DNA of 58,564 nt from Rhodocyclaceae bacterium (GTDB lineage: Bacteria > Pseudomonadota > Gammaproteobacteria > Burkholderiales > Rhodocyclaceae), in the NCBI GenBank assembly GCA_003963315.1, contig RXJP01000056.1, forward strand, positions 1 to 58,564. The letters run 5' to 3'. This document shows, in pieces, positions 1 through 58,564 of this stretch. Numbering within the stretch: position 1 is the first letter of the stretch; each line of letters starts with the position of its first letter. The position numbers were made by a program, and so were the translations under genes. Under the pieces are notes generated by a model. It did no database searches. It was not told the DNA's origin and saw only the letters and a program-made list of their open reading frames with translations.

Positions 1-1
1 G

Positions 2-304
2 CTTCGGGCCTTCAAGGAGGTGGAAGACAACCTGGTCAGTCTGCGCCTGCTGGACCAGCAAAACATCCAGCAGGACACCGCTGTAGGCGCTGCCAATCGG
101 GCCGCTCAATTGGCTCAAATCCAGTACCGGGAAGGAGCCGTGGGTTACCTCACGGTGCTCGACGCGGAACGCAGTGCCCTCCAGCAGCAGCGGGTGGCGG
201 TGCAACTGGAAGGAGAACGGGCCCGCTCGGTGGTGGGCCTGGTACGGGCTATGGGTGGCGGTTGGCAGCAAGGGCAGATGAAGGAGGCTTCCTTCTCTCC
301 TTGA
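2..304 (+). CDS. TolC/NodT-family outer-membrane efflux protein, C-terminal part (partial)
   Basis: The gene is cut by the left window edge, so only about the last 100 codons are seen, read in the frame that begins at base 2. The visible part has the second helical repeat typical of TolC-like outer-membrane factors: AFKEVEDNL, then QYREGAVGYLTVLDAER, then a basic/glutamine-rich helix and a short glycine-rich tail. In the family, three subunits form a trans-periplasmic channel that docks on an adaptor and an inner-membrane pump, and the pump genes usually lie upstream, here outside the window. The GTG at base 20 is only an internal codon. The family call is fairly safe from the VLDAER motif; the substrate cannot be judged. 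Confidence 0.82.
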   Translation, partial: LRAFKEVEDNLVSLRLLDQQNIQQDTAVGAANRAAQLAQIQYREGAVGYLTVLDAERSALQQQRVAVQLEGERARSVVGLVRAMGGGWQQGQMKEASFSP

Positions 305-722
305 TGCCTCCCGCTACGTATTTTTCTTATCGCATCAGGAGGTATCTCCCCTGACGAGGGGGCGCCAGGGAGAACTCATTAGACCCGTTCGGAGGCGATT
401 ATTTAGAGGAAGTCCATCACCCTTATGCATGCCCATCATGCCCATCATGCGCAACGTGGGTGGTCTATCGAGTTTGGCTTGGCACTGTCCGGCCACTTTC
501 AGTTAAACCGTACCCGTTGCCGGCGCATTGATGGCCGTGACCATCGATGCCCTTGGCCCCAGGCTCCACCATTGCTGGATTGGACTCATGGGCACATTCA
601 TCAACAGCATGAGTTTGTGGCTTACGTATGATTGTGCTGCTCGGTCCGGCGATGGCGGCCATGCCGCACTGGAGTGGCACAATGCCGGCCATTCCTCCAT
701 CACTTCCTGATCGGCACACGCC
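305..722. other. Gene-poor stretch, no supported feature
   Basis: This 418-base stretch lies between the efflux protein and the MFS gene. Short open frames exist on both strands but none has a good ribosome binding site or a recognisable protein. A small tandem repeat of the 9-mer GCCCATCAT lies near 429-446. The stretch may hold the MFS promoter, but I see no convincing -35/-10 pair. Confidence 0.5.
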
Positions 723-1904
723 ATGGCCCCTCCCGGTTCTCCTTCCATCGCCATCCCCCGCGGCATCTGGGCCCTGGGCTTCGTCAGCCTGCTCATGGAC
801 GTGTCCTCGGAACTGATCCACAGTCTGCTGCCGGTATTCATGGTCACCGCCCTGGGCATGAGTGCCTTTGCGGTGGGGCTGATCGAAGGGGCGGCGGAAT
901 CCACCGCCCTCATTGTCAAAGTGTTCAGCGGCATGGTCAGCGACTGGCTGGGCCGGCGCAAACTCCTGGCGGTGCTGGGCTACGGCCTGGGGGCCGCTTC
1001 CAAGCCCCTGTTCGCCCTCGCATCCAGCGCCGGCTGGGTGCTCGGCGCACGGCTCATCGACCGGGTGGGCAAGGGTATCCGCGGCGCGCCGCGGGATGCC
1101 CTGGTGGCCGACATCGCGCCGCCCGAGTTGCGCGGCGCCGCCTTCGGCCTGCGCCAATCCCTCGATACCGTGGGTGCCTTCCTCGGCCCCTTGCTGGGGA
1201 TGGGCCTGATGCTGCTCTGGGCCGACGACTTCCACGCCGTGTTCTGGGTGGCCGTCATCCCCGCGGTGCTGTCCGTGGTTTTGCTCTGCGTCGGGGTGAA
1301 GGAGCCTGCCCACCACGAAGGCCACAAGAGCGTCAATCCGCTGAGGAAGGAAAACCTGCGCCGCCTGCCCTCCGCCTATTGGTGGGTGGTGGCGGTCGGC
1401 GCCGTCTTCACCCTGGCGCGGTTCTCCGAGGCTTTCCTCGTCCTGCGGGCGCAGCAGTCGGGCTTGCCCCTGGCCTTCGCGCCCCTGGTGATGATCGCCA
1501 TGAACGTCATCTACGCCCTGGCCGCCTATCCCTGCGGCAAGCTGGCCGACGCCGTGAGCCATCGCAAGCTGTTGGCCTGGGGGCTGGCGCTGTTGATCGG
1601 CGCCGACCTGCTGCTAGCCTACGACAGCCACTGGGGCTGGATATGGGCCGGCGTTAGCCTCTGGGGGCTGCACATGGCCATGACCCAGGGCCTGCTCGCC
1701 ACCATGGTGGCCGACACCGCCCCCGCCGATCTGCGCGGCACCGCCTACGGTTTGTTCAACCTGATGAGCGGCGTGGCGATGCTCTTGGCCAGCGCCCTGG
1801 CCGGCTGGCTGTGGGAGGCTTTCAGCCCCGCGGCGACCTTCTATGCCGGGGCGGCTTTTTGCGTTATTGCCCTGGCCGTGATGCGGGTGCGGGAACCGCG
1901 CTGA
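723..1904 (+). CDS. MFS transporter
   Basis: This is a 393-residue integral membrane protein of the major facilitator superfamily. About twelve hydrophobic segments run through it. The loop between helices 2 and 3 carries the family motif as SDWLGRRKLL near residue 78, and a second basic loop (GKLADAVSHRKLL) at the start of the C-terminal half marks the internal duplication. The conserved DRVGKGIRGAPRDALVAD segment near residue 112 is typical of a subgroup of proteobacterial MFS proteins of unknown substrate. The ATG at 723 precedes a short polar lead and helix 1. It stands alone, with unrelated neighbours on both sides, so the substrate cannot be inferred. Confidence 0.87.
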   Translation: MAPPGSPSIAIPRGIWALGFVSLLMDVSSELIHSLLPVFMVTALGMSAFAVGLIEGAAESTALIVKVFSGMVSDWLGRRKLLAVLGYGLGAASKPLFALASSAGWVLGARLIDRVGKGIRGAPRDALVADIAPPELRGAAFGLRQSLDTVGAFLGPLLGMGLMLLWADDFHAVFWVAVIPAVLSVVLLCVGVKEPAHHEGHKSVNPLRKENLRRLPSAYWWVVAVGAVFTLARFSEAFLVLRAQQSGLPLAFAPLVMIAMNVIYALAAYPCGKLADAVSHRKLLAWGLALLIGADLLLAYDSHWGWIWAGVSLWGLHMAMTQGLLATMVADTAPADLRGTAYGLFNLMSGVAMLLASALAGWLWEAFSPAATFYAGAAFCVIALAVMRVREPR

Positions 1905-2017
1905 GTCCCGTCGTTGACGCCCCTTCCGAGAATTTCCGACAAAGCCGGCGCAGGTCGGGCATCGGCCTATACTCAAACGGCACCGCGCATTCGCCGGTGC
2001 TTCTAAGGAGTACCGCC

Positions 2018-2143
2018 ATGGGCAAAGCCAAGCAAAGCAACAAGGAAGTCAAGAAACAGGCGCTTCTGTCACCCAAGGAAAAGAAAGCGGCAAAGCAGGC
2101 CAAGAAGCACGCCGCCGACACCGTTCCCTTGATCACCCACTGA
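2018..2143 (+). CDS. Small lysine-rich conserved protein (41 aa)
   Basis: A 41-residue, very basic protein. The ATG at 2018 has a clear ribosome binding site (AAGGAG at 2005-2010, spacing 7), which fixes the start; the longer frame beginning upstream is not the gene. The sequence is almost entirely K, A, Q and E in heptad-like spacing (KEKKAAKQAKKHA), then a short hydrophobic tail ending in LITH. Short lysine-rich proteins of this kind are, as far as I recall, annotated as conserved hypotheticals in beta- and gammaproteobacteria; no function is known to me. The composition fits a nucleic-acid-binding or disordered peptide, but that is a guess. It appears monocistronic. Confidence 0.65.
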   Translation: MGKAKQSNKEVKKQALLSPKEKKAAKQAKKHAADTVPLITH

Positions 2144-2385
2144 GTTTCCCATTCCCGCAGCCGTCTTTCCCGACGGTTGCGCAGTATCCCTCTTGATTTT
2201 TTATGAGCAGGAAGACGAGTTTCCTGCTGGGGGGCGGGCCTGTAAGATAGGTACCTCGTTGAGTGGCAGGGTGGAACGCGCCGAATGTACTGGGATTCGA
2301 TATGGGTCGTACCGATGCGTCATGGGGGCCCGGGCGTTTGCTTCCTTGAGTCGGGTCGCCTTTCGCGCGCTGCGACAAGGATTGG

Positions 2386-3894
2386 TTGCTTTCCCTTTTT
2401 TCTCGGGCGGGGCGGTCGGTGTTGACCGGGGACGACCAGCGTACTTCCCGCATCGCCGTGATGGCGGTGGTTTTTTTTCTGGTCTTCGACTTCACCGCCC
2501 TTGCCCTCAATATCTGGCTGTCGAAAAAAATCGAGCGCCAGGCCATCGCCATCAATCTGGCGGGCCGGGAGCGCATGCTTTCCCAACGCATGGTCAAGGC
2601 GCTGTTGCAGCTTCGCAGCAGCCGGCAAGCCAAGGGCGATGTCTCCGCCAGCCTGGGTGAATTGAAGCAGACCTTCGATCTTTTCGATAACACCCTGCAA
2701 GGCTTCGCCAGCGGCCACGAGACCCAGAGCGGCACCAACAATCCCCTGTTTCTTGAGCCGGTGAAAGGCGATGCCGCCAGGAAGATTGTCGGTCGCGCCC
2801 AGGGGCTGTGGGATCCCTACCGCGACAAGGTGGCGACCCTCCTCGCGGGAGGGGCGGCGATGCTCGACCAGACCCTGCCGGTGGCCATCGCCGCCGCGGA
2901 AGAAAGCAATCTGCCGCTGCTGCGGCTGATGAACGAACTCACCACCGAGCTGGAGTTGCAGACCCAGGCGGAGGCCAGCCGGATTCGGGTGTATCAAGGC
3001 TCTGCCTTTGTGCTTGCTCTGGCGAATTTTTTCTGGGCCCTATGGCTCTACCGGCAGCGTCTGCACTTCTTCGGCCGCAATCACGACATGCTGGACGAGA
3101 TCATCAACAAGATCGCTGCCAGCGTGCTGGTGTTGGATGAAGGCGGCGCCATCGTCAAGGCCAACAATACCGCCGAGCGCATGTTCGGCTACCGCGTAGA
3201 CGAACTGACAGGCTTCCTCCTGCGGAATCTGGTGAAAGGGGACAAGCAGAACCAGCGGGGCCTGCGCAAGGATGGCAGCAGTTTCCCTTCCCTCACCGAA
3301 AAGAATGAAGTCACCCTGGATCGGCGCTATCTGTGCATCGTCACCGTGCTGGACATCACCCAGCAACGCATCACCGAGGCCCATCTGTCCAGCCTGGCCT
3401 ACCACGATACCCTGACCCAGTTGCCCAACCGCCTGCTGTTCGATGACCGCCTGCGTCTGGAAGTGGCCCATGCCCAGCGGCGCAACCAGAGGCTGGCGGT
3501 GCTGTTCATCGACCTCGACCGCTTCAAGCCGGTGAACGACACCTATGGCCATGAAGTGGGCGATCTGCTGTTGCGGGCCATCGCCCTCCGCCTCAAGCGG
3601 TGTTTGCGTGAGAGCGATACGGTATCCCGCCGCGGCGGCGACGAGTTCACCGTGATCGTCACCGATGTGTGCGATTACGCCCATTGCGAACGGGTGGCGA
3701 CGTCGGTGTTGGAGGAGTTGTCGACGCCTTTCGTGATCGACGGCCTGGAACTGCATGTGGGGGCCAGCATCGGTGTCAGCATCTTCCCCGACCACGGCGA
3801 GGAAACCCATGTGCTGCTGGGTCGGGCCGATGAATCCATGTACGCCGCCAAGGCCGGCGGGCGCGGCCGCATCTGCATCTACGGCGCGGTTTAG
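2386..3894 (+). CDS. Diguanylate cyclase with PilJ-type sensor and PAS domain
   Basis: A 502-residue membrane-bound c-di-GMP synthase. A first hydrophobic segment (about 25-45) is followed by a periplasmic region with the type IV pili methyl-accepting N-domain signature LAGRERMLSQRMVKALLQL, a second membrane segment near 205-225, a PAS domain (about 240-330) and a GGDEF domain (about 340-500). The active-site motif GGDEF is intact at 417-421 and the inhibitory RxxD site (R408-D411) lies five residues before it, so product inhibition is expected. The chosen start is a TTG at 2386 with AAGG five bases upstream; a later ATG at 2461 would delete part of the first helix. Family knowledge suggests the PilJ-like domain senses a small ligand such as nitrate, but this is not shown here. 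Confidence 0.88.
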   Translation: MLSLFSRAGRSVLTGDDQRTSRIAVMAVVFFLVFDFTALALNIWLSKKIERQAIAINLAGRERMLSQRMVKALLQLRSSRQAKGDVSASLGELKQTFDLFDNTLQGFASGHETQSGTNNPLFLEPVKGDAARKIVGRAQGLWDPYRDKVATLLAGGAAMLDQTLPVAIAAAEESNLPLLRLMNELTTELELQTQAEASRIRVYQGSAFVLALANFFWALWLYRQRLHFFGRNHDMLDEIINKIAASVLVLDEGGAIVKANNTAERMFGYRVDELTGFLLRNLVKGDKQNQRGLRKDGSSFPSLTEKNEVTLDRRYLCIVTVLDITQQRITEAHLSSLAYHDTLTQLPNRLLFDDRLRLEVAHAQRRNQRLAVLFIDLDRFKPVNDTYGHEVGDLLLRAIALRLKRCLRESDTVSRRGGDEFTVIVTDVCDYAHCERVATSVLEELSTPFVIDGLELHVGASIGVSIFPDHGEETHVLLGRADESMYAAKAGGRGRICIYGAV

Positions 3895-3901
3895 GGGCTG
3901 T

Positions 3902-5089
3902 CTACGCGGTCTGGCGGCGGCCTTTTCCGCTCCCCATCCACCACAGGGTGGCGGCCAGGGTCAGCGTCACCAGGGGAATCGCCATCAGGTTCAGGCTGGC
4001 CCACCCGGCCGCGCTGATGGTGGCGCCGGAAGCCAGGGAGGTGACACCCTGGATGGTGAACACGACGAAATCGTTGGCGCCCTGGGCCTTGGCCCGCTCT
4101 TCGGGACGACAGGTTTCCGTGAGCAATGTGGTGCCGCCGACGAAGAGGAAGTTCCAACCGATGCCGAGCAGGGTCAGCGCCCACCAGAAATGCATCAGGC
4201 TGACGCCGGATACGGCGATGCCGATGCAGGTGAACATCAATACCGCTCCGGTGACCAGGATGGGGCCCAGACCGAAACGTTTGATCAGGCTGCCGGTGAC
4301 GAAGGACGGGGCGAACATGCCGATCACGTGCCATTCCAGGATGAAGGCCACCGAGGCGAAGGGGTGGCTGCAAATGTCCATGGCCAGGGGCGTGGCGGTC
4401 ATCAACAGGTTCATCACGCCGTAGCCGCAGGCGGCGGCGAGCAGGGCGGTGAGGTAGGCCGGCTGTTTCATGATCTGTCCCAGGGGACGGCCGGGGGCGT
4501 GCTGGGCTTTGTGCGACAGGGGTGGCACGTGCAGCCGGCTGGCGATGAGCAGGGCCAGCACGCCGATGGCGGCCAGGGCCAGGTAGCTGGCGAGGAAGGC
4601 CGGTTCCAGCAGGCCGCGGGTGTGTTTGGAAATCTCCGGGCCCAGCACGCCGCCCAGGATGCCGCCGGCCAGGGTGAGGGAGATGGCCCGGGGCCGCCAG
4701 GAAAGATCGGCCACATCGGCGGCAGCGAAACGGTATTGTTGGCCGATGGCGCCGTACATGCCGCCCAGTAAGGTACCGGCGCAGAGGAGCCAGAACTGGC
4801 GCGAATAGACGGCGTAGGCGCAGACCAGGGCGCTGCCTATGCCCAGCAGGGCGCCGATCATGAAGCCGCTGCGGCGCCCGTAATGCTTCATGAAGAAGGC
4901 CGCCGGCAGGGTGGTGAGGGCGGTGCCGATGACGGCGAAGGTGACGGGCAGGGTGGCCAATTGCCGGTCTCCCGCCAACACTAGGCCAACCAGCCCGCTG
5001 ACGGCGATCATGGTGACGCCGTTGATCAGCAGCAGGCCCTGGGCGATGGAGAGCAGGGCGACGTGGATGCGTTGTTGGCGGAGGTTCAT
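3902..5089 (-). CDS. MFS transporter
   Basis: A 395-residue protein with about twelve hydrophobic segments, organised as two six-helix halves separated by a polar loop near residues 205-230. The family loop motif is seen as FFMKHYGRRSGFMIG near residue 65. It differs from the other MFS protein in this window and has no substrate signature I recognise. The stop codon is seven bases from the end of the convergent diguanylate cyclase gene, so the two transcripts meet tail to tail with no evident terminator between them. The ATG at 5089 begins directly before helix 1. Confidence 0.86.
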   Translation of the reverse strand: MNLRQQRIHVALLSIAQGLLLINGVTMIAVSGLVGLVLAGDRQLATLPVTFAVIGTALTTLPAAFFMKHYGRRSGFMIGALLGIGSALVCAYAVYSRQFWLLCAGTLLGGMYGAIGQQYRFAAADVADLSWRPRAISLTLAGGILGGVLGPEISKHTRGLLEPAFLASYLALAAIGVLALLIASRLHVPPLSHKAQHAPGRPLGQIMKQPAYLTALLAAACGYGVMNLLMTATPLAMDICSHPFASVAFILEWHVIGMFAPSFVTGSLIKRFGLGPILVTGAVLMFTCIGIAVSGVSLMHFWWALTLLGIGWNFLFVGGTTLLTETCRPEERAKAQGANDFVVFTIQGVTSLASGATISAAGWASLNLMAIPLVTLTLAATLWWMGSGKGRRQTA

Positions 5090-5192
5090 GACGGCGGGCG
5101 GGAACGGAAATGGGCCGGGAAGGATACAAAAGAATTCGCTGATATTCGATTCGGCGTTCAGCCCGGCGGGTTGCCGTATGCCAGGGCGAAGA

Positions 5193-5289
5193 GGAAACCA
5201 CCAAGGGCGCCAAGTTCACCAAGGAGCATCAAGAACTGCAAGGGCATGTAGGAGGGTTTCCTTGGTGCCTCTTGGTGAACTTGGTGACG
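5193..5289. repeat. Inverted cluster of CACCAAG-type repeats
   Basis: Two segments, 5193-5233 and 5255-5289, are near reverse complements: both contain GGAAACC or its complement and the phrase CCAAGTTCACCAAG. The short unit CACCAAG recurs several times. The element lies in the gap between the MFS gene and the ABC permease operon. It may fold as a long imperfect hairpin. It could be a decayed mobile repeat; no coding capacity is seen. Confidence 0.6.
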
Positions 5290-5348
5290 TATTCGTCGCA
5301 GTTCACCCGCCTCCCCCTGTGGCACACGAATCCTGATGAGATCGATGC

Positions 5349-6548
5349 CTATTCCGAACGCAATGCCTCGATGGGGTCCAGTTGCGCCGCGCGGCGGGCG
5401 GGCAGCACGCCTGCCACCAGACCGATAATCACGGCGCTGATTTCCGCGATCACGGCATAGGACCAGGGTGTTTCCACCGGTAGCGCGGGGATCAGGATGT
5501 GGAGCAGTTGGCCGATGCCCCAGCCCAGCAGCAGGCCGGTGAGGCCGCCCAGGGCCGCCAGGGCGGCGGCCTCGCCGAGGAACAGCATCAGGATGCGTTG
5601 TTGCGTGGCGCCCAGGGCTCGCAGCAGGCCGATCTCGGCGGTGCGTTCCGAAACGGCGATGGTGAGGATGGTGAGGATGCCGATGCCGCCCACCAGGAGC
5701 GAGATGCCGCCGATGGCGGCCACGGCGAAGGTGATGGCGCCGAGGATGGTGCCGAAGGTTTCCAACATCTTGGCCTGGGGCGTGATGGTGAAATCCTCGC
5801 GCCCGTGGCGTCCCATCAGGGTGTGGCGGATGCTGGCTTCCACCTCCACCAGGGGCGTCAAGGGGTCGTAACCGACGTGGATTTCCCCCAGGCTTTCCCG
5901 GTTGAACATTTCCAGGGCGCGGCCCACGGGGATGTACACCATGTCGTCCAGGTCCATGCCCAGCACCTGGCCCTTGGCTTCCATGACGCCGACGATGCGA
6001 TAGCGTTCACCGCCCACCCGCAGGTGTTGGCCCAAGGGGCTGGTGTCGGGGAAAAGTTCGTCCGCGGCCTTGGCGCCGAGCACGGCGAAGGCCCGGGCGG
6101 AGCGGGGATCGTCGTCGGGCAGGAAAGCGCCCTGGGCCACGGCCATTTTCACCACGTCGGTCATGGCGTGGCTGACGCCGTAGATCATCACCCGCCGCGT
6201 GCGGCCTTCGAAGGCGATCTCGCCATTGCCCTGCACCGTCGGGTCCACCGCCCGCAGGTGGGGGGCACGGCGCAGGGCCAGGGCGTCGTCGATGGACAAC
6301 GGCCGCACCGTATTGATGGCGCCGATGGGGCCGCCCCGGGTATCGGTGTGGCCCGGCGTGATGCCGATGATGTTGGTGCCGAACTGGGTGAATTCGTCCA
6401 CGATGAAACGTTGCAGGCCCTGGCCGATGCTGGTGAGCAGGATCACCGCGGTGATGCCGATGGCGATGCCCAGGGCGGAAAGGAAGGTGCGCAAGCGGTG
6501 GGACGCCAGGGACTGGAAGGCGAAACGGAGGAAGTCGGCGGTTCTCAT
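5349..6548 (-). CDS. ABC transporter permease, MacB/FtsX type
   Basis: A 399-residue permease of the MacB-like family: an N-terminal helix after MRTADFLRFAFQSL, a large periplasmic MacB_PCD domain (about 45-240), and three C-terminal helices containing the FtsX-fold motif SERTAEIGLLRALGAT. I chose the ATG at 6548 because the longer frame runs back into a palindromic repeat that would be translated as an artefact; the ribosome binding site is weak. This is the last gene of a minus-strand operon with a periplasmic adaptor, an ATPase and a second related permease. Such systems export peptides, macrolides or lipophilic compounds from the periplasm through an outer-membrane factor. Substrate unknown. 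A repeat pair separates it from the upstream permease. Confidence 0.88.
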   Translation of the reverse strand: MRTADFLRFAFQSLASHRLRTFLSALGIAIGITAVILLTSIGQGLQRFIVDEFTQFGTNIIGITPGHTDTRGGPIGAINTVRPLSIDDALALRRAPHLRAVDPTVQGNGEIAFEGRTRRVMIYGVSHAMTDVVKMAVAQGAFLPDDDPRSARAFAVLGAKAADELFPDTSPLGQHLRVGGERYRIVGVMEAKGQVLGMDLDDMVYIPVGRALEMFNRESLGEIHVGYDPLTPLVEVEASIRHTLMGRHGREDFTITPQAKMLETFGTILGAITFAVAAIGGISLLVGGIGILTILTIAVSERTAEIGLLRALGATQQRILMLFLGEAAALAALGGLTGLLLGWGIGQLLHILIPALPVETPWSYAVIAEISAVIIGLVAGVLPARRAAQLDPIEALRSE

Positions 6549-6600
6549 GGTGATGGCGGTTCCGCGAGCGCCGCGAGGCTCGTTGCTCTGGGATCCTGCA

Positions 6601-6692
6601 CTCCCCCCTGACAAGGGGGGCCGGGGGGGTTAGCCCACTGCCCACGACAGGACAAAACCCCAACCCCCCCCGCCCCCCTTATCAGGGGGGAG
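6601..6692. repeat. Palindromic repeat pair (CCCCCCTGACAAGGGGGG family), tails inward
   Basis: Left arm 6601-6633 is a palindromic core followed by an asymmetric tail ending in GGGGTTAG. Right arm 6660-6692 is its near reverse complement. About 26 bases separate the arms. The pair lies between the two permease genes of one operon, so it is probably transcribed, and each core can form a hairpin. Confidence 0.9.
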
Positions 6693-6726
6693 TTCGAGGG
6701 CAGCCAAGTGTCATGACGGGGATGCA

Positions 6727-7938
6727 TCATTTTCGCGACGACAGCGCCAACACCGGGTCGAGGCGGGCGGCTTGCCGGGCCGGCGCGACGGAGAACAGTA
6801 CCGCCGTGACCACCGCGGTGACGGGGGCGGCGATCAAGGCCCACCAGGGCGCGCCGACGGGGATGCTGGGCACCACCTGGGCCACAACGCTTTCCCCCAG
6901 TTTGCCTACCAGCAAGCCCGCAGCGGCGCCGGCCAGGGCTAGCACCACCGCCTCGGTGAAGAACAGCAGGCGGATCTGCCGGCCGGTGGCGCCCAGGGCC
7001 TTGAGCAGGCCGATCTCGCGCTTGCGCTGGGTGACGGAGATCAGCATCACGTTCATGATGAGGATGCCGGCCACGGACAGGCTGATGGCGGCGATGCCGC
7101 CCACGGCCAGGGTCAGCGCGCCGAGGATGCGGTCGAAGGTGGACAGCACGGCGTCCTGGGTGATGACGGTGACGTCCCGTTCGCCTTCGTGGCGCTGGCG
7201 CAGGATTTCCTCGGCATCCTCCTTGGCCTGGATCACCGCGCCGCGGGATTTGGCTTCGATCATGATGCGGAACAGGGATTCGCTGTTGAACAGGGCCTGG
7301 GCCGCGGCCAGGGGGACGGCGACGATTTCGTCGGTATTGAAGCCGAGGGATTCTCCTTGCGGCGCCAACACGCCGATGACGCGGAAGCGCCGGTCGCCGA
7401 TGCGTAGCCATTCGCCCACCGCCTGGCTGCCGGCGAACAGTTCACGCCGCACCTTGGCGCCGATGACACATACCGGCTGGCTGTGATGGGGGTCGCCTTC
7501 GGGCAGGAAGCTGCCCTGGCCCATTTCCATCTGGCGCACGGCGATGAATTCCGCGGTGGTGCCGAGGATGGGGGTTTCCCGGGTGCGGGCGTTCCAGTGC
7601 ACGTCGCCCGCGCCCACGATCAGGGGGGCGATGCGGCGCACGGCGCGGCTGCGGCCGATGGCGAGGGCGTCGTCGATGGTGAGCAGCCGCGGCGTCTTGC
7701 CGATGAGGAAGCCGGGAATGCCGCCGGCGGTTTCCGAACGGCCCGGCAACACGATCACCAGATTGGCGCCGAGGCCGGAGAACTGTTGCAGTACATACCG
7801 CCGCGCCCCTTCGCCGATGGAGGTGACCACCAGCACAGCCGCCACGCCTATGCCCATGGCCAGCAGGATCAGCAGGGTGCGGGCGCGGTTGCCGCGCACC
7901 ACCTGCCAGGCGAAATCGAACAGATCAGCGGCGCGCAT
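6727..7938 (-). CDS. ABC transporter permease, MacB/FtsX type
   Basis: A 403-residue paralogue of the downstream permease. It opens with MRAADLFDFAWQVVRGNRAR, followed by a transmembrane helix with the MGIGVAAVLVVTSIGEGARR segment, a MacB_PCD periplasmic domain, and three C-terminal helices including QRKREIGLLKALGATGRQIR. The ATG at 7938 lies 11 bases after the VOC gene and is preferred over an upstream in-frame start that would overlap that gene. Two different permeases with one ATPase suggest a heterodimeric exporter, which is inference. Together with the adaptor gene it forms a tripartite efflux system; an outer-membrane partner is not in the operon. Confidence 0.89.
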   Translation of the reverse strand: MRAADLFDFAWQVVRGNRARTLLILLAMGIGVAAVLVVTSIGEGARRYVLQQFSGLGANLVIVLPGRSETAGGIPGFLIGKTPRLLTIDDALAIGRSRAVRRIAPLIVGAGDVHWNARTRETPILGTTAEFIAVRQMEMGQGSFLPEGDPHHSQPVCVIGAKVRRELFAGSQAVGEWLRIGDRRFRVIGVLAPQGESLGFNTDEIVAVPLAAAQALFNSESLFRIMIEAKSRGAVIQAKEDAEEILRQRHEGERDVTVITQDAVLSTFDRILGALTLAVGGIAAISLSVAGILIMNVMLISVTQRKREIGLLKALGATGRQIRLLFFTEAVVLALAGAAAGLLVGKLGESVVAQVVPSIPVGAPWWALIAAPVTAVVTAVLFSVAPARQAARLDPVLALSSRK

Positions 7939-7949
7939 GGGGCGAGGCG

Positions 7950-8348
7950 TCAAACATGGGGAAAGGCCGGATTGTGGGCCACTTCCCAGAGGAATCCGTC
8001 CGGGTCGGTGAAGTAACCGGCATAGCCTCCCCAATCCGTAGCCTGACCAGGCTTGGTCACCGTGGCGCCGCCGGCGGCGGCCCGGGCCAGGAGCGCATCC
8101 ACTTCCCTTGGCGAGCGGACGTTATGGGCCAGGGCGAACCCGGGGAAGCCGCTCCCGGCGACGGCTACGTTGGCGTCGGCAGCGAGGTTCTCCCGCGGCC
8201 AGAGCGCCAGCCACAGCCTGCCCAGCTCGAAGAAAACCACGCCAGGAGGGGTCGGCAGGCGCGGCAGGCCGAGGCAGCCCTCATAGAAGGCTGTGGCTCG
8301 GTCCAGGTCGGCGACGCCGAGGGTGATCAGACTGATGCGTGGTTCCAA
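7950..8348 (-). CDS. VOC-family (glyoxalase/bleomycin-resistance fold) protein
   Basis: A 132-residue protein with the vicinal-oxygen-chelate fold. It starts MEPRISLITLGVADLDRATAFYEGCLGL, the usual first beta-alpha unit, and ends with YFTDPDGFLWEVAHNPAF, where the FxDPDGxxWE segment supplies the conserved metal-ligand glutamate of the family. Members include lactoylglutathione lyases, ring-cleaving dioxygenases and antibiotic-binding proteins, and the exact activity cannot be told from sequence. It is embedded between the ATPase and a permease of an export operon, 15 bases after one and 11 before the other, so co-expression is likely. A role in binding or detoxifying the exported compound is possible but only suggested by position. 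Confidence 0.87.
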   Translation of the reverse strand: MEPRISLITLGVADLDRATAFYEGCLGLPRLPTPPGVVFFELGRLWLALWPRENLAADANVAVAGSGFPGFALAHNVRSPREVDALLARAAAGGATVTKPGQATDWGGYAGYFTDPDGFLWEVAHNPAFPHV

Positions 8349-8363
8349 GTGGGCTCCCGCGGG

Positions 8364-9038
8364 CTAGCTGCGTTCATCGGACACCAACTGCCCGTCCACC
8401 ATGCGCAGCCGGCGCTGGGCCCGTCCGCCCAGTTCCAGGTCATGGGTGACCATGATGAGGGTGCCGCCGGCGGCGTGGAGGCCCTCCAGCAGGGCGATGA
8501 CTTCCTGGCCGGTGTGGCGGTCCAGGTTGCCGGTGGGTTCGTCCGCCAGGATCACCGGCGGTTGCATGGACATGGCGCGGGCGATGGCGACACGTTGGCA
8601 CTGGCCGCCGGAAAGTTGGTCGGGGCGGTGGCCGGCGCGGTTCTCCAGGCCGTATTGGGCGAGGAGGGTGGCCAGGCGGCGCTGTCGTTCTGCGGGTTCC
8701 ACGCCGGCCAGCACCATGGGCAGGGCGATATTCTCGGCGGCGGTAAGGCGCGGCACCAGGTGGAAGAACTGGAAGACGAAACCGATCTTCTCCCGCCGCA
8801 CCCGGGCCAGCTCGTCGTCGGAAAGGCCGGTGACGTCGCGGTTGTCCAGGGTGTAGCGGCCGGCATTGGGCCGGTCGAGGAGGCCGAGGATGTTGAGCAG
8901 GGAGGATTTTCCTGAGCCCGAGGGCCCCATGATGGACACGTATTCCCCGGCCTGGATAGAGAGGTCGACGCCGCGCAGGGCATGCACGGTTTCATCGCCG
9001 ACGCGATAGCTGCGTTGGATGCCGGTGAGCTGGATCAT
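8364..9038 (-). CDS. ABC transporter ATP-binding protein, MacB/LolD type
   Basis: A 224-residue ATPase that would energise the two neighbouring permeases. All motifs are present: Walker A GPSGSGKSS near residue 39, signature LSGGQ near 142, Walker B VILADE near 162, and the switch histidine in MVTHD. The short length and the HALRGVDLSIQAGEYVSIMG lead are typical of the LolD/MacB branch rather than of importers. The signature is followed by CQRVAIARAM, with C where Q is more usual, a minor variation. It lies 30 bases after the adaptor gene and 15 before the VOC gene. The protein is cytoplasmic and associates with the membrane through its permeases. Confidence 0.93.
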   Translation of the reverse strand: MIQLTGIQRSYRVGDETVHALRGVDLSIQAGEYVSIMGPSGSGKSSLLNILGLLDRPNAGRYTLDNRDVTGLSDDELARVRREKIGFVFQFFHLVPRLTAAENIALPMVLAGVEPAERQRRLATLLAQYGLENRAGHRPDQLSGGQCQRVAIARAMSMQPPVILADEPTGNLDRHTGQEVIALLEGLHAAGGTLIMVTHDLELGGRAQRRLRMVDGQLVSDERS

Positions 9039-9068
9039 GGCTTCATCGCCAGGGTGCGTTGGCGGCAG

Positions 9069-10232
9069 TCAGGGCTTCTTGCTTTCCGCCACGGCGCGGA
9101 TGCCGGCCTTGACGCCTTCCCGGTCAAGGGAAGTGACGATCTGTTCCCCCTTGGTGAGCCCGGCCTTGATCTCGGTGTATTCCCAGTTGGAAAGCCCGGG
9201 TTCCACCTTGCGTTCCTCCAGCACACCTTCGCTGCCGAGGAGTAATACTTTGTTCCCCGGCATGAGGGCGGCGGTGGGGATGCGCAGCGCCTGGTCGCGG
9301 CTTTCGACGACGACTTCGATGTCGGCGGAGTAACCCACCAGCAACTGGCCTTCCTTCTGCACCGCCGCCGGGTCTTCGAATGCCACTTCCACTTCCACGG
9401 TGCGGGCCTGTTTTTCCAGGGCCAGCACATAGGGGGCGATGCGTCTCACCTTGCCGGCGAAATGCTTGCCGCGCCAGGCATCCAGGGTGATGCGTCCCGC
9501 CATGCCGACCTTGATCTTGGCGGCATCCACTTCGTCGATGGGCGCGGTGACGTAGAGGCAGCTATCGTCGATCAGGTCCACCGCCGGCAGGGTGGGAATG
9601 CCCGGCGGCGAGGGCGTGAGGTACTCGCCCACTTCGCCGTTGATTTCGGCGACGATGCCGGGGAACGGCGCCCGCAGCACTGTGCGGGAGGTGTCGGCGC
9701 GGGCGGCGGCGATACGGGCATCGGCTTCCTTGACCCCGGCCTTGGCCGACTCGCAGGTGGCCTGGCTGGATTTCGCCTGGGCCTCGGCCCGCACCACCCG
9801 CTCTTCGGACACAAAGCCCTTGTCCCTCAGGGAACGGGCCTGTTTGGCCTCGGACTGGGCGGCCACAGCCAATTGGCAGGCCTCGGTGACCCGGGATTTG
9901 GCGGTTTCCAATTGCTCCCGGGAGAGCTTTTCCCGGGCCACCAGATCATCGTTCCAGAGCTCCAGCAGCAGTTCGCCGGCCTTCACCCGTTGCCCTTTCT
10001 TCACCGGCAGGCTGGCAATGCGTCCGGCGGCGGGCGGGGCCACTTTGGCTCGGCGGCAGGCCGCCACGGACCCGGCCCGGGTATTGGCAACGGAGGTTTC
10101 CACGGTGCCGTTCTCCACGGTCGCCACCAGCACAGGCAAGGGCTTCGGTCGGGTGGCGAATTTGAGGGCGGCGCCCAGGACTGCAACAAGCAGCAGCGCC
10201 AGGGCAAGGCGTTTGATCAGTGTGGTGTTCAT
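9069..10232 (-). CDS. Periplasmic adaptor (HlyD/MacA-like membrane fusion protein)
   Basis: A 387-residue adaptor of a tripartite export system. An N-terminal signal-anchor helix (LALALLLVAVLGAAL, about 9-25) is followed by a lipoyl-like domain split by a long alpha-hairpin (about 85-180, rich in A, K, E and R), then beta-barrel and membrane-proximal domains. The RIASLPVKKGQRVKAGELLLEL segment is the typical first half of the lipoyl domain. In MacA-like proteins this subunit links the inner-membrane ABC complex to a TolC-type channel. The gene starts four bases from the end of the upstream ydcH-like gene, so the two are probably cotranscribed. Confidence 0.9.
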   Translation of the reverse strand: MNTTLIKRLALALLLVAVLGAALKFATRPKPLPVLVATVENGTVETSVANTRAGSVAACRRAKVAPPAAGRIASLPVKKGQRVKAGELLLELWNDDLVAREKLSREQLETAKSRVTEACQLAVAAQSEAKQARSLRDKGFVSEERVVRAEAQAKSSQATCESAKAGVKEADARIAAARADTSRTVLRAPFPGIVAEINGEVGEYLTPSPPGIPTLPAVDLIDDSCLYVTAPIDEVDAAKIKVGMAGRITLDAWRGKHFAGKVRRIAPYVLALEKQARTVEVEVAFEDPAAVQKEGQLLVGYSADIEVVVESRDQALRIPTAALMPGNKVLLLGSEGVLEERKVEPGLSNWEYTEIKAGLTKGEQIVTSLDREGVKAGIRAVAESKKP

Positions 10233-10235
10233 GGG

Positions 10236-10454
10236 TCAGGCGCGGTCGTCAGGCTGGAGCATGCGTTCCATCAGACTGATGCGGTCCTTCAGGTGGAGCT
10301 TGCGTTTTTTCAGGCGGCGCAGGATCAATTCATCCTGGGCCGGGTTTTCCACAAGGCGGGAAATGGCGTCGTCCAGGTCGCGGTGTTCCACCAGCAACTC
10401 GTGGAGACGGGCGCGCAGGTTTTCGGGGCTGTCACTGCTGTCGTTGGTATCCAT
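10236..10454 (-). CDS. YdcH-family (DUF465) small protein
   Basis: A 72-residue charged protein of the YdcH/DUF465 family. It is predicted to be almost wholly helical: ENLRARLHELLVEHRDLDDA, then IxxL and a basic hairpin ILRRLKKRKLHLKDRISLME, which is the family hallmark. I chose the ATG at 10454 because the longer frame would begin in the phaC promoter region with an atypical sequence. No biochemical function is established for this family to my knowledge. It is the first gene of the export operon, with three bases between it and the adaptor gene, and is transcribed divergently from phaC. Confidence 0.82.
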   Translation of the reverse strand: MDTNDSSDSPENLRARLHELLVEHRDLDDAISRLVENPAQDELILRRLKKRKLHLKDRISLMERMLQPDDRA

Positions 10455-10573
10455 GGCCGCATGGTATGACGCCAGAGGAGCCCTTGGCAACGTCCAGGGT
10501 ATCGGCAGCGGTTCCCGGCAAGGCCATTCCGGCCGCCCTTTACAATTCAATACATTTTCGACCTAAAGCAATG

Positions 10574-10602
10574 TTGACATCGATTTTTGTGCAATGCAAA
10601 AT
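10574..10602 (+). promoter_or_regulatory. Probable sigma-70 promoter of phaC
   Basis: TTGACA at 10574-10579 is a perfect -35 box. With a 17-base spacer, CAAAAT at 10597-10602 is an acceptable -10. The spacer and -10 area hold TTTTGTGCAATGCAAAA, a short interrupted inverted repeat rich in TGCA, which is the sort of site bound by PhaR repressors. Repressor binding here is inference. Confidence 0.6.
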
Positions 10603-10676
10603 CTTTGCGGTAAATCTCGACTAATATCCTGAAACGAGCCCCAGAGGGCGGCCCATCAGGCGCGACAGGACAACCC

Positions 10677-12443
10677 ATGCCGGATCAATCTGCACCGTTC
10701 CCCCCTTCTGCCGACATCGCTGCTGCCATGCAGCAGTTCATGCAGAACATGCAGTCCGTCTTCCAGGCCCAGCAGCCGGGAGTAGCCGGGCTGGAGGGGG
10801 CTTTGCCCAAATTGCCGCTGCCGCCCATGACCCCCGAGCTGTCCGCCCTGCAAAAAGACTGGATGGGCCAGCATGCCCAGTTGTGGCAGACCTTCATCGA
10901 ACGTTCCCGCGCCGAGGCGGCGGTCAAGCAACAGGCCCCATCCGCCACGGAAGCGCCGCCCCCCATGGCACCCGTGTCCGACCGGCGTTTCGCCGATGCG
11001 TCCTGGGAAGGCAGCCCGGTATACGACTACATGCGGCGCGCCTATCTGATCAACGCCGGTTATCTGAAGAAAATGGTCGAGGAAGTGCCGGCGGAAGACG
11101 AGAAGGCCCGCCAGCGACTGCGCTATATGGTGGGGCAGTATGTGGAGGCCCTGGCGCCTTCCAACTATGCTGCGACCAACCCGGAAGTCATCAAGACCGC
11201 CTTGGAAACCGGCGGCGAGAGCATCCGCCAGGGTATCCAGAATCTGTTGGGGGATATGGACAAGGGCCGCATCTCTATGACCGACGACGCGGCTTTCGAA
11301 GTGGGCCGCAACCTGGCCACTACCCCCGGCGCAGTGGTGTTCGAGAACGAAATTTTCCAACTGATCCAGTATTCGCCCCTCACCGACAAGGTGGCCCAGC
11401 GGCCGCTGCTGATGGTGCCGCCCAGCATCAACAAGTTCTACATCCTGGATTTGCAGGCGAAGAATTCCTTCGTTCGCTATGCGGTGGAGCAGGGCAACAC
11501 CGTGTTCCTGGTGTCCTGGCGCAACGTCAAGGCCGAGCAGGGACATCTGAACTGGGACGACTATCTCGAAAACGGCGTGCTCAAGGCCATCGCCGTGGTG
11601 CAGGCCATCTGCAAGATCAAACAGATCAACGTGCTCGGCTTCTGCGTCGGCGGCACCATGCTCACTTCAGCACTGGCCGTCGCCCGGGGACTCGGCGATA
11701 ACCCGGTGAAATCCCTCACCTTGCTGACGACGCTGCTGGATTTTTCCGATGCCGGCGAAATCGGCATGTTCGTGGACGAGGCCATGGTCCAGGCCCGGGA
11801 AGCCACCCTGGGCAAAGGCGGCGTGTATTCCGGCAAGGAACTGGCATCGGTGTTTTCCAGCCTGCGCCCCAACGATCTGATCTGGCAGTACGTGGTGGGC
11901 AACTACCTCAAGGGCAGCAAGCCCATGGCCTTCGATCTGCTGTACTGGAACAGCGATCCCACCAACCTGCCCGGGCCTTTCTACGCCTGGTACCTGCGCA
12001 ACATGTATTTGGAAAACAGCCTCAAGGTACCGGGCAAGCTGGAGATGTGCGGCGTCAAGGCCGACTTGGGCAAGGTGGACATGCCCGCCTTCATCCTCGC
12101 CGCCCGGGAAGACCACATTGTTCCCTGGCGGTCCGCCTACGATTCCAGTCGCCTGTTGGGAGGCGAAAAAACCTTTGTACTCGGCGCTTCGGGTCATATC
12201 GCCGGTGTCGTGAATCCCGCATCGTCGGGAAAACGCAGCCATTGGCTGCAAGGGGCGCAGACCGAAAATGCGGAGCAATGGCTTGATTCTGCAACGGAAG
12301 TGAAAGGCAGTTGGTGGCCGGAATGGACCCGCTGGCTGGCCACCTTCGGCGGCCGCAAAGTCGCTGCCAGAGGCCGTCTGGGCAATGATGAATTTTCTCC
12401 CCTGGAGTCCGCTCCGGGTCGATACGTCAAGGAAAGAGCATAA
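10677..12443 (+). CDS. phaC: Class I poly-beta-hydroxyalkanoate synthase
   Basis: PhaC polymerises (R)-3-hydroxyacyl-CoA into PHA at the granule surface. The 588-residue length fits class I enzymes. After a variable N-terminal region (about 1-110) comes the alpha/beta-hydrolase core. The lipase-like box GFCVGGT contains the nucleophile Cys323, and Asp479 (in AREDHIVPW) and His507 (in SGHIAGVVNP) complete the triad. The start is an ATG with GACAGGA six bases upstream. It is followed 87 bases later by phaB and then by a second reductase and phaR, the normal betaproteobacterial PHB locus, though no phaA thiolase is present here. Short-chain monomers are the likely substrate by class. Confidence 0.96.
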   Translation: MPDQSAPFPPSADIAAAMQQFMQNMQSVFQAQQPGVAGLEGALPKLPLPPMTPELSALQKDWMGQHAQLWQTFIERSRAEAAVKQQAPSATEAPPPMAPVSDRRFADASWEGSPVYDYMRRAYLINAGYLKKMVEEVPAEDEKARQRLRYMVGQYVEALAPSNYAATNPEVIKTALETGGESIRQGIQNLLGDMDKGRISMTDDAAFEVGRNLATTPGAVVFENEIFQLIQYSPLTDKVAQRPLLMVPPSINKFYILDLQAKNSFVRYAVEQGNTVFLVSWRNVKAEQGHLNWDDYLENGVLKAIAVVQAICKIKQINVLGFCVGGTMLTSALAVARGLGDNPVKSLTLLTTLLDFSDAGEIGMFVDEAMVQAREATLGKGGVYSGKELASVFSSLRPNDLIWQYVVGNYLKGSKPMAFDLLYWNSDPTNLPGPFYAWYLRNMYLENSLKVPGKLEMCGVKADLGKVDMPAFILAAREDHIVPWRSAYDSSRLLGGEKTFVLGASGHIAGVVNPASSGKRSHWLQGAQTENAEQWLDSATEVKGSWWPEWTRWLATFGGRKVAARGRLGNDEFSPLESAPGRYVKERA

Positions 12444-12530
12444 TGACAGCAGGTGCATTCAAATGTGCTGACGCTGCATCAGGTGCTTTGAGTGCGCCGT
12501 ATCGGCTTAAGAAAACTGAGGAGAAAAATC

Positions 12531-13271
12531 ATGCAAAGAGTTGCTTTGGTCACAGGAGGTATGGGCGGTCTTGGGGAAGCGATTTGTATCAAGCTGGCCG
12601 CGTTGGGTTACAAGGTAGTGACCACGCACAGTCCCGGCAATACGAAGGCGCAGGATTGGTTGCGCACCATGAATGACATGGGCTACGGCTTCAAGGCCTA
12701 TCCCTGCGACGTGGCGGATTACGCGTCCTGCGAGGCCTGCGTCAAGCAGATCGAACAGGATCTGGGTCCGGTGGATGTGCTGGTGAACAATGCCGGCATC
12801 ACCCGCGACATGACGTTCAAGAAGATGACGAAGGCGGATTGGGACGCGGTGATCAGCACCAACCTGGATTCCGTGTTCAACATGTCCAAGCAGGTGGTGG
12901 ACGGCATGTCCGACCGCGGCTGGGGCCGGGTCATCAACATCTCTTCGGTGAACGGCCAGAAGGGCGCCTTCGGCCAGACCAACTATTCCGCCGCCAAGGC
13001 CGGCATGCACGGCTTTACCAAGGCACTGGCCCTGGAAGTGGCGAAGAAGGGCGTGACGGTGAACACCATTTCCCCGGGCTACATCGGGACCAAGATGGTC
13101 ACCGCCATTCCCAAGGAAGTGCTGGATTCCAAAATCCTGCCGCAGATTCCCATGAGCCGTCTGGGCAAACCTGAAGAAATCGCCGGACTGGTGGCCTACC
13201 TGTCCTCCGATGAAGCGGCTTTCGTGACGGGAGCCAATATCTCCATCAACGGCGGTCAGCATATGTTCTGA
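12531..13271 (+). CDS. phaB: Acetoacetyl-CoA reductase
   Basis: A 246-residue short-chain dehydrogenase that reduces acetoacetyl-CoA with NADPH to (R)-3-hydroxybutyryl-CoA, the monomer for PhaC. The cofactor motif is canonical (TGGMGGLG, residues 8-15), the NNAG motif is present as VLVNNAGITRD, and the catalytic residues are Ser139, Tyr152 and Lys156 (NYSAAK). NISSVNGQKGAFGQTNYS matches classic PhaB proteins closely. The start at 12531 is fixed by GAGGAG seven bases upstream; the longer frame adds an implausible basic lead. A strong terminator follows at 13280, separating this gene from the second reductase copy. Confidence 0.95.
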   Translation: MQRVALVTGGMGGLGEAICIKLAALGYKVVTTHSPGNTKAQDWLRTMNDMGYGFKAYPCDVADYASCEACVKQIEQDLGPVDVLVNNAGITRDMTFKKMTKADWDAVISTNLDSVFNMSKQVVDGMSDRGWGRVINISSVNGQKGAFGQTNYSAAKAGMHGFTKALALEVAKKGVTVNTISPGYIGTKMVTAIPKEVLDSKILPQIPMSRLGKPEEIAGLVAYLSSDEAAFVTGANISINGGQHMF

Positions 13272-13279
13272 TCGCCCGG

Positions 13280-13318
13280 CGGGCCGCTTTTATTGTGGGG
13301 GCGGCCCGTTTCGTTTTT
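13280..13318 (+). terminator. Rho-independent terminator after phaB
   Basis: The arms CGGGCCGC (13280-13287) and GCGGCCCG (13301-13308) are perfect complements with a 13-base loop, followed by TTTCGTTTTT. It lies nine bases after the phaB stop. It should end or attenuate the phaC-phaB transcript before the second reductase gene. Confidence 0.85.
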
Positions 13319-13342
13319 CGACCACAACTTAGGGAGTTAACA

Positions 13343-14089
13343 ATGAGTAAAAGAACAGCACTGGTTACAGGTGCATTGGGTGTTATCGTGACTGTGGTCA
13401 GCCAGGAATTGGCGAAAGCGGGTTGCCGGGTGGTTGCCGCCTATCATCCCCAATTCGACAAGCCCGAAGAATGGCTGAAGGAACAGGAAGCCGCCGGCTT
13501 CAAGGACTTCATCCTGGTGGCGGGCGATGTGTCCGACTTCGCTTCCTGCCAGGCCATGGTGGCCGAAGCCGAAGCCAAGGCCGGCGGTCCCATCGACATC
13601 CTGGTGAACAACGCCGGCATCACCCGCGACAAGATGTTCGCCAAGATGGAACCCGATCAGTGGAATGCGGTGATCGACACCAATCTTTCCAGCCTGTTCA
13701 ACATGACCAAGCAAGTGTCCGCCAAGATGGCCGAGCGTGGTTGGGGCCGCATCATCAATATCTCCTCGGTGAACGGCGTGAAGGGCCAGGCCGGCCAGAC
13801 CAACTACTCCGCTGCCAAGGCCGGTGTGATTGGTTTCACCAAGGCGCTGGCCCAGGAGCTGGCCGCCAAGGGCGTGACCGTGAACGCCATCGCTCCCGGC
13901 TACGTGGCCACCAAGATGGTCATGGCCATCAAGCCCGAAATCCTGCAAACCATCGTCGATTCCGTGCCCATGAAGCGTCTGGCCATGCCTGAGGAAATCG
14001 GCGGCGCCGTGGTGTATCTGGCCTCCGAAATCGCTGGCTTCGTTACCGGCGCTACGTTGAACATCAACGGCGGCCTCTACTATCAATAA
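13343..14089 (+). CDS. Second PhaB-like reductase with altered NADPH motif
   Basis: A 248-residue paralogue of the preceding reductase, plainly of the acetoacetyl-CoA reductase type: VLVNNAGITRDKMFAKM, NISSVNGVKGQAGQTNYSAAK and a C-terminal LNINGGLYYQ. The catalytic Ser, Tyr and Lys are all kept. The odd feature is the Rossmann glycine motif, which reads TGALGVIV at residues 9-16: V14 and V16 stand where the family has glycines (the neighbouring copy reads TGGMGGLG). Each could come from a single G-to-T change. The frame is otherwise intact and has a good ribosome binding site (AGGGAG, spacing 6), so it is probably expressed. It may have weak or changed cofactor binding, or a structural role; this cannot be decided from sequence. 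Confidence 0.9.
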   Translation: MSKRTALVTGALGVIVTVVSQELAKAGCRVVAAYHPQFDKPEEWLKEQEAAGFKDFILVAGDVSDFASCQAMVAEAEAKAGGPIDILVNNAGITRDKMFAKMEPDQWNAVIDTNLSSLFNMTKQVSAKMAERGWGRIINISSVNGVKGQAGQTNYSAAKAGVIGFTKALAQELAAKGVTVNAIAPGYVATKMVMAIKPEILQTIVDSVPMKRLAMPEEIGGAVVYLASEIAGFVTGATLNINGGLYYQ

Positions 14090-14101
14090 TCCGCGTTTTA
14101 T

Positions 14102-14135
14102 GGAAACATACCCCACCTGATGGCGGGGTGTTTCC
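14102..14135 (+). terminator. Hairpin after second phaB-like gene
   Basis: GGAAACATACCCC (14102-14114) can pair with GGGGTGTTTCC (14125-14135), leaving a two-base bulge. There is no T-tract after it, so it is a weak terminator candidate or an mRNA-stabilising hairpin before phaR. Confidence 0.5.
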
Positions 14136-14205
14136 CGTCGGAACTGACCCAAACATAACCATAAGGATCGCCAAACTTTGGCATCCGGGATAGAGGAGTG
14201 CAGAA

Positions 14206-14757
14206 GTGTCCGATTTGCGCCTGATTAAAAAGTATCCCAATCGTCGTCTCTACGATACCCAAACCAGCAGCTACATCACCCTGGTGGACGTCAAGGAGTT
14301 GGTCCTGAAACAGGAGGAGTTTCAGGTGGTGGATGCGAAGTCAGGGGAGGATCTGACCCGCAGCATCCTCCTCCAGATCATTCTGGAGGAGGAAGCTTGC
14401 GGCACGCCGATGTTCAGTTCCGACATCCTTGCCCAGATGATCCGTTTCTACGGTAATGCCATGCAGGGCATGATGGGAAAATACCTGGAAACCAACGTCA
14501 AGGCCTTCACCGACATGCAGGCCAAGTTGCAGGAACAGGCCCGCAGCATTTACGGCGACGGCGCTGCCGCCAACAATGTGGGCAGCAATGAGCTCTGGTC
14601 CCAGTTCCTGAATTTCCAGGGCCCCGCCATGCAGAACATGATGGGCACCTATGTGGAGCAATCCCGCAAGATGTTCCAGCAGATGCAGGACAATCTGCAA
14701 GACCAGTCCCTCAAGATGTTCTCCGGTTTTCCTTTTCCCGGCAGCGAAAAGAAGTAG
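14206..14757 (+). CDS. phaR: PHA synthesis repressor
   Basis: PhaR is a DNA-binding repressor that also binds PHA granules and controls phasin and synthase genes. The 183-residue protein has the diagnostic N-terminal domain LIKKYPNRRLYDTQTSSYIT followed by VDVKELVLKQEEFQVVDAKSGEDLTRS, then a PHB accumulation regulatory domain (ILLQIILEEE...MFSSDILAQMIRFYGNAMQ). The C-terminal third is rich in Q and M (MFQQMQDNLQDQ), which fits granule binding. The start is a GTG with GAGGAG seven bases upstream. Its position directly after the PHB genes is the usual one. TGCA-rich sequence in the phaC promoter is a possible target. Confidence 0.95.
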   Translation: MSDLRLIKKYPNRRLYDTQTSSYITLVDVKELVLKQEEFQVVDAKSGEDLTRSILLQIILEEEACGTPMFSSDILAQMIRFYGNAMQGMMGKYLETNVKAFTDMQAKLQEQARSIYGDGAAANNVGSNELWSQFLNFQGPAMQNMMGTYVEQSRKMFQQMQDNLQDQSLKMFSGFPFPGSEKK

Positions 14758-14762
14758 TTTCT

Positions 14763-14781
14763 CCCAGGCCATGGGCCTGGG
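14763..14781 (+). terminator. Perfect short hairpin after phaR
   Basis: CCCAGGCC (14763-14770) and GGCCTGGG (14774-14781) form an eight-base stem with a three-base loop, starting six bases after the phaR stop. No T-run follows, so intrinsic termination is uncertain. Confidence 0.5.
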
Positions 14782-14844
14782 CTGGTGAAGGCGGGAAGCG
14801 CATCGGGTAAACTCCGGCCCTTTCCCCCTCCGGTTTTCCCCGCC

Positions 14845-16179
14845 ATGACTGTTGTTCGCAAGAACGCTGCCCCCACTGTGGGCTTCGTTTCCCTTGGCTG
14901 TCCCAAAGCTTCCTCCGACGCCGAACAGATCCTCACCCGCCTGCGGGCCGAGGGCTATGAGATTTCCGGCAGCTACGACGGCGCCGATCTGGTGGTGGTG
15001 AATACCTGCGGCTTCATCGACGCCGCGGTGGAAGAATCCCTCGACGCCATCGGCGAGGCCCTGGCCGAGAACGGCAAGGTCATCGTCACCGGCTGCCTCG
15101 GGGCCAAGGGGGACATCGTCAAGAGCACCCACCCCAACGTGCTGGCTGTGACCGGCCCCCACGCCACCCAGGAAGTGATGGAGGCGGTGCATGCCCACCT
15201 GCCGCCGGAGCATGACCCCTACGTGGATCTGGTGCCGCCCCAGGGCATACGCCTGACGCCGGACCACTATGCCTACCTGAAAATTTCCGAAGGCTGCAAC
15301 CACCGCTGTACCTTCTGCATCATCCCCTCCCTGCGCGGCGATCTGGTGAGCCGGCCCATCGGCGATGTGCTGAAGGAGGCCGAAGCCCTGGCCGATGCCG
15401 GCGTCAAGGAACTGCTGGTGATCTCCCAGGACACCAGCGCTTACGGTGTGGACGTTAAATACCGCACCGGCTTCTGGGGCGGCAAGCCGGTCAAGACCAA
15501 GCTCTACGACCTGTGCCAGGGCCTGGGCGACTTGGGCCTGTGGGTGCGCCTGCACTACGTCTATCCCTATCCCAATGTGGATGATCTGATTCCGCTGATG
15601 GCCGAGGGCAAGATCCTGCCCTACCTGGACATTCCCTTCCAGCATGCCTCCGAGCGCATCCTCAAGTTGATGAAGCGCCCGGCTTCGTCGGAAAAAGTGC
15701 TGGAGCGTATCCAGGCCTGGCGCAAGGAAGTGCCCGACCTCACCATCCGCAGCACCTTCATCACCGGTTTCCCCGGCGAGACCGAGCGGGAATTCAACGA
15801 GCTGCTGGACTTCCTCGACGAAGCCCAGATCGACCGGGTCGGCGCCTTCGCCTATTCCGACGTGGAAGGCGCTGCGGCCAATGAATTGCCCGACCCCGTG
15901 CCCTTCGAGTTGCGGGAAGAGCGCCGCATGCGCTTGATGCAGCATCAGGAGGACATTAGCACCCAGCGCCTGGAACGCAAGATCGGCCGCCGCATCAAGG
16001 TGCTGGTGGACGACATCGACGAGGAGGGCGCCATCGCCCGTTCCGAAGGCGATGCCCCGGAGATCGACGGCCTGGTCATCGTCACCGATGGCCACGACTT
16101 GGAGATCGGCGAGTTCGCCGAGGTGACCGTGAACGATTGCGACGTGCACGACCTCTACGCCACCCTGGCGGAAGATTAA
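14845..16179 (+). CDS. rimO: Ribosomal protein S12 methylthiotransferase
   Basis: RimO is a radical-SAM enzyme that adds a methylthio group to an aspartate of ribosomal protein S12 in the cytoplasm. The 444-residue protein has the three family domains in order: an N-terminal MTTase domain ([19 protein letters not shown], with cysteines for the auxiliary 4Fe-4S cluster), the radical-SAM core with C151, C155 and C158 in [17 protein letters not shown], and a C-terminal TRAM domain. SLGCPK and the RSRPIGD-like [11 protein letters not shown] distinguish RimO from MiaB. I chose the ATG at 14845, since the upstream frame contains the phaR hairpin and reads poorly. It appears to be expressed separately from phaR. 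Confidence 0.96.
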
Positions 16180-16188
16180 GCACCACGT

Positions 16189-17592
16189 ATGGCGTCCCTG
16201 CTCGCCGCCCTCAGGCAAACCGTCGGCGACCGTCACGTCCTGACCGCCGACGAAGACACGGCCTCCTACACCGCCGACTGGCGCGGTCGCTACCAGGGGC
16301 AAGCCCTCTGCGTGGTGCGTCCCGGCAATGCCGAGGAAGCGGCCACGGTCGTGCGCCTGTGCGTCGCGGCCGGCGTGGCCGTAGTGCCCCAGGGCGGCAA
16401 CACCGGGCTATGCGGCGGTGCCACGCCCATGGGGCTGTGCCCGGAAGTGGTGGTTAGCCTCACCCGCATGAAAACCATCCGCGTCGTGGACAAGGACAAC
16501 AACACCCTCACCGTGGAAGCCGGCTGCACCCTGCACGACGCGCAGCAGGCGGCTGCCGGCGCCGGACGTTTCTTCCCCTTGTCCCTGGCGGCGGAAGGCA
16601 CCGCCACCATCGGCGGCAATCTCTCCACCAATGCCGGCGGCGTGCAGGTGCTGCGCTATGGCAACACCCGCGACCTGGTGCTGGGCATTGAGGCTGTGCT
16701 GCCCGACGGCCGCCTATGGAACGGCCTGCGCGGCCTGCGCAAGGACAACACCGGCTACGATCTGAAGCATTTGTTCATCGGCGCCGAGGGCACTTTGGGG
16801 CTGATTACCGCCGCGGTGCTCAAGCTGTTTCCCGCGCCCCGGGTCAAGGCCACCGCCTGGGTGGCCGTGGCCGATCCCGCCGCCGCCGTGGCCTTGCTGT
16901 CGCGCCTGCGGGAAACCGTGGGTGACCGGGTCACCGCGTTTGAAATCGTCGGCCGCGAGGCCCTCGACCTGGTGCTGAAACACATCCCCAACAGCCGCGA
17001 GCCCTGCGCCGATAAACACGCCTGGCAGGCCTTGGTCGAACTCTCCGACACCCTGGTTGGCGATCTGGTCACACCCCTGGAACAGGTGCTGATGGCTGCC
17101 TCCGAAGCCGGGCAAGTACTGGATGCCGTCATCGCCAACAGCGAAGCCCAGGCCGCCGCCCTGTGGTCCCTGCGGGAGAACGTCTCCGAAGCCCAGCGCA
17201 TCGAAGGCATCTCCATCAAGCACGATGTCGCGGTGCCCGTCTCCCGCATCGCCGAGTTCATCAGTCGGGCCGATGCCTTGCTGGAAGAAAAATTTCCCGG
17301 CCTGCGCATTGTCTGCTTCGGTCATATCGGTGACGGCAATCTCCACTACAACCAATCCAAACCTGCGGCCCAGGACAATGCCGCCTTCATCACCCAGAGC
17401 GACGCGGTGAACCTCGTGGTGCACGATCTGGTGCACCAACTGGGCGGCTCCATTTCCGCCGAACACGGTCTCGGCCAGCTCAAGCGGGAAGAAGTGCTGC
17501 GCTACAAGAGCGAGGTGGAGATGGACATGATGCGCGCCGTGAAGAAAGCCCTCGACCCCAAGGGCTTGATGAATCCCGGCAAGGTGCTCTGA
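16189..17592 (+). CDS. FAD-linked D-2-hydroxyacid dehydrogenase (GlcD/D2HGDH-like)
   Basis: A 467-residue flavoprotein of the FAD_binding_4 / FAD-oxidase_C family. The N-terminal half holds the PCMH-type FAD domain (VVRPGNAEEAATVVRLC, then VVPQGGNTGLCGGATP around residue 66 and NLSTNAGGVQVLRYGNTRD near 145). The C-terminal half has the substrate domain with FGHIGDGNLHYN and the ending SAEHGLGQLKREE, which carries metal- and substrate-binding His/Glu residues of D-2-hydroxyglutarate and D-lactate dehydrogenases. Electrons normally pass to an electron-transfer flavoprotein or the respiratory chain. The gene starts nine bases after rimO, so cotranscription is possible. The precise 2-hydroxyacid cannot be assigned. 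Confidence 0.9.
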   Translation: MASLLAALRQTVGDRHVLTADEDTASYTADWRGRYQGQALCVVRPGNAEEAATVVRLCVAAGVAVVPQGGNTGLCGGATPMGLCPEVVVSLTRMKTIRVVDKDNNTLTVEAGCTLHDAQQAAAGAGRFFPLSLAAEGTATIGGNLSTNAGGVQVLRYGNTRDLVLGIEAVLPDGRLWNGLRGLRKDNTGYDLKHLFIGAEGTLGLITAAVLKLFPAPRVKATAWVAVADPAAAVALLSRLRETVGDRVTAFEIVGREALDLVLKHIPNSREPCADKHAWQALVELSDTLVGDLVTPLEQVLMAASEAGQVLDAVIANSEAQAAALWSLRENVSEAQRIEGISIKHDVAVPVSRIAEFISRADALLEEKFPGLRIVCFGHIGDGNLHYNQSKPAAQDNAAFITQSDAVNLVVHDLVHQLGGSISAEHGLGQLKREEVLRYKSEVEMDMMRAVKKALDPKGLMNPGKVL

Positions 17593-17611
17593 AAATTTTT
17601 ACTCAAAAGTC

Positions 17612-17640
17612 TTTACAGCCATTGCACACCTGCCTATAAT
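17612..17640 (+). promoter_or_regulatory. Sigma-70 promoter of tRNA-Ala
   Basis: TTTACA (17612-17617) and a perfect TATAAT (17635-17640) are separated by 17 bases. The tRNA 5' end lies 16 bases downstream of the -10. GCGCG follows the -10, a GC-rich discriminator like those of stringently controlled stable RNA genes. Confidence 0.85.
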
Positions 17641-17655
17641 GCGCGTCTCTTGTTT

Positions 17656-17731
<76 letters not shown>

Positions 17732-17734
17732 AAT

Positions 17735-17769
17735 AAAAAAAGCCCGTCGGAAATTCCGACGGGCTTTTT
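17735..17769 (+). terminator. Rho-independent terminator of tRNA-Ala
   Basis: AAAAAGCCCGTCGG and CCGACGGGCTTTTT form a long GC-rich stem with a five-base loop (AAATT) and end in a T-run. It is symmetrical, so it could also stop transcription from the other strand. Confidence 0.94.
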
Positions 17770-17930
17770 GCTTTTCCGCCCTCGGATTTTCCCGTCGCCG
17801 GCGGCGGGAGAGGGGAGGCGGACAGGTATAATTTTGCTCCGGCGATTCTTGCCCCGATGGATGCAATCGCCCTCCTGTTTCCGCACTCCGTTTTCGCACC
17901 CGTTTTCGTTCTCCCTCCGGCGTTCCTACC

Positions 17931-20900
17931 ATGCCCCAAATCCTCAAGCTGCGCGGCACCGCCGCCTTTTCCGCTTCCCGTCAGTCCCGCCTGGTCGAGC
18001 AAATCCGTGCCGTGGCGCCGGGGCTTGCCGGCCTCCAGGCCGAACACTGGTATTTCGTGGAAACGGAAAGCGTCCTGCCCGAGGCCGAGCAGGCCCGCCT
18101 CAAGGATCTGCTGGGTATTCCCGCCGCATTGCCGGCGGAGGCGGCCGGTGAGTTGCTGCTGGTAACGCCTCGCATCGGCACCATTTCTCCCTGGGCCTCC
18201 AAGGCCACGGACATTGCCCGCAATTGCGGCTTTGCCGGCGTCCACCGCATTGAGCGCGGCATCGCCTACCACCTGGCCGGCAAGGGCTTGGATATTGCCG
18301 CCATCGCCGCCAAGTTGCACGACCGCATGACCGAATCGGTGCTGAACAGCCTCGACCAAGGCGAGCAACTGTTCCGCCATTTCGATCCCCAGCCCCTGAC
18401 CACGGTGGATATCCTGGCCGGCGGCCGCGCCGCCCTGGTGGCTGCCAACGGCGAACTGGGCCTGGCCCTGTCCGAGGACGAAATCGACTACCTGGTGAGC
18501 AACTTCACCAAGCTGGGCCGCAACCCCACCGACGTGGAGTTGATGATGTTCGCCCAGGCCAACTCCGAACATTGCCGCCACAAGATTTTCAACGCCAGTT
18601 GGACGGTGGACGGCCAGGACCAATCCCATTCCCTGTTCGGCATGATCCGCGAGACCCACAAGGCCCATCCCGAGGGCACGGTAGTGGCCTACTCCGACAA
18701 CGCTTCCGTGGTGGAAGGCGCGACCATCCAGCGCTTCTATCCCCGCGCCGATGGCGGCTACGCCTATTCGGAAGAAAAGACCCACATCCTGGCCAAGGTG
18801 GAAACCCACAACCATCCCACCGCCATCGCCCCCTTTGCCGGCGCCGCCACCGGTTCCGGCGGTGAGATCCGCGACGAGGGCGCCACCGGCCGGGGCTCCA
18901 AGCCCAAGGCCGGCCTCTGCGGTTTCTCCGTTTCCGACCTGAATATCCCCGGCTACAAGCAGCCCTGGGAATCCGGCTACGGCAAGCCCGAACGCATCGC
19001 CTCCAGCCTCGACATCATGATCGAGGGCCCCCTCGGCGCCGCCGCCTTCAACAACGAATTCGGCCGCCCCAACCTGGCCGGTTATTTCCGCACCTTCGAG
19101 CAGGAATTCAAGGGCGAGATGCGGGGCTACCACAAGCCCATCATGATCGCCGGCGGCGTCGGCAATATCGCCGACCGGGATTCCTTCAAGATCAAGTTCA
19201 AACCCGGTTCCCTGCTGATCCAGCTGGGCGGCCCCGGCATGCTCATCGGCCTCGGCGGCGGCGCGGCTTCCTCCATGGCCACCGGCGCCAACACCGCCGA
19301 CCTGGACTTCGCTTCCGTGCAGCGGGGCAATCCGGAAATCCAGCGGCGTGCCCAGGAGGTCATCGACCGCTGCTGGCAGATGGGTGAGCGCAATCCCATC
19401 CTGGCCATCCACGATGTGGGTGCCGGCGGCATCTCCAACGCCATGCCCGAGTTGGCCCACGACGCCGGTTGCGGCGCCAAGTTCGATCTGCGCGCACTGC
19501 CCTCCGAAGAACCCGGCATGTCGCCGCGCGAGATTTGGAGCAACGAATCGCAAGAGCGCTACGTCCTCGCCATCGCGCCGGAGCGCCTGGAAGAATTCCG
19601 CGCCCTGTGTGAGCGGGAACGTTGCCCCTTCGCCGTGCTGGGTGTCGCCACCGACGACGACCATCTCGAAGTCAAGGACGACGTGTTCGGCAACAAGCCG
19701 GTGGACATGCCCATGGAAGTGCTGCTGGGCAAGCCGCCCAAGATGCACCGTAACGCCGCCCATGCTGCGATCGAGGTGCAGGGCTTCGACACCACCGGCC
19801 TCGAGCTCAAGGAGGCTGCCGAGCGCGTGCTGCGCCTGCCTGCCGTGGCCAGCAAGAGCTTCCTCATCACCATCGGCGACCGCACCGTGGGCGGCTTCAC
19901 CGCCCGCGACCAGTTCGTCGGTCCCTGGCAGGTGCCCGTGGCCGATGTGGCGGTGACCGCCATGGGCTACGACACGACGCTGGGCGAGTGCTTCGCCATG
20001 GGCGAGCGGACCCCCATCGCCCTGGTGGATGCTGCCGCGTCCGGCCGCATGGCCGTGGGCGAAGCCATCACCAACATCGCCGCCGCCTCCATCGCCAAGC
20101 TTGGCGACATCAAGCTTTCCGCCAACTGGATGGCCGCCGCCGGCCACGGCCATGAGGACGCGGCCCTGTTCGACACGGTGAAGGCCGTGGGCCTGGCGTT
20201 CTGCCCGCAACTGGGCGTCGCCATTCCCGTGGGCAAGGATTCCCTGTCCATGCGCACCCGCTGGGAAGATCAGGGCGAAGCGAAACAAGTCACCGCGCCC
20301 CTGTCCCTCATCGTCACGTCCTTCGCCCCCTGCGCCGATGTGCGCAAGACCCTCACCCCCCAATTGCGGGCTGATGCCGAAGTGGGCGAAACCGAACTGC
20401 TGCTCATCGACCTCGGCCAAGGTAAGAACCGCCTGGGCGGCTCCGCCCTGGCGCAAGTCTTCGGTGAGGGGGCCAAGATGTCCGCCGCCGCTGTGCCCGA
20501 TGCCGACGTGGAAAGCCTCAAGGCCTTCTTCAACGTCATCCAGAAACTGAACGGCGAAGGCAAACTGCTGGCCTACCACGACCGTTCCGACGGCGGCCTG
20601 TTCGCCGCCGTGTGCGAAATGGCCTTCGCTTCCCGCGTCGGCGTATCCCTCAATATGGATGCCCTTTGCTACGACGATCTGATGAACGACGTGGACGGCA
20701 TCGAGCGCGGTCCCCGGGTCATCGAAGGCCGCTTCAACGACAAGCTCATGTCCGCCCTGTTCAACGAAGAACTGGGCGCCGTGGTGCAGATCCGTCACGC
20801 CGACCGCAGCGCCGTGATGCAGGCTTTGCGCGAGGCCGGCCTCGGTAAGTGCAGCCATCTCATCGGCAACACCAATACCGCCGACGAAGTGCGCATCTGG

Positions 20901-21920
20901 CGCAATGCCAAGCAGGCCTTCAAGGCCACCCGCGCCGAGCTGCAACAGATCTGGAGCGAAGTCAGCTTCCGCATCGCCAGCCTGCGGGATGACCCCGCCT
21001 GCGCCAAGGAAGAGTTCGACGCCATAGTCGACATGAATCCCGGCCTGACGGTGCAACTGACTTTCGACCCCACCCGCTTGGCGGGGGGCCAGTTAGAAGC
21101 CCCCGCCCGGGCGGGGGATGGGGGGCGGGGTCGTGACTTGGGCGCAGCCGCAATCCTGGGCCAGCGGCCCAAGATTGCGATACTGCGAGAGCAGGGGGTG
21201 AACGGCCAAGTGGAAATGGCCGCCGCCTTCGACCGCGCCGGCTTCGCCAGCGTGGACGTGCACATGTCCGACCTGCAATCCGGCCGCGTCAAGCTGGCCG
21301 ATTTCGTCGGCCTTGCCGCCTGCGGCGGCTTCTCCTACGGCGATGTGCTGGGGGCGGGGCAGGGCTGGGCCAAGTCCATCCTTTTCAACAGCCGCCTCAA
21401 GGACGAATTCGCCGCCTTCTTCCACCGCGCCGACACCTTCGCCCTGGGCGTCTGCAACGGCTGCCAGATGATGAGCAACCTGGCTTCCATCATCCCCGGC
21501 GCCGACGCCTGGCCCACCTTCCACCGCAACCGCAGCGAGCAGTTCGAAGCCCGCTTCGTCATGGTGGAAATCCCCGAGTCGCCCTCCATCCTGTTCAAGG
21601 GCATGGGCGGCAGCAAGGTGCCGGTGGTGGTGTCCCACGGCGAAGGCCGCGCCGTCTTTGCTGGCGATAGCGCCAAGGCCATCACCGCTTTGCGCTATAT
21701 CGACAACAAGGGCGCCGTCGCCACCACCTATCCCTTCAATCCCAACGGTTCCCCCGAGGGCATCACCGGCGTCACCACCGCCGATGGCCGCTTCACCATC
21801 ATGATGCCCCACCCCGAACGGGTCTTCCGTACGGTGCAGATGTCCTGGCATCCCGAAGGCATGGGCGAGGACAGCCCCTGGATGGCCATGTTCCGCAACG
21901 CCTGCCAGTGGGTGGGCTGA
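17931..21920 (+). CDS. purL: Phosphoribosylformylglycinamidine synthase (large single-chain type)
   Basis: PurL converts FGAR, ATP and glutamine to FGAM in purine synthesis. At 1329 residues it is somewhat longer than the usual proteobacterial enzyme of about 1290-1310. Order: N-terminal PurS-like domain (about 1-145), two AIRS-type ATP-binding/catalytic halves (including [19 protein letters not shown] and [11 protein letters not shown]), then a class I glutamine amidotransferase with the nucleophile Cys1175 (GVCNGCQMM) and HPERVFR. The extra length is a linker just before the amidotransferase (between [11 protein letters not shown] and [13 protein letters not shown]), where a GC-rich repeat element at 21096-21136 is translated in frame. 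The gene stands alone behind the tRNA terminator. Confidence 0.97.
21096..21136. repeat. Compact GC-rich repeat inside purL coding sequence
   Basis: The palindrome at 21100-21117 is CCCCCGCCCGGGCGGGGG. It is followed by a G-rich tail (ATGGGGGGCGGGGTC). The same palindrome and tail occur at 49338-49378 in an intergenic gap, which identifies this as a mobile repeat rather than ordinary coding sequence. It is read in frame as an Ala/Arg/Gly-rich linker between the synthetase and amidotransferase domains of PurL. Confidence 0.82.
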
Positions 21921-21960
21921 GGTCTTCTCAAACTGTTTTGACGTTGATCGACAAGCAAAC

Positions 21961-22062
21961 ACCGTAACCCCCCCGCCCCCCTTGTCAGGGGGGAGTTCGA
22001 GCGGCGATGCTGGGTGCAGCAGGCCCCTCCCCTGATAAGGGGAGGACGGGAGGGGTTACGGT
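21961..22062. repeat. Palindromic repeat pair, heads inward
   Basis: The left arm (21961-21995) runs ACCGTAAC, C-tract, then the core CCCCCCTTGTCAGGGGGG. The right arm (22024-22062) is CCCCTCCCCTGATAAGGGG plus a tail ending GGGGTTACGGT. The outermost ACCGTAACC and GGTTACGGT are exact complements. The spacer is about 28 bases. The pair lies between purL and the palindromes upstream of the nucleotidyltransferase-fold gene. Confidence 0.9.
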
Positions 22063-22085
22063 TCTCCGCAAGCTTCAAGAATGTC

Positions 22086-22164
22086 CCATACCCCATAGTT
22101 CTAAAAATCATGGGGTATGTTTGTGTTAGAGTGATACCCCATAAAAACCGAAATCATGGGGTAT
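22086..22164 (+). promoter_or_regulatory. Two ATACCCCAT/ATGGGGTAT palindromes, likely operator
   Basis: Two interrupted inverted repeats lie in tandem. The first has CATACCCCAT paired with ATGGGGTATG (about 22087-22119), the second has ATACCCCAT paired with ATGGGGTAT (about 22134-22164). The right halves share ATCATGGGGTATGTT exactly. They sit immediately before the GTG start of the next gene. Duplicated palindromes at such a position usually mean a repressor or autoregulatory site. The regulator is unknown. Confidence 0.7.
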
Positions 22165-22169
22165 GTTCC

Positions 22170-23207
22170 GTGGGGAATGCCTTGGCCCAGCCGCTCTACC
22201 GTTTGCATGAATTGGCTTTCCGTACCCAGTACGGCGAGTTGAAAGAGCGCGTCCAATTTGCCGGCGACCTGCTGCCGGGAACTCCGGGTTCTTTGGCGCT
22301 TCGTACCGGTAGTGGGCGGGGGTACTGGTATCGGGTGTTCAACAGCGTACCGGGCAAGACGGCAGAAACCCTGGTGGCGAAAGAAGGGGATGAGGCAGCG
22401 CTGGAAAACATGCGGCTGCGCATGGGGCTCAGCGAGTGGATCACCGATCAAGTCTCCGCCCTGCGCAAACTGGGTTTCCAAGTGGCGGACAAGAAAACGG
22501 CGCGGGTGCTGGTGGAACTCCACAACCGGGGCGCTTTCGATGCCGGGCTGGTGCTGGTGGGCATCCTGGGCTATATGGCCTGGCTCAACGAATTAGGCAT
22601 CAGGGCCGTGTCGGCCCGAACCCTGGATGTGGACCTGGCCCGTCGTCAGCAACTCAAGCTGGCCACGCCCCTTCCTTTTCTGGACACCATGAAAGCCACC
22701 GGTTTGCCCTTCGTTGCCGTACCAGGTTTGCCTTCCACCGCGCCGTCCACCTCGGTCAAGTTGCCGGGAGTGGAAGGTTTGCGGGTGGATGTATTGGCGC
22801 CGGGAAAAACCCTGGGGGCAGCCATCGCCGTGCCGGAGATGGAATGGACCGCCCAGGCCATCCCCCATTACGACTATCTCCTGGCCGATGCCGAGCCAGC
22901 GGCCATGTTGGCCGGCGGGCATTGCATTCCCGTTCGCCTGCCCCAGGCGGCACGGCTGGTGTGGCACAAGCTCTATGCCGCCACCCAGCGCAAGGGCGCG
23001 GCGGAAAAAGCGGCCAAGGATGAACACCAAGCCCTGGTGTTGGGGGCAGTGCTGGCGGATGAAGAGTCCCGCGCCCTGACCCGCGCCTTCGCCGATGCCC
23101 CCACCGCCATGACGCGGCCGATACATACTATGAAGAAACGTCTGTCCGCCAAGGCCGCTGCCCATCCCGCCCTGGTGGACATCCTGGCCAAATGTTTGAA
23201 AGATTGA
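22170..23207 (+). CDS. GSU2403-type nucleotidyltransferase-fold protein
   Basis: A 345-residue protein that I match to the GSU2403 / NTP_transf_8 nucleotidyltransferase-fold family on its central pattern: a G-[LIV]-x-Y segment (VLVGILGYMAWLNELGIRA) then TLDVDLAR, with the DxD acid pair at D153 and D155, followed by a LRVDVLAPG strand. These three pieces fit a minimal nucleotidyltransferase core. Function of the family is not established; relatives in the fold include toxins and antibiotic-modifying enzymes. The start is a GTG at 22170; an in-frame ATG at 22110 would translate the palindromes and is less likely. It ends six bases before the relA start, so it may be cotranscribed with relA. The identification is moderate. 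Confidence 0.7.
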   Translation: MGNALAQPLYRLHELAFRTQYGELKERVQFAGDLLPGTPGSLALRTGSGRGYWYRVFNSVPGKTAETLVAKEGDEAALENMRLRMGLSEWITDQVSALRKLGFQVADKKTARVLVELHNRGAFDAGLVLVGILGYMAWLNELGIRAVSARTLDVDLARRQQLKLATPLPFLDTMKATGLPFVAVPGLPSTAPSTSVKLPGVEGLRVDVLAPGKTLGAAIAVPEMEWTAQAIPHYDYLLADAEPAAMLAGGHCIPVRLPQAARLVWHKLYAATQRKGAAEKAAKDEHQALVLGAVLADEESRALTRAFADAPTAMTRPIHTMKKRLSAKAAAHPALVDILAKCLKD

Positions 23208-23213
23208 TCCCCC

Positions 23214-25430
23214 ATGGTTTCCGTCGTTAACGCCGTTGCCGCCAATGCCCAAGCCGCCGACCAGCTCCATCTGGCGGAGACGGGGCTGGATGCTGCCGGC
23301 AGGTTGCAGCTCAAGGCCGCCTTTGATTACGCCCAGGCCAGTTATGGCGAGCGCTCCCTCGGCACCGGCGAACCGGCCCTGACCCATGCCGTGGCCATGG
23401 CAGCCATCATGGCCGGGCAGAACCACGACCTGGATACCCGCGTCGCCGCGCTGCTGTTCGATGTCTTCAGCGACGTGGCCGACTGCCGGGAAAGTCTGCA
23501 AGAAAAATTCGGCCCCGCCGTGGCGCACATGGTGCTGGGCCTCCAGCGCCTCGCCCCCCTGCGCCTGCTCACCCGCGGCGAAGGCGAGGGCCAGAAGCAG
23601 GGCGTCCAGGCCCAGACCGAAATCCTGCGCAAGATGCTGCTGGCCATGGTGGAGGACATCCGCGTCGTCATGCTGCGCCTGGCTTCCCGCACCCAAACCC
23701 TGCGCTGGCTGTCGGAGCAGAAGGACGCCGCCTTCGAGCCCCTGCGCCTCGAGTTCGCCCGGGAGAGCCTGGACATCTACGCCCCCCTGGCCAACCGCCT
23801 TGGCGTCTGGCAGTTCAAATGGGAACTGGAAGATCTGTCCTTCCGCTTCCTCGAGCCCGCCACCTACAAGCGCATCGCCAAGATGTTGGACGAAAAGCGC
23901 CTGGAGCGGGAAGCCTTCATCACCAATGCCGTGCGCCGCATCCGCGATGAGCTGGCGGCCATGGGCGTCAAGGCCGAAGTCTATGGCCGGCCCAAGCACA
24001 TCTACAGCATCTGGAACAAGATGCGGGCCAAGCATCTCGACTTTGAACAGGTCTACGACATCCGCGCCCTGCGCGTGATCGTGGACGAAGTGAAGGACTG
24101 CTACGCCGCCCTGGGCCTGGTGCACCAGCTCTGGCAGCCGGTGCACGGCGAGTTCGACGACTACATCAGCCAGCCCAAGGGCAACAACTACCGTTCCCTG
24201 CACACCGCCGTGCTGGCGGAAGACGGCCGCGCCCTGGAAGTGCAAATCCGCACCCGGGAGATGCACGAACATGCCGAACTGGGCGTGGCCGCCCACTGGC
24301 GCTACAAGGAATCCGGCGCGCCCACGGTGGCCGATTCCGACTACGACGAAAAAATCGCCCTGCTGCGCAGCCTGCTCTCGTGGCGCGACGAGGTGACGGA
24401 TTCCTCCCACTGGCAAAGCCAGTTCAAGCGCGCCGCCCTGGACGACACCATCTACGTGCTCACCCCCCAGGGCCGGGTCATCGACCTGCCCCGGGGCGCG
24501 ACACCCATCGACTTCGCCTATCGCCTGCACACCGACCTGGGCCACCGCTGCCGCGGCGCCAAGGTGGACGGCCATCTGGTGCCCCTCAACCGGCCGCTGA
24601 TGAACGGCCAACGGGTGGATGTGGTGGTTGCCAAGAGCGGCGGGCCTTCCCGCGATTGGCTCAACCCTACCCAGGGTTATCTCGCCACCGCCGGCGCCCG
24701 GCGCAAGGTGAAGCAATGGTTCACCGCCCAGGAAGAAGCGGAAGTGCTCGCCCTGGGGCGGGCCTTCGTCACCAAGGAACTGCAAAGGGAAGGGTGGGGT
24801 GGCAAAAGCGGCCAAGCGAATCTCGAAGACCTGGCCCACAAGCTGGGGTTCAAGAACGCCGACACCATGTTCCGCGTCGCCGGCCACGGCGAACTGGGCC
24901 AACGGGCCATCCACACCGCCCTGCATGGCGTACCGGCCGATGCCGTGGTGGAACAGGAAATCGTCACCCGGCGCAGCAAGGCCGGCGATTCCAAGGTGCT
25001 CATCGTCGGTGTGGACAAACTGCTCACCCAACTGGGCCGCTGCTGCAAACCCGCGCCGCCGGATGCCATCTCCGGCTTCGTCACCCGTGGCAAGGGCGTC
25101 TCCATCCACCGGGTGGTGTGCCCCAACTACCGCAATATGGCGGCCCGCAATCCCGAGCGCGTCATCTCCGCCGAATGGGGGCAGGGCCAGCTTGAATCCC
25201 TTTACGCCATCGACCTCATCGTCGAGTCCAACGACCGCCAAGGCCTGCTGCGGGATATTTCCGAAGTGTTCTCCAAGGAAAAACTCAACGTCACCGCCGT
25301 GAACACCCTCTCCAAGGGCAGCACCGCCCGCATGCGCTTCACTGTGGAAATCCCCGGCACCGCCTCATTGCAGCGTATCTACGCGCTGCTGGGGGAGGTA
25401 CCGGGGGTGCATTCGGTGGGGCGGGGGTGA
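23214..25430 (+). CDS. relA: (p)ppGpp synthetase, RelA type
   Basis: A 738-residue RSH protein that makes (p)ppGpp on starved ribosomes. The N-terminal hydrolase-like domain (about 40-190) lacks the His-Asp pair: the segment that reads LLHDxxED in SpoT reads LLFDVFSD here, so only synthesis is expected. The synthetase domain (about 250-370) has GRPKHIYSIWNKM, YDIRALRVIV, GNNYRSLHTAV and EVQIRTREMHEHAELG. TGS (about 405-465), a Zn-finger-like CCKPAPPD segment and a C-terminal ACT domain follow. The start is an ATG at 23214, six bases after the nucleotidyltransferase-fold gene. This is the monofunctional RelA; a SpoT paralogue would be expected elsewhere. Confidence 0.93.
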   Translation: MVSVVNAVAANAQAADQLHLAETGLDAAGRLQLKAAFDYAQASYGERSLGTGEPALTHAVAMAAIMAGQNHDLDTRVAALLFDVFSDVADCRESLQEKFGPAVAHMVLGLQRLAPLRLLTRGEGEGQKQGVQAQTEILRKMLLAMVEDIRVVMLRLASRTQTLRWLSEQKDAAFEPLRLEFARESLDIYAPLANRLGVWQFKWELEDLSFRFLEPATYKRIAKMLDEKRLEREAFITNAVRRIRDELAAMGVKAEVYGRPKHIYSIWNKMRAKHLDFEQVYDIRALRVIVDEVKDCYAALGLVHQLWQPVHGEFDDYISQPKGNNYRSLHTAVLAEDGRALEVQIRTREMHEHAELGVAAHWRYKESGAPTVADSDYDEKIALLRSLLSWRDEVTDSSHWQSQFKRAALDDTIYVLTPQGRVIDLPRGATPIDFAYRLHTDLGHRCRGAKVDGHLVPLNRPLMNGQRVDVVVAKSGGPSRDWLNPTQGYLATAGARRKVKQWFTAQEEAEVLALGRAFVTKELQREGWGGKSGQANLEDLAHKLGFKNADTMFRVAGHGELGQRAIHTALHGVPADAVVEQEIVTRRSKAGDSKVLIVGVDKLLTQLGRCCKPAPPDAISGFVTRGKGVSIHRVVCPNYRNMAARNPERVISAEWGQGQLESLYAIDLIVESNDRQGLLRDISEVFSKEKLNVTAVNTLSKGSTARMRFTVEIPGTASLQRIYALLGEVPGVHSVGRG

Positions 25431-25510
25431 AGGGAAAGCGCGAGGGGATGACTGCGCTTTTAAATCAGTAACGGCAAGGCAATAAATCCAACGTTTGAGA
25501 TAACCAGTTC

Positions 25511-25539
25511 GTGCAATCGGCGCGTAGCGCCGATTGCAC
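25511..25539. repeat. Perfect 13-bp hairpin (REP-like)
   Basis: GTGCAATCGGCGC and GCGCCGATTGCAC are exact complements around a three-base loop. The unit is followed by GGGCTACA, as in many REP-like hairpins built on GTGCAAT arms. It lies 80 bases after relA and 36 before the end of the convergent abortive-infection gene and could also serve as a bidirectional terminator, although no T-run is present. Confidence 0.75.
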
Positions 25540-25575
25540 AGGGCTACATTGACCGAGAGGTTAGCCCGCACTTGG

Positions 25576-26478
25576 CTACTTGGGGCGCTCATTGTGGGTT
25601 TCGGCAAGGAAGACAGCCAACGTTGACGCAGCACCTACAGCGAGCTTCGCGTGGCGCGATTGAAGTCCTTTGGCATCGGCGGTCTTTCCATGGCCTGTGC
25701 CGTAATGGTTACGCAACTCAGCTACGCCCTGCGTGATGGTAGCGAGGTTACTCAGCAGGCGCTTGATCGTTTCGGCAGCCTTCGATTTCTCTGGAATATC
25801 AGCAGGCGTCAATTCGAGTTCTTTGCTTGTGAGCTTTACCAACTCCGGCAGATCGGCATTCTTTGGAAATGTGATGTTGCGTTCGGTAAGTATTGTCTTG
25901 CAGCACGTCTCAACCAGTTCTTTGGCGGTGCCAATGGCCAAGCCCGGATCGTTGTTCACAGCGGCATCCATGCGTGTGATTTGTTGCGCAACATAGCCAG
26001 GGTCAGTACCGGCGAGCGTTTCACGTGCAGCGGTGATGCCCGGAGTAGTGCCTACACCGATGTAGCGCCCAACGTAAACGGGCTTTCCAGAAAGTCGCGT
26101 TCGCTCAACAAGCTGGAACCCATCGTGGCACAGAAACTGATTGTAGAGTTGGCAATATCGTTCGGCTTCCGTAACGTCTGGTCGAATGACTGGATGAACT
26201 GTTTCGCATAGAAAGCGTAGAAAGACTTCGTCGTCGCAGCCGAGAAGGTTGAAGCGGCTATCGTAGAAGACCCAGTCGTTGTCCCAGTCGAAGTTGTTTA
26301 CCCGGTGTTGCCAAATGTCTCCAGCAGCGTCTTTGAATCGATGGTCAGTGGACGGCAGGTTCTGCAGTTCAAACAAACGAGCCAAAAATTCCGGCTCTTC
26401 GAGTCGTCCACACCAATTGACCTGTTCGGCGACCATCGAATCGATGATGTCTCGGCGGGTGATCTGAGAAATCTTCAT
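25576..26478 (-). CDS. Abortive-infection family protein (AbiJ-like N-domain plus HEPN Abi_C)
   Basis: A 300-residue probable phage-defence protein. The N-terminal half (about 1-125) has SMVAEQVNW, LPSTDHRFKDAAGDIWQHRVNN and DWDNDWVFYDSRFNLL, which I recall from AbiJ N-terminal domain type 3 proteins. The C-terminal half matches the Abi_C / HEPN family: GTAKELVETCCKTIL, then LRNHYGTGHGK, where R256 and H263 form the R-x6-H ribonuclease motif. Proteins of this type are thought to arrest growth by RNA cleavage upon infection. The gene is A+T-richer than its neighbours and lies alone between relA and ppk, suggesting acquisition. Activity is inferred from the motif only. Confidence 0.82.
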   Translation of the reverse strand: MKISQITRRDIIDSMVAEQVNWCGRLEEPEFLARLFELQNLPSTDHRFKDAAGDIWQHRVNNFDWDNDWVFYDSRFNLLGCDDEVFLRFLCETVHPVIRPDVTEAERYCQLYNQFLCHDGFQLVERTRLSGKPVYVGRYIGVGTTPGITAARETLAGTDPGYVAQQITRMDAAVNNDPGLAIGTAKELVETCCKTILTERNITFPKNADLPELVKLTSKELELTPADIPEKSKAAETIKRLLSNLATITQGVAELRNHYGTGHGKTADAKGLQSRHAKLAVGAASTLAVFLAETHNERPK

Positions 26479-26687
26479 GTCCCTAGACGGAAGTGCGGGC
26501 TACGTCTGAAATCACCGGCGCTGCACGGCTTTTCGCGCAGGTCCGATGGAATAATGGGTTCGGCGTCGACCAGTTCGTGCAGCGCTTCTCATGTCGCCAG
26601 ATTGGACGGCGCCTCGCGACGCACCTCTTTCAATGTAATTAGGCGTTGCCGATAGGCCGGAAGTCATGGTTTCAAAATGTTCCAGAA

Positions 26688-26942
26688 TCAATCAACGAAC
26701 TCCGACAGATTCATACCCGGGACGCGCCCATCAATAGCGGCCTTAGCCCAAATAGTCAGCCCCTCAAGCGCTTCCTCGGTCGAGTGGAACGTGCCTGGCG
26801 GAAAACTTGGCGTGTGAGGGAGTTCGAGGGTGTGATCGGCCTTATGTTTCGTAAAACAAACCCGCAGTGCAAAGCCTTGATCTGTTGGCTCAGCGTAGAC
26901 GCTGAGTTTGACCCCTCTGTATTCAACGGCACGGCTTTCCAT
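26688..26942 (-). CDS. Small protein of unknown function (84 aa)
   Basis: An 84-residue protein that I do not recognise. The start is the ATG at 26942, supported by a GGAGG five bases upstream; a TTG four codons earlier overlaps that site and is unlikely. The sequence MESRAVEYRGVKLSVYAEP, then FALRVCFTKHKADHTLELP and STEEALEGLTIWAKAAIDG, suggests three or four beta strands and one C-terminal helix. No signal peptide or membrane segment is seen. It is upstream of, and in the same direction as, the abortive-infection gene, with about 210 bases between them that hold no supported feature, so they could share a transcript. Confidence 0.62.
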   Translation of the reverse strand: MESRAVEYRGVKLSVYAEPTDQGFALRVCFTKHKADHTLELPHTPSFPPGTFHSTEEALEGLTIWAKAAIDGRVPGMNLSEFVD

Positions 26943-26954
26943 AGCCACCTCCAA

Positions 26955-27274
26955 AGAATGAACATCTCTTCATGATTCTCAATGCATGCGACTCGCGCGG
27001 GAATGACGACGCCGAACTCTAAATGTGGGGCCTAAAAATGACGGAAAGTTTTCCGTCATGACGTTATTCGATACTGCGGGAGGGCTGCATTAAACGGGGT
27101 GATGTGCCTAAAACCACAAATGCATACCGTGCGGATTATGGTCACGTAAATGGCATTTCGGCAAGCCCAATAGTCATCGCCAGCCGGCGGCCCGAGGCTG
27201 TCGGCTGGAGAGCATTTCAAAGTTTGGTATTGGGGCAGGCGGGCAGGGCGGCATTGCCGCACCGGCCGGGCGGC
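26955..27274. other. Intergenic stretch of the lower-G+C islet
   Basis: These 320 bases lie between the small unknown gene and ppk. The only clear structure is the palindrome at 27038-27059. Short frames on both strands lack ribosome binding sites and recognisable sequence. The part next to ppk returns to the high G+C of the surrounding chromosome near 27180. Confidence 0.5.
27038..27059. promoter_or_regulatory. 22-bp palindrome, possible operator or hairpin
   Basis: ATGACGGAAA and TTTCCGTCAT are exact complements separated by GT. It lies about 95 bases upstream of the small minus-strand gene. The A/T-rich centre is more typical of a protein-binding site than of a terminator. The ligand is unknown. 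Confidence 0.6.
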
Positions 27275-29422
27275 TTATTCCACCTTCGCGGCCAAGTCCC
27301 TGAGCAGGAATTCCTGGGCGCTGATGCGGGCACGGCGCACGGGTTTGAGTTTGTAGTCGCCCTTGCTGTCCATTTCCCAGGCTTGGCAGTTGTCCGCCAG
27401 GTAGGGGCGCAGGCCTTCCTTGAAGACGCGGCGCTTGAGCTTGGCGTCGAGCACCGGGAAGGCCGTTTCGATGCGGCGGAAGCAGTTGCGTTCCATCCAG
27501 TCGGCGCTGGAGAGGTAGATGTTTTCCTTGCCTTCGGCGAGGAAATAGAAAATCCGATGGTGCTCGAGGAAGCGGCCGATGATGGAACGCACCCGGATGT
27601 TTTCCGAGAGGCCCTTGACGCCGGGGCGCAGGGCGCAGACGCCGCGGATGATGAGGTCGATTTCCACGCCGGCCTGGGAGGCCCGGTACAGGGCTTCGAT
27701 GATTTCCTGTTCCAGCAGGGAGTTCATCTTGGCCACGATGCGGCCCTTGCCGCCGTTGCGGGCGATGGCCTCCTCCTGGGCGATGGCCTTGAGGATGTTG
27801 GCGTGCAGCGTCAGGGGCGCCTGCCAGAGCTGTTTCAGCGGGGCGGCCTTGCCCATGCCGGTGAGCTGCTTGAACAGCTCGTTCACATCCTCGCCGATTT
27901 CCGGATTGCAGGTCATGAGGCCGAAGTCGGTGTAGAAGCGGGTGGTGCGGGGGTGGTAGTTGCCGGTGCCAAGGTGCACGTAGCGGCGGTAGCCCAGCTT
28001 CTTGCCTTGTTCCTCCTTGCGCAACACCATCAGCATCTTGGCGTGGGTCTTGTAGCCGAATACGCCGTACACCACGTGGGCGCCCACTTCTTCCAGGCGG
28101 CCGGCGATGTTGAGGTTGGCCTCTTCGTCGAAGCGGGCCATGAGTTCCACCACCACGGTGACTTCCTTGCCCTTGCGCGCGGCGCGCAGCAATTGTTCCA
28201 GCACCACCGAGTCGGTGCCGGTGCGGTAAAGGGTCATCTTGATCGCCACCACGGCCGGGTCGTCCGCCGCCTGTTGCAGCAACTGGATCACCGGGGTGAA
28301 GGACTGGAAGGGGTGGTGGATCAGGATGTCCTGCTTGCGGATGCTGGCGAACACGTCGTAACGCTTGGTCAGCACCTTGGGCAGGCCGGGCTGGAAGGGG
28401 GCGTACTTGAGGTGGGGCAGGTCCACCTGGTCGGGAATGGACATCAGTCGCACCATGTTCACGATGCCCGGCACCCGGTACAGGTCTTCCGGGTTGAGGC
28501 CGATCTGGTTGAGCAGGAAGTCGGTCATCACCTGGGGGCAGTCGGCGGCCACTTCCAGCCGCACCGCGTCGCCCAGGTGGCGCTGGGGCAGTTCGCCCTG
28601 GAGGGCGGTGCGCAGGTTCTTCACTTCCTCGTCGTCCACGAACAGGTCGGAATTGCGGGTGACGCGGAACTGGTGGCAGCCCAGCACTTCCATACCGGAG
28701 AAAAGGTCGTTCACATGCTCGTGCATGATGGAGGAGAGGAAGACGTAGCCGTAATCCACCCCCGAGAGTTCCTTGGGCAGCAAAATCACCCGGGGCAGCG
28801 CCCGCGGGGCCTGGACGATGGCTGCGCCGCCGGTGCGGCCGAAATCGTCGGTGCCGCGCAGTTCGATGGCGAAGTTGAGGCTCTTGTTCAGTACCCGGGG
28901 GAAGGGATGGGCCGGGTCGAGGCCGATGGGGGTGAGCACGGGCATCACTTCCCGTTGGAAGTAGTCGCGTATCCATTCCCGCTGTTCCGGCGTCCATTCG
29001 GCCCGGCGCATGAAGACGATGCCTTCCGAGCGCAGCTCGGGGAGGATTTCGTCATTGAGCAGGGAATATTGCTCCGACACCAGGGCCTGGGCCTGGGCGC
29101 TCACCTGGCGCATCAGGTCGGCGGGCAGGATGCCGTCGGGCTCGGTGATGGTGCTGCCCAGCTTGAGCTGTTCCTTGATGCCGGCAACGCGGATTTCGAA
29201 GAATTCGTCCAGGTTGCTGGAGAGGATGCAGAGGAAACGCAGGCGTTCCAGCAGGGGCACGTTGTCGTCGGCGGCCTGGGCCAGTACCCGGCGGTTGAAG
29301 GCCAGCAGGGAAAGTTCGCGGTTGATGAAGTGGTCGCAGGAGAAGTGCACGATGTGCTGATCCATGGAATTCTTGCGCTTGGCCTGGGCGGAACGGCCGC
29401 TGGAGTTTGAGAGGGCTGCCAT
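27275..29422 (-). CDS. ppk: Polyphosphate kinase 1
   Basis: Ppk1 reversibly polymerises the gamma-phosphate of ATP into polyphosphate at the membrane. The 715-residue length is normal. The four-domain layout is seen: N domain (INRELSLLAFNRRVLAQA, LSSNLDEFFEIRVAG), head domain, and two PLD-like catalytic domains with VVELMARFDEEANL and RRYVHLGTGNYHPRT. His483 in that last motif, numbered from the start used here, is the expected phosphoacceptor. An alternative start at the internal MDQHIVHF would shorten the protein by 19 residues. The gene is divergent from ppx across a 132-base gap, so both probably share a control region. Confidence 0.95.
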   Translation of the reverse strand: MAALSNSSGRSAQAKRKNSMDQHIVHFSCDHFINRELSLLAFNRRVLAQAADDNVPLLERLRFLCILSSNLDEFFEIRVAGIKEQLKLGSTITEPDGILPADLMRQVSAQAQALVSEQYSLLNDEILPELRSEGIVFMRRAEWTPEQREWIRDYFQREVMPVLTPIGLDPAHPFPRVLNKSLNFAIELRGTDDFGRTGGAAIVQAPRALPRVILLPKELSGVDYGYVFLSSIMHEHVNDLFSGMEVLGCHQFRVTRNSDLFVDDEEVKNLRTALQGELPQRHLGDAVRLEVAADCPQVMTDFLLNQIGLNPEDLYRVPGIVNMVRLMSIPDQVDLPHLKYAPFQPGLPKVLTKRYDVFASIRKQDILIHHPFQSFTPVIQLLQQAADDPAVVAIKMTLYRTGTDSVVLEQLLRAARKGKEVTVVVELMARFDEEANLNIAGRLEEVGAHVVYGVFGYKTHAKMLMVLRKEEQGKKLGYRRYVHLGTGNYHPRTTRFYTDFGLMTCNPEIGEDVNELFKQLTGMGKAAPLKQLWQAPLTLHANILKAIAQEEAIARNGGKGRIVAKMNSLLEQEIIEALYRASQAGVEIDLIIRGVCALRPGVKGLSENIRVRSIIGRFLEHHRIFYFLAEGKENIYLSSADWMERNCFRRIETAFPVLDAKLKRRVFKEGLRPYLADNCQAWEMDSKGDYKLKPVRRARISAQEFLLRDLAAKVE

Positions 29423-29554
29423 GTTCTTTCAGTTGGATTTCATTTTGATGACTGAGCCAACGTATCACTTCAAACCTTAACCACATCCTTGTCAAGGCTA
29501 CTGATGAAATAGGCCTGGCTGCTAGAATTGCCGCTTCCATCATGACGCTCTGCT

Positions 29555-31054
29555 ATGGCCTACGAACTTATCGCCGCCGTTGACCTGGGTTCCAACAGTT
29601 TCCGTCTCCAGGTGGGGCGTGTGGTGGGCAATCAGATCTATCCCCTGGACGGCCTCAAGGAATCGGTGCGCCTGGCCGCCGGCCTCAAGTCCGACAAGAC
29701 CCTGGATGGTCCCTCCCAGTTGCGCGGCCTGGCGGCGCTGTCCCGTTTCGGCGAGCGCCTGCGCGGCTTTGATCCGGGCGCGGTGCGGGCGGTGGCCACC
29801 AATACCCTGCGGGTGGCGAAGAACGCGGCCCAGTTCCTGGAGCAGGCCGAGGCCGCCCTGGGCTTCCCCATCGAAGTCATTGCCGGGCGGGAAGAAGCCC
29901 GCCTGATCTACCTGGGGGTGGCCCACACCCTGCCCAATCCCCGTACCCAACAATTGGTGGTGGATATCGGCGGCGGCTCCACGGAATTCATCATCGGCCG
30001 CAACATCCAGCCGCGCCAACTGGAATCCCTGTACATGGGCTGCGTCAGTTACAGCCTGCGCTACTTCCCCCAGGGCCGCATCGACAAGGCCGGCCTCAAG
30101 GAAGCCATGGTGGCGGCCCGCACCGAGCTGGCGGCCATCGGCCAGGCCTATCGGGAAACCGGCTGGGAGGAGGCGGTAGGTTCCTCCGGCACCGCCAAGG
30201 CCATTACCGACCTGCTGGAACTCAACGGCCTCAATCCCGACGGCGCCCTGGGCATCACCCGGGAAGGATTGCACAAACTGCGGGAGCTCATGGTCAAGGC
30301 CGGCGCGGTGGAACGCTTGCAACTGGAAGGCCTGCGGGCAGACCGCGTGCCCGTCATGGCGGGCGGCGTCGCCATCATGTCCGCCGTGTTCGAGGAGTTC
30401 GGCCTGGACAGCATGACCTTTTCCGACGGCGCCCTGCGCCTGGGGGTGCTCTACGATCTGCTCGGCCGTTACCACCACGACGACCTGCGGGAAGCCACGG
30501 TAAGCCAGTTCATGCAGCGCTATGAGGTGGACCGGCGCCAGGCCGCCCGGGTCGGCCAGACCGCCCTTAAACTGCTGCGCCAGCTCGACCCGGAATGCGC
30601 CAACGAGGATCATCCCGATACGCAATACCTGGCCTGGGCCGCCCGCCTGCACGAGATCGGCATTTCCGTGGCCCACGCCAGCTACCACAAGCACAGCGCC
30701 TACATCCTCGCCAACGCCGACATGCCGGGCTTTTCCAAGCGCGACCAGAAACGCTTGGCGCACCTGGTGCTGGCCCATCGCGGCAAGCTGGAACGGTTGT
30801 TGGACGAGATCGAGGATGCCCGGGAGTGGATGTTGATCTTCTGCCTGCGCACCGCCGCCGTATTGCACCGGGCGCGGCGGGACAGCGCCTTCCCGGAAGT
30901 GAAGGTGGCCGTCGCCGGCAACGGTTATCGCCTGGCCTTCGATAGCGACTGGATAGAGGAAGCGCCCCTGACCGCGGCCGCCCTGGCGGATGAGAGCGAG
31001 CAATGGGCTTCCCTGGGCATAGGCTTGAAAGTGCAGGAGCGGCGGCGGCCGTGA
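29555..31054 (+). CDS. ppx: Exopolyphosphatase (Ppx/GppA family)
   Basis: Ppx removes terminal phosphates from polyphosphate. The 499-residue protein has the ASKHA phosphate-binding loops AAVDLGSNSFRLQVGRV at the N-terminus and VVDIGGGSTEFIIG near residue 130, with the catalytic Glu in the REEARLIYLG region. The C-terminal part (about 310-499) is an HD-like helical domain (AARLHEIGISVAHASYHKHSAYIL), as in long-form Ppx/GppA proteins. A GppA role cannot be excluded, but divergence from ppk favours Ppx. Its stop overlaps the start of the following permease gene by one base (TGATG), indicating translational coupling with the mla operon. Confidence 0.92.
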   Translation: MAYELIAAVDLGSNSFRLQVGRVVGNQIYPLDGLKESVRLAAGLKSDKTLDGPSQLRGLAALSRFGERLRGFDPGAVRAVATNTLRVAKNAAQFLEQAEAALGFPIEVIAGREEARLIYLGVAHTLPNPRTQQLVVDIGGGSTEFIIGRNIQPRQLESLYMGCVSYSLRYFPQGRIDKAGLKEAMVAARTELAAIGQAYRETGWEEAVGSSGTAKAITDLLELNGLNPDGALGITREGLHKLRELMVKAGAVERLQLEGLRADRVPVMAGGVAIMSAVFEEFGLDSMTFSDGALRLGVLYDLLGRYHHDDLREATVSQFMQRYEVDRRQAARVGQTALKLLRQLDPECANEDHPDTQYLAWAARLHEIGISVAHASYHKHSAYILANADMPGFSKRDQKRLAHLVLAHRGKLERLLDEIEDAREWMLIFCLRTAAVLHRARRDSAFPEVKVAVAGNGYRLAFDSDWIEEAPLTAAALADESEQWASLGIGLKVQERRRP

Positions 31055-32187
31055 TGCTTCCCGTTCCCCTCGCCACGCTGGAATTGCTCGGCCCGCCAGG
31101 GGAACGCAGCGCCACCCTGAGTGGGGCCTGGACACTGGCCGGCTTGCGCAATGCCGGCGAAAGCCTGGAGCGCGCCCTGGCCGACGCCATGACGGAACCC
31201 GACCTGGCCTGGAACGCCCTGGGGATCGACGCCCTGGACAGCGCCGGTGCAGTGCGCCTGTGGCGGGCCTGGGGCCAGGCGTTGCCCCTGGCCCTGCTGT
31301 CGCGGCCCGAGCATGGCCGCATCTTCGACCGCCTGGCGGCCGTGCCCCAGGATGAAGCCAAAGCGCCGCCTCCGCAGGGACCAACGGAATGGATCATCGC
31401 CCTCGGCCGGCCATTGTTGGTACTGCGCACCGTGCTGGCCGACTTCCTGGCCCTGCTTGGCCAATTGGCCCTGGACCTGCTCCATGTCTGCCGCCATCCG
31501 GCGGATATGCCCTGGAAGGAAATCTCCGCCAACCTGTTCAAGAGCGGCGTGCGCGCCATGCCGGTCACGGCCCTGGTGGGCTTCCTCATCGGCGTGGTGT
31601 TGTCCTACCTGTCGGCCCTGCAACTGCGCCAGTTCGGCGCGGACGTGTTCATCATCAACATCCTCGGCATGGGCATCGTCCGCGAACTCGGCCCGGTACT
31701 GACGGCCGTGCTGGTGGCGGGCCGTTCCGGTTCCGCCATGACCGCGCAACTGGGGGTGATGCGGGTGACGGAGGAGATCGACGCCCTCGCCACCATGGGC
31801 GTCTCCCGCAGCCTGCGCCTGATCTTCCCCAAGGTGGTGGCCCTGGCCATCGCCATGCCGCTGCTGGTGCTGTGGACCAGCGCCATGGCCATCATCGGCG
31901 GCATGGTGTCGGCCTGGAGCCAGCTCAACATGAGCCACAATTTCTTTTTCCAGATATTGCCCCGGGTGGTGCCCCTGGAAAACCTCTGGATCGCCCAGGG
32001 CAAGGGCTTCACCTTCGGCATCGCCGTGGCCCTGGTAGCCTGCCACTTCGGCCTGCGGGTGCGGCCCAACACCGAAAGCCTGTCGGCCAACACCACCTCG
32101 TCGGTGGTCACCGCCATTACCGCCGTGATCCTGATCGACGCGGTGATCGCCATCGCAACGCGGGGGATAGGGGTGCCGAAGCTGTGA
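31054..32187 (+). CDS. mlaE: MlaE-family ABC permease with N-terminal STAS-like region
   Basis: A 377-residue permease for retrograde or anterograde phospholipid transport between the membranes. The first 110 residues look like a STAS/MlaB-type domain (SATLSGAWTLAGLRNAGESL, ALDSAGAVRLWRAWG) fused to the MlaE core. The core has five hydrophobic segments and the family motifs VSYLSALQLRQFGAD-like VLSYLSALQLRQFGA, ILGMGIVRELGPVLTAVLVAGRSG and MRVTEEIDALATMG. The ATG at 31054 overlaps the ppx stop. In an intact operon the ATPase would follow within a few bases; here 712 bases with a DUF559 frame and repeat blocks intervene. STAS fusions of this sort are known in the family. Confidence 0.92.
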   Translation: MLPVPLATLELLGPPGERSATLSGAWTLAGLRNAGESLERALADAMTEPDLAWNALGIDALDSAGAVRLWRAWGQALPLALLSRPEHGRIFDRLAAVPQDEAKAPPPQGPTEWIIALGRPLLVLRTVLADFLALLGQLALDLLHVCRHPADMPWKEISANLFKSGVRAMPVTALVGFLIGVVLSYLSALQLRQFGADVFIINILGMGIVRELGPVLTAVLVAGRSGSAMTAQLGVMRVTEEIDALATMGVSRSLRLIFPKVVALAIAMPLLVLWTSAMAIIGGMVSAWSQLNMSHNFFFQILPRVVPLENLWIAQGKGFTFGIAVALVACHFGLRVRPNTESLSANTTSSVVTAITAVILIDAVIAIATRGIGVPKL

Positions 32188-32209
32188 GCGGGATCAAGAA
32201 AAAAACCGT

Positions 32210-32334
32210 AACCCCCCCGGCCCCCCTTGTCAGGGGGGAGCTGATCTCGACACGCTCGGACTCTCCCTCTGTCAGCGGAGAGTCTGGGGACGGCGATATG
32301 CGCTCCCCCCTGACAAGGGGGGCCGGGGGGGTTA
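32210..32334. repeat. Left 125-bp repeat block of the DUF559 element
   Basis: Arms 32210-32240 and 32303-32334 are reverse complements. The 62-base spacer (32241-32302) itself contains a decayed palindrome, ACTCTCC...GGAGAGT. The end of the spacer carries GGGGA (32286-32290) and the ATG (32298-32300) used by the nuclease frame. The block is the reverse complement of the right block with four spacer mismatches. Confidence 0.92.
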
Positions 32335-32903
32335 GCAAGGCCCGCAAATACCTCCCCTACGACAAATCCCTCACCCCACTCGCCCGCGAGAACAGAAAGA
32401 ACCCATCCCCCGCCGAAAGCCTGTTGTGGAGCGCTTTGCTGGCCCGGCGGCATTTCACGGATTGCAAATTCCATAGGCAAAAACCCATCGGCCGCTACAT
32501 CGTCGATTTTTATTGCGCGGAACTGGCCCTGGTCATCGAGGTGGATGGCGACAGCCATGCCGCGCAGGTGGACTACGACGAACAGCGCAGCCGGTTTTTG
32601 GAAGGCTTGGGCTTGACGGTGTTGCGTTATGCCAATCGGGATGTGTTGGGGAATCTGGAGGGGGTGTGTGAGGATTTGTGGGGGTGGGTGCTTGGGAGAG
32701 AGGCGAAAACCGGAACCCCCCCGGCCCCCCTTGTCAGGGGGGAGCGCATAGCGCCGTCCCCAGACTCTCCGCTGACAGGGGGAGAGTCCGAGCGTGTCGA
32801 GATCGACTCCCCCCTGACAAGGGGGGCCGGGGGGGTTAGCCAGGCCCGCAAGAATGACAAGAAACACAATAAGAAAGACAACGACGAAAGCCCCTCCCCA
32901 TGA
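32298..32903 (+). CDS. DUF559 (Vsr-like) endonuclease-domain protein
   Basis: A 201-residue frame whose centre (about 26-130) is a DUF559 domain, a small PD-(D/E)xK/Vsr-like nuclease fold: TPLARENRKNPSPAESLLW, KPIGRYIVDFY with D70, LVIEVDGDSH with E81, D83 and H87, then FLEGLGLTVLRYANRDVLGN. The catalytic set looks complete. The first 17 residues come from the end of the left repeat block, and the last 70 or so read through the right block and end in a K/N/D-rich tail that overlaps the mlaF start by ATGA. ATG 32298 has GGGGA seven bases upstream. Family function is not established; DNA cleavage is expected from the fold. A role in moving the flanking repeats is inference. Confidence 0.85.
   Translation: MRSPLTRGAGGVSKARKYLPYDKSLTPLARENRKNPSPAESLLWSALLARRHFTDCKFHRQKPIGRYIVDFYCAELALVIEVDGDSHAAQVDYDEQRSRFLEGLGLTVLRYANRDVLGNLEGVCEDLWGWVLGREAKTGTPPAPLVRGERIAPSPDSPLTGGESERVEIDSPLTRGAGGVSQARKNDKKHNKKDNDESPSP
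32714..32838. repeat. Right 125-bp repeat block of the DUF559 element
   Basis: Arms 32714-32744 and 32807-32838 match those of the left block. The 62-base spacer (32745-32806) is the left spacer inverted, 58 of 62 bases identical. It contains GACTCTCC and GGAGAGTC around CTGACAG, a third copy of the palindromic core. It lies within the 3' part of the nuclease frame. Confidence 0.92.
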
Positions 32904-33664
32904 CGGCTCCCGTCATCGACATCCGCGACCTGTCCACCCGCTTCGGCGAGGTGTGGATACACCGTCATCTCAACCTCCAGGTGGAGCAGGGGGATGTGGT
33001 GGCCCTGGTGGGAGGCTCGGGCAGCGGCAAGACGACGTTGTTGCGACAGATCATCGGCCTGCTGCATCCCACCCTTGGCGACATCCGGTTGTTCGGTGAG
33101 CCGCTGTTCGGCGGCGGCGTGCATCGGGAGCAGGCCCTGCGCCGCCGCTTTGGCGTGCTGTTCCAGCACGGCGCGTTGTTCTCCGCTTTCAATGTGTTCG
33201 ACAACGTGGCTTTCCCCTTGCGGGAACTGGGCTGCTTCGACGAAGCCATGATCCACGATCTGGTGATGCTCAAGCTTTCCATGGTGGAACTGTTGCCGCG
33301 CCATGCCCGGCTGATGCCGGCGGAGCTGTCCGGCGGCATGGTCAAGCGCGTTGCCCTGGCCCGGGCCCTGGCTTTGGAACCGGAACTGCTGCTGCTGGAC
33401 GAACCCACCGCCGGCCTCGACCCGGACCGCTCAGACAGCTTTGTGCGTCTGGTGCGGCAACTGGACAAGGAGCTGGGGCTCACCGTGGTGCTGGTGACCC
33501 ACGATCTGGATACCCTGGCCGCCCTGGAAAGCCGGGTCGCCGTGTTGGCCGAGCAGCACATTCTGGCCCTGGGCAGCATCGAGGAAATCATGGCCGTGGA
33601 CCATCCCTTCATCCGCAACTTCTTTCTCAGCGACCGCAGCCGTCGGGCGCTGGAAACCCACTAA
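32900..33664 (+). CDS. mlaF: MlaF-type ABC ATPase
   Basis: A 254-residue ATPase for the lipid transporter formed with the upstream MlaE permease. Motifs: Walker A GGSGSGKTT near residue 37, LSGGM signature (ELSGGMVKRVALARAL), Walker B LLLLDEPTAGLDP and the switch His in VTHD. The ELSGGM signature with Met in place of Gln is typical of Mla/Ttg2A proteins. Its ATG overlaps the DUF559 frame by four bases, so ribosomes finishing that frame could reinitiate here. This may keep mlaF expressed despite the insertion. MlaD follows 30 bases downstream. Confidence 0.93.
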   Translation: MTAPVIDIRDLSTRFGEVWIHRHLNLQVEQGDVVALVGGSGSGKTTLLRQIIGLLHPTLGDIRLFGEPLFGGGVHREQALRRRFGVLFQHGALFSAFNVFDNVAFPLRELGCFDEAMIHDLVMLKLSMVELLPRHARLMPAELSGGMVKRVALARALALEPELLLLDEPTAGLDPDRSDSFVRLVRQLDKELGLTVVLVTHDLDTLAALESRVAVLAEQHILALGSIEEIMAVDHPFIRNFFLSDRSRRALETH

Positions 33665-33694
33665 CCCCACTTCACGCGCAAGGGTCCCCCTCCC

Positions 33695-34573
33695 ATGGAA
33701 AACCGCTCCCATGCCCTGATCGCCGGTTTCTTCGTCATCGTCCTCGGGCTCTGTGTCGGCATCACGGCCTGGTGGTTCAGCGGCCGCAGCGAGGAAACCC
33801 GGGATTACCTGCTGGTCAGCCGGGGGGCCATCACCGGCCTCAATCCCCAGGCCCAGGTGCGCTATCGCGGCATCCGCGCCGGCAAGGTGGAGGACATCAG
33901 CATCGACCCCCAGGATGCGCGCAACATCCTGATCCTGATCCGCATCGACGACGATATTCCCATCACCAAGGGCACCACCGCGCAGCTCAATTCCCAGGGC
34001 GTTACCGGCCTGGCCTATGTGATGTTGGACGACGATGGCAGCCAGCCGGAACGACTCGAAGGCAGTGAAGCGAATCCGCCGCGCATCATGCTCAAGCCTT
34101 CCATGGTGGATGCCCTGGCCGCCGCCGTGGCGCGCATCGCCAGCGTTTTCGACGAGAAGGGCATCAAGGACGTGAAGCGCACCTTGGGCAATATGGCCGA
34201 TGCCAGCGAAGGGTTGAAGGAGTTGCCCGCCATCCTCGCCTCGGTGCGCAAGGTGCTCAACGACGACACCCTGCAACGGGTGCAGGCCTTGGTCGGGCAT
34301 CTGGAAAAAACCGCCGGGGCCGCCGCCCCCCTCACCGCCGATGCGCGGGAAGTGATGGCCTCCCTCAAACAGTTGAGCAAACGTTTCGAACAGATCGGCA
34401 ACGAGACCGGCAGCAATACCCTGCCGCGCCTGAATGCGCTGTTGGGGGAACTGGAACAGAACTCCCGCCAGTTGGGCCGGGTGCTGGAGCAGGTGGAGGA
34501 TGCGCCCCAGTCGGTGATCTTCGGCCGGGCCCCGGCCAAGCCCGGCCCCGGCGAGGGCGGGGCGGCGAAATGA
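33695..34573 (+). CDS. mlaD: MlaD-family (MCE) periplasmic substrate-binding protein
   Basis: A 292-residue protein with one N-terminal membrane anchor (ALIAGFFVIVLGLCVGITAWWF, about 7-28) and an MCE domain (about 38-118) beginning YLLVSRGAITGLNPQAQVRYRG. The rest is mostly helical and hydrophilic (KDVKRTLGNMADASEGLKEL, LNALLGELEQNSRQLGRVLEQV), as in the long MlaD/PqiB-like proteins that form a periplasmic tunnel. It would hexamerise and feed lipids to or from MlaE/MlaF. It ends with a proline-rich tail. The stop overlaps a possible start of the lipoprotein gene (ATGA at 34570), but a better start lies at 34585. Confidence 0.92.
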   Translation: MENRSHALIAGFFVIVLGLCVGITAWWFSGRSEETRDYLLVSRGAITGLNPQAQVRYRGIRAGKVEDISIDPQDARNILILIRIDDDIPITKGTTAQLNSQGVTGLAYVMLDDDGSQPERLEGSEANPPRIMLKPSMVDALAAAVARIASVFDEKGIKDVKRTLGNMADASEGLKELPAILASVRKVLNDDTLQRVQALVGHLEKTAGAAAPLTADAREVMASLKQLSKRFEQIGNETGSNTLPRLNALLGELEQNSRQLGRVLEQVEDAPQSVIFGRAPAKPGPGEGGAAK

Positions 34574-34584
34574 GGAGAGGGACG

Positions 34585-35331
34585 ATGAAAACCGAGGCAG
34601 GGCAACATGGCTCCGTTCGCGTTGAGCTTGTCGAAACGCGCGGCGCATTAAAGCGGGGTCACCGCGGCAAGCTAACACTGGGCTTCGACAAGCTCAGCCC
34701 GAACGGTTGCGGACTCGATCGGTTATTCCGTAATCCTGCCTTCCCTGGCGGAATATTCGCCGCGCTGGCGGCAGCCTTGTTGTTGTCCGCCTGCCTGTCC
34801 GGACCCGCAACCCGGCCCGATGTGGCGGTGTACGACCTGGGCGCGGTGGAACCTTCCCCCCGGGACAGCGGCCCGGCGCAGATGGTGGACGTTTTTGCCC
34901 CCAGTTGGTTGGCCGGCCGCGCCATGCAATACCGCTTGGCGACGGAGCCTGCCCGGCGTCAACAATTCACCGAAAGCCGCTGGGCGGCGCCGCCCGCCGA
35001 ACTCCTGGCCGCCGCGCTGCGCCGTCAATTGGGCGCCAACGGCGGCGCGGGCTGCCGCCTGCGCATCGATCTGGACGAATGGGTGCAGGTTTTCGATGAC
35101 GCCGGCCAGAGCCGCGTCTACCTCACCCTTCGGGCCAGCCTGAACAGCAGCCGTAGTGGCGACCCCATCGCCCAGCGCGGCTTCAACCTGGACCAGGCCG
35201 CCGGCGGCAATGCGCGCCAAGGGGTGGCGGCTGCGGCGGCGCTGGAAAAACAATTGGCCCTGGGCCTGGACGATTGGCTGCAAGGCCTGGCGCAGAAGCA
35301 GCGGGATTTGGCCACCCGCTGCCGTAGCTGA
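34585..35331 (+). CDS. ABC-type transport auxiliary lipoprotein, N-terminus disturbed by repeats
   Basis: A 248-residue protein of the PqiC/ABC_trans_aux family that accompanies MCE transporters and would sit in the outer membrane facing the periplasm. The lipobox is LLLSAC after the hydrophobic stretch FAALAAALLLSA, and the mature part has TESRWAAPPAELLAAALR and a C-terminal EKQLALGLDDWLQGL helix. The ATG at 34585 has AGGAGAGG just upstream. Between that start and the hydrophobic stretch, residues about 9-41 come from a pair of TTCGACAAGCTCAG repeats translated in frame, so the signal peptide would have an unusually long n-region of roughly 50 residues. Export may be impaired; no better downstream start is in frame. 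Confidence 0.8.
   Translation: MKTEAGQHGSVRVELVETRGALKRGHRGKLTLGFDKLSPNGCGLDRLFRNPAFPGGIFAALAAALLLSACLSGPATRPDVAVYDLGAVEPSPRDSGPAQMVDVFAPSWLAGRAMQYRLATEPARRQQFTESRWAAPPAELLAAALRRQLGANGGAGCRLRIDLDEWVQVFDDAGQSRVYLTLRASLNSSRSGDPIAQRGFNLDQAAGGNARQGVAAAAALEKQLALGLDDWLQGLAQKQRDLATRCRS
34611..34706. repeat. Inverted pair of CTGAGCTTGTCGAAG-type repeats
   Basis: Arm 1 (34611-34639) and arm 2 (34680-34706) are reverse complements in outline: CCGTTCG, a short stem, GAGCTTGTCGAA, then the stem partner. The stem is GCGTT/AACGC in arm 1 and GGGCT/AGCCC in arm 2, so paired bases have changed together. The same phrase appears inside some of the C-rich palindromes in this window (for example 50339-50405). 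The pair lies inside the start of the lipoprotein gene. Confidence 0.85.
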
Positions 35332-35345
35332 CGGTAGCGACAAGG

Positions 35346-35765
35346 GTGGGCCGCCTGCGCTTTCCCATCTTGTTGTGGGCCTTGCTTTGCCACGCCGCTG
35401 CGGCCAGTGCCGAAGCGGTGGAATGCCACATCCGTTACGGCGGCGAAGAAAAGGTGCTGTTGGCGGAGCCGGTGTCTTCGCCCTATGCGGTGCCGGCGGT
35501 GCAAGTGGGTTCCTACTTCCGGCTGCGGGTGGTCAATCAGAGTTCGCCTGCCGACCTGTCTTCCATCAAGGTTTACACCTACGCCGACCGGGACGATGCC
35601 CCCGTCCTGATCCACCAGGCCAGTTATGCCTACGCTACCGCCCGCCTCGCTGGCGGCCCCTTGGGCTTCACCGGCATGCAACGGGTCTATGAGCCGGTGC
35701 GGGATGGCGAGCTGGAATACTGGTGCCGCCTGCTGCGCCGGAAGGACAAGGACGTGTCGCGGTGA
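35346..35765 (+). CDS. Exported protein of unknown function
   Basis: A 139-residue protein with a cleavable-looking signal peptide (RFPILLWALLCHAAAASAEA, cleavage after ASA near residue 22). The mature part is mainly beta, starting VECHIRYGGEEKVLLAEPVSSPYAVPAVQVGSY in outline, with two cysteines (C27 and one near the end in EYWCRLL) that could form a disulphide. I do not recognise a family with certainty. The start is a GTG at 35346, 14 bases after the lipoprotein gene, and the stop overlaps the CapA gene start (GTGA), so it is the middle gene of a short transcript. Its position between an outer-membrane lipoprotein and a CapA-like protein suggests an envelope role. Confidence 0.7.
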   Translation: MGRLRFPILLWALLCHAAAASAEAVECHIRYGGEEKVLLAEPVSSPYAVPAVQVGSYFRLRVVNQSSPADLSSIKVYTYADRDDAPVLIHQASYAYATARLAGGPLGFTGMQRVYEPVRDGELEYWCRLLRRKDKDVSR

Positions 35766-36730
35766 AGCGCCGTCTTGGCGGTATTGTCGTTGCGCTGGCC
35801 TTGTTCGCCGCCGCAGTGCAGGCGGAACCGCTGCAGCTTGTCTTCGCCGGCGACCTGATGCTGGACGATGGGCCAGGCAGGGTCATTGCCGCCGGCCGCG
35901 ATCCCCTGGCATCTTTCGCGCCCGTTCTGGCGGAGGCCGACTATCGCATCGGCAATTTGGAATGTCCCATCGCCGAAAGCGGCAGCCCCCGGGAAGGCAA
36001 GATCTACACGTTCCGCGCCCATCCCCGGGTGCTGGACGTGCTCAAGGGCCGCTTCGATGCCGTGGCCGTGGCCAACAACCATGGCGGCGATTACGGCAAG
36101 CAGGCTTTCCTGGAAACCCTGGACCGTCTTGCGGGCGCCGGCATCCAGGCCTTCGGTGGCGGCGTCAATTTGGCCGCCGCCCACAAACCCTTGTGGATAG
36201 AGCGCAAGGGGCTGCGCATCGCTGTGCTCGGCTACGACGAATTCAAACCCCGCGCCTTCGAGGCGGGGCCCGATTGGCCGGGCGTGGCCTGGAGCGAGGA
36301 TAGCCAGGTGGTGGCCGACATCCGCGCCGCCAAGGCAGCGGGGGCCGATTTGGTGATTCCCTTCCTGCACTGGGGTTGGGAGCGGGAGCCCAAGCCCAGC
36401 GCCCGCCAGCGGCAGTTGGCCCGCACCATGATCGACGCCGGCGCCGACATCGTGGTGGGCGGCCATCCCCACATCACCCAGGGCGCCGAGTATTACAAGG
36501 GCCGGTTGATCGTCTACAGCCTGGGCAATTTTGTTTTCGATAGTTTCACTGCGCTGCCGCTACGCACCGGCTGGCTGTTGCGTCTGACCCTGGACCGGAA
36601 CGGCCTGTTGGCCTGGGATACCTTGGCGGCGCGCATGGACGACGAGGGCGTGCCCCATCCCCTGCCCGGCGCGCTGACGCCCTGCGGCAAGGCAGGGGAT
36701 AGGGATGTGGCGATGTGCCGGAATCCGTGA
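35762..36730 (+). CDS. CapA-family metallophosphatase-like exported protein
   Basis: A 322-residue protein of the CapA/PgsA family (calcineurin-like fold). A signal peptide (GIVVALALFAAAVQA) ends near residue 20. The family motifs follow in order: LVFAGDLMLDDG, GNLECPIAESG, AVANNHGGDYG, LHWGWEREPKP and VVGGHPHITQGAE, giving the Asp, Asn, His cluster that binds metal. CapA-like proteins are linked to polyglutamate or capsule formation, though most homologues are uncharacterised. The start is a GTG at 35762, overlapping the previous stop by four bases; a longer frame would add a poor N-terminus. It ends just before a repeat pair and is convergent with the next gene. Confidence 0.88.
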   Translation: MKRRLGGIVVALALFAAAVQAEPLQLVFAGDLMLDDGPGRVIAAGRDPLASFAPVLAEADYRIGNLECPIAESGSPREGKIYTFRAHPRVLDVLKGRFDAVAVANNHGGDYGKQAFLETLDRLAGAGIQAFGGGVNLAAAHKPLWIERKGLRIAVLGYDEFKPRAFEAGPDWPGVAWSEDSQVVADIRAAKAAGADLVIPFLHWGWEREPKPSARQRQLARTMIDAGADIVVGGHPHITQGAEYYKGRLIVYSLGNFVFDSFTALPLRTGWLLRLTLDRNGLLAWDTLAARMDDEGVPHPLPGALTPCGKAGDRDVAMCRNP

Positions 36731-36778
36731 GGGGGGGCTGGGTTGGGTAGTGGGTTGGGCGATATTGTTCGGCGAACC

Positions 36779-36906
36779 CCGTAACCCCCCCGCCCCCCTT
36801 GTCAGGGGGGAGTCCGTGCGGTGATGGTTTAGGCAGTCTCGCCCCTCCCCTGACAAGCCTGTCCTGAGCCCAGTCGAAGGGGGGAGGCCGGGAGGGGTTT
36901 CGGTTT
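36779..36906. repeat. Palindromic repeat pair, heads inward, right arm with inserted CTGAGC...TCGAAGG stem
   Basis: The left arm (36779-36812) is CCGTAAC, C-tract and the core CCCCCCTTGTCAGGGGGG. The right arm (36842-36906) is CCCCTCCCCTGACAAG, then CCTGTCCTGAGC and CAGTCGAAGG, then the G-rich tail with GGGGTTTCGG. The inserted part is the second repeat type of this window. The pair fills the gap between convergent genes and may end both transcripts. Confidence 0.9.
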
Positions 36907-36927
36907 TGACGGTTGCTTTGGCGATCC

Positions 36928-37881
36928 CTAGGCCGGCTGCCCATCCACCCAGATACCCAGCCCCTGGGCGTTGAGTTCCGCGTCCAGTTCGACGAACTTC
37001 AGCAGTTCGTCCCCTTGCAGCGCCCAGCCCTCGCGGGCGGCTTCCTGAAGGTAGAGATCCTGTAACGCTTTCTTGATGCGGCCATGACGCTCCGCGCCGC
37101 CGCCCTGGCGCTCGCGCAGGGCGATGGCGGCGTAGGCGTCGATCAGGCGGTGCATGTCCTCGGCCATCTTGGGCACTTGGGTGACCTGGGCGTAGTGGGT
37201 GAGATAGACCGCTTCCGGCTTCAGGTCGGCGATCATGGATACGGTGTTGTGCATGTCCCGGGCGTCGAACTGGGACGGCGAACTGGTGGGGAAGATGAAT
37301 TGCCGGCCGCCGGCGTCCAGGTGGCGGTAGGAGATGCCGAAGGTGTCGCCGGTGAACACATGGCCGGTCTTGCCGTCGCGGATCACCACATGGTGTTTGG
37401 CGTGGCCGGGGGCATCGTAGAAAGTGAACTCGCGCCCAGCGAGGCTCAGGGTCATGCCATGGGTGGCTTCGATCACCCGCTCCGCCGGCGTCGGCACCAG
37501 CATGCCGTACATGCGCAGGGCTTCTTCCTTGCCGTACACCTCGTGCACCGCCGCTTCCAGTTTGGAAGGGTCGATCATGTGCCGTGCTCCACGGGGGTGG
37601 ACCACCAGCTTGGCATTGGGGAATTGCGCCATGAAGGCACCGGCGCCGCCGGCATGGTCCAGGTGCACGTGGGTGAGCAGCACGTAGTCCACGTTTTCCG
37701 GCTTGAGGCCCAGCTTGTCCATTTCAGACAGCACCCGCGGCACGGCGTCGTTGTGGGCCGTATCCACCAGGGCGACCCGGCCGCTTTCCACGACCAGGTG
37801 GATGGCGGCGATCACCGGCGCGTAGTAGTCGGAGTCGATGGCGTAGATGCCGTTGCCGTAGTCGGTGAGGATGTCGTTCAT
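36928..37881 (-). CDS. Metallo-beta-lactamase-fold hydrolase
   Basis: A 317-residue MBL-fold protein. The metal-binding motif is THVHLDHAGG near residue 70, with a later His in PGHAKHHVV, an Asp in FTGDTFG and His in LTHYAQV, so a two-metal site appears complete. The N-terminal layout (YAIDSDYYAPVIAAIHLVVESGRVALVDTA) and length resemble proteobacterial MBL hydrolases annotated only generally; the C-terminal 70 residues form an extra helical region (ERQGGGAERHGRIKKALQDL). Substrate is unknown; thiolester or lactone hydrolysis is common in the fold. It is monocistronic, convergent with capA, and divergent from the CbiM-like gene. Confidence 0.88.
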   Translation of the reverse strand: MNDILTDYGNGIYAIDSDYYAPVIAAIHLVVESGRVALVDTAHNDAVPRVLSEMDKLGLKPENVDYVLLTHVHLDHAGGAGAFMAQFPNAKLVVHPRGARHMIDPSKLEAAVHEVYGKEEALRMYGMLVPTPAERVIEATHGMTLSLAGREFTFYDAPGHAKHHVVIRDGKTGHVFTGDTFGISYRHLDAGGRQFIFPTSSPSQFDARDMHNTVSMIADLKPEAVYLTHYAQVTQVPKMAEDMHRLIDAYAAIALRERQGGGAERHGRIKKALQDLYLQEAAREGWALQGDELLKFVELDAELNAQGLGIWVDGQPA

Positions 37882-37967
37882 GGCGGTGTCTTGTCTTATG
37901 TCAGGATGTCGGGGTGGAGCAGGGTGCAGAATGCACGGACTATCGCTTTGTGGGATTCATTGTAGCC

Positions 37968-38633
37968 ATGAACTTTCCCGATCACCTTTTCCCGGCGGGC
38001 TGGGGCCTGCCGACCAATGGCCTGTTCCTGGCCGTGCTGTTGGCGGCCCTGTGGCTGGCCCCTTGGAAGCGTTTGATGAATTCGACGCAATCCAACGTCT
38101 GGGCGGGCAGCATTGTGGTGTTGTGCCTGATGTGGAGCCTGCGGGCAGGGGTGCAGCCGGGGCTCAATCTGCACCTGCTGGGCGCCACGGCCCTGACCTT
38201 GATGTTCGGCCGCAGCCTCGCCCTGATCGGCCTCACCCTGGTGCTGGCGGCGGTGACCTTCAATCGCGGCGGCGGTTGGGAGTATTTCGGCCTCTCGGCG
38301 CTCCTCACCATCGCCTGCCCGGTGCTGGTGGCGGAGGCCGTGCGCAAGCTGGTGGAACGACACCTTCCCGCCAACTTTTTTGTGTACGTGTTTTTCTCCG
38401 CCTTCTTCGGCGCGGCCTTGACCGTGCTGGCCGTCGGTCTGCTGTCCACGTTAACGGTGTGGCTGGCCGGGCTGTATACCCTGGATAAATTGCTGGCCGA
38501 CTACCTGCCGTACTACCTGCTGCTGGGGTTCGCCGAAGCCTGGTTGAACGGCGCGATCATTACGCTGATGGTGGTGTATGCACCCCATTGGGTGGGGACA
38601 TTCGACGATCGCCGTTATTTGTGGAAAAAGTAG
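37968..38633 (+). CDS. CbiM-like energy-coupling-factor permease
   Basis: A 221-residue membrane protein with about six hydrophobic segments. The opening MNFPDHLFPAGW and the later LLGATALTLMFGRSLALIGLTLVL are characteristic of the CbiM/NikM S-component family (COG3235 branch), which bind Co or Ni ions for ECF-type uptake. The usual N-terminal His of CbiM (MHIxDG) is replaced by MNFPDH, so the metal-binding mode may differ, as in the shorter COG3235 group. The ATG at 37968 was chosen over an upstream frame without family sequence. No ECF ATPase or T-component is adjacent, so the substrate and partners are uncertain. Confidence 0.8.
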   Translation: MNFPDHLFPAGWGLPTNGLFLAVLLAALWLAPWKRLMNSTQSNVWAGSIVVLCLMWSLRAGVQPGLNLHLLGATALTLMFGRSLALIGLTLVLAAVTFNRGGGWEYFGLSALLTIACPVLVAEAVRKLVERHLPANFFVYVFFSAFFGAALTVLAVGLLSTLTVWLAGLYTLDKLLADYLPYYLLLGFAEAWLNGAIITLMVVYAPHWVGTFDDRRYLWKK

Positions 38634-38669
38634 GTCGGGCATACCGTGAGGGGCCTCCGTATTTCCTGT

Positions 38670-38691
38670 TAGGGTTCATATTTCAACCCTA
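38670..38691. promoter_or_regulatory. Inverted repeat before the large GGDEF/EAL gene
   Basis: TAGGGTT and AACCCTA are complements separated by eight A/T-rich bases, 37 bases after the CbiM-like gene and about 25 before the next start. It may be an operator or a weak terminator; no T-run follows. Confidence 0.4.
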
Positions 38692-38717
38692 TTAATAACC
38701 TGGTATTGTCCGACCGC

Positions 38718-41700
38718 ATGAACTCCCTGCGCGCCAAACTGACGCTGACTTCCCTTGGCCTGTTATTAATCTGTACCTGGGGCTTGGCGCTTTTCACCTC
38801 CGCCTTCATCAAGCCCCGGATGGAAGCCGTGCAGATGGATCGGCAATATGAATTCGCCCGTTACCTGGCCGCCAATCTCGACCGGGACATGAAGGCCAGG
38901 GTCAATGCGCTGTTGGAGGTCGCCAGTGATATTGATGCCATCCGTATCAGGGACCCCCGCTACCTTCAGCAGCTGTTGGAAGGTCATTCCCTGAAGGATG
39001 CCGGCTTTGACGGGGGGGTGATCATCATCGGTATGGACGGCGGTGTCGTGGCGGAATCCCCCATCCTGCCCGGCCGCAAGGCGCTCAACTATTCTGATCG
39101 GGATAACTTCAAGCAGGCCGTCGCCACGAAAAAGCCTTATATCGGCAAACCGATCATAGGTCTCTCCCTGAAGCGTCCAGTATTGGTCATCAGCGTGCCG
39201 GTGGTCGATGCCCGAGGGAAAGTGCACGCAGTCATCAGCGGTATTGCCGATTTGACCTCCGAAGGACTGCTCGGCCTGCTTCAGAAAGAAGGGGGACTGG
39301 GCAGCTCGGAGGTTTTCGTTTTTTCCCTTCGCGACAATTTGATTATCGCGGCGCCCGATCCACAGCGGGTATTGATGCCCGCCCCAGAGCCCGGACGCAG
39401 TGAAATTTACGACCGTTTCCGTGCCGGTTTCGAAGGCTCCGCCATCGGCAAGAATTCCTTCGGCGTCACCAAGCTGTATTCCGCGCAACGCATCACCACG
39501 GCAGACTGGGTGGTCAATGTGGCCATTCCCGTCGAGATCGCGTTCAAGCCGATCCGGATTTTATTGGTGACCCTGTATGGTACGGCGGCGGTAGTCACCG
39601 TGTTGGCCTTGCTTCTGGTGGGGCGGCTGACGCGGCGCCTGCTGGCTCCGCTGTCCCGGGCCAGCGCAAGGCTCGACGCCATGTCGAGTGGACAGGTCCC
39701 TCTCCAGCGTCTGCCAGAGGACGGCGAGGAGGAGGTGCGCCAGTTGCTCGCCAGTTTCAATCGCTTGAGCGGCCAATTGGCGCAACGGGAAGCCGACTTG
39801 AAGCGAAGCGAGATGACCTATCGTTCCCTGTTCGACAACATGCTCAACGGCCTGGCGTACTGCCGCATGATTTTCGAACAGGGCGTCCCCGTGGATTTTG
39901 TTTTCCTGACAGTGAACCAGGCCTTTGAAAGTTTGACCGGAATGACGAACGTTGTCGGGAAAAGGGTATCGGCGGTGATACCCGGCATCCGGGAGAGCGA
40001 TCCGAAAATGTTCGAGGTCTATGGCCGCGTGGTGACCACCGGGACGCCGGACCGGTGCGAGATTTTCGTGGAGGCCTTGAACCAGTGGTTCCTGGTTTCC
40101 CTCTACAGCCCCCAGCCTGAGCACTTCGTTGCCATCTTCGATGTCATCACCGAGCGGAAGCTGGCCGAGGCGGAACTGCGCCTTTCCGCCACGGCCTTCC
40201 AGGCCCAGGAAGCCATCATGATCACCGATGCCAAGGGGACCATTCTCAGGGTGAATCACGCCTTTGTGGAGGCCACCGGCTATTCGACTGAGGAATTGGT
40301 GGGACAGAATCCCCGCATGCTCAAATCAGGACGGCATGACGCGGATTTTTATGCGGCCATGTGGCAGACCATCAAGCGCACCGGGGTCTGGCAGGGGGAA
40401 ATTTGGGACCGTAAGAAGAACGGCGACATCTACCCCAAGTGGATGACCATCACCGCGGTCAAGGATGCTGCGGGAATCCTGACCCACTACGTAAGCACGC
40501 AAATCGATCTCAGCGAGCGTCTGGCCGCGGAACAAGAGATCAATAACCTGGCCTTCTACGATCCGCTCACCCGCCTGCCCAACCGACGCCTGCTGCTGGA
40601 TCGCCTGCGCCAGGCGCTGGCGGCCAGCGCCCGTCACCAAGGGCAAGGCGCCTTGTTGTTCATCGATTTGGACAACTTCAAAACCCTGAACGACTCCCTG
40701 GGGCACGATAAGGGCGACCTGCTTTTGCAACAGGTCGCCGAGCGTCTTTCCCGTTGCGTCAGAGAAAGCGATACGGTGGCACGCCTTGGCGGCGACGAAT
40801 TTGTGGTGATGCTTGAAGACTTGGGGCAAAAATTGGCCGAGGCTGCCGGCGTGGCGGAAACCGTCTGCGAAAAAATTCTTGTCGAGCTTAGTCATATTCA
40901 TATCTTTGACAGCCACGACTACCATGGCACCGCGAGCATCGGCGTCACTTTGTTTTGCGATAAACAAGGCAGCGTGGATGAGTTATTGAAGCAAGCTGAC
41001 CTGGCCATGTACCAGGCCAAGGCCATGGGTAGAAACACCTACCGCTTCTTCGATCCTGCCATGCAGGCGGCCGTGACCGCTCGGGTTTCCCTGGAAAATG
41101 ATCTGCGCAACGCCTTGAGCGAAAACCAATTCGTCCTGTATTACCAGGCCCAGGTGGACGGCGAGAAAAATCTGCGGGCAGCGGAAGTCCTGGTGCGTTG
41201 GCAACATCCGTTGCGGAACCTGGTTCCTCCCAGCGAGTTCATTCCCCTGGCGGAGGAAACCGGCCTGATCCTTCCTCTCGGACAGTGGATCCTGGAATCC
41301 GCGTGCCGGCAATTGGCGATCTGGTCGGCGCAGGCTGAGATGTCGGATCTGGCGCTGGCCGTGAACGTGAGTGTCCAGCAGTTGCGCCAAGCGGACTTCG
41401 TTGAACAGATCGTCGGCATTCTGGACAGCACGGGGGCCGATCCCTGCAAACTCAAGCTGGAAATCACCGAGAGCCAGTTAATGGACAACGTGGAGGACAC
41501 CATCGCCAAGATGAACGCCCTGAAAACCATAGGCGTGCGCTTCGCCCTGGACGACTTCGGTACCGGATATTCCTCCCTTTCCTACCTGAAGCGCCTGCCT
41601 CTGGAAAAACTGAAGATCGACCGTTCCTTCGTGATGGACGTGCTGGTGGATTCCAATGATGCGGCCATCGCCAAGTCGATCATCGCCTTGGCGAAGAGCC

Positions 41701-41849
41701 TTGGTTTGTCAGTGGTTGCCGAAGGCGTCGAGACGGAAGCGCAACGTGTTTTCCTGGCCGACCATGGTTGCCATGTCTATCAGGGTTATCTCTTCAGCCG
41801 TCCGTTGCCGTTGGATGATTTCGAAGGACTGTTAAAAGCGGTTCGATAG
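38718..41849 (+). CDS. Membrane GGDEF-EAL protein with Cache, HAMP and PAS domains
   Basis: A 1043-residue c-di-GMP enzyme. Order: membrane helix (about 5-25), periplasmic Cache-type sensor (about 30-270, with DRDMKARVNALLEVASDIDA and DRDNFKQAV), second helix (about 280-303), HAMP, two PAS domains (about 365-600), GGDEF (about 610-780) and EAL (about 795-1040). GGDEF is intact at 691-695 with an RESD inhibitory site before it. The EAL signature reads EVL at 823-825, but [17 protein letters not shown] and EGVET are kept, so phosphodiesterase activity is plausible. The start is taken as ATG 38718; a TTG four codons earlier is possible, and neither has a clear ribosome binding site. It lies next to a similar gene. 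Confidence 0.92.
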   Translation: MNSLRAKLTLTSLGLLLICTWGLALFTSAFIKPRMEAVQMDRQYEFARYLAANLDRDMKARVNALLEVASDIDAIRIRDPRYLQQLLEGHSLKDAGFDGGVIIIGMDGGVVAESPILPGRKALNYSDRDNFKQAVATKKPYIGKPIIGLSLKRPVLVISVPVVDARGKVHAVISGIADLTSEGLLGLLQKEGGLGSSEVFVFSLRDNLIIAAPDPQRVLMPAPEPGRSEIYDRFRAGFEGSAIGKNSFGVTKLYSAQRITTADWVVNVAIPVEIAFKPIRILLVTLYGTAAVVTVLALLLVGRLTRRLLAPLSRASARLDAMSSGQVPLQRLPEDGEEEVRQLLASFNRLSGQLAQREADLKRSEMTYRSLFDNMLNGLAYCRMIFEQGVPVDFVFLTVNQAFESLTGMTNVVGKRVSAVIPGIRESDPKMFEVYGRVVTTGTPDRCEIFVEALNQWFLVSLYSPQPEHFVAIFDVITERKLAEAELRLSATAFQAQEAIMITDAKGTILRVNHAFVEATGYSTEELVGQNPRMLKSGRHDADFYAAMWQTIKRTGVWQGEIWDRKKNGDIYPKWMTITAVKDAAGILTHYVSTQIDLSERLAAEQEINNLAFYDPLTRLPNRRLLLDRLRQALAASARHQGQGALLFIDLDNFKTLNDSLGHDKGDLLLQQVAERLSRCVRESDTVARLGGDEFVVMLEDLGQKLAEAAGVAETVCEKILVELSHIHIFDSHDYHGTASIGVTLFCDKQGSVDELLKQADLAMYQAKAMGRNTYRFFDPAMQAAVTARVSLENDLRNALSENQFVLYYQAQVDGEKNLRAAEVLVRWQHPLRNLVPPSEFIPLAEETGLILPLGQWILESACRQLAIWSAQAEMSDLALAVNVSVQQLRQADFVEQIVGILDSTGADPCKLKLEITESQLMDNVEDTIAKMNALKTIGVRFALDDFGTGYSSLSYLKRLPLEKLKIDRSFVMDVLVDSNDAAIAKSIIALAKSLGLSVVAEGVETEAQRVFLADHGCHVYQGYLFSRPLPLDDFEGLLKAVR

Positions 41850-41938
41850 TGCCAGGGCGAAGGTTTCAATGGGGGCTTGATCAGACGGTGGGATGAAGCG
41901 CCGGCAGATGGTGAAGGCTGATTTTCTAGACGCAAACA

Positions 41939-44878
41939 ATGCAGAACAACAAGACCGCCTTTCGTATCCGTTTAGTGCCTTGGATAGTATTTCTGTTCGG
42001 CTTGGCGCTGACCTCCTGGTTTCAGCATGCCGCCCGGGAGTCCGCCAAGCAGGCCGTTCGCAGCGAGTTCGATTTCCGCGTGAACGAAATCATCCAGAAT
42101 ATCGACCGTCGCCTGCACAGCTATGAGCAGGTGCTGGAGGGCGTTGCCGGCCTGTTCCAGGCGTCGGACTTCGTGGAGCGACGGGAGTTCGCCGAATATG
42201 TGCAATCGCTCAGGCTGGAAGGGAAGTATCCGGGCATCCAGGGCGTGGGCTTTGCCCAATTGGTCCCGCCGCGGGACAAGGCCAGGCACCTTGCCCAAAT
42301 CCGGAGGGACGGATTCCCCGACTACGATATCCGGCCGGCCGGCCTACGCGACCCCTACACGTCCATTATTTATCTGGAGCCCTTCAATTGGCGCAACCAG
42401 CGCGCCTTCGGCTACGACATGTACGCCGAGCCGACGCGGCGCGCTGCCATGGAAAGGGCGCGGGATGAAGACACCACTGCGATTTCGGGAAAAGTGCAAC
42501 TGGTGCAGGAGACGGAACAGAATGTCCAACCCGGTTTCCTCATGTATCTGCCCATTTTCGTTCCCAAGGCTTCCCATCGGACCCTTGAGGAACGCAGGGC
42601 CAACTTGATGGGCTGGGTTTATGCGCCGTTCCGCATGAACGACCTGATGGCGGGGATACTGGGGCAGCACTTCGGTGAAATCAGCGCCTCCATGGATCTT
42701 GAGATTTACGACGGGGACGCCACGGACGCGAAGCAATTGATGTTCGATTCCAACGGCCGGATTGGCAAGATGGACACCGCGTTCCATGCCGTGAGGCCGA
42801 TCACCTTGTTGGGTCATTCATGGACCGTGGTCGTCCATTCCTTGCCGTCTTTCGACGCACAGTTGCGCAGCGAAAAGGCGGACATCATCATTTTCGCTGG
42901 TGTCGTGGGTAGCGGTTTGATGGCCATGGTGGCTTGGTTGATCATGACCGGCCAAGCCCGAGCGCAATCCCTTGCCGAACAAATGACCGTCGAGCTGCGC
43001 CAGCAGGAGGCGGAGCAGGAAAAACTCAACCGCGCTTTGCGCCTCCTCAGCGCCTGCAATACGACCTTGATCCACGCGGAAGACGAATACAAGCTGCTGG
43101 CGGAGATCTGCCGTCTTTGCGTGGAGCGAGGCGGCTACCTGATGGCCTGGGTGGGTTACGCGGACCAGGATGATGCACGGACGGTACGCCCGATCACCCA
43201 GTCGGGTTACGAACACGGCTACCTCGATCACATCGATATCACCTGGGCCGATACCGAACGTGGCCAAGGGCCCACCGGCACGGCCATCCGGACTGGTATG
43301 ACGAACGTCAATCAGAATGTTCTAACCAATCCGAAGATGGCGCCGTGGCGTGAGGCGGCCATCCAGCGCGGCTATCAATCCAGCATTGCATTGCCCCTGA
43401 TCGGCGAGGCGCGGGTGTTGGGGGCGCTCACCATGTATGCCCGCGAGCCCGATGCCTTCACCCATGATGAGGTTCGGCTGCTGGAGGAATTGGCCAACGA
43501 TCTCGCCTTCGGCATCGTCACCCTGCGCACCCGGGCCGCTCACGCCCAGGAGAAGGAGAAGGCTTCCTTCCTGGCCCACTTCGATCCGCTCACCCACCTG
43601 CCCAATCGCCTGCTGTTGCGCGACCGCTTCGAGCATGCGGCCCAGGTGGCAGAAAGCCTGCGTGCCAGGGTGGCCATGCTCTATCTGGACATGGACGAGT
43701 TCAACCAGATCAACGACAGCCTGGGCCACGACCTGGGGGACAAGGTGCTGGTCATGGCGGCGGAGCGGCTGCAACGTTGTATCGCGGCCACCGACACCAT
43801 CAGCCGGCTGAGCGGCGACGAGTTCGTCATCCTGCTCACCGGCAATGCCGATGCCCAGGGCATCGCCAATGTCGCCAACGCCATCCGTGACGCCTTCTCC
43901 GATCCGCTGAAGGTTGAGGGCCACGTGCTGAACATCTCCTTCTCCATCGGCATCAGCGTCTTTCCCGCAGATGGCGGGGATTTCGACACCCTGCTCAAGG
44001 GCGCGGACACCGCGCTCCACCGGGCCAAGGAAAGCGGCCGCAACACCTACCGCTTCTTCACCCAGGAAATGAATGCGGGGCTGCTGGAGCAGATCCGGCT
44101 CACCGGCGGCTTGCTCAACGGCCTGCGGCAGGGGGAGTTTGTCCTCCATTACCAACCCCAGGTGGATATCCGCAGCGGCCGGGTGACCGGCGCCGAGGCC
44201 CTGATCCGTTGGCGGCATCCCGTGGACGGCCTGGTGTCGCCGGCCAAGTTCATTCCCCTGGCGGAACAGAGCGGCCACATCGTGCAGATCGGCGAATGGG
44301 TGTTGAACGAAGCCTGCCGGCAGGCCAAAGCCTGGCTGGACCAGGGGTTCCCGCTGGTGATGGCGGTCAATCTTTCAGCGGTGCAATTCAAACGCGGCGA
44401 CATCATCGAATTGGTGTCCCGGGCGCTTGCGGCCTCCAACCTGCCGCCCCGGCACCTGGAACTGGAGCTCACCGAATCCATCCTGCTCCAGGATATCGAG
44501 ACGACCATGCAGACGCTGCGCGGCTTGAAGTCCATGGGCCTGAAGCTGTCCATCGACGATTTCGGCACGGGCTATTCCAGCCTGTCCTACCTCAAGCAGT
44601 TGGCGGTGGACAAACTCAAGATCGATCAATCCTTCATCCGCGACATGCTGACCGACGCCGACGGCGCCTCCATCGTTCGCGCCGTCATCCAACTGGGCCA
44701 TGCCTTGCAATTGGACGTGATTGCAGAAGGCGTGGAAACCGAGCCCCAATTGGCCTTCCTCCGCGACTACGGTTGCGACGAGGTGCAGGGCTACCTGTTC
44801 AGCCGGCCGGTGCCGGCGGACCATTTTGTTCCCTTGCTAGCGAAGACATTGCCGATGCTGCCCTGGGCAAAGGGGTAG
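41939..44878 (+). CDS. Membrane CHASE-GAF-GGDEF-EAL protein
   Basis: A 979-residue signalling protein. Order: helix (about 9-25), periplasmic CHASE domain (about 60-270: [36 protein letters not shown]), helix near 320-342, a coiled linker, GAF domain (about 365-530), GGDEF (about 540-705) and EAL (about 725-975). The cyclase motif reads SGDEF at 625-629 and the RxxD inhibitory site is lost (ATDTISRL), so cyclase activity may be reduced or unregulated. The EAL motif is intact at 753-755, with [16 protein letters not shown] and EGVETEPQ, so a phosphodiesterase is likely. It starts 89 bases after a related gene and ends before a strong terminator. Confidence 0.92.
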
Positions 44879-44911
44879 CGGGGATAGCGGATTGACACGA
44901 CCCCTCTGAAA

Positions 44912-44948
44912 AATGACAAAGGCCACCCTTCCGGTGGCCTTTGTCATT
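44912..44948. terminator. Bidirectional terminator between GGDEF/EAL gene and nifS
   Basis: A 16-base perfect stem (AATGACAAAGGCCACC with GGTGGCCTTTGTCATT) around a five-base loop. It sits between two convergent genes. A-rich and T-rich flanks on either side allow termination in both directions. Confidence 0.92.
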
Positions 44949-44963
44949 AGGGCGGAAACCCGC

Positions 44964-46181
44964 TCAGGCGTAGGCCGGGGCGAAGGATTCCTCAGGATTG
45001 TCCACCGGACCATTGCCGCTCCAGTAGGGGGACAGCTTGCGCAACTGGGCCACGATGGGCGGCACGGCTTCGATCACGCGGTCGATTTCTTCCTCGGTGT
45101 TGTAGCGGGAGAGGGAGAAACGGGTGGTGCCGTGGGCGGCGGTGTAGGGAATGCCCATGGCGCGCATGACGTGGGAAGGCTCCAAGGAGCCGGAGGTGCA
45201 GGCGGAACCGGACGAGGCGGCGATACCCATCTTGTTCAGTAGCATGAGGATGGCCTCCCCTTCGATGTATTCGAAGGCGATGTTGCAGGTGTTGGGCAGG
45301 CGGTTGCCGCTGGGACCGGCATCGCCGGTGGCGAAGGCATGGGTGACGTTGGCCAGGATGCCGGCTTGCAGCTTGTCCCGCAGGCGCTTCACTTCGGTGT
45401 TTTCGTGATGCAGATTCTGCATGGCCAGCTCACAGGCCACGCCGAGGCCGACGATGGAGGCGGCGTTCTCGGTGCCGGCGCGACGGCCCCGCTCCTGGTG
45501 GCCCCCCCGCAGCAGGGGACGGAAGCGGGTGTTGCGGCGCAGATAGAGGACGCCGATGCCCTTGGGGGCGTGGAGCTTGTGGCCGGAGAGGGACAGCATG
45601 TCGATCTTGGTGTCCTTCAGGCTCATGGGGATCTTGCCCACGGCCTGCACGGCGTCGGTGTGGAACTGGATGCCCTTGGCGTGGGCCAGCTCGGCCATTT
45701 CCTCCACGGGGAAGAGGGTGCCGGTTTCATTGTTGGCCCACATGGCGGAAACGATGGCGACCCGGTCGTTGAGCAGGGATTTGTATTCGTCGATGTCGAT
45801 GCGGCCACGCTTGTCCACCCCCAGCTTCTTGACGATGTAGCCTTCCTTCTCCAGGTATTCGCCGAGGCTGAGGATGGCCGGGTGTTCCACCGCGGTGGTG
45901 ATGATCTGGTTGCGCTCGGGCTGGGCCTTGATGGCGGAAAGGATGGCGGTGGAGTCGGACTCGGTGCCGCAGGAGGTGAACACGATTTCGGAATCGTGCT
46001 CGGCGCCCAGCAGGGCTTGTACTTTCTTGCGGGCTTCCTTGATGGCGCCGCCCACCTTGTTGCCGAAGCTGTGCATGGAAGAGGGGTTGCCGAACTGCTC
46101 GGTGAAGTAGGGCAGCATGGCTTCCACCACGGCGGGATCACAGGCGGTGGTGGCGTTGTTGTCGAGGTAGATGGGTTTCAT
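44964..46181 (-). CDS. nifS: Cysteine desulfurase NifS
   Basis: NifS removes sulfur from cysteine and hands it to NifU for Fe-S clusters of nitrogenase. The 405-residue PLP enzyme has the cofactor lysine at K202 (SLSGHKLHAPKG) and the active-site cysteine at C328 (SGSACTSGSLEPSHVMRAMG). The start MKPIYLDNNATTACDPAV is typical. The short active-site loop and position place it in the NifS/IscS group; its place after nifU and a nif-type iscA under a NifA-controlled promoter decides for NifS. A repeat pair lies in the gap to nifU. It ends 15 bases from the terminator. Confidence 0.94.
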   Translation of the reverse strand: MKPIYLDNNATTACDPAVVEAMLPYFTEQFGNPSSMHSFGNKVGGAIKEARKKVQALLGAEHDSEIVFTSCGTESDSTAILSAIKAQPERNQIITTAVEHPAILSLGEYLEKEGYIVKKLGVDKRGRIDIDEYKSLLNDRVAIVSAMWANNETGTLFPVEEMAELAHAKGIQFHTDAVQAVGKIPMSLKDTKIDMLSLSGHKLHAPKGIGVLYLRRNTRFRPLLRGGHQERGRRAGTENAASIVGLGVACELAMQNLHHENTEVKRLRDKLQAGILANVTHAFATGDAGPSGNRLPNTCNIAFEYIEGEAILMLLNKMGIAASSGSACTSGSLEPSHVMRAMGIPYTAAHGTTRFSLSRYNTEEEIDRVIEAVPPIVAQLRKLSPYWSGNGPVDNPEESFAPAYA

Positions 46182-46225
46182 GGCGGCGCCTCTCTCTGTA
46201 CGGGGATTATTTTTTGCAGCAGTTT

Positions 46226-46322
46226 CCCTCCCTTGATAAGGGGAGGGACAGGGAGGGGTTTCGTTGTGCTGGTGCTGTGCGGTGAAACCCCAACCCCCCC
46301 GGCCCCCCTAGTCAGGGGGGAG
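46226..46322. repeat. Palindromic repeat pair between nifU and nifS, tails inward
   Basis: The left arm (46226-46263) is CCCTCCCTTGATAAGGGGAGGG with a tail ending GGGGTTTCG. The right arm (46284-46322) is GAAACCCCAAC, C-tract and the core CCCCCCTAGTCAGGGGGG. It ends four bases from the nifU stop, so it is transcribed within the operon and may affect the nifS level. Confidence 0.9.
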
Positions 46323-46326
46323 TGGG

Positions 46327-47223
46327 TTAGTGAATCTCGGTCAGCAGCTTGGCCGGCAGCAGGCGGATGAACTCTCCCAGGGCCTCGATCAGCTTCTGCT
46401 GCACACCGCCCAGGGTGGCCTGTTCCATCATGCAGCCGGCGCAGGCGCCCTTGAGGTTCACGTAGATGTCCTTGCCGGACACTTCCACGATTTCGATGTC
46501 GCCGCCGTCCTTGATCAGGGTGGGACGGATGGACTCCACCACTTCCTCGATCTTGCGCATGCGCTGGTAGGTGGTGAGCTGGGGCTTGGCCGCCGGCTTG
46601 GCTTCCGCCGCAGGGGCGGGGGCCGCTGTCGGGGCGGCCTTGCCTTCGGCTTCCCATTCCTGGGCGACTTTCTCCAGGATTTCCTCGATGGCTTCGTGGC
46701 AGGAGGAGCAACCGCCGCCGGCCTTGGTGTAGTTGGTCACTTCCTCCACCGTGGTCAGGCTGTTGGCCCGCACGGTGTCTTCGATCATCACGGCGTCGAT
46801 GGCGAAGCACTTGCAGATCAGCGCGCCTTCTTCGTGGTCGTCGGTCCACACTTCGCCGCGGTAGTTGGCCACGGCGGCTTGCAGGGCTTCGCGGCCCATC
46901 ACCGAGCAGTGCATCTTTTCAGGGGGCAGGCCGTCCAGGTAGTCGGCGATGTCCTGGTTGCTCACCTTGAGGGCGTCATCCAGGGTCATGCCCTTGATGA
47001 TTTCGGTCAGGGCGGAGGAGGAGGCGATGGCGGAGCCGCAGCCGAAGGTCTGGAAGTGCGCGTCGAGGATCACCTCGGTTTCCGGTTCCACCTTGAGCAT
47101 CAGCCGCAGGGCGTCGCCGCACTTGATGGAGCCCACATCGCCGACGCCATTGGCGCCTTCCAAGGGGCCGGAGTTCTTGGGGTCGAAGAAATGTTCGCGA
47201 ACCTTGTCAGAGTAATCCCACAT
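46327..47223 (-). CDS. nifU: Fe-S scaffold protein NifU
   Basis: NifU is the scaffold on which clusters for nitrogenase are built. The 298-residue protein has the full three-part layout: an IscU-like N-domain (about 1-125, with [29 protein letters not shown] and [10 protein letters not shown] providing three Cys), a central 2Fe-2S domain (about 133-180, [14 protein letters not shown] and [13 protein letters not shown]) and a C-terminal Nfu domain (about 220-298, [16 protein letters not shown]). An Ala/Pro-rich linker joins the last two. The full-length form is nearly specific to nitrogen fixation. It follows nif-iscA by 17 bases and precedes nifS. Confidence 0.97.
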
Positions 47224-47240
47224 GATGTCTTGCTCCCTGG

Positions 47241-47582
47241 TTAAGCCGAGAAGGATGAGCCGCAGGCGCAGGAGGCCGTGGCGTTGGGGTTGTTGAACTT
47301 GAATCCGGTGTGGGTCAGGCTGTCCACGAAATCGACGGTGATGCCTTCGATCATGGGGCGGCTCATGGGGTCCACCAGCAGGGTGAAGCCATCGACCTCT
47401 ACCGTGAAATCGTCCTCGCTCTTTTCCTGTTCGAGACGCAGGCCGTATTGCAGGCCGGAGCAGCCGCCGCCGGAAACGAAGATGCGCAGACCCGCCACGG
47501 GGTTTTCAGAACCCTTGATGAAACGATGGATGGCCTTGGAGGCGTTGTCTGTCAGGTTGATCATGGTGTTCTCTCCTGTCAC
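47241..47582 (-). CDS. Nif-specific A-type Fe-S carrier (IscA/HesB)
   Basis: A 113-residue A-type carrier that ferries Fe-S clusters from NifU to target proteins. The three conserved cysteines are present in [12 protein letters not shown] and CACGSSF. The start at 47582 gives [21 protein letters not shown]; an ATG six codons later (MINLTD) is an equally good start and would give a 107-residue protein. It is the first gene of the iscA-nifU-nifS operon, with a -24/-12 promoter about 45 bases upstream and a NifA site beyond that, so expression should be limited to nitrogen-fixing conditions. Confidence 0.93.
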
Positions 47583-47627
47583 GGGTGGGTTTTGGGGTGT
47601 TGTGTGCTGCTTGTTACCTCCGGTTCT

Positions 47628-47642
47628 GCAATCCCCATACCA
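47628..47642 (-). promoter_or_regulatory. Sigma-54 promoter of iscA-nifU-nifS
   Basis: On the minus strand the sequence is TGGTAT, five bases, TTGC, with GG and GC exactly ten bases apart, as sigma-54 requires. The GC lies about 45 bases before the iscA start. A NifA site is found about 70 bases further upstream. Confidence 0.82.
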
Positions 47643-47709
47643 CCATGGTGAAAGCAGGGATATGCCTTAACCATGCGGTTTTTCAGCGGGTGGGTGGCGA
47701 ATGCCAATT

Positions 47710-47725
47710 TGTCGCATATGTGACA
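47710..47725. promoter_or_regulatory. NifA upstream activator site (TGT-N10-ACA)
   Basis: TGTCGCATATGTGACA is a perfect TGT-N10-ACA match and is itself nearly palindromic. It lies about 70 bases upstream of the -24 element of the iscA promoter, the normal range for NifA activation. Confidence 0.88.
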
Positions 47726-47770
47726 ACACGACATTTTCTTGAGGGATTCACTCGGGTATGAAGGCAGGAT

Positions 47771-48202
47771 TTAGCCCAGTACCAGCTCATAAGCCCGACG
47801 GGCCAGGTCCAGTTCGATGGGGTGCAGGCCCCGGGCTTCGGTGAGGGTGATGAATTTTCCGCCCAGGGTTTCGGCCTCGGCGAAGGGTGGGTCGATGGTG
47901 GTGAAGCGGCCCAGCAGCACCGGCACCACGCCTTCCGGCGTGTCGATCTCGGCGTAGAACTCGGCCTCCGCTTCCAGGCTGCCGTTGGGCAGCTTGAGAT
48001 GGCTTTCCGCCGCGCGGATGCAGGCGGCGGGATGGGGCAGCACCTTGGCGCTGGCCGTGCCTTCCTCCTTGAGGGAGGACAGCGTCGGCATCGGTTCGAA
48101 GGCCAGGATGCCCGTGGGCAGGCGCAGGTAGCGCAGGCGGCCGCTGGTGGATTGCTTGTGATAGAGGATCAGCCGTGGCGGTAACGGGGTGGAGACGGAC
48201 AT
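47771..48202 (-). CDS. Nif-linked protein of unknown function (143 aa)
   Basis: A 143-residue soluble protein that I do not recognise. The start at 48202 (MSVSTPLPPRLILYHKQST) is chosen because upstream codons run into a repeat pair. The sequence is mixed alpha/beta with a conserved-looking core, LRLPTGILAFEPMPTL and LLGRFTTIDPPFAEAE, and a helical end LDLARRAYELVLG. There is no signal peptide, membrane segment or cysteine pair; one Cys is present (AACIRAAE). It is the last gene of the nifN-nifX cluster and its stop lies 46 bases from the NifA site of the next operon. A nif role is inferred from position alone. Confidence 0.75.
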   Translation of the reverse strand: MSVSTPLPPRLILYHKQSTSGRLRYLRLPTGILAFEPMPTLSSLKEEGTASAKVLPHPAACIRAAESHLKLPNGSLEAEAEFYAEIDTPEGVVPVLLGRFTTIDPPFAEAETLGGKFITLTEARGLHPIELDLARRAYELVLG

Positions 48203-48271
48203 GGGATGGCTGGAATAGGCGGGGGCGGCGAAAATCGGCGGAGATCGGATGGCAGAACAATTCGGAGAACG

Positions 48272-48407
48272 CCCCTCCCCTGACAAGGGGAGGACGGGAG
48301 GGGTTTCGGGGTTGATGTTGTGTTGATACGAAAGCGATTTGGCCAAAACCGCAACCCCCCTGTCCCCCTCCTTCGTCAAGCTCAGGACAGGCTTGTCAGG
48401 GGGGAAC
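48272..48407. repeat. Palindromic repeat pair, tails inward, right arm with CTGAGC-type insert
   Basis: The left arm (48272-48311) is CCCCTCCCCTGACAAGGGG with a tail ending GGGGTTTCGGGG. The right arm (48345-48407) begins AAAACCGCAAC and has CCTTCGTCAAGCTCAGGACAGG inserted into its core. The pair separates two unknown nif-linked genes. Confidence 0.88.
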
Positions 48408-48416
48408 CCAGTTTTT

Positions 48417-48794
48417 TTACAACGGTGTATCGAGCAACCGCATCTCCATCTTGATCTGGTCGCTGTGACCCCAGGCCACCACGGCTTCCATCCACAGGCC
48501 GGGCTTGGTGGGGTGGGGCTGGCAGATGTCCACCTCGCCGTAGATGAAGCCGCCGGGACGCAGGCTCAATGTGCCGCGCACCTTGCCGGCCCAGCGGGCC
48601 ACCAGGCTTTCCTCGCCGGAGAAAGGATCCTTGGCCGAGGAGAAACTGGCCTTGTCCCAACCCAGGCCGGTGAGGCCGACGCCATGCTTGTCGGCCAGGC
48701 CGGTCATGGCGGCGATCACCTTTTCGCCCAGGACGCGCTCGCTGGCGATGCGTTCGGCGAGGTCATCCCCCGCCATGGTCGCCGCTGCGTTCAT
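48417..48794 (-). CDS. Nif-linked protein of unknown function (125 aa)
   Basis: A 125-residue protein that I cannot place in a family. It begins with a helical region (DDLAERIASERVLGEKVIAAMTGLADKHG) followed by beta-rich sequence (GKVRGTLSLRPGGFIYGEVDI, MEAVVAWGHSDQIKMEMRLLD). It has a single cysteine (DICQPHP) and no membrane segment. Its start overlaps the ferredoxin stop by ATGA, so translation is coupled to the ferredoxin and it is very likely part of the nitrogen fixation regulon. It could be a ferredoxin partner or a cofactor-assembly helper; that is only an inference from the overlap. Confidence 0.78.
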   Translation of the reverse strand: MNAAATMAGDDLAERIASERVLGEKVIAAMTGLADKHGVGLTGLGWDKASFSSAKDPFSGEESLVARWAGKVRGTLSLRPGGFIYGEVDICQPHPTKPGLWMEAVVAWGHSDQIKMEMRLLDTPL

Positions 48795-49081
48795 GCCGCC
48801 GCCGGGGCGTAGGTGTAGCAGTCCTTGGGACAGACCCGGCCGCAGGAACCGCAGCCGATACAGTCTTCGCCATGGGCAATGGTCATGACCATCATCTGGT
48901 CGTCATCATCCATGTCGTCATCGGCTTCCATGTCTTCGCCGCGTTCCACCAGGTCGAGCACGTCGCGGGGGCAGACCTTGTAGCAACGGCCGCAACCGAT
49001 GCATTTCTTGGGGTCGAGGAAGGTGGCGAATTCGGGCACCCACTCGGTGCCGCCCCGGGTCTTTCCGGTGATGTTGGCCAT
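48791..49081 (-). CDS. fdxB: Nif-specific ferredoxin III (2x 4Fe-4S)
   Basis: A 96-residue ferredoxin with two cluster motifs, CIGCGRCYKVCP (about residues 27-38) and CIGCGSCGRVCP (near 74-85). An acidic insert (MEADDDMDDDDQ) lies between them. The length, the lead TRGGTEWVPEFATFLDPKK and the acidic loop match the ferredoxin III nif-specific family. It may donate electrons for cofactor assembly or to nitrogenase. I chose the ATG at 49081; a longer frame adds a basic lead without family sequence. It lies six bases after the DUF683 gene and overlaps the next gene by four bases. Confidence 0.93.
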   Translation of the reverse strand: MANITGKTRGGTEWVPEFATFLDPKKCIGCGRCYKVCPRDVLDLVERGEDMEADDDMDDDDQMMVMTIAHGEDCIGCGSCGRVCPKDCYTYAPAAA

Positions 49082-49086
49082 GATGT

Positions 49087-49296
49087 CTATCCTTTCTGCG
49101 CGGCGGCAAGCCGGGCGTTGGCATCCGCCCACAGCTTGCAGGCGTCGTAGGTTTCCTGGGCGATGCCGGGAAGTTTTTCAAAGGCGGCGGGGAGGGCGTC
49201 CTCGATCAGGTCGTGAAGGACCGAGGCCTTTTCCGTCGCGATGCGCTTGAGTTTCTTGACCTCCTTGTCGAGGTCCTTCAGTTCTTCTTCGCTCAT
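49087..49296 (-). CDS. NifX-associated small protein (DUF683/CCE_0567 family)
   Basis: A 69-residue protein of the CCE_0567 (DUF683) family, found almost only in nif clusters next to nifX and the DUF269 gene. MSEEELKDLDKEVKKLKRIATEKASVLHDL is the typical charged helix, then IEDALPAAFEKLPGIAQETYDACKLWADA, forming a helical hairpin. I chose the ATG at 49296 over one nine codons upstream because the family begins with the acidic MSEEE segment. Function is not established. It ends six bases before the ferredoxin gene. Confidence 0.9.
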   Translation of the reverse strand: MSEEELKDLDKEVKKLKRIATEKASVLHDLIEDALPAAFEKLPGIAQETYDACKLWADANARLAAAQKG

Positions 49297-49337
49297 GACA
49301 GTTCCAATTAAAAATTCGGACAACGTCCGCTCATCAG

Positions 49338-49378
49338 AACCCCCGCCCGGGCGGGGGATTGGGGGTGGGGGCTTTATT
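49338..49378. repeat. Compact GC-rich repeat, same type as in purL
   Basis: The palindrome CCCCCGCCCGGGCGGGGG at 49340-49357 is followed by ATTGGGGGTGGGGGCTT. It lies between the DUF269 and DUF683 genes. It matches the element inside purL (21096-21136) over palindrome and tail. Confidence 0.88.
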
Positions 49379-49399
49379 TGAGAAGTGTTTGGCGAGAAC

Positions 49400-49861
49400 T
49401 CAGAGCCCAGCCACTTCGGAGTGCTTCCCGATCAACTCAAGAGCCACCGCCAAATACTTGTCGGCTTCGTCCTTCATTTTGGAAACGTTCTCGAAGCCGA
49501 AGCGGTGCATGTCGCGCAGGGTCTTGTCCATCACCACCAGCTTGCCGACGATGATGAGGGCGCGGCCGAAGCCTTCGTGGGTGATCTGGATGAAGGGCAC
49601 GGCCATCTTGCCGCACTCGGTTTCGATCAGCACGGCGATGGCGTTGTAGAAGGCCTTGACCCGGGACAGCAGGATGTCATCGGGGTCGCCGATGATGGGG
49701 ATGGCGCGTTTCTGTTCCTTGGTCAGGATGAAGGGGGCGAGGATGGCGTCGATGGGCTTGCCGTCCCATTGGCCGTAGCTGTCCAGGGCGCGGGTCTGGC
49801 GGCTGATTTCCTTGGCGAAGGCGGTGGTGTAGATCGGATCTTGTTCGGCGGGGGCGTTCAT
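49400..49861 (-). CDS. NifX-associated nitrogen fixation protein (DUF269)
   Basis: A 153-residue protein of the DUF269 family, which is nearly restricted to diazotrophs and lies just downstream of nifX. Characteristic parts are AFAKEISRQTRALDSYGQWDG, KRAIPIIGDPDDILLSRVKAFYNAIA and VVMDKTLRDMHRFGFENVSKMKDEADKYL. The protein is soluble and mostly helical. A helper role in FeMo-cofactor trafficking is assumed in the literature from gene context, not known in detail. It follows the rseC-like gene by 21 bases. Confidence 0.92.
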   Translation of the reverse strand: MNAPAEQDPIYTTAFAKEISRQTRALDSYGQWDGKPIDAILAPFILTKEQKRAIPIIGDPDDILLSRVKAFYNAIAVLIETECGKMAVPFIQITHEGFGRALIIVGKLVVMDKTLRDMHRFGFENVSKMKDEADKYLAVALELIGKHSEVAGL

Positions 49862-49882
49862 GGTTGTTGTCTCCGGGTTGAA

Positions 49883-50317
49883 TCAGATGGAAGGGTGGGA
49901 CGTGGAAGTCGGTTCGCAATAGGTATCGGACAAATGGGGCATCAACCGGCCGATCAGGCGCACCAGCAGCAGGCCCAGCACCAGCCCGCCGAGCAGGCCG
50001 GCGGCGGAGGCGACATCGCCGCCGGGGGCGAAGATCAGGGCGCCGAAAATCGTGGTCATGGTGGGCAGCAGATAGGCCAGCAGCACACCGATGTGGAAGC
50101 CGCGGGTGGATACCGTCACCGTCACTTCGTCGCCGGCGCGGGCATAGAGCGGCGCGTCCATGGTGACGATCTGGGTGCGGCCCGCTTGGTGACTATTCTC
50201 CTTGCTGCTGGCGCAGGTGCGCTTGGCATTGCAGGCGGTGCAGGCCGTGGTCTGGGCCAGCTCCACGTCCACCCGGCCGTCGTGCACGGCGACGATCCTG
50301 CCGTTGGTCTCGATCAT
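49883..50317 (-). CDS. rseC: RseC/SoxR-reducing-system family membrane protein
   Basis: A 144-residue inner-membrane protein of the RseC family. The N-terminal soluble part has the four-cysteine region CTACNAKRTCASSK in a beta-rich fold (IETNGRIVAVHDGRVDVEL), followed by two transmembrane helices (about 74-92 and 100-122: GFHIGVLLAYLLPTMTTIFGAL, AAGLLGGLVLGLLLVRLIG). RseC-type proteins work with Rnf-like electron-transfer complexes. In nif clusters of proteobacteria Rnf supplies low-potential electrons to nitrogenase, so this copy may serve that path. It is separated from nifX by a repeat pair but runs in the same direction. Confidence 0.85.
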   Translation of the reverse strand: MIETNGRIVAVHDGRVDVELAQTTACTACNAKRTCASSKENSHQAGRTQIVTMDAPLYARAGDEVTVTVSTRGFHIGVLLAYLLPTMTTIFGALIFAPGGDVASAAGLLGGLVLGLLLVRLIGRLMPHLSDTYCEPTSTSHPSI

Positions 50318-50338
50318 TGCTGGTCTCCGCAGACGGTT

Positions 50339-50470
50339 CTCTCCCCTGACAAGCCTGTCCTGAGCCTTGTCGAAGGAGGGAGGGACAGGGAGGGGTTTCG
50401 GTTTTGTTGAACGGTTAGTAGGCCCTCGCCACCCGGGCTAACCCCCCCGGCCCCCCTTGTCAGGGGGGAG
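50339..50470. repeat. Palindromic repeat pair between nifX and rseC, tails inward
   Basis: The left arm (50339-50405) is CTCTCCCCTGACAAG, an inserted CCTGTCCTGAGC and CTTGTCGAAGG, then a G-rich tail with GGGGTTTCGG. The right arm (50435-50470) is GGGCTAAC, C-tract and the core CCCCCCTTGTCAGGGGGG. It is another chimera of the two repeat types. Confidence 0.9.
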
Positions 50471-50495
50471 TGTTCTTGCGATGGATGGAAGAGGT

Positions 50496-50915
50496 TCATT
50501 CGTCCCACCCCTCTTCGGCCATCTTGTCGAAGCGGCTGTCGTCGCCGCTTTGTTTCTTGATCGCCTTGTCCACCCAGGGGATGCCGCCTTCCTTGATGGC
50601 CTTGCGCAATTGGTTGAGGGTGGGCTCGATGGGTTCCTCGTCGTCGAGGCGGATCGGCTGCACGCCTGCGGCCAGCAACTGGCGTACGGCGGAAGCGCCT
50701 GCGGCCAGGCAATACACCGCCGCGCAGCCGGACAGGGATTGGATCTTGGCCGGGAGTTTGTTTTCGTTGCCGTCCATGGTTTCCGGCGGGAACTCGATCA
50801 CTTCCAGCAACTGCGCCCGCTCTTCGTCCAAGGCGTAGATGACGAAGCCTTCGGCGGCGCCGAAGTGCTGATCGATATTGGCCCGGTCGCCGGAGGCGAA
50901 AGCTACCTTGAGCAT
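50496..50915 (-). CDS. nifX: FeMo-cofactor carrier NifX
   Basis: NifX binds the NifB cofactor and the VK cluster and moves them between NifB and NifEN. The 139-residue protein begins MLKVAFASGDRANIDQHFGAAEGFVIYAL, the usual opening of the NifX/NifY/NafY C-domain fold, and has ENKLPAKIQSLSGCAAVYCLAAGASAVRQLL in the middle. I chose the ATG at 50915, 14 bases after the nifN stop, since this is the family start; a longer frame overlapping nifN is a shadow. The C-terminal end (GDDSRFDKMAEEGWDE) is acidic. It follows nifN in one transcript. Confidence 0.94.
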   Translation of the reverse strand: MLKVAFASGDRANIDQHFGAAEGFVIYALDEERAQLLEVIEFPPETMDGNENKLPAKIQSLSGCAAVYCLAAGASAVRQLLAAGVQPIRLDDEEPIEPTLNQLRKAIKEGGIPWVDKAIKKQSGDDSRFDKMAEEGWDE

Positions 50916-50928
50916 GGTGGGCGGCGCC

Positions 50929-52350
50929 TCAGTGGCCGACCAGGCCAGGGCCAGCCGGCGGGACGAGGGCGCCAGGGGATGCTCCGGCGATTTCGTGCTG
51001 GCGGGGTCCGTCGGCCCAGAAGAGGGATCGGTAGGGTTGGGCGTCATGGTGATGTCCCAGGAAAAGATTGGCGAGATCGAACAGGGCCTGTCGCGCACCG
51101 CGATAGCCCACCCAGGTGCGGGCGTAACCGCCCACCCAGTCGTACTGCGGGAAGCCTGCCCGCAACAGGGGCACGCCCAGACGTTCGGCAGCCTGGGCGG
51201 CGTGGGAATTGGAAATCACCAACTGCACCTTGCCGGCCCGGGCCATGTTCTCCATGTCTTCCAGGTCGCCGATGCGTACCTCGGCACAGGGCATGGAGGC
51301 AAGCACCTCGGCCTTGGCCGGCGCTACCGCCGCCACGATCTGGGCGCCGACGCCGGTGAGGAACTGGCCCAAGGCCACCAGCAAATCCGGATCGGCGGCC
51401 AGGGCGACGCGGTAGAAGCCGGTCATGAAATGGGTGTCCACCATGGCGTCCTGCAACTGCGCCCTTTGCCTATCCACCCGTTCCGGTACGGGCTGGCCGC
51501 TGATCTCGGCCAAGGCCAGGGTAAAGGCGTCGCAAGCATCGAGGCCGAGCAGATGGTCGAAGCGATAGTCGGGTACATGGGTGCGGGCGCGCAGCAGGTC
51601 CGCAGCCTTGTTCAGGGAGCGGCCCACCACCAGGGTGGCAGCCGATTCGCCCATGGATTCGATTTCGCTGCGGGGTGTGCCGCCCAGGGTGAGGGGCGTG
51701 GTTTCCTGGTCCACCAGATGGCCGTCGAGGGAATCGCCCACATCGGGCACCATCACCGGCCGCAGGCCGAAGGCTTCGATCCATTCCTTGATCGCCTCGG
51801 TGTCGCCGGGGGTGAGCATGGAGGAAGCCAGCACGTTCACCTGCTTCTTGCGCCGGCCCGCGGTGCGGGATTCCGGGATCAGCACGTCGATCAAGGCTTC
51901 CACCGCCAGGGCGTAGCCGGATTCCAGGCAGCCGGTGAAGTCCGGCGTGTTCACCGGCACCACGGCGATTTTTGCGAATTGGGGAAACTGCTCACGGAAA
52001 TCCCGCACCAGACGTTTGATGTCGGTGCCCTGGGTTTCCGACAGCCCCGTGGTGGGTAGGCCTATGATGTCCGGACTGTTCTTCTCGCAAATGACCTTGA
52101 GGCCTTCGATCACGTTGTCGTCGGCATTCATGACCGTGGACACCTGGTCCATGGCCGTGGTCTGCAAGGGAATCGGTTCGCGGAAATGGCGCACGAAAAA
52201 CACCTTGCCGAAAGCTGTACAACCCTGGGACCCGTGCAGCATGGGGATGGCATTCTTCAGGCCGAGAAAGGCCAGGGAAGCGCCCACAGGCTGGCTCGCC
52301 TTGAGGGGATTCACCGCCAGGGGTTTCGCGCGTTTGAGTATTTCGGCCAT
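50929..52350 (-). CDS. nifN: Nitrogenase FeMo-cofactor scaffold NifN
   Basis: NifN forms a heterotetramer with NifE, on which the cofactor precursor matures. The 473-residue protein has [51 protein letters not shown] and the cluster-ligand cysteine in the HGSQGC segment, which are family hallmarks. ATG 52350 is preferred to a GTG two codons earlier. A sigma-54 promoter lies 37 bases upstream and a NifA site beyond it, so nifN has its own promoter. In most diazotrophs nifN follows nifE directly; here about 3.4 kb with two other genes lies between them. Confidence 0.95.
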
Positions 52351-52386
52351 GGCCACGGTCCGGAAATCGGGATTACCGGAAGCTGT

Positions 52387-52401
52387 GCAATCTTTGTGCC
52401 G
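52387..52401 (-). promoter_or_regulatory. Sigma-54 promoter of nifN
   Basis: On the minus strand GGCAC, five bases, TTGCA fits the -24/-12 consensus with GG and GC ten bases apart. The -12 GC is at 52388-52387, about 37 bases before the nifN ATG. A perfect NifA site lies about 41 bases further upstream. Confidence 0.88.
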
Positions 52402-52441
52402 TTGGCTAACTTGTTGTTATGAAAGAAATGAAGGGCATGTT

Positions 52442-52457
52442 TGTCGCAAGTGCGACA
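52442..52457. promoter_or_regulatory. NifA upstream activator site (TGT-N10-ACA)
   Basis: TGTCGCAAGTGCGACA is a perfect match and nearly palindromic. It lies between the end of the small membrane gene and the nifN promoter. Spacing to the -24 element (about 41 bases) is shorter than usual but acceptable. Confidence 0.88.
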
Positions 52458-52464
52458 GGTGGAT

Positions 52465-52743
52465 TTAGTAGAAGATCACCAATCCGAGTTTGTAACATGC
52501 CGCGATGACGCCCAGGCTCAGAAGGGCGAATGCCCCGAGTTTGAACTCCGCCCACTCTCCCTCCCAGTAGCGTCCCTGCCACCACGCATACCAGTCTGGT
52601 TTGGCAGCCTCCTCAAGGTCATCTACGAAACCATGAATGTCGCCGAAGAACCACGGCCAGTAAATACCGAGGACCGCTAGCGCGATGGCCGTGGTAAAGA
52701 GGAATAGCAGTGGATGCTCAATGAGGTTGGTCAGATCATTCAT
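52465..52743 (-). CDS. Small membrane protein of unknown function (92 aa)
   Basis: A 92-residue protein with two likely transmembrane segments, about 11-30 (LLFLFTTAIALAVLGIYWPW) and 70-90 (FALLSLGVIAACYKLGLVIF), separated by a tryptophan-rich, acidic loop (DDLEEAAKPDWYAWWQG, YWEGEWAEFK). I do not recognise a family. It lies between nifN and the transglutaminase-type gene in the same direction, and together they form an insert in the nif cluster. Lower G+C than the nif genes suggests a separate origin. Its stop is eight bases from the NifA site of nifN. Confidence 0.7.
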   Translation of the reverse strand: MNDLTNLIEHPLLFLFTTAIALAVLGIYWPWFFGDIHGFVDDLEEAAKPDWYAWWQGRYWEGEWAEFKLGAFALLSLGVIAACYKLGLVIFY

Positions 52744-52865
52744 CCTTCGTATTCCCGGCGCGGCGGGTAGCGTTTATCCCCAAATGAAATAGGGCTTGGA
52801 AGAATGCGAGGTGTGTCCCGTTGGGCAATCACGGCCGGTATTGGGAAAGGGGGCGGGAGTTAAGA

Positions 52866-55673
52866 TCATTTCATTTTCCCCTTCAGTTCAAAGCCCGCGG
52901 CGACGTGTTCGATATACATGGTAATTCCCACCTTTCGCGTCGCTCGGAAGGATTCTTCGGCGGCGGTCATGCTGCCCTGGTTTTTGTAGTATTGCCCGAT
53001 ATAAAAATGAGCTTCGGCCGAATTCAGTTCCCGCTCGTCGCCGGTTTTCTTTTGGACTTCTGCCATGACGTCGTCTGGGGTGAGTAGGGACGCCAACATG
53101 GCGAAAGCGGGTCTAGGCCATGCACCTTTGGGATTCTCGGCGGCCCAGTTTTTTATTTTTTCCGGCAATGGACGTCCGGCCTGTTTCAATGTCCAACTGA
53201 GCCAGAGGGCCGCATAGATGCGCTCTTCGTCGTCATTGGACAAATCGACTGCTTTCTGGAAGTCATCGGCCGCTTCCTGGTATTTGTTCAGGTAATAGCG
53301 GGCTTGTCCCCGGCGATACATCACATTCGCGGCTTCTGCGCCCAGACTCAAGGCCTTGTTCCAGTCTGCGATAGACTTTGCGAAGTCGCCGGCATAGAAA
53401 TTGAGACTGGCCCGACAGGCCCAAGCTCGATGATATTGCGGGGTCAGCTTAACGGCCTCTTGAGCATCCTTAATCCCTTTTTCGGTTTGATCGGCGTCGG
53501 CATAGGCTTCGGCTCTATTGCACAAGACGTCGGTCATATCTTCCCCGCTGACGCGTCCATCACTGATGGTGCGGGACAATCGGTCGATGGACGTATTGAT
53601 CCTCTTGCGCATGGTCTCCTGTAATGTGGTTCGTCCCAAACCGAAGAGGCCGTTGTTTTTCAGGGCAGATTTTTCAACGGGGACAAAGCCGCGCAATTGG
53701 GTTTCCAGTTTTTTCCCATCTTCAAGAAGTTTGGAAATATCCCCTGGTGGAACGACATCATTCTTGGACTTGAATGAGGCCTTTATGTTGAATCGGCTGC
53801 CGCGGAAACTGCGGGTGGTGTCGAATTCGAAATAGTCGTTGTGCACACTCTGGTTGAAGGGATCGAGGGTCATGGCGACTTGCCCCGGCCAGTTCACGGT
53901 CAACTCGTAGCGGGCTACGTACGGGTGCAGCAGCCCGAGTACAGGAAAGTTCCGTGTTGCGCGTGTGGGCGGCTTTAAGACGCCCCGCAGATTAGAGGGG
54001 AAAAACCGCATGCTCCAAGCGTCGCCGAAATCCTTCGTCATGGCCGGTACGTTGAAGCGGGCGCTCATGGAGAAGGTATTGTTCTCGGTGTCGTCAGAGA
54101 AGGAGGGAAGGCCGTCGAGTTCTATGCCCGGATACATCTTGTCGTAGTCCGTGAGGGCCATTTTCTTTTGCTGATCCGGCGTGATGCTCTTGGTGAATAG
54201 TCGGAGGGCCTCTGCGGAGCCTCCGTGCCAGATGATTTTGGCCGTTAACTTCCCGCTGTCGCCCAGGGCACCCAGGGTGACTTCTTCGCTTACCTCGACC
54301 AGATCGCGTTCGGAGGGCTGAGCGGGAACTACCGTTTCGAGCGCTTTGGTACTGGGGTCGGCGACCAGTCCCTGGGTGCCAGCCTGTAGCGTGCCTAGCG
54401 TGGCCAAATGTCCGGACTGACCAAGACGGGTGCCGTCGATCAGATATTTGGTGCCGTTCACCTTTACTTGAACCACCGCATGATCGAAGGCATCGGGTGT
54501 CGGTAGGAACTTGCCGAGGGAGCGAGGCGAGCGTACCGACACGAATACGGGCTTGGCATCGACGCCCAATTCCCTCAGTAACGTAATCAACAGGTAACTT
54601 TTGTCCTTACAGTCGCCAAAGCGACGGGCGACGACTTCGGCGGGCGGATAGGGACGATGGGAACTTTCTCCCAGGGCAACGCTGAAATAACGAATATCGT
54701 TTTGTACCCAGGCGAGGGCGCTCCTGACCTTGTCTTCATCGTTGGGGAGGTTTTTCAGGCGAGAAACGAGTTCGGTCAATTCCGCAGGCAGTTGTGGGAC
54801 AGGCGGGAAAAGAGTGTTGGCCCATTTCGCCACTGCCTGCCAACTACCGTATTCGCTGAACTGGATAAACCGCGCCGGGAAGAAATTGTCGGGAATGTTT
54901 TCTTCCGGCTCAATGCTTTCTATCGGTCCCTGGTCCCAGGTGAGGGTGGTCATGCCTTTTGCCGTGGAAAGCTTGGGTTCGGGATGTTCGTTACGAAAGT
55001 CACCAATGTATTTCCAGGCGATGTTTCGGGTAGAGGGGTAACTGACGATGAGGCTACGCCTTTCAGTCGGGCTGAGCGTATCCCAGGAGAACTGGTCAAT
55101 GTATTCTGGACCGAGGACCGGATTGGTACCCTCGATGGAATAGGCGATGGCAACGGTGTCGCCCACCCGGACATCGGTCAATAACAGCGATGCGGTAACA
55201 ATGCCGCCATACAAGCCTTGTTCCAATCCTGCTTCCCGTTGTAGGAAACGTATTTGGACCGTATCCAACTTGTCTAGTGTTTCACCAGCGCGAAGAATCT
55301 GTAATTGGTGGAGTCTGAGCTTTTGATAGCTCGGGGCGAAAGGCAATTGAAACTGACCAATCTGGGCCAATGTGGTGGTGTCGTTGGATAGGGTGGCCCG
55401 GTTGACATAGGTCGTCGAAGTTGTGGCGCCAACATGGACTTGAGTGTCAGCCAACAAGGTGACTAGCGGAACGCTCCGGGTCGTGGTCGGGATGGATACA
55501 GGCTTGACCCAAGCTGGCGGCGTGCGATCCTTGGCAAAGGCACCGACAGGCAGCTTGGCATCCACCCACGCTTCCTGTGGCTGGTCGGCAGCGGCATGGC
55601 AGAAACCAATCCCTCCAAAGGGTAGAAGGCAGACCAGTACGAGATACAGAGTATGCAGCTTGAAAGATTTCAC
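52866..55673 (-). CDS. Exported DUF3857 / transglutaminase-like / TPR protein
   Basis: A 935-residue protein with a signal peptide (TLYLVLVCLLPFGGIGFCHAAA, cleavage near residue 29). A DUF3857 domain (about 60-230) is followed by a transglutaminase-like domain (about 285-400) with the triad Cys in RRFGDCKDKSYLLITLL, His in DAFDHAVVQVKV and Asp in YLIDGTRLG. A beta-rich middle part and several TPR repeats near 700-930 complete it. The layout matches large exported DUF3857 proteins of unknown role, thought to act in the periplasm or outer envelope. It is not a nif gene: it splits nifE from nifN and its base composition is lower in G+C. It may have been inserted there. Confidence 0.88.
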   Translation of the reverse strand: MKSFKLHTLYLVLVCLLPFGGIGFCHAAADQPQEAWVDAKLPVGAFAKDRTPPAWVKPVSIPTTTRSVPLVTLLADTQVHVGATTSTTYVNRATLSNDTTTLAQIGQFQLPFAPSYQKLRLHQLQILRAGETLDKLDTVQIRFLQREAGLEQGLYGGIVTASLLLTDVRVGDTVAIAYSIEGTNPVLGPEYIDQFSWDTLSPTERRSLIVSYPSTRNIAWKYIGDFRNEHPEPKLSTAKGMTTLTWDQGPIESIEPEENIPDNFFPARFIQFSEYGSWQAVAKWANTLFPPVPQLPAELTELVSRLKNLPNDEDKVRSALAWVQNDIRYFSVALGESSHRPYPPAEVVARRFGDCKDKSYLLITLLRELGVDAKPVFVSVRSPRSLGKFLPTPDAFDHAVVQVKVNGTKYLIDGTRLGQSGHLATLGTLQAGTQGLVADPSTKALETVVPAQPSERDLVEVSEEVTLGALGDSGKLTAKIIWHGGSAEALRLFTKSITPDQQKKMALTDYDKMYPGIELDGLPSFSDDTENNTFSMSARFNVPAMTKDFGDAWSMRFFPSNLRGVLKPPTRATRNFPVLGLLHPYVARYELTVNWPGQVAMTLDPFNQSVHNDYFEFDTTRSFRGSRFNIKASFKSKNDVVPPGDISKLLEDGKKLETQLRGFVPVEKSALKNNGLFGLGRTTLQETMRKRINTSIDRLSRTISDGRVSGEDMTDVLCNRAEAYADADQTEKGIKDAQEAVKLTPQYHRAWACRASLNFYAGDFAKSIADWNKALSLGAEAANVMYRRGQARYYLNKYQEAADDFQKAVDLSNDDEERIYAALWLSWTLKQAGRPLPEKIKNWAAENPKGAWPRPAFAMLASLLTPDDVMAEVQKKTGDERELNSAEAHFYIGQYYKNQGSMTAAEESFRATRKVGITMYIEHVAAGFELKGKMK

Positions 55674-55789
55674 TATCCGGTTCCTTCGTGGGGTAGAAGA
55701 AGGCCCGGCAGTTGGTTTCGGCTGGGCGACCGGAAGTTTAATCCAACAACATTATGACTGCGGGTTATAAGTGCTCCTAGATATAGGCG

Positions 55790-57205
55790 CTAGGCCACCA
55801 GCGGCTGCCCCACCGCCTTCTGCACCGCCCAGGGGGCGGGGGCGCGCACCTTGTTCCATACCGGGCTTTCCAGGGTCAGGGCGAGCTGGCGCACCAGTTC
55901 CAGCATGCCGTCGTAGCCGGCGTAGCCGAACTCGCGCTCCTGGTTGATGTCGAGGAAGGGGATGCGGGCCTTGAGGGCGGTGTAGAGGTTGCGGCCACCG
56001 GCGATGAGGATGTCGGCCTGGTATTCCTTGTATACGCCGAGCAGGGCCTTGGGGCTGCCGTCGGTGATCATCTTCACATCGTCGCCCATGATCTCGCGGA
56101 TGCGTTCCTTGTCTTCCTCGGTGGATTTGTTGGTGCCGGTGGCCACCACGTTCATGCCCAGGTCTTGTAGGGCGGACACCACCGACCAGCTCTTGACGCC
56201 TCCGGTGTAAAGCAGCACACGCTTGCCTTGCAGGCGTTCGCGCCAGGGTTCCAGGGCGGCCTTGATCTTGGCCTCCTCCCGGGCGATGAGGGCCTCGGTG
56301 CGGGCGGTGAGATCGGGGTCGCCGATCAGGCGGGCGAAATCGCGGAAGGCCTGGGAAGTGTCGGTGATGCCGTAGAAGCTGCCCTCGAAGAAGGGCACGC
56401 CGAAGTTGTCTTGCAGCTTGCGGGCCACGTTGAGCAGGGCCTTGGCGCAGACCACCATGGACACTTCGGCCCGGTGCATGGTTTGCACTTCATGGAAGCG
56501 GGTGTCGCCGGACAGGGTGCACAGGATGCGCAGGCCCAGTTCGTCGAAGAGGGGGGCCAGGTACCAGAACTCGCCGGCGATGTTGTATTCGCCAATCAGG
56601 TTCACGTCATGGCTTTTCACGCCGGCACCGAGCTTGGCTTGCGTGGCGGCGGAGACGGGTTCCGGCTCGCGGGTGCCGATCACATGCTTGAACATGGCCT
56701 CGCCGGCGATGCGGTTGCCCAGGTTCTTGGTGCCGTAGAAGCCGGCGCTGTCCACCGGCACCACGGGCACGCCCCAGCGCTCGGCGGCAGCCTTGCACAC
56801 GGCGTCGATATCGTCGCCGGTGAGGGCCGGAACGCAGGTGTTGTAGATGAATACGGCCTTGGGGCTGTAGTCGTCGATGGCCTGTTTGATGGCATGGAAC
56901 AGGCGCTTCTCGCCGCGGCCCATGATCACATCTTGTTCCGTGAGGTCGGTGGTCATGCCGATGCGGTAGAGGGTGGGGCCGCTGGAGCGGGTGCCGCGAT
57001 TGTCCCAACTGGAGCCGGCGCAGGCGATGGGGCCATGGACGATGTGGGCCACATCGGCGATGGGCAGCAGGGCGATCTGGGCGCCGTCGAAGGAGCAGCC
57101 GCCGGCGGTGGCGCCGGGCTTGGTCTTGGCGCAGCCGGACTTTTCCTTCTTGTTGTGGGCGCAGGCGGGCTCGTCGAGCAGGGCGGCGACTTCACTGGCT
57201 TTCAT
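55790..57205 (-). CDS. nifE: Nitrogenase FeMo-cofactor scaffold NifE
   Basis: NifE pairs with NifN to form the scaffold for FeMo-cofactor maturation. The 471-residue protein has [30 protein letters not shown] in outline, [20 protein letters not shown], and a C-terminal half with [12 protein letters not shown] and [20 protein letters not shown]. The cysteines expected to hold the P-cluster-like 4Fe-4S are in [16 protein letters not shown] and NTCVPAL. It is preceded by an unknown gene under a sigma-54 promoter 0.7 kb upstream and is probably cotranscribed with it. It is followed by a foreign-looking gene rather than by nifN. Confidence 0.96.
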
Positions 57206-57257
57206 GACGGCTCCTTCATGGATCGGGCTACGGCGACGTTTCTACAATTTTGGGCTG

Positions 57258-57289
57258 CTGCCGATTGTCGGGTTTGCAACAATCGGCAG
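57258..57289. repeat. 11-bp inverted repeat upstream of nifE
   Basis: CTGCCGATTGT and ACAATCGGCAG are exact complements with a ten-base loop. It lies between the unknown gene and nifE. TTGCAACAA is repeated at 57274-57282 and again about 20 bases later. It could be an mRNA-processing or attenuating hairpin; no T-run follows on the minus strand. Confidence 0.6.
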
Positions 57290-57322
57290 GCTTGCAACAA
57301 GGATTGGCGCTAAAGGCCGGGC

Positions 57323-57880
57323 TTACACCGGGCCGCGACCGGCGCGTTTGAGTTCCACAATGCGGCCCAGGGCCTCGTCGAAGGAAACCTTGTCGCCCTT
57401 GGGTTTGTAGTCGGAGAGGGCCTTGTGAACCGTGACGATCTTTTCCACCGGGTTCTGGCCTTTGAAGTCGCCTTTTTCCAGGGCGGCCAGGTCGATCAGT
57501 TCGTTCCAGATCAGGCCTTCCTGCATGGAAATGGCGGAAATGGCATAGCCGCCCAGGTCAATCACCAGGGGCTTGGCGATGTTCACCACGAAGATGATGA
57601 GGCGTGCGTCGGCGGCGAAATCGTCCTTGTAGTACTGGAGCACCCGGGGCAGGTCGGCCAGGTCGTCCAGGCTGCCGACGTAGAGCTTGATCTTGTCGTC
57701 TTCGGCCAGGACCACGGTGTTCTTGATGGTGTGGGTGGGGGGCAGGCGATGGCCCAAAGCGTCGCCGACTTCACCCAGGCCAAGGACGAGATCGCCCCGG
57801 TAGGCGGCGTATTTGCCGTCGGCTTCCTTGAAATTCATGTTGAACAGCAGGCCTTTGGTTTCGTAGGTGTCGAACAGCAT
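57323..57880 (-). CDS. Nif-linked protein of unknown function (185 aa)
   Basis: A 185-residue soluble protein that I do not recognise. It starts MLFDTYETKGLLFNMNFKEADGKYAAYRGD and seems to be alpha/beta: two beta-rich segments (NTVVLAEDDKIKLYVGSLDDL, ARLIIFVVNIAKPLVIDLGGYAISA) followed by helices. There is no cysteine cluster. A well-formed sigma-54 promoter sits about 46 bases upstream, and nifE follows 117 bases downstream, so it is almost surely a nitrogen-fixation gene. Its position between the nifHDK side and nifE would suit a protein involved in cofactor insertion, but that is inference only. Confidence 0.82.
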   Translation of the reverse strand: MLFDTYETKGLLFNMNFKEADGKYAAYRGDLVLGLGEVGDALGHRLPPTHTIKNTVVLAEDDKIKLYVGSLDDLADLPRVLQYYKDDFAADARLIIFVVNIAKPLVIDLGGYAISAISMQEGLIWNELIDLAALEKGDFKGQNPVEKIVTVHKALSDYKPKGDKVSFDEALGRIVELKRAGRGPV

Positions 57881-57925
57881 GGTGTGCCTCGTTTGTAGGA
57901 TGGAAAGGGTTTTAACGAGGCAACA

Positions 57926-57940
57926 GCAAATAGGGTGCCT
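57926..57940 (-). promoter_or_regulatory. Sigma-54 promoter upstream of the 185-aa gene and nifE
   Basis: On the minus strand GGCACCCTATTTGC has GG and GC ten bases apart, with the TTTGCT run seen in strong nif promoters. It lies in the 78-base gap after the 142-residue gene. I do not see a TGT-N10-ACA site within the preceding 150 bases. Confidence 0.85.
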
Positions 57941-57958
57941 ACAAAACAGGCCTCCCTG

Positions 57959-58387
57959 TCAGACGAAGGCGAACAGGCCCGGCTGTTGTTTCCGGTAGCG
58001 ATTGAGGGCGCGCAGGGTGGCCGGGACCAGGACGGTCATGGCCGCCCACAGGGCATCCCTTTCCTCCGCGTTGCGGCCTGCCAGGCGATGGCGCAGGTCG
58101 ATCAAGGCGTCCCAGGCGATGGCCGGCATCGCGGCTTTGACGGCATAGGGCATGTCCTCGGCGCTGTTGATCATCACCTTGAGGCATTGCAGCACCTGTT
58201 GTCGGGTCAGGTAGGCGGCGAACAGGGCATCCCGCTCCTGGCCGGCGACGCAGGTGTCCACGGCGAATCCCGAGTCGTGCAAATTGCCCAGCAGGCCGGC
58301 CACCCAGAGCTTGCGGCCGAAATCCTCGGGCGGCACTGCCTGGCCCTGGAGAGCGGCGGGGGTGTGTTTTTGTTGTGGGGCGGTCAT
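57959..58387 (-). CDS. Nif-linked protein of unknown function (142 aa)
   Basis: A 142-residue, mostly helical soluble protein that I do not recognise. The ATG at 58387 is chosen because GAGGAG lies six bases upstream; the frame continues further but without such a site. Notable parts are DFGRKLWVAGLLGNLHDSGFAVD, LTRQQVLQCLKVMINSAEDMPYAVKAAMPAIAWDAL and LWAAMTVLVPATLRALNRYRKQQ. There are two cysteines and no membrane segment. It runs towards the nifE group and is divergent from a gene starting at the right edge. A nif role is inferred from position. Confidence 0.75.
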   Translation of the reverse strand: MTAPQQKHTPAALQGQAVPPEDFGRKLWVAGLLGNLHDSGFAVDTCVAGQERDALFAAYLTRQQVLQCLKVMINSAEDMPYAVKAAMPAIAWDALIDLRHRLAGRNAEERDALWAAMTVLVPATLRALNRYRKQQPGLFAFV

Positions 58388-58458
58388 GACCATCTCCTCG
58401 CGTGGGTTGCCATGATTTTTCCTAAGCAATAATCGTGGCCGGTGGAAATTGCCGGGGC

Positions 58459-58472
58459 GGTTCGCAATTTGC
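58459..58472 (+). promoter_or_regulatory. Candidate sigma-54 promoter for a rightward gene
   Basis: On the plus strand GG, ten bases (TTCGCAATTT), GC gives a legal -24/-12 spacing and a TTTGCT -12 box. The -24 box is GGTTC rather than GGCAC, so it is a weaker match. It lies about 74 bases before the partial gene at the right edge. Confidence 0.6.
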
Positions 58473-58545
58473 TAGGAGGTTGGGGACAGGCCCTCGAGTG
58501 TCGGGTTTACGTTTTTAGGGCTCCCATCCTTTTCGGAGTGCAACC

Positions 58546-58564
58546 ATGGTTACAGCCACCAATG
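58546..58564 (+). CDS. Start of a rightward gene (partial, 6 codons)
   Basis: ATG at 58546 has GGAG seven bases upstream and opens MVTATN before the window ends. The candidate sigma-54 promoter upstream suggests a nitrogen-fixation gene. The product cannot be named from six codons. Confidence 0.55.

Follow-up and report, generated by a model that had tools for sequence, protein, structure and literature searches.

Separation of nifE from nifN in a Rhodocyclaceae bacterium: promoter motifs before nifN and variable gene content at the junction in related loci

NifE and NifN assemble into a single scaffold complex, and the adjacency of their genes is a textbook case of operons holding partners together. 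A classical case of a lone nifN with its own promoter is that of Sinorhizobium meliloti. On pSymA (CP140933.1) this nifN is flanked by nodD1 and nolG and has no annotated nifE within 12 kb, and a review counts nifN among the NifA targets beside, not within, the nifHDKE group (PMC7020829). No matching NifA/sigma-54 pair was detected upstream of it (the best site scored 0.76, at -894; TGT-N10/11-ACA occurs at -526). S. meliloti is an alphaproteobacterium with a separate history from the betaproteobacterial nif lineage considered here, and its nifN lies far off on the replicon, whereas in our locus the two genes are 3.4 kb apart. The cases are alike in principle but are not the same event; the lone nifN of S. 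meliloti is a separate precedent. In the canonical nifENX arrangement of beta- and gammaproteobacterial loci (L040 and L052 in our set) the same genes are present, with nifN followed by nifX; however, nifE and nifN are separated by 5-205 bp and no NifA site precedes nifN, whereas our locus has both a gap and a site. In the nifHDKEN group of Rhizobium binae the spacing is 77 bp. A survey describes nif genes as clustered, with nifDK sometimes adjoining nifEN (PMC3464626), and the nif table of the D. aromatica RCB genome paper has no row for nifE or nifN in the portions shown (PMC2907700). A literature search that reached few subscription papers found no report of a recurrent nifE-nifN split.

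The locus lies in a stretch of 58,564 nucleotides from contig RXJP01000056.1 of a Rhodocyclaceae bacterium, hereafter the window. The list of open reading frames gives the order, on the minus strand, as nifE, a 935-aa DUF3857/transglutaminase/TPR ORF, a 92-aa membrane-protein ORF, nifN and nifX. In the split nifENX unit the upstream half is nifE (55790..57205, minus strand, 471 aa), which scores 695.7 bits against TIGR01283 (cut-off 505.1) and is up to 88% identical to its relatives, the highest value being to L039. The first gene of the other unit, nifN (50929..52350, minus strand, 473 aa from the ATG), scores 605.6 bits against TIGR01285 (cut-off 326.8). Both scores exceed the curated cut-offs and the two names are firm. 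The nifX-like gene behind nifN (50496..51098, minus strand) matches Pfam Nitro_FeMo-Co and has a TIGR02663 score of 96.9 bits, under the cut-off of 112; its start as called is probably too far upstream. The nifE stop and the earliest start codon possible for nifN are 3,433 bp apart, in agreement with the separation of about 3.4 kb in the original prediction. The window therefore shows the split arrangement as we define it, namely nifE and nifN more than 500 bp apart, nifN with promoter motifs of its own and nifX behind nifN.

The identity of the intervening genes, predicted as a DUF3857 protein and a small membrane protein, was confirmed by Pfam and hydropathy. The 935-aa ORF (52866..55673, minus strand) matches DUF3857 (2.5e-30), Transglut_core (6.3e-10) and TPR families, and hydropathy reveals a hydrophobic N-terminal segment, as in an exported protein. 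Its residues Cys355, His398 and Asp413 are invariant in 7/7 aligned sequences and may constitute a catalytic triad; with DUF3857, Transglut_core and this candidate Cys-His-Asp set, the protein fits the DUF3857-type transglutaminase-like superfamily, the activity being predicted. The six exported DUF3857/transglutaminase/TPR relatives in the alignment are 27-45% identical to it and share its domains and candidate triad, but none of those examined adjoins nif genes, as the gene in the window does. The 92-aa ORF (52465..52743, minus strand) has two hydrophobic stretches (approximately residues 7-33 and 65-92) and matches no family in Pfam, NCBIfam or PADLOC. As was predicted, the intervening DNA is of lower G+C than the window as a whole (55.0% vs 62.7%), and of 554 segments of 3.2 kb in the window the one starting at 52301 has the lowest G+C. 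At third codon positions, G+C is 0.64 and 0.68 in the two cargo genes, compared with 0.89 in nifE and 0.81 in nifN, and the genes between nifE and nifN are foreign-looking. Neither cargo protein had a tblastn match at E 1e-3 in the 80 loci nearest by nifE. Within the family, DUF3857 relatives at E<=1e-30 occur in 15/395 genomes (the window's own being one), and eight stretches around such relatives (G174, G144, G155, G012, G066, G097, G165 and G014) contained no relative of nifE or nifN, the weak tblastn matches there having E >=0.33. In G012 an arginyl-tRNA synthetase gene lies on one side of the DUF3857 gene, and approximately 2.6 kb upstream of it is a sequence that weakly matches the 92-aa protein (32% over 79 residues, E 0.004), perhaps by chance. 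Origin from a mobile element or genomic island was considered and rejected: neither cargo ORF matches an integrase or transposase family and no direct repeat flanks the insert, its seven short direct-repeat families being two-copy and all internal. A role as defence cargo was likewise rejected, with no PADLOC family found for either cargo protein or for the 185-aa ORF upstream of nifE.

Between the cargo and nifN the motif scan detected, on the minus strand, a NifA upstream activator site of the form TGT-N10-ACA, TGTCGCACTTGCGACA (52442..52457), and a sigma-54 promoter-like site, ACGGCACAAAGATTGCA (52386..52402), at -52 from the nifN ATG. They are 55 bp apart from start to start and are the only such pair on either strand of the window. 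This spacing resembles that of relatives, the 17 split loci listed having 55-60 bp between the two sites before nifN. Such pairs are far from random, with 90 found in 80 real loci vs 0.67 per 2.44 million strand-bases of block-shuffled sequence, although TGT-N10-ACA alone shows no excess over chance in the window (6 found vs 6.26 expected). A strict sigma-54 pattern has no match in the window; it misses the nifN site because C replaces the T of TGGC, so that AC precedes GGCAC where the consensus has pyrimidine-T. The site nevertheless scores 0.87 of 1, with weights that we set ourselves on a consensus, and GG-N10-GC (-24/-12) lies close before the nifN start codon, at 52402-52386. The motif pair (52457-52386) thus bears out the claim that nifN has its own sigma-54 promoter and NifA site, and it is likely that NifA and sigma-54 drive nifN in the window. 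A further NifA-like site, TGTCGCATATGTGACA, is found at 47710-47725, upstream of an IscA-like gene at 47582 on the minus strand, with no sigma-54 site at the usual 50-66 bp.

Unlike the nifE of its relatives, the nifE of the window has no recognisable NifA/sigma-54 pair in the upstream interval (57206-57322). A single TGT-N10-ACA at -76 (57266-57281) lies within an 11-bp inverted repeat seen by eye (CTGCCGATTGT...ACAATCGGCAG), with no sigma-54 site behind it. By comparison, 63 of the 64 closed loci (those in which both nifE and nifN were seen) have a NifA site before nifE, and in the other, L117, the contig begins in the first codons of nifE. Two units under NifA would keep NifE and NifN in step, but this reading is weaker for the window, because there the motifs are seen for nifN only; matched control of its nifE and nifN is doubtful for the same reason. 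The gene upstream of nifE (57323-57880, minus strand) encodes a 185-aa protein without a Pfam, NCBIfam or PADLOC family, which has matches in 64/395 family genomes, its own included; no nifE, nifN or nifX was found nearby in the 11 stretches examined. This gene has a good sigma-54-like site, TAGGCACCCTATTTGCT, but no standard NifA site. In L025, at 13547-19120 and just beyond the window end, nifE is followed on the opposite strand by a nifQ-like ORF, in which a short run of N occurs, and by a molybdate uptake set (ModD-, ModE-, ModA-, ModB- and ModC-like, assigned by eye). Similar G+C-rich intergenic sequences, again noted by eye, occur at approximately 46220-46330, 48270-48400 and 50340-50470 (CCCCTGACAAGG.../...CCCCCCGGCCCCCC) in gaps between genes of the nif region, and look like a dispersed repeat family.

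Related loci were gathered with the window's NifE, and the best 80 of the 210 found were examined; these are close relatives and not a census. The two genes are adjacent in 45/80 loci, with a gap of 5-205 bp, and split in 19/80 (587-7263 bp). In a further 12/80 nifN lies outside the fetched stretch (hereafter 'apart') and 4/80 end too near nifE to classify. The split state therefore accounts for 19 of 64 closed loci. A closer inspection of the 'apart' loci located nifN elsewhere in 11/12, none being found for L101. It lies approximately 7.8, 9.9 and 15.8 kb behind nifE in L042, L053 and L106, and approximately 95 kb away on the other side in L075, in each case on the same contig as judged by its length; in the other seven it is on another contig, which in drafts is not necessarily far. 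In Azonexus sp. R2A61, nifE and nifN are on two contigs of 717 and 974 kb. Among Rhodocyclales and Nitrosomonadales the split is recurrent, and its cargo differs. Thirty cargo ORFs from 16/19 split loci were scanned, of which 20 have Pfam families and 10 do not. The families include HipA, Fic with HD and MmeI, FIST, a PEP-CTERM lectin-type protein, MCP/CheB, 7TMR-DISM-GGDEF, FixG and hemerythrin, cytochrome c peroxidase, methyltransferase, GNAT and TPR, among others, with no transposase or integrase among the 20 family-matched ORFs. Cargo lies in either orientation, and 134/158 gap ORFs have no match among those of the other loci; this count takes in the window's two and the ORFs that lie past nifE in 'apart' loci. 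The splits of Dechloromonas/Azonexus and L039 have the same breakpoint and the same promoter layout before nifN as the window, but their cargo consists of HipA, GGDEF, MCP, TPR, Fic/MmeI and others, where the window has DUF3857. The same cargo between nifE and nifN in relatives, which would have told against the original prediction, was absent (0/80 loci). On the other hand, the view of the split as one peculiar insertion, as that prediction had implied, is not supported, since the split recurs with other cargo in 19/64 closed loci and 12 more loci are 'apart'.

The presence of a promoter follows the gap without exception in the sample. Within 350 bp upstream of nifN, TGT-N10-ACA was found in 0/45 adjacent loci and in 19/19 split loci, plus the window. 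In the split loci the sigma-54 site scores 0.86-0.93 and lies approximately 51-57 bp before nifN (125 bp in L051). All ten 'apart' nifN genes with upstream sequence have NifA and sigma-54 sites (sigma-54 scores 0.88-0.94), the eleventh being truncated at its 5′ end, where the contig stops. Some adjacent loci (L061, L092 and L063) have a sigma-54 site alone (0.83-0.90), inside the end of nifE and without a NifA site. No sampled locus combines the promoter with less than 587 bp of extra DNA, and a promoter-first intermediate was thus not seen. Other junctions behave differently. Both nifD and nifK were among the matches listed in 17/48 genomes, on one contig in 16 and on two contig ends in G428 (the other 31/48 have no such pair among the matches listed); they are adjacent in 16/16 same-contig pairs, at 338-430 bp from domain to domain, and 11 of these 16 come from genomes with split or apart nifE/nifN. 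Likewise, nifN and nifX are contiguous in 62/62 loci. As both pairs stay joined, the break is particular to the nifE|nifN boundary among the junctions tested. The idea that the nifN promoter arose by copying that of nifE was rejected as unsupported, spacer identity being 0.40 within a locus vs 0.38 across loci (17/19 split loci had both segments).

The age of the promoter relative to the cargo was approached through the sequences upstream of nifN. When the sequences were compared without gaps and anchored at the sigma-54 site, 36/71 non-motif positions were identical between the window and L039, a value equalled in 2/300,000 shuffles, with 29 possible partners and the next best at 37%. However, a gapped alignment score does not single out this pair (z 1.3). 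L039 carries a HipA-type gene in place of DUF3857. As the window's promoter resembles that of L039 despite the other cargo, the promoter is likely to be older than the cargo in this pair; we go no further than likely because the gapped and ungapped scores disagree in strength. The suggestion that the nifN promoter was a response to the present insert is, on the same resemblance, probably not correct. The upstream regions of nifN are clearly alike in Dechloromonas/Azonexus (mean z 5.0, 64 pairs compared) and in L058, L059 and L088, but not by the gapped score in the window's group (mean z -0.05). A single origin of all splits was rejected: the window's promoter is dissimilar to those of L042 and L111 (p about 0.5), whereas the latter two are alike (p 0.0002). 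Changes of state number nine on the NifE tree and nine on the NifN tree, at least five being forced by well-supported branches, and seven on a concatenated 45-row tree. With equal costs, one reconstruction gives six splits and three rejoins, but a change of costs reverses the state assigned to the deep nodes. The concatenated tree places L111 (split), L048 (apart) and the window as earlier branches than a well-supported clade of 16 members, 14 of them adjacent. Adjacent loci fall between the window and L039 on this tree, and therefore either the genes would have rejoined or the module would have moved between lineages. The adjacent L092 is nested among split loci in the NifE, NifN and concatenated trees (compare L097 and L102), and is a candidate for the rejoining of separated operon genes, or for recombination across the junction.

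Taken together, these data make it probable that nifENX underwent fission into two units, leaving a permissive gap in which cargo turns over. In such a fission nifE would be placed in one unit and nifN-nifX in another with its own NifA-activated sigma-54 promoter; the gap would be freed from the need for a single message, and unrelated chromosomal genes could enter, leave and be replaced there. The exported DUF3857 transglutaminase-like TPR protein and the small membrane protein, which have no known role in nitrogen fixation, would be its present passengers in the window, and are presumably neutral to nitrogen fixation. It is unlikely, by comparison, that a single recent insertion of the DUF3857 and membrane-protein genes interrupted an intact nifENX, the nifN promoter being gained or brought along. 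The low G+C of the insert relative to the window would fit such an event, as would the absence of its genes from all 80 other loci and the sporadic distribution of DUF3857 relatives (15/395 family genomes including its own, without nif neighbours in 8 stretches). However, L111 and L048, which branch next to the window on the concatenated tree, are likewise split or apart, the nifN promoter resembles that of L039 with different cargo, and neither an integrase or transposase in the cargo nor a direct repeat flanking the insert was found.

That the cargo is tied to nitrogen fixation (e.g. envelope remodelling under diazotrophy) and was recruited as useful there is improbable. It does lie on the same strand as nifE and 116 bp behind it, its candidate catalytic residues are intact, and read-through from nifE is possible, with no strong terminator found between them in a scan that was itself uninformative. 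Yet content differs between loci and lies in either orientation, and the 80 loci and 8 DUF3857 stretches showed no second case of these genes close to nif genes. As the genome is a draft of 168 contigs, an assembly or binning artefact joining unrelated contigs was also considered, but is very improbable: the contig of 64,952 bp runs through intact genes, and similar splits occur in the isolate records L076, L084 and L094 and in L096, a MAG record titled as a chromosome.

In these loci the nifE-nifN link has been cut repeatedly at one junction, with nifDK and nifNX intact where tested, and a regulatory motif separates the adjacent from the split state without exception in the sample. Whether promoter or insertion comes first in operon splitting becomes a testable question with real relatives. 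For builders of nif clusters, it suggests that the nifE|nifN boundary tolerates separate promoters. We tentatively propose, beyond this, that in Rhodocyclales and Nitrosomonadales the boundary may be a promoter-gated permissive junction, at which an old NifA promoter before nifN would split the operon; cargo would then turn over in the gap, and some lineages would subsequently rejoin the genes and lose the promoter. If true, operon fission and fusion would form a reversible cycle here, tied to a single fixed junction in an otherwise rigid gene set.
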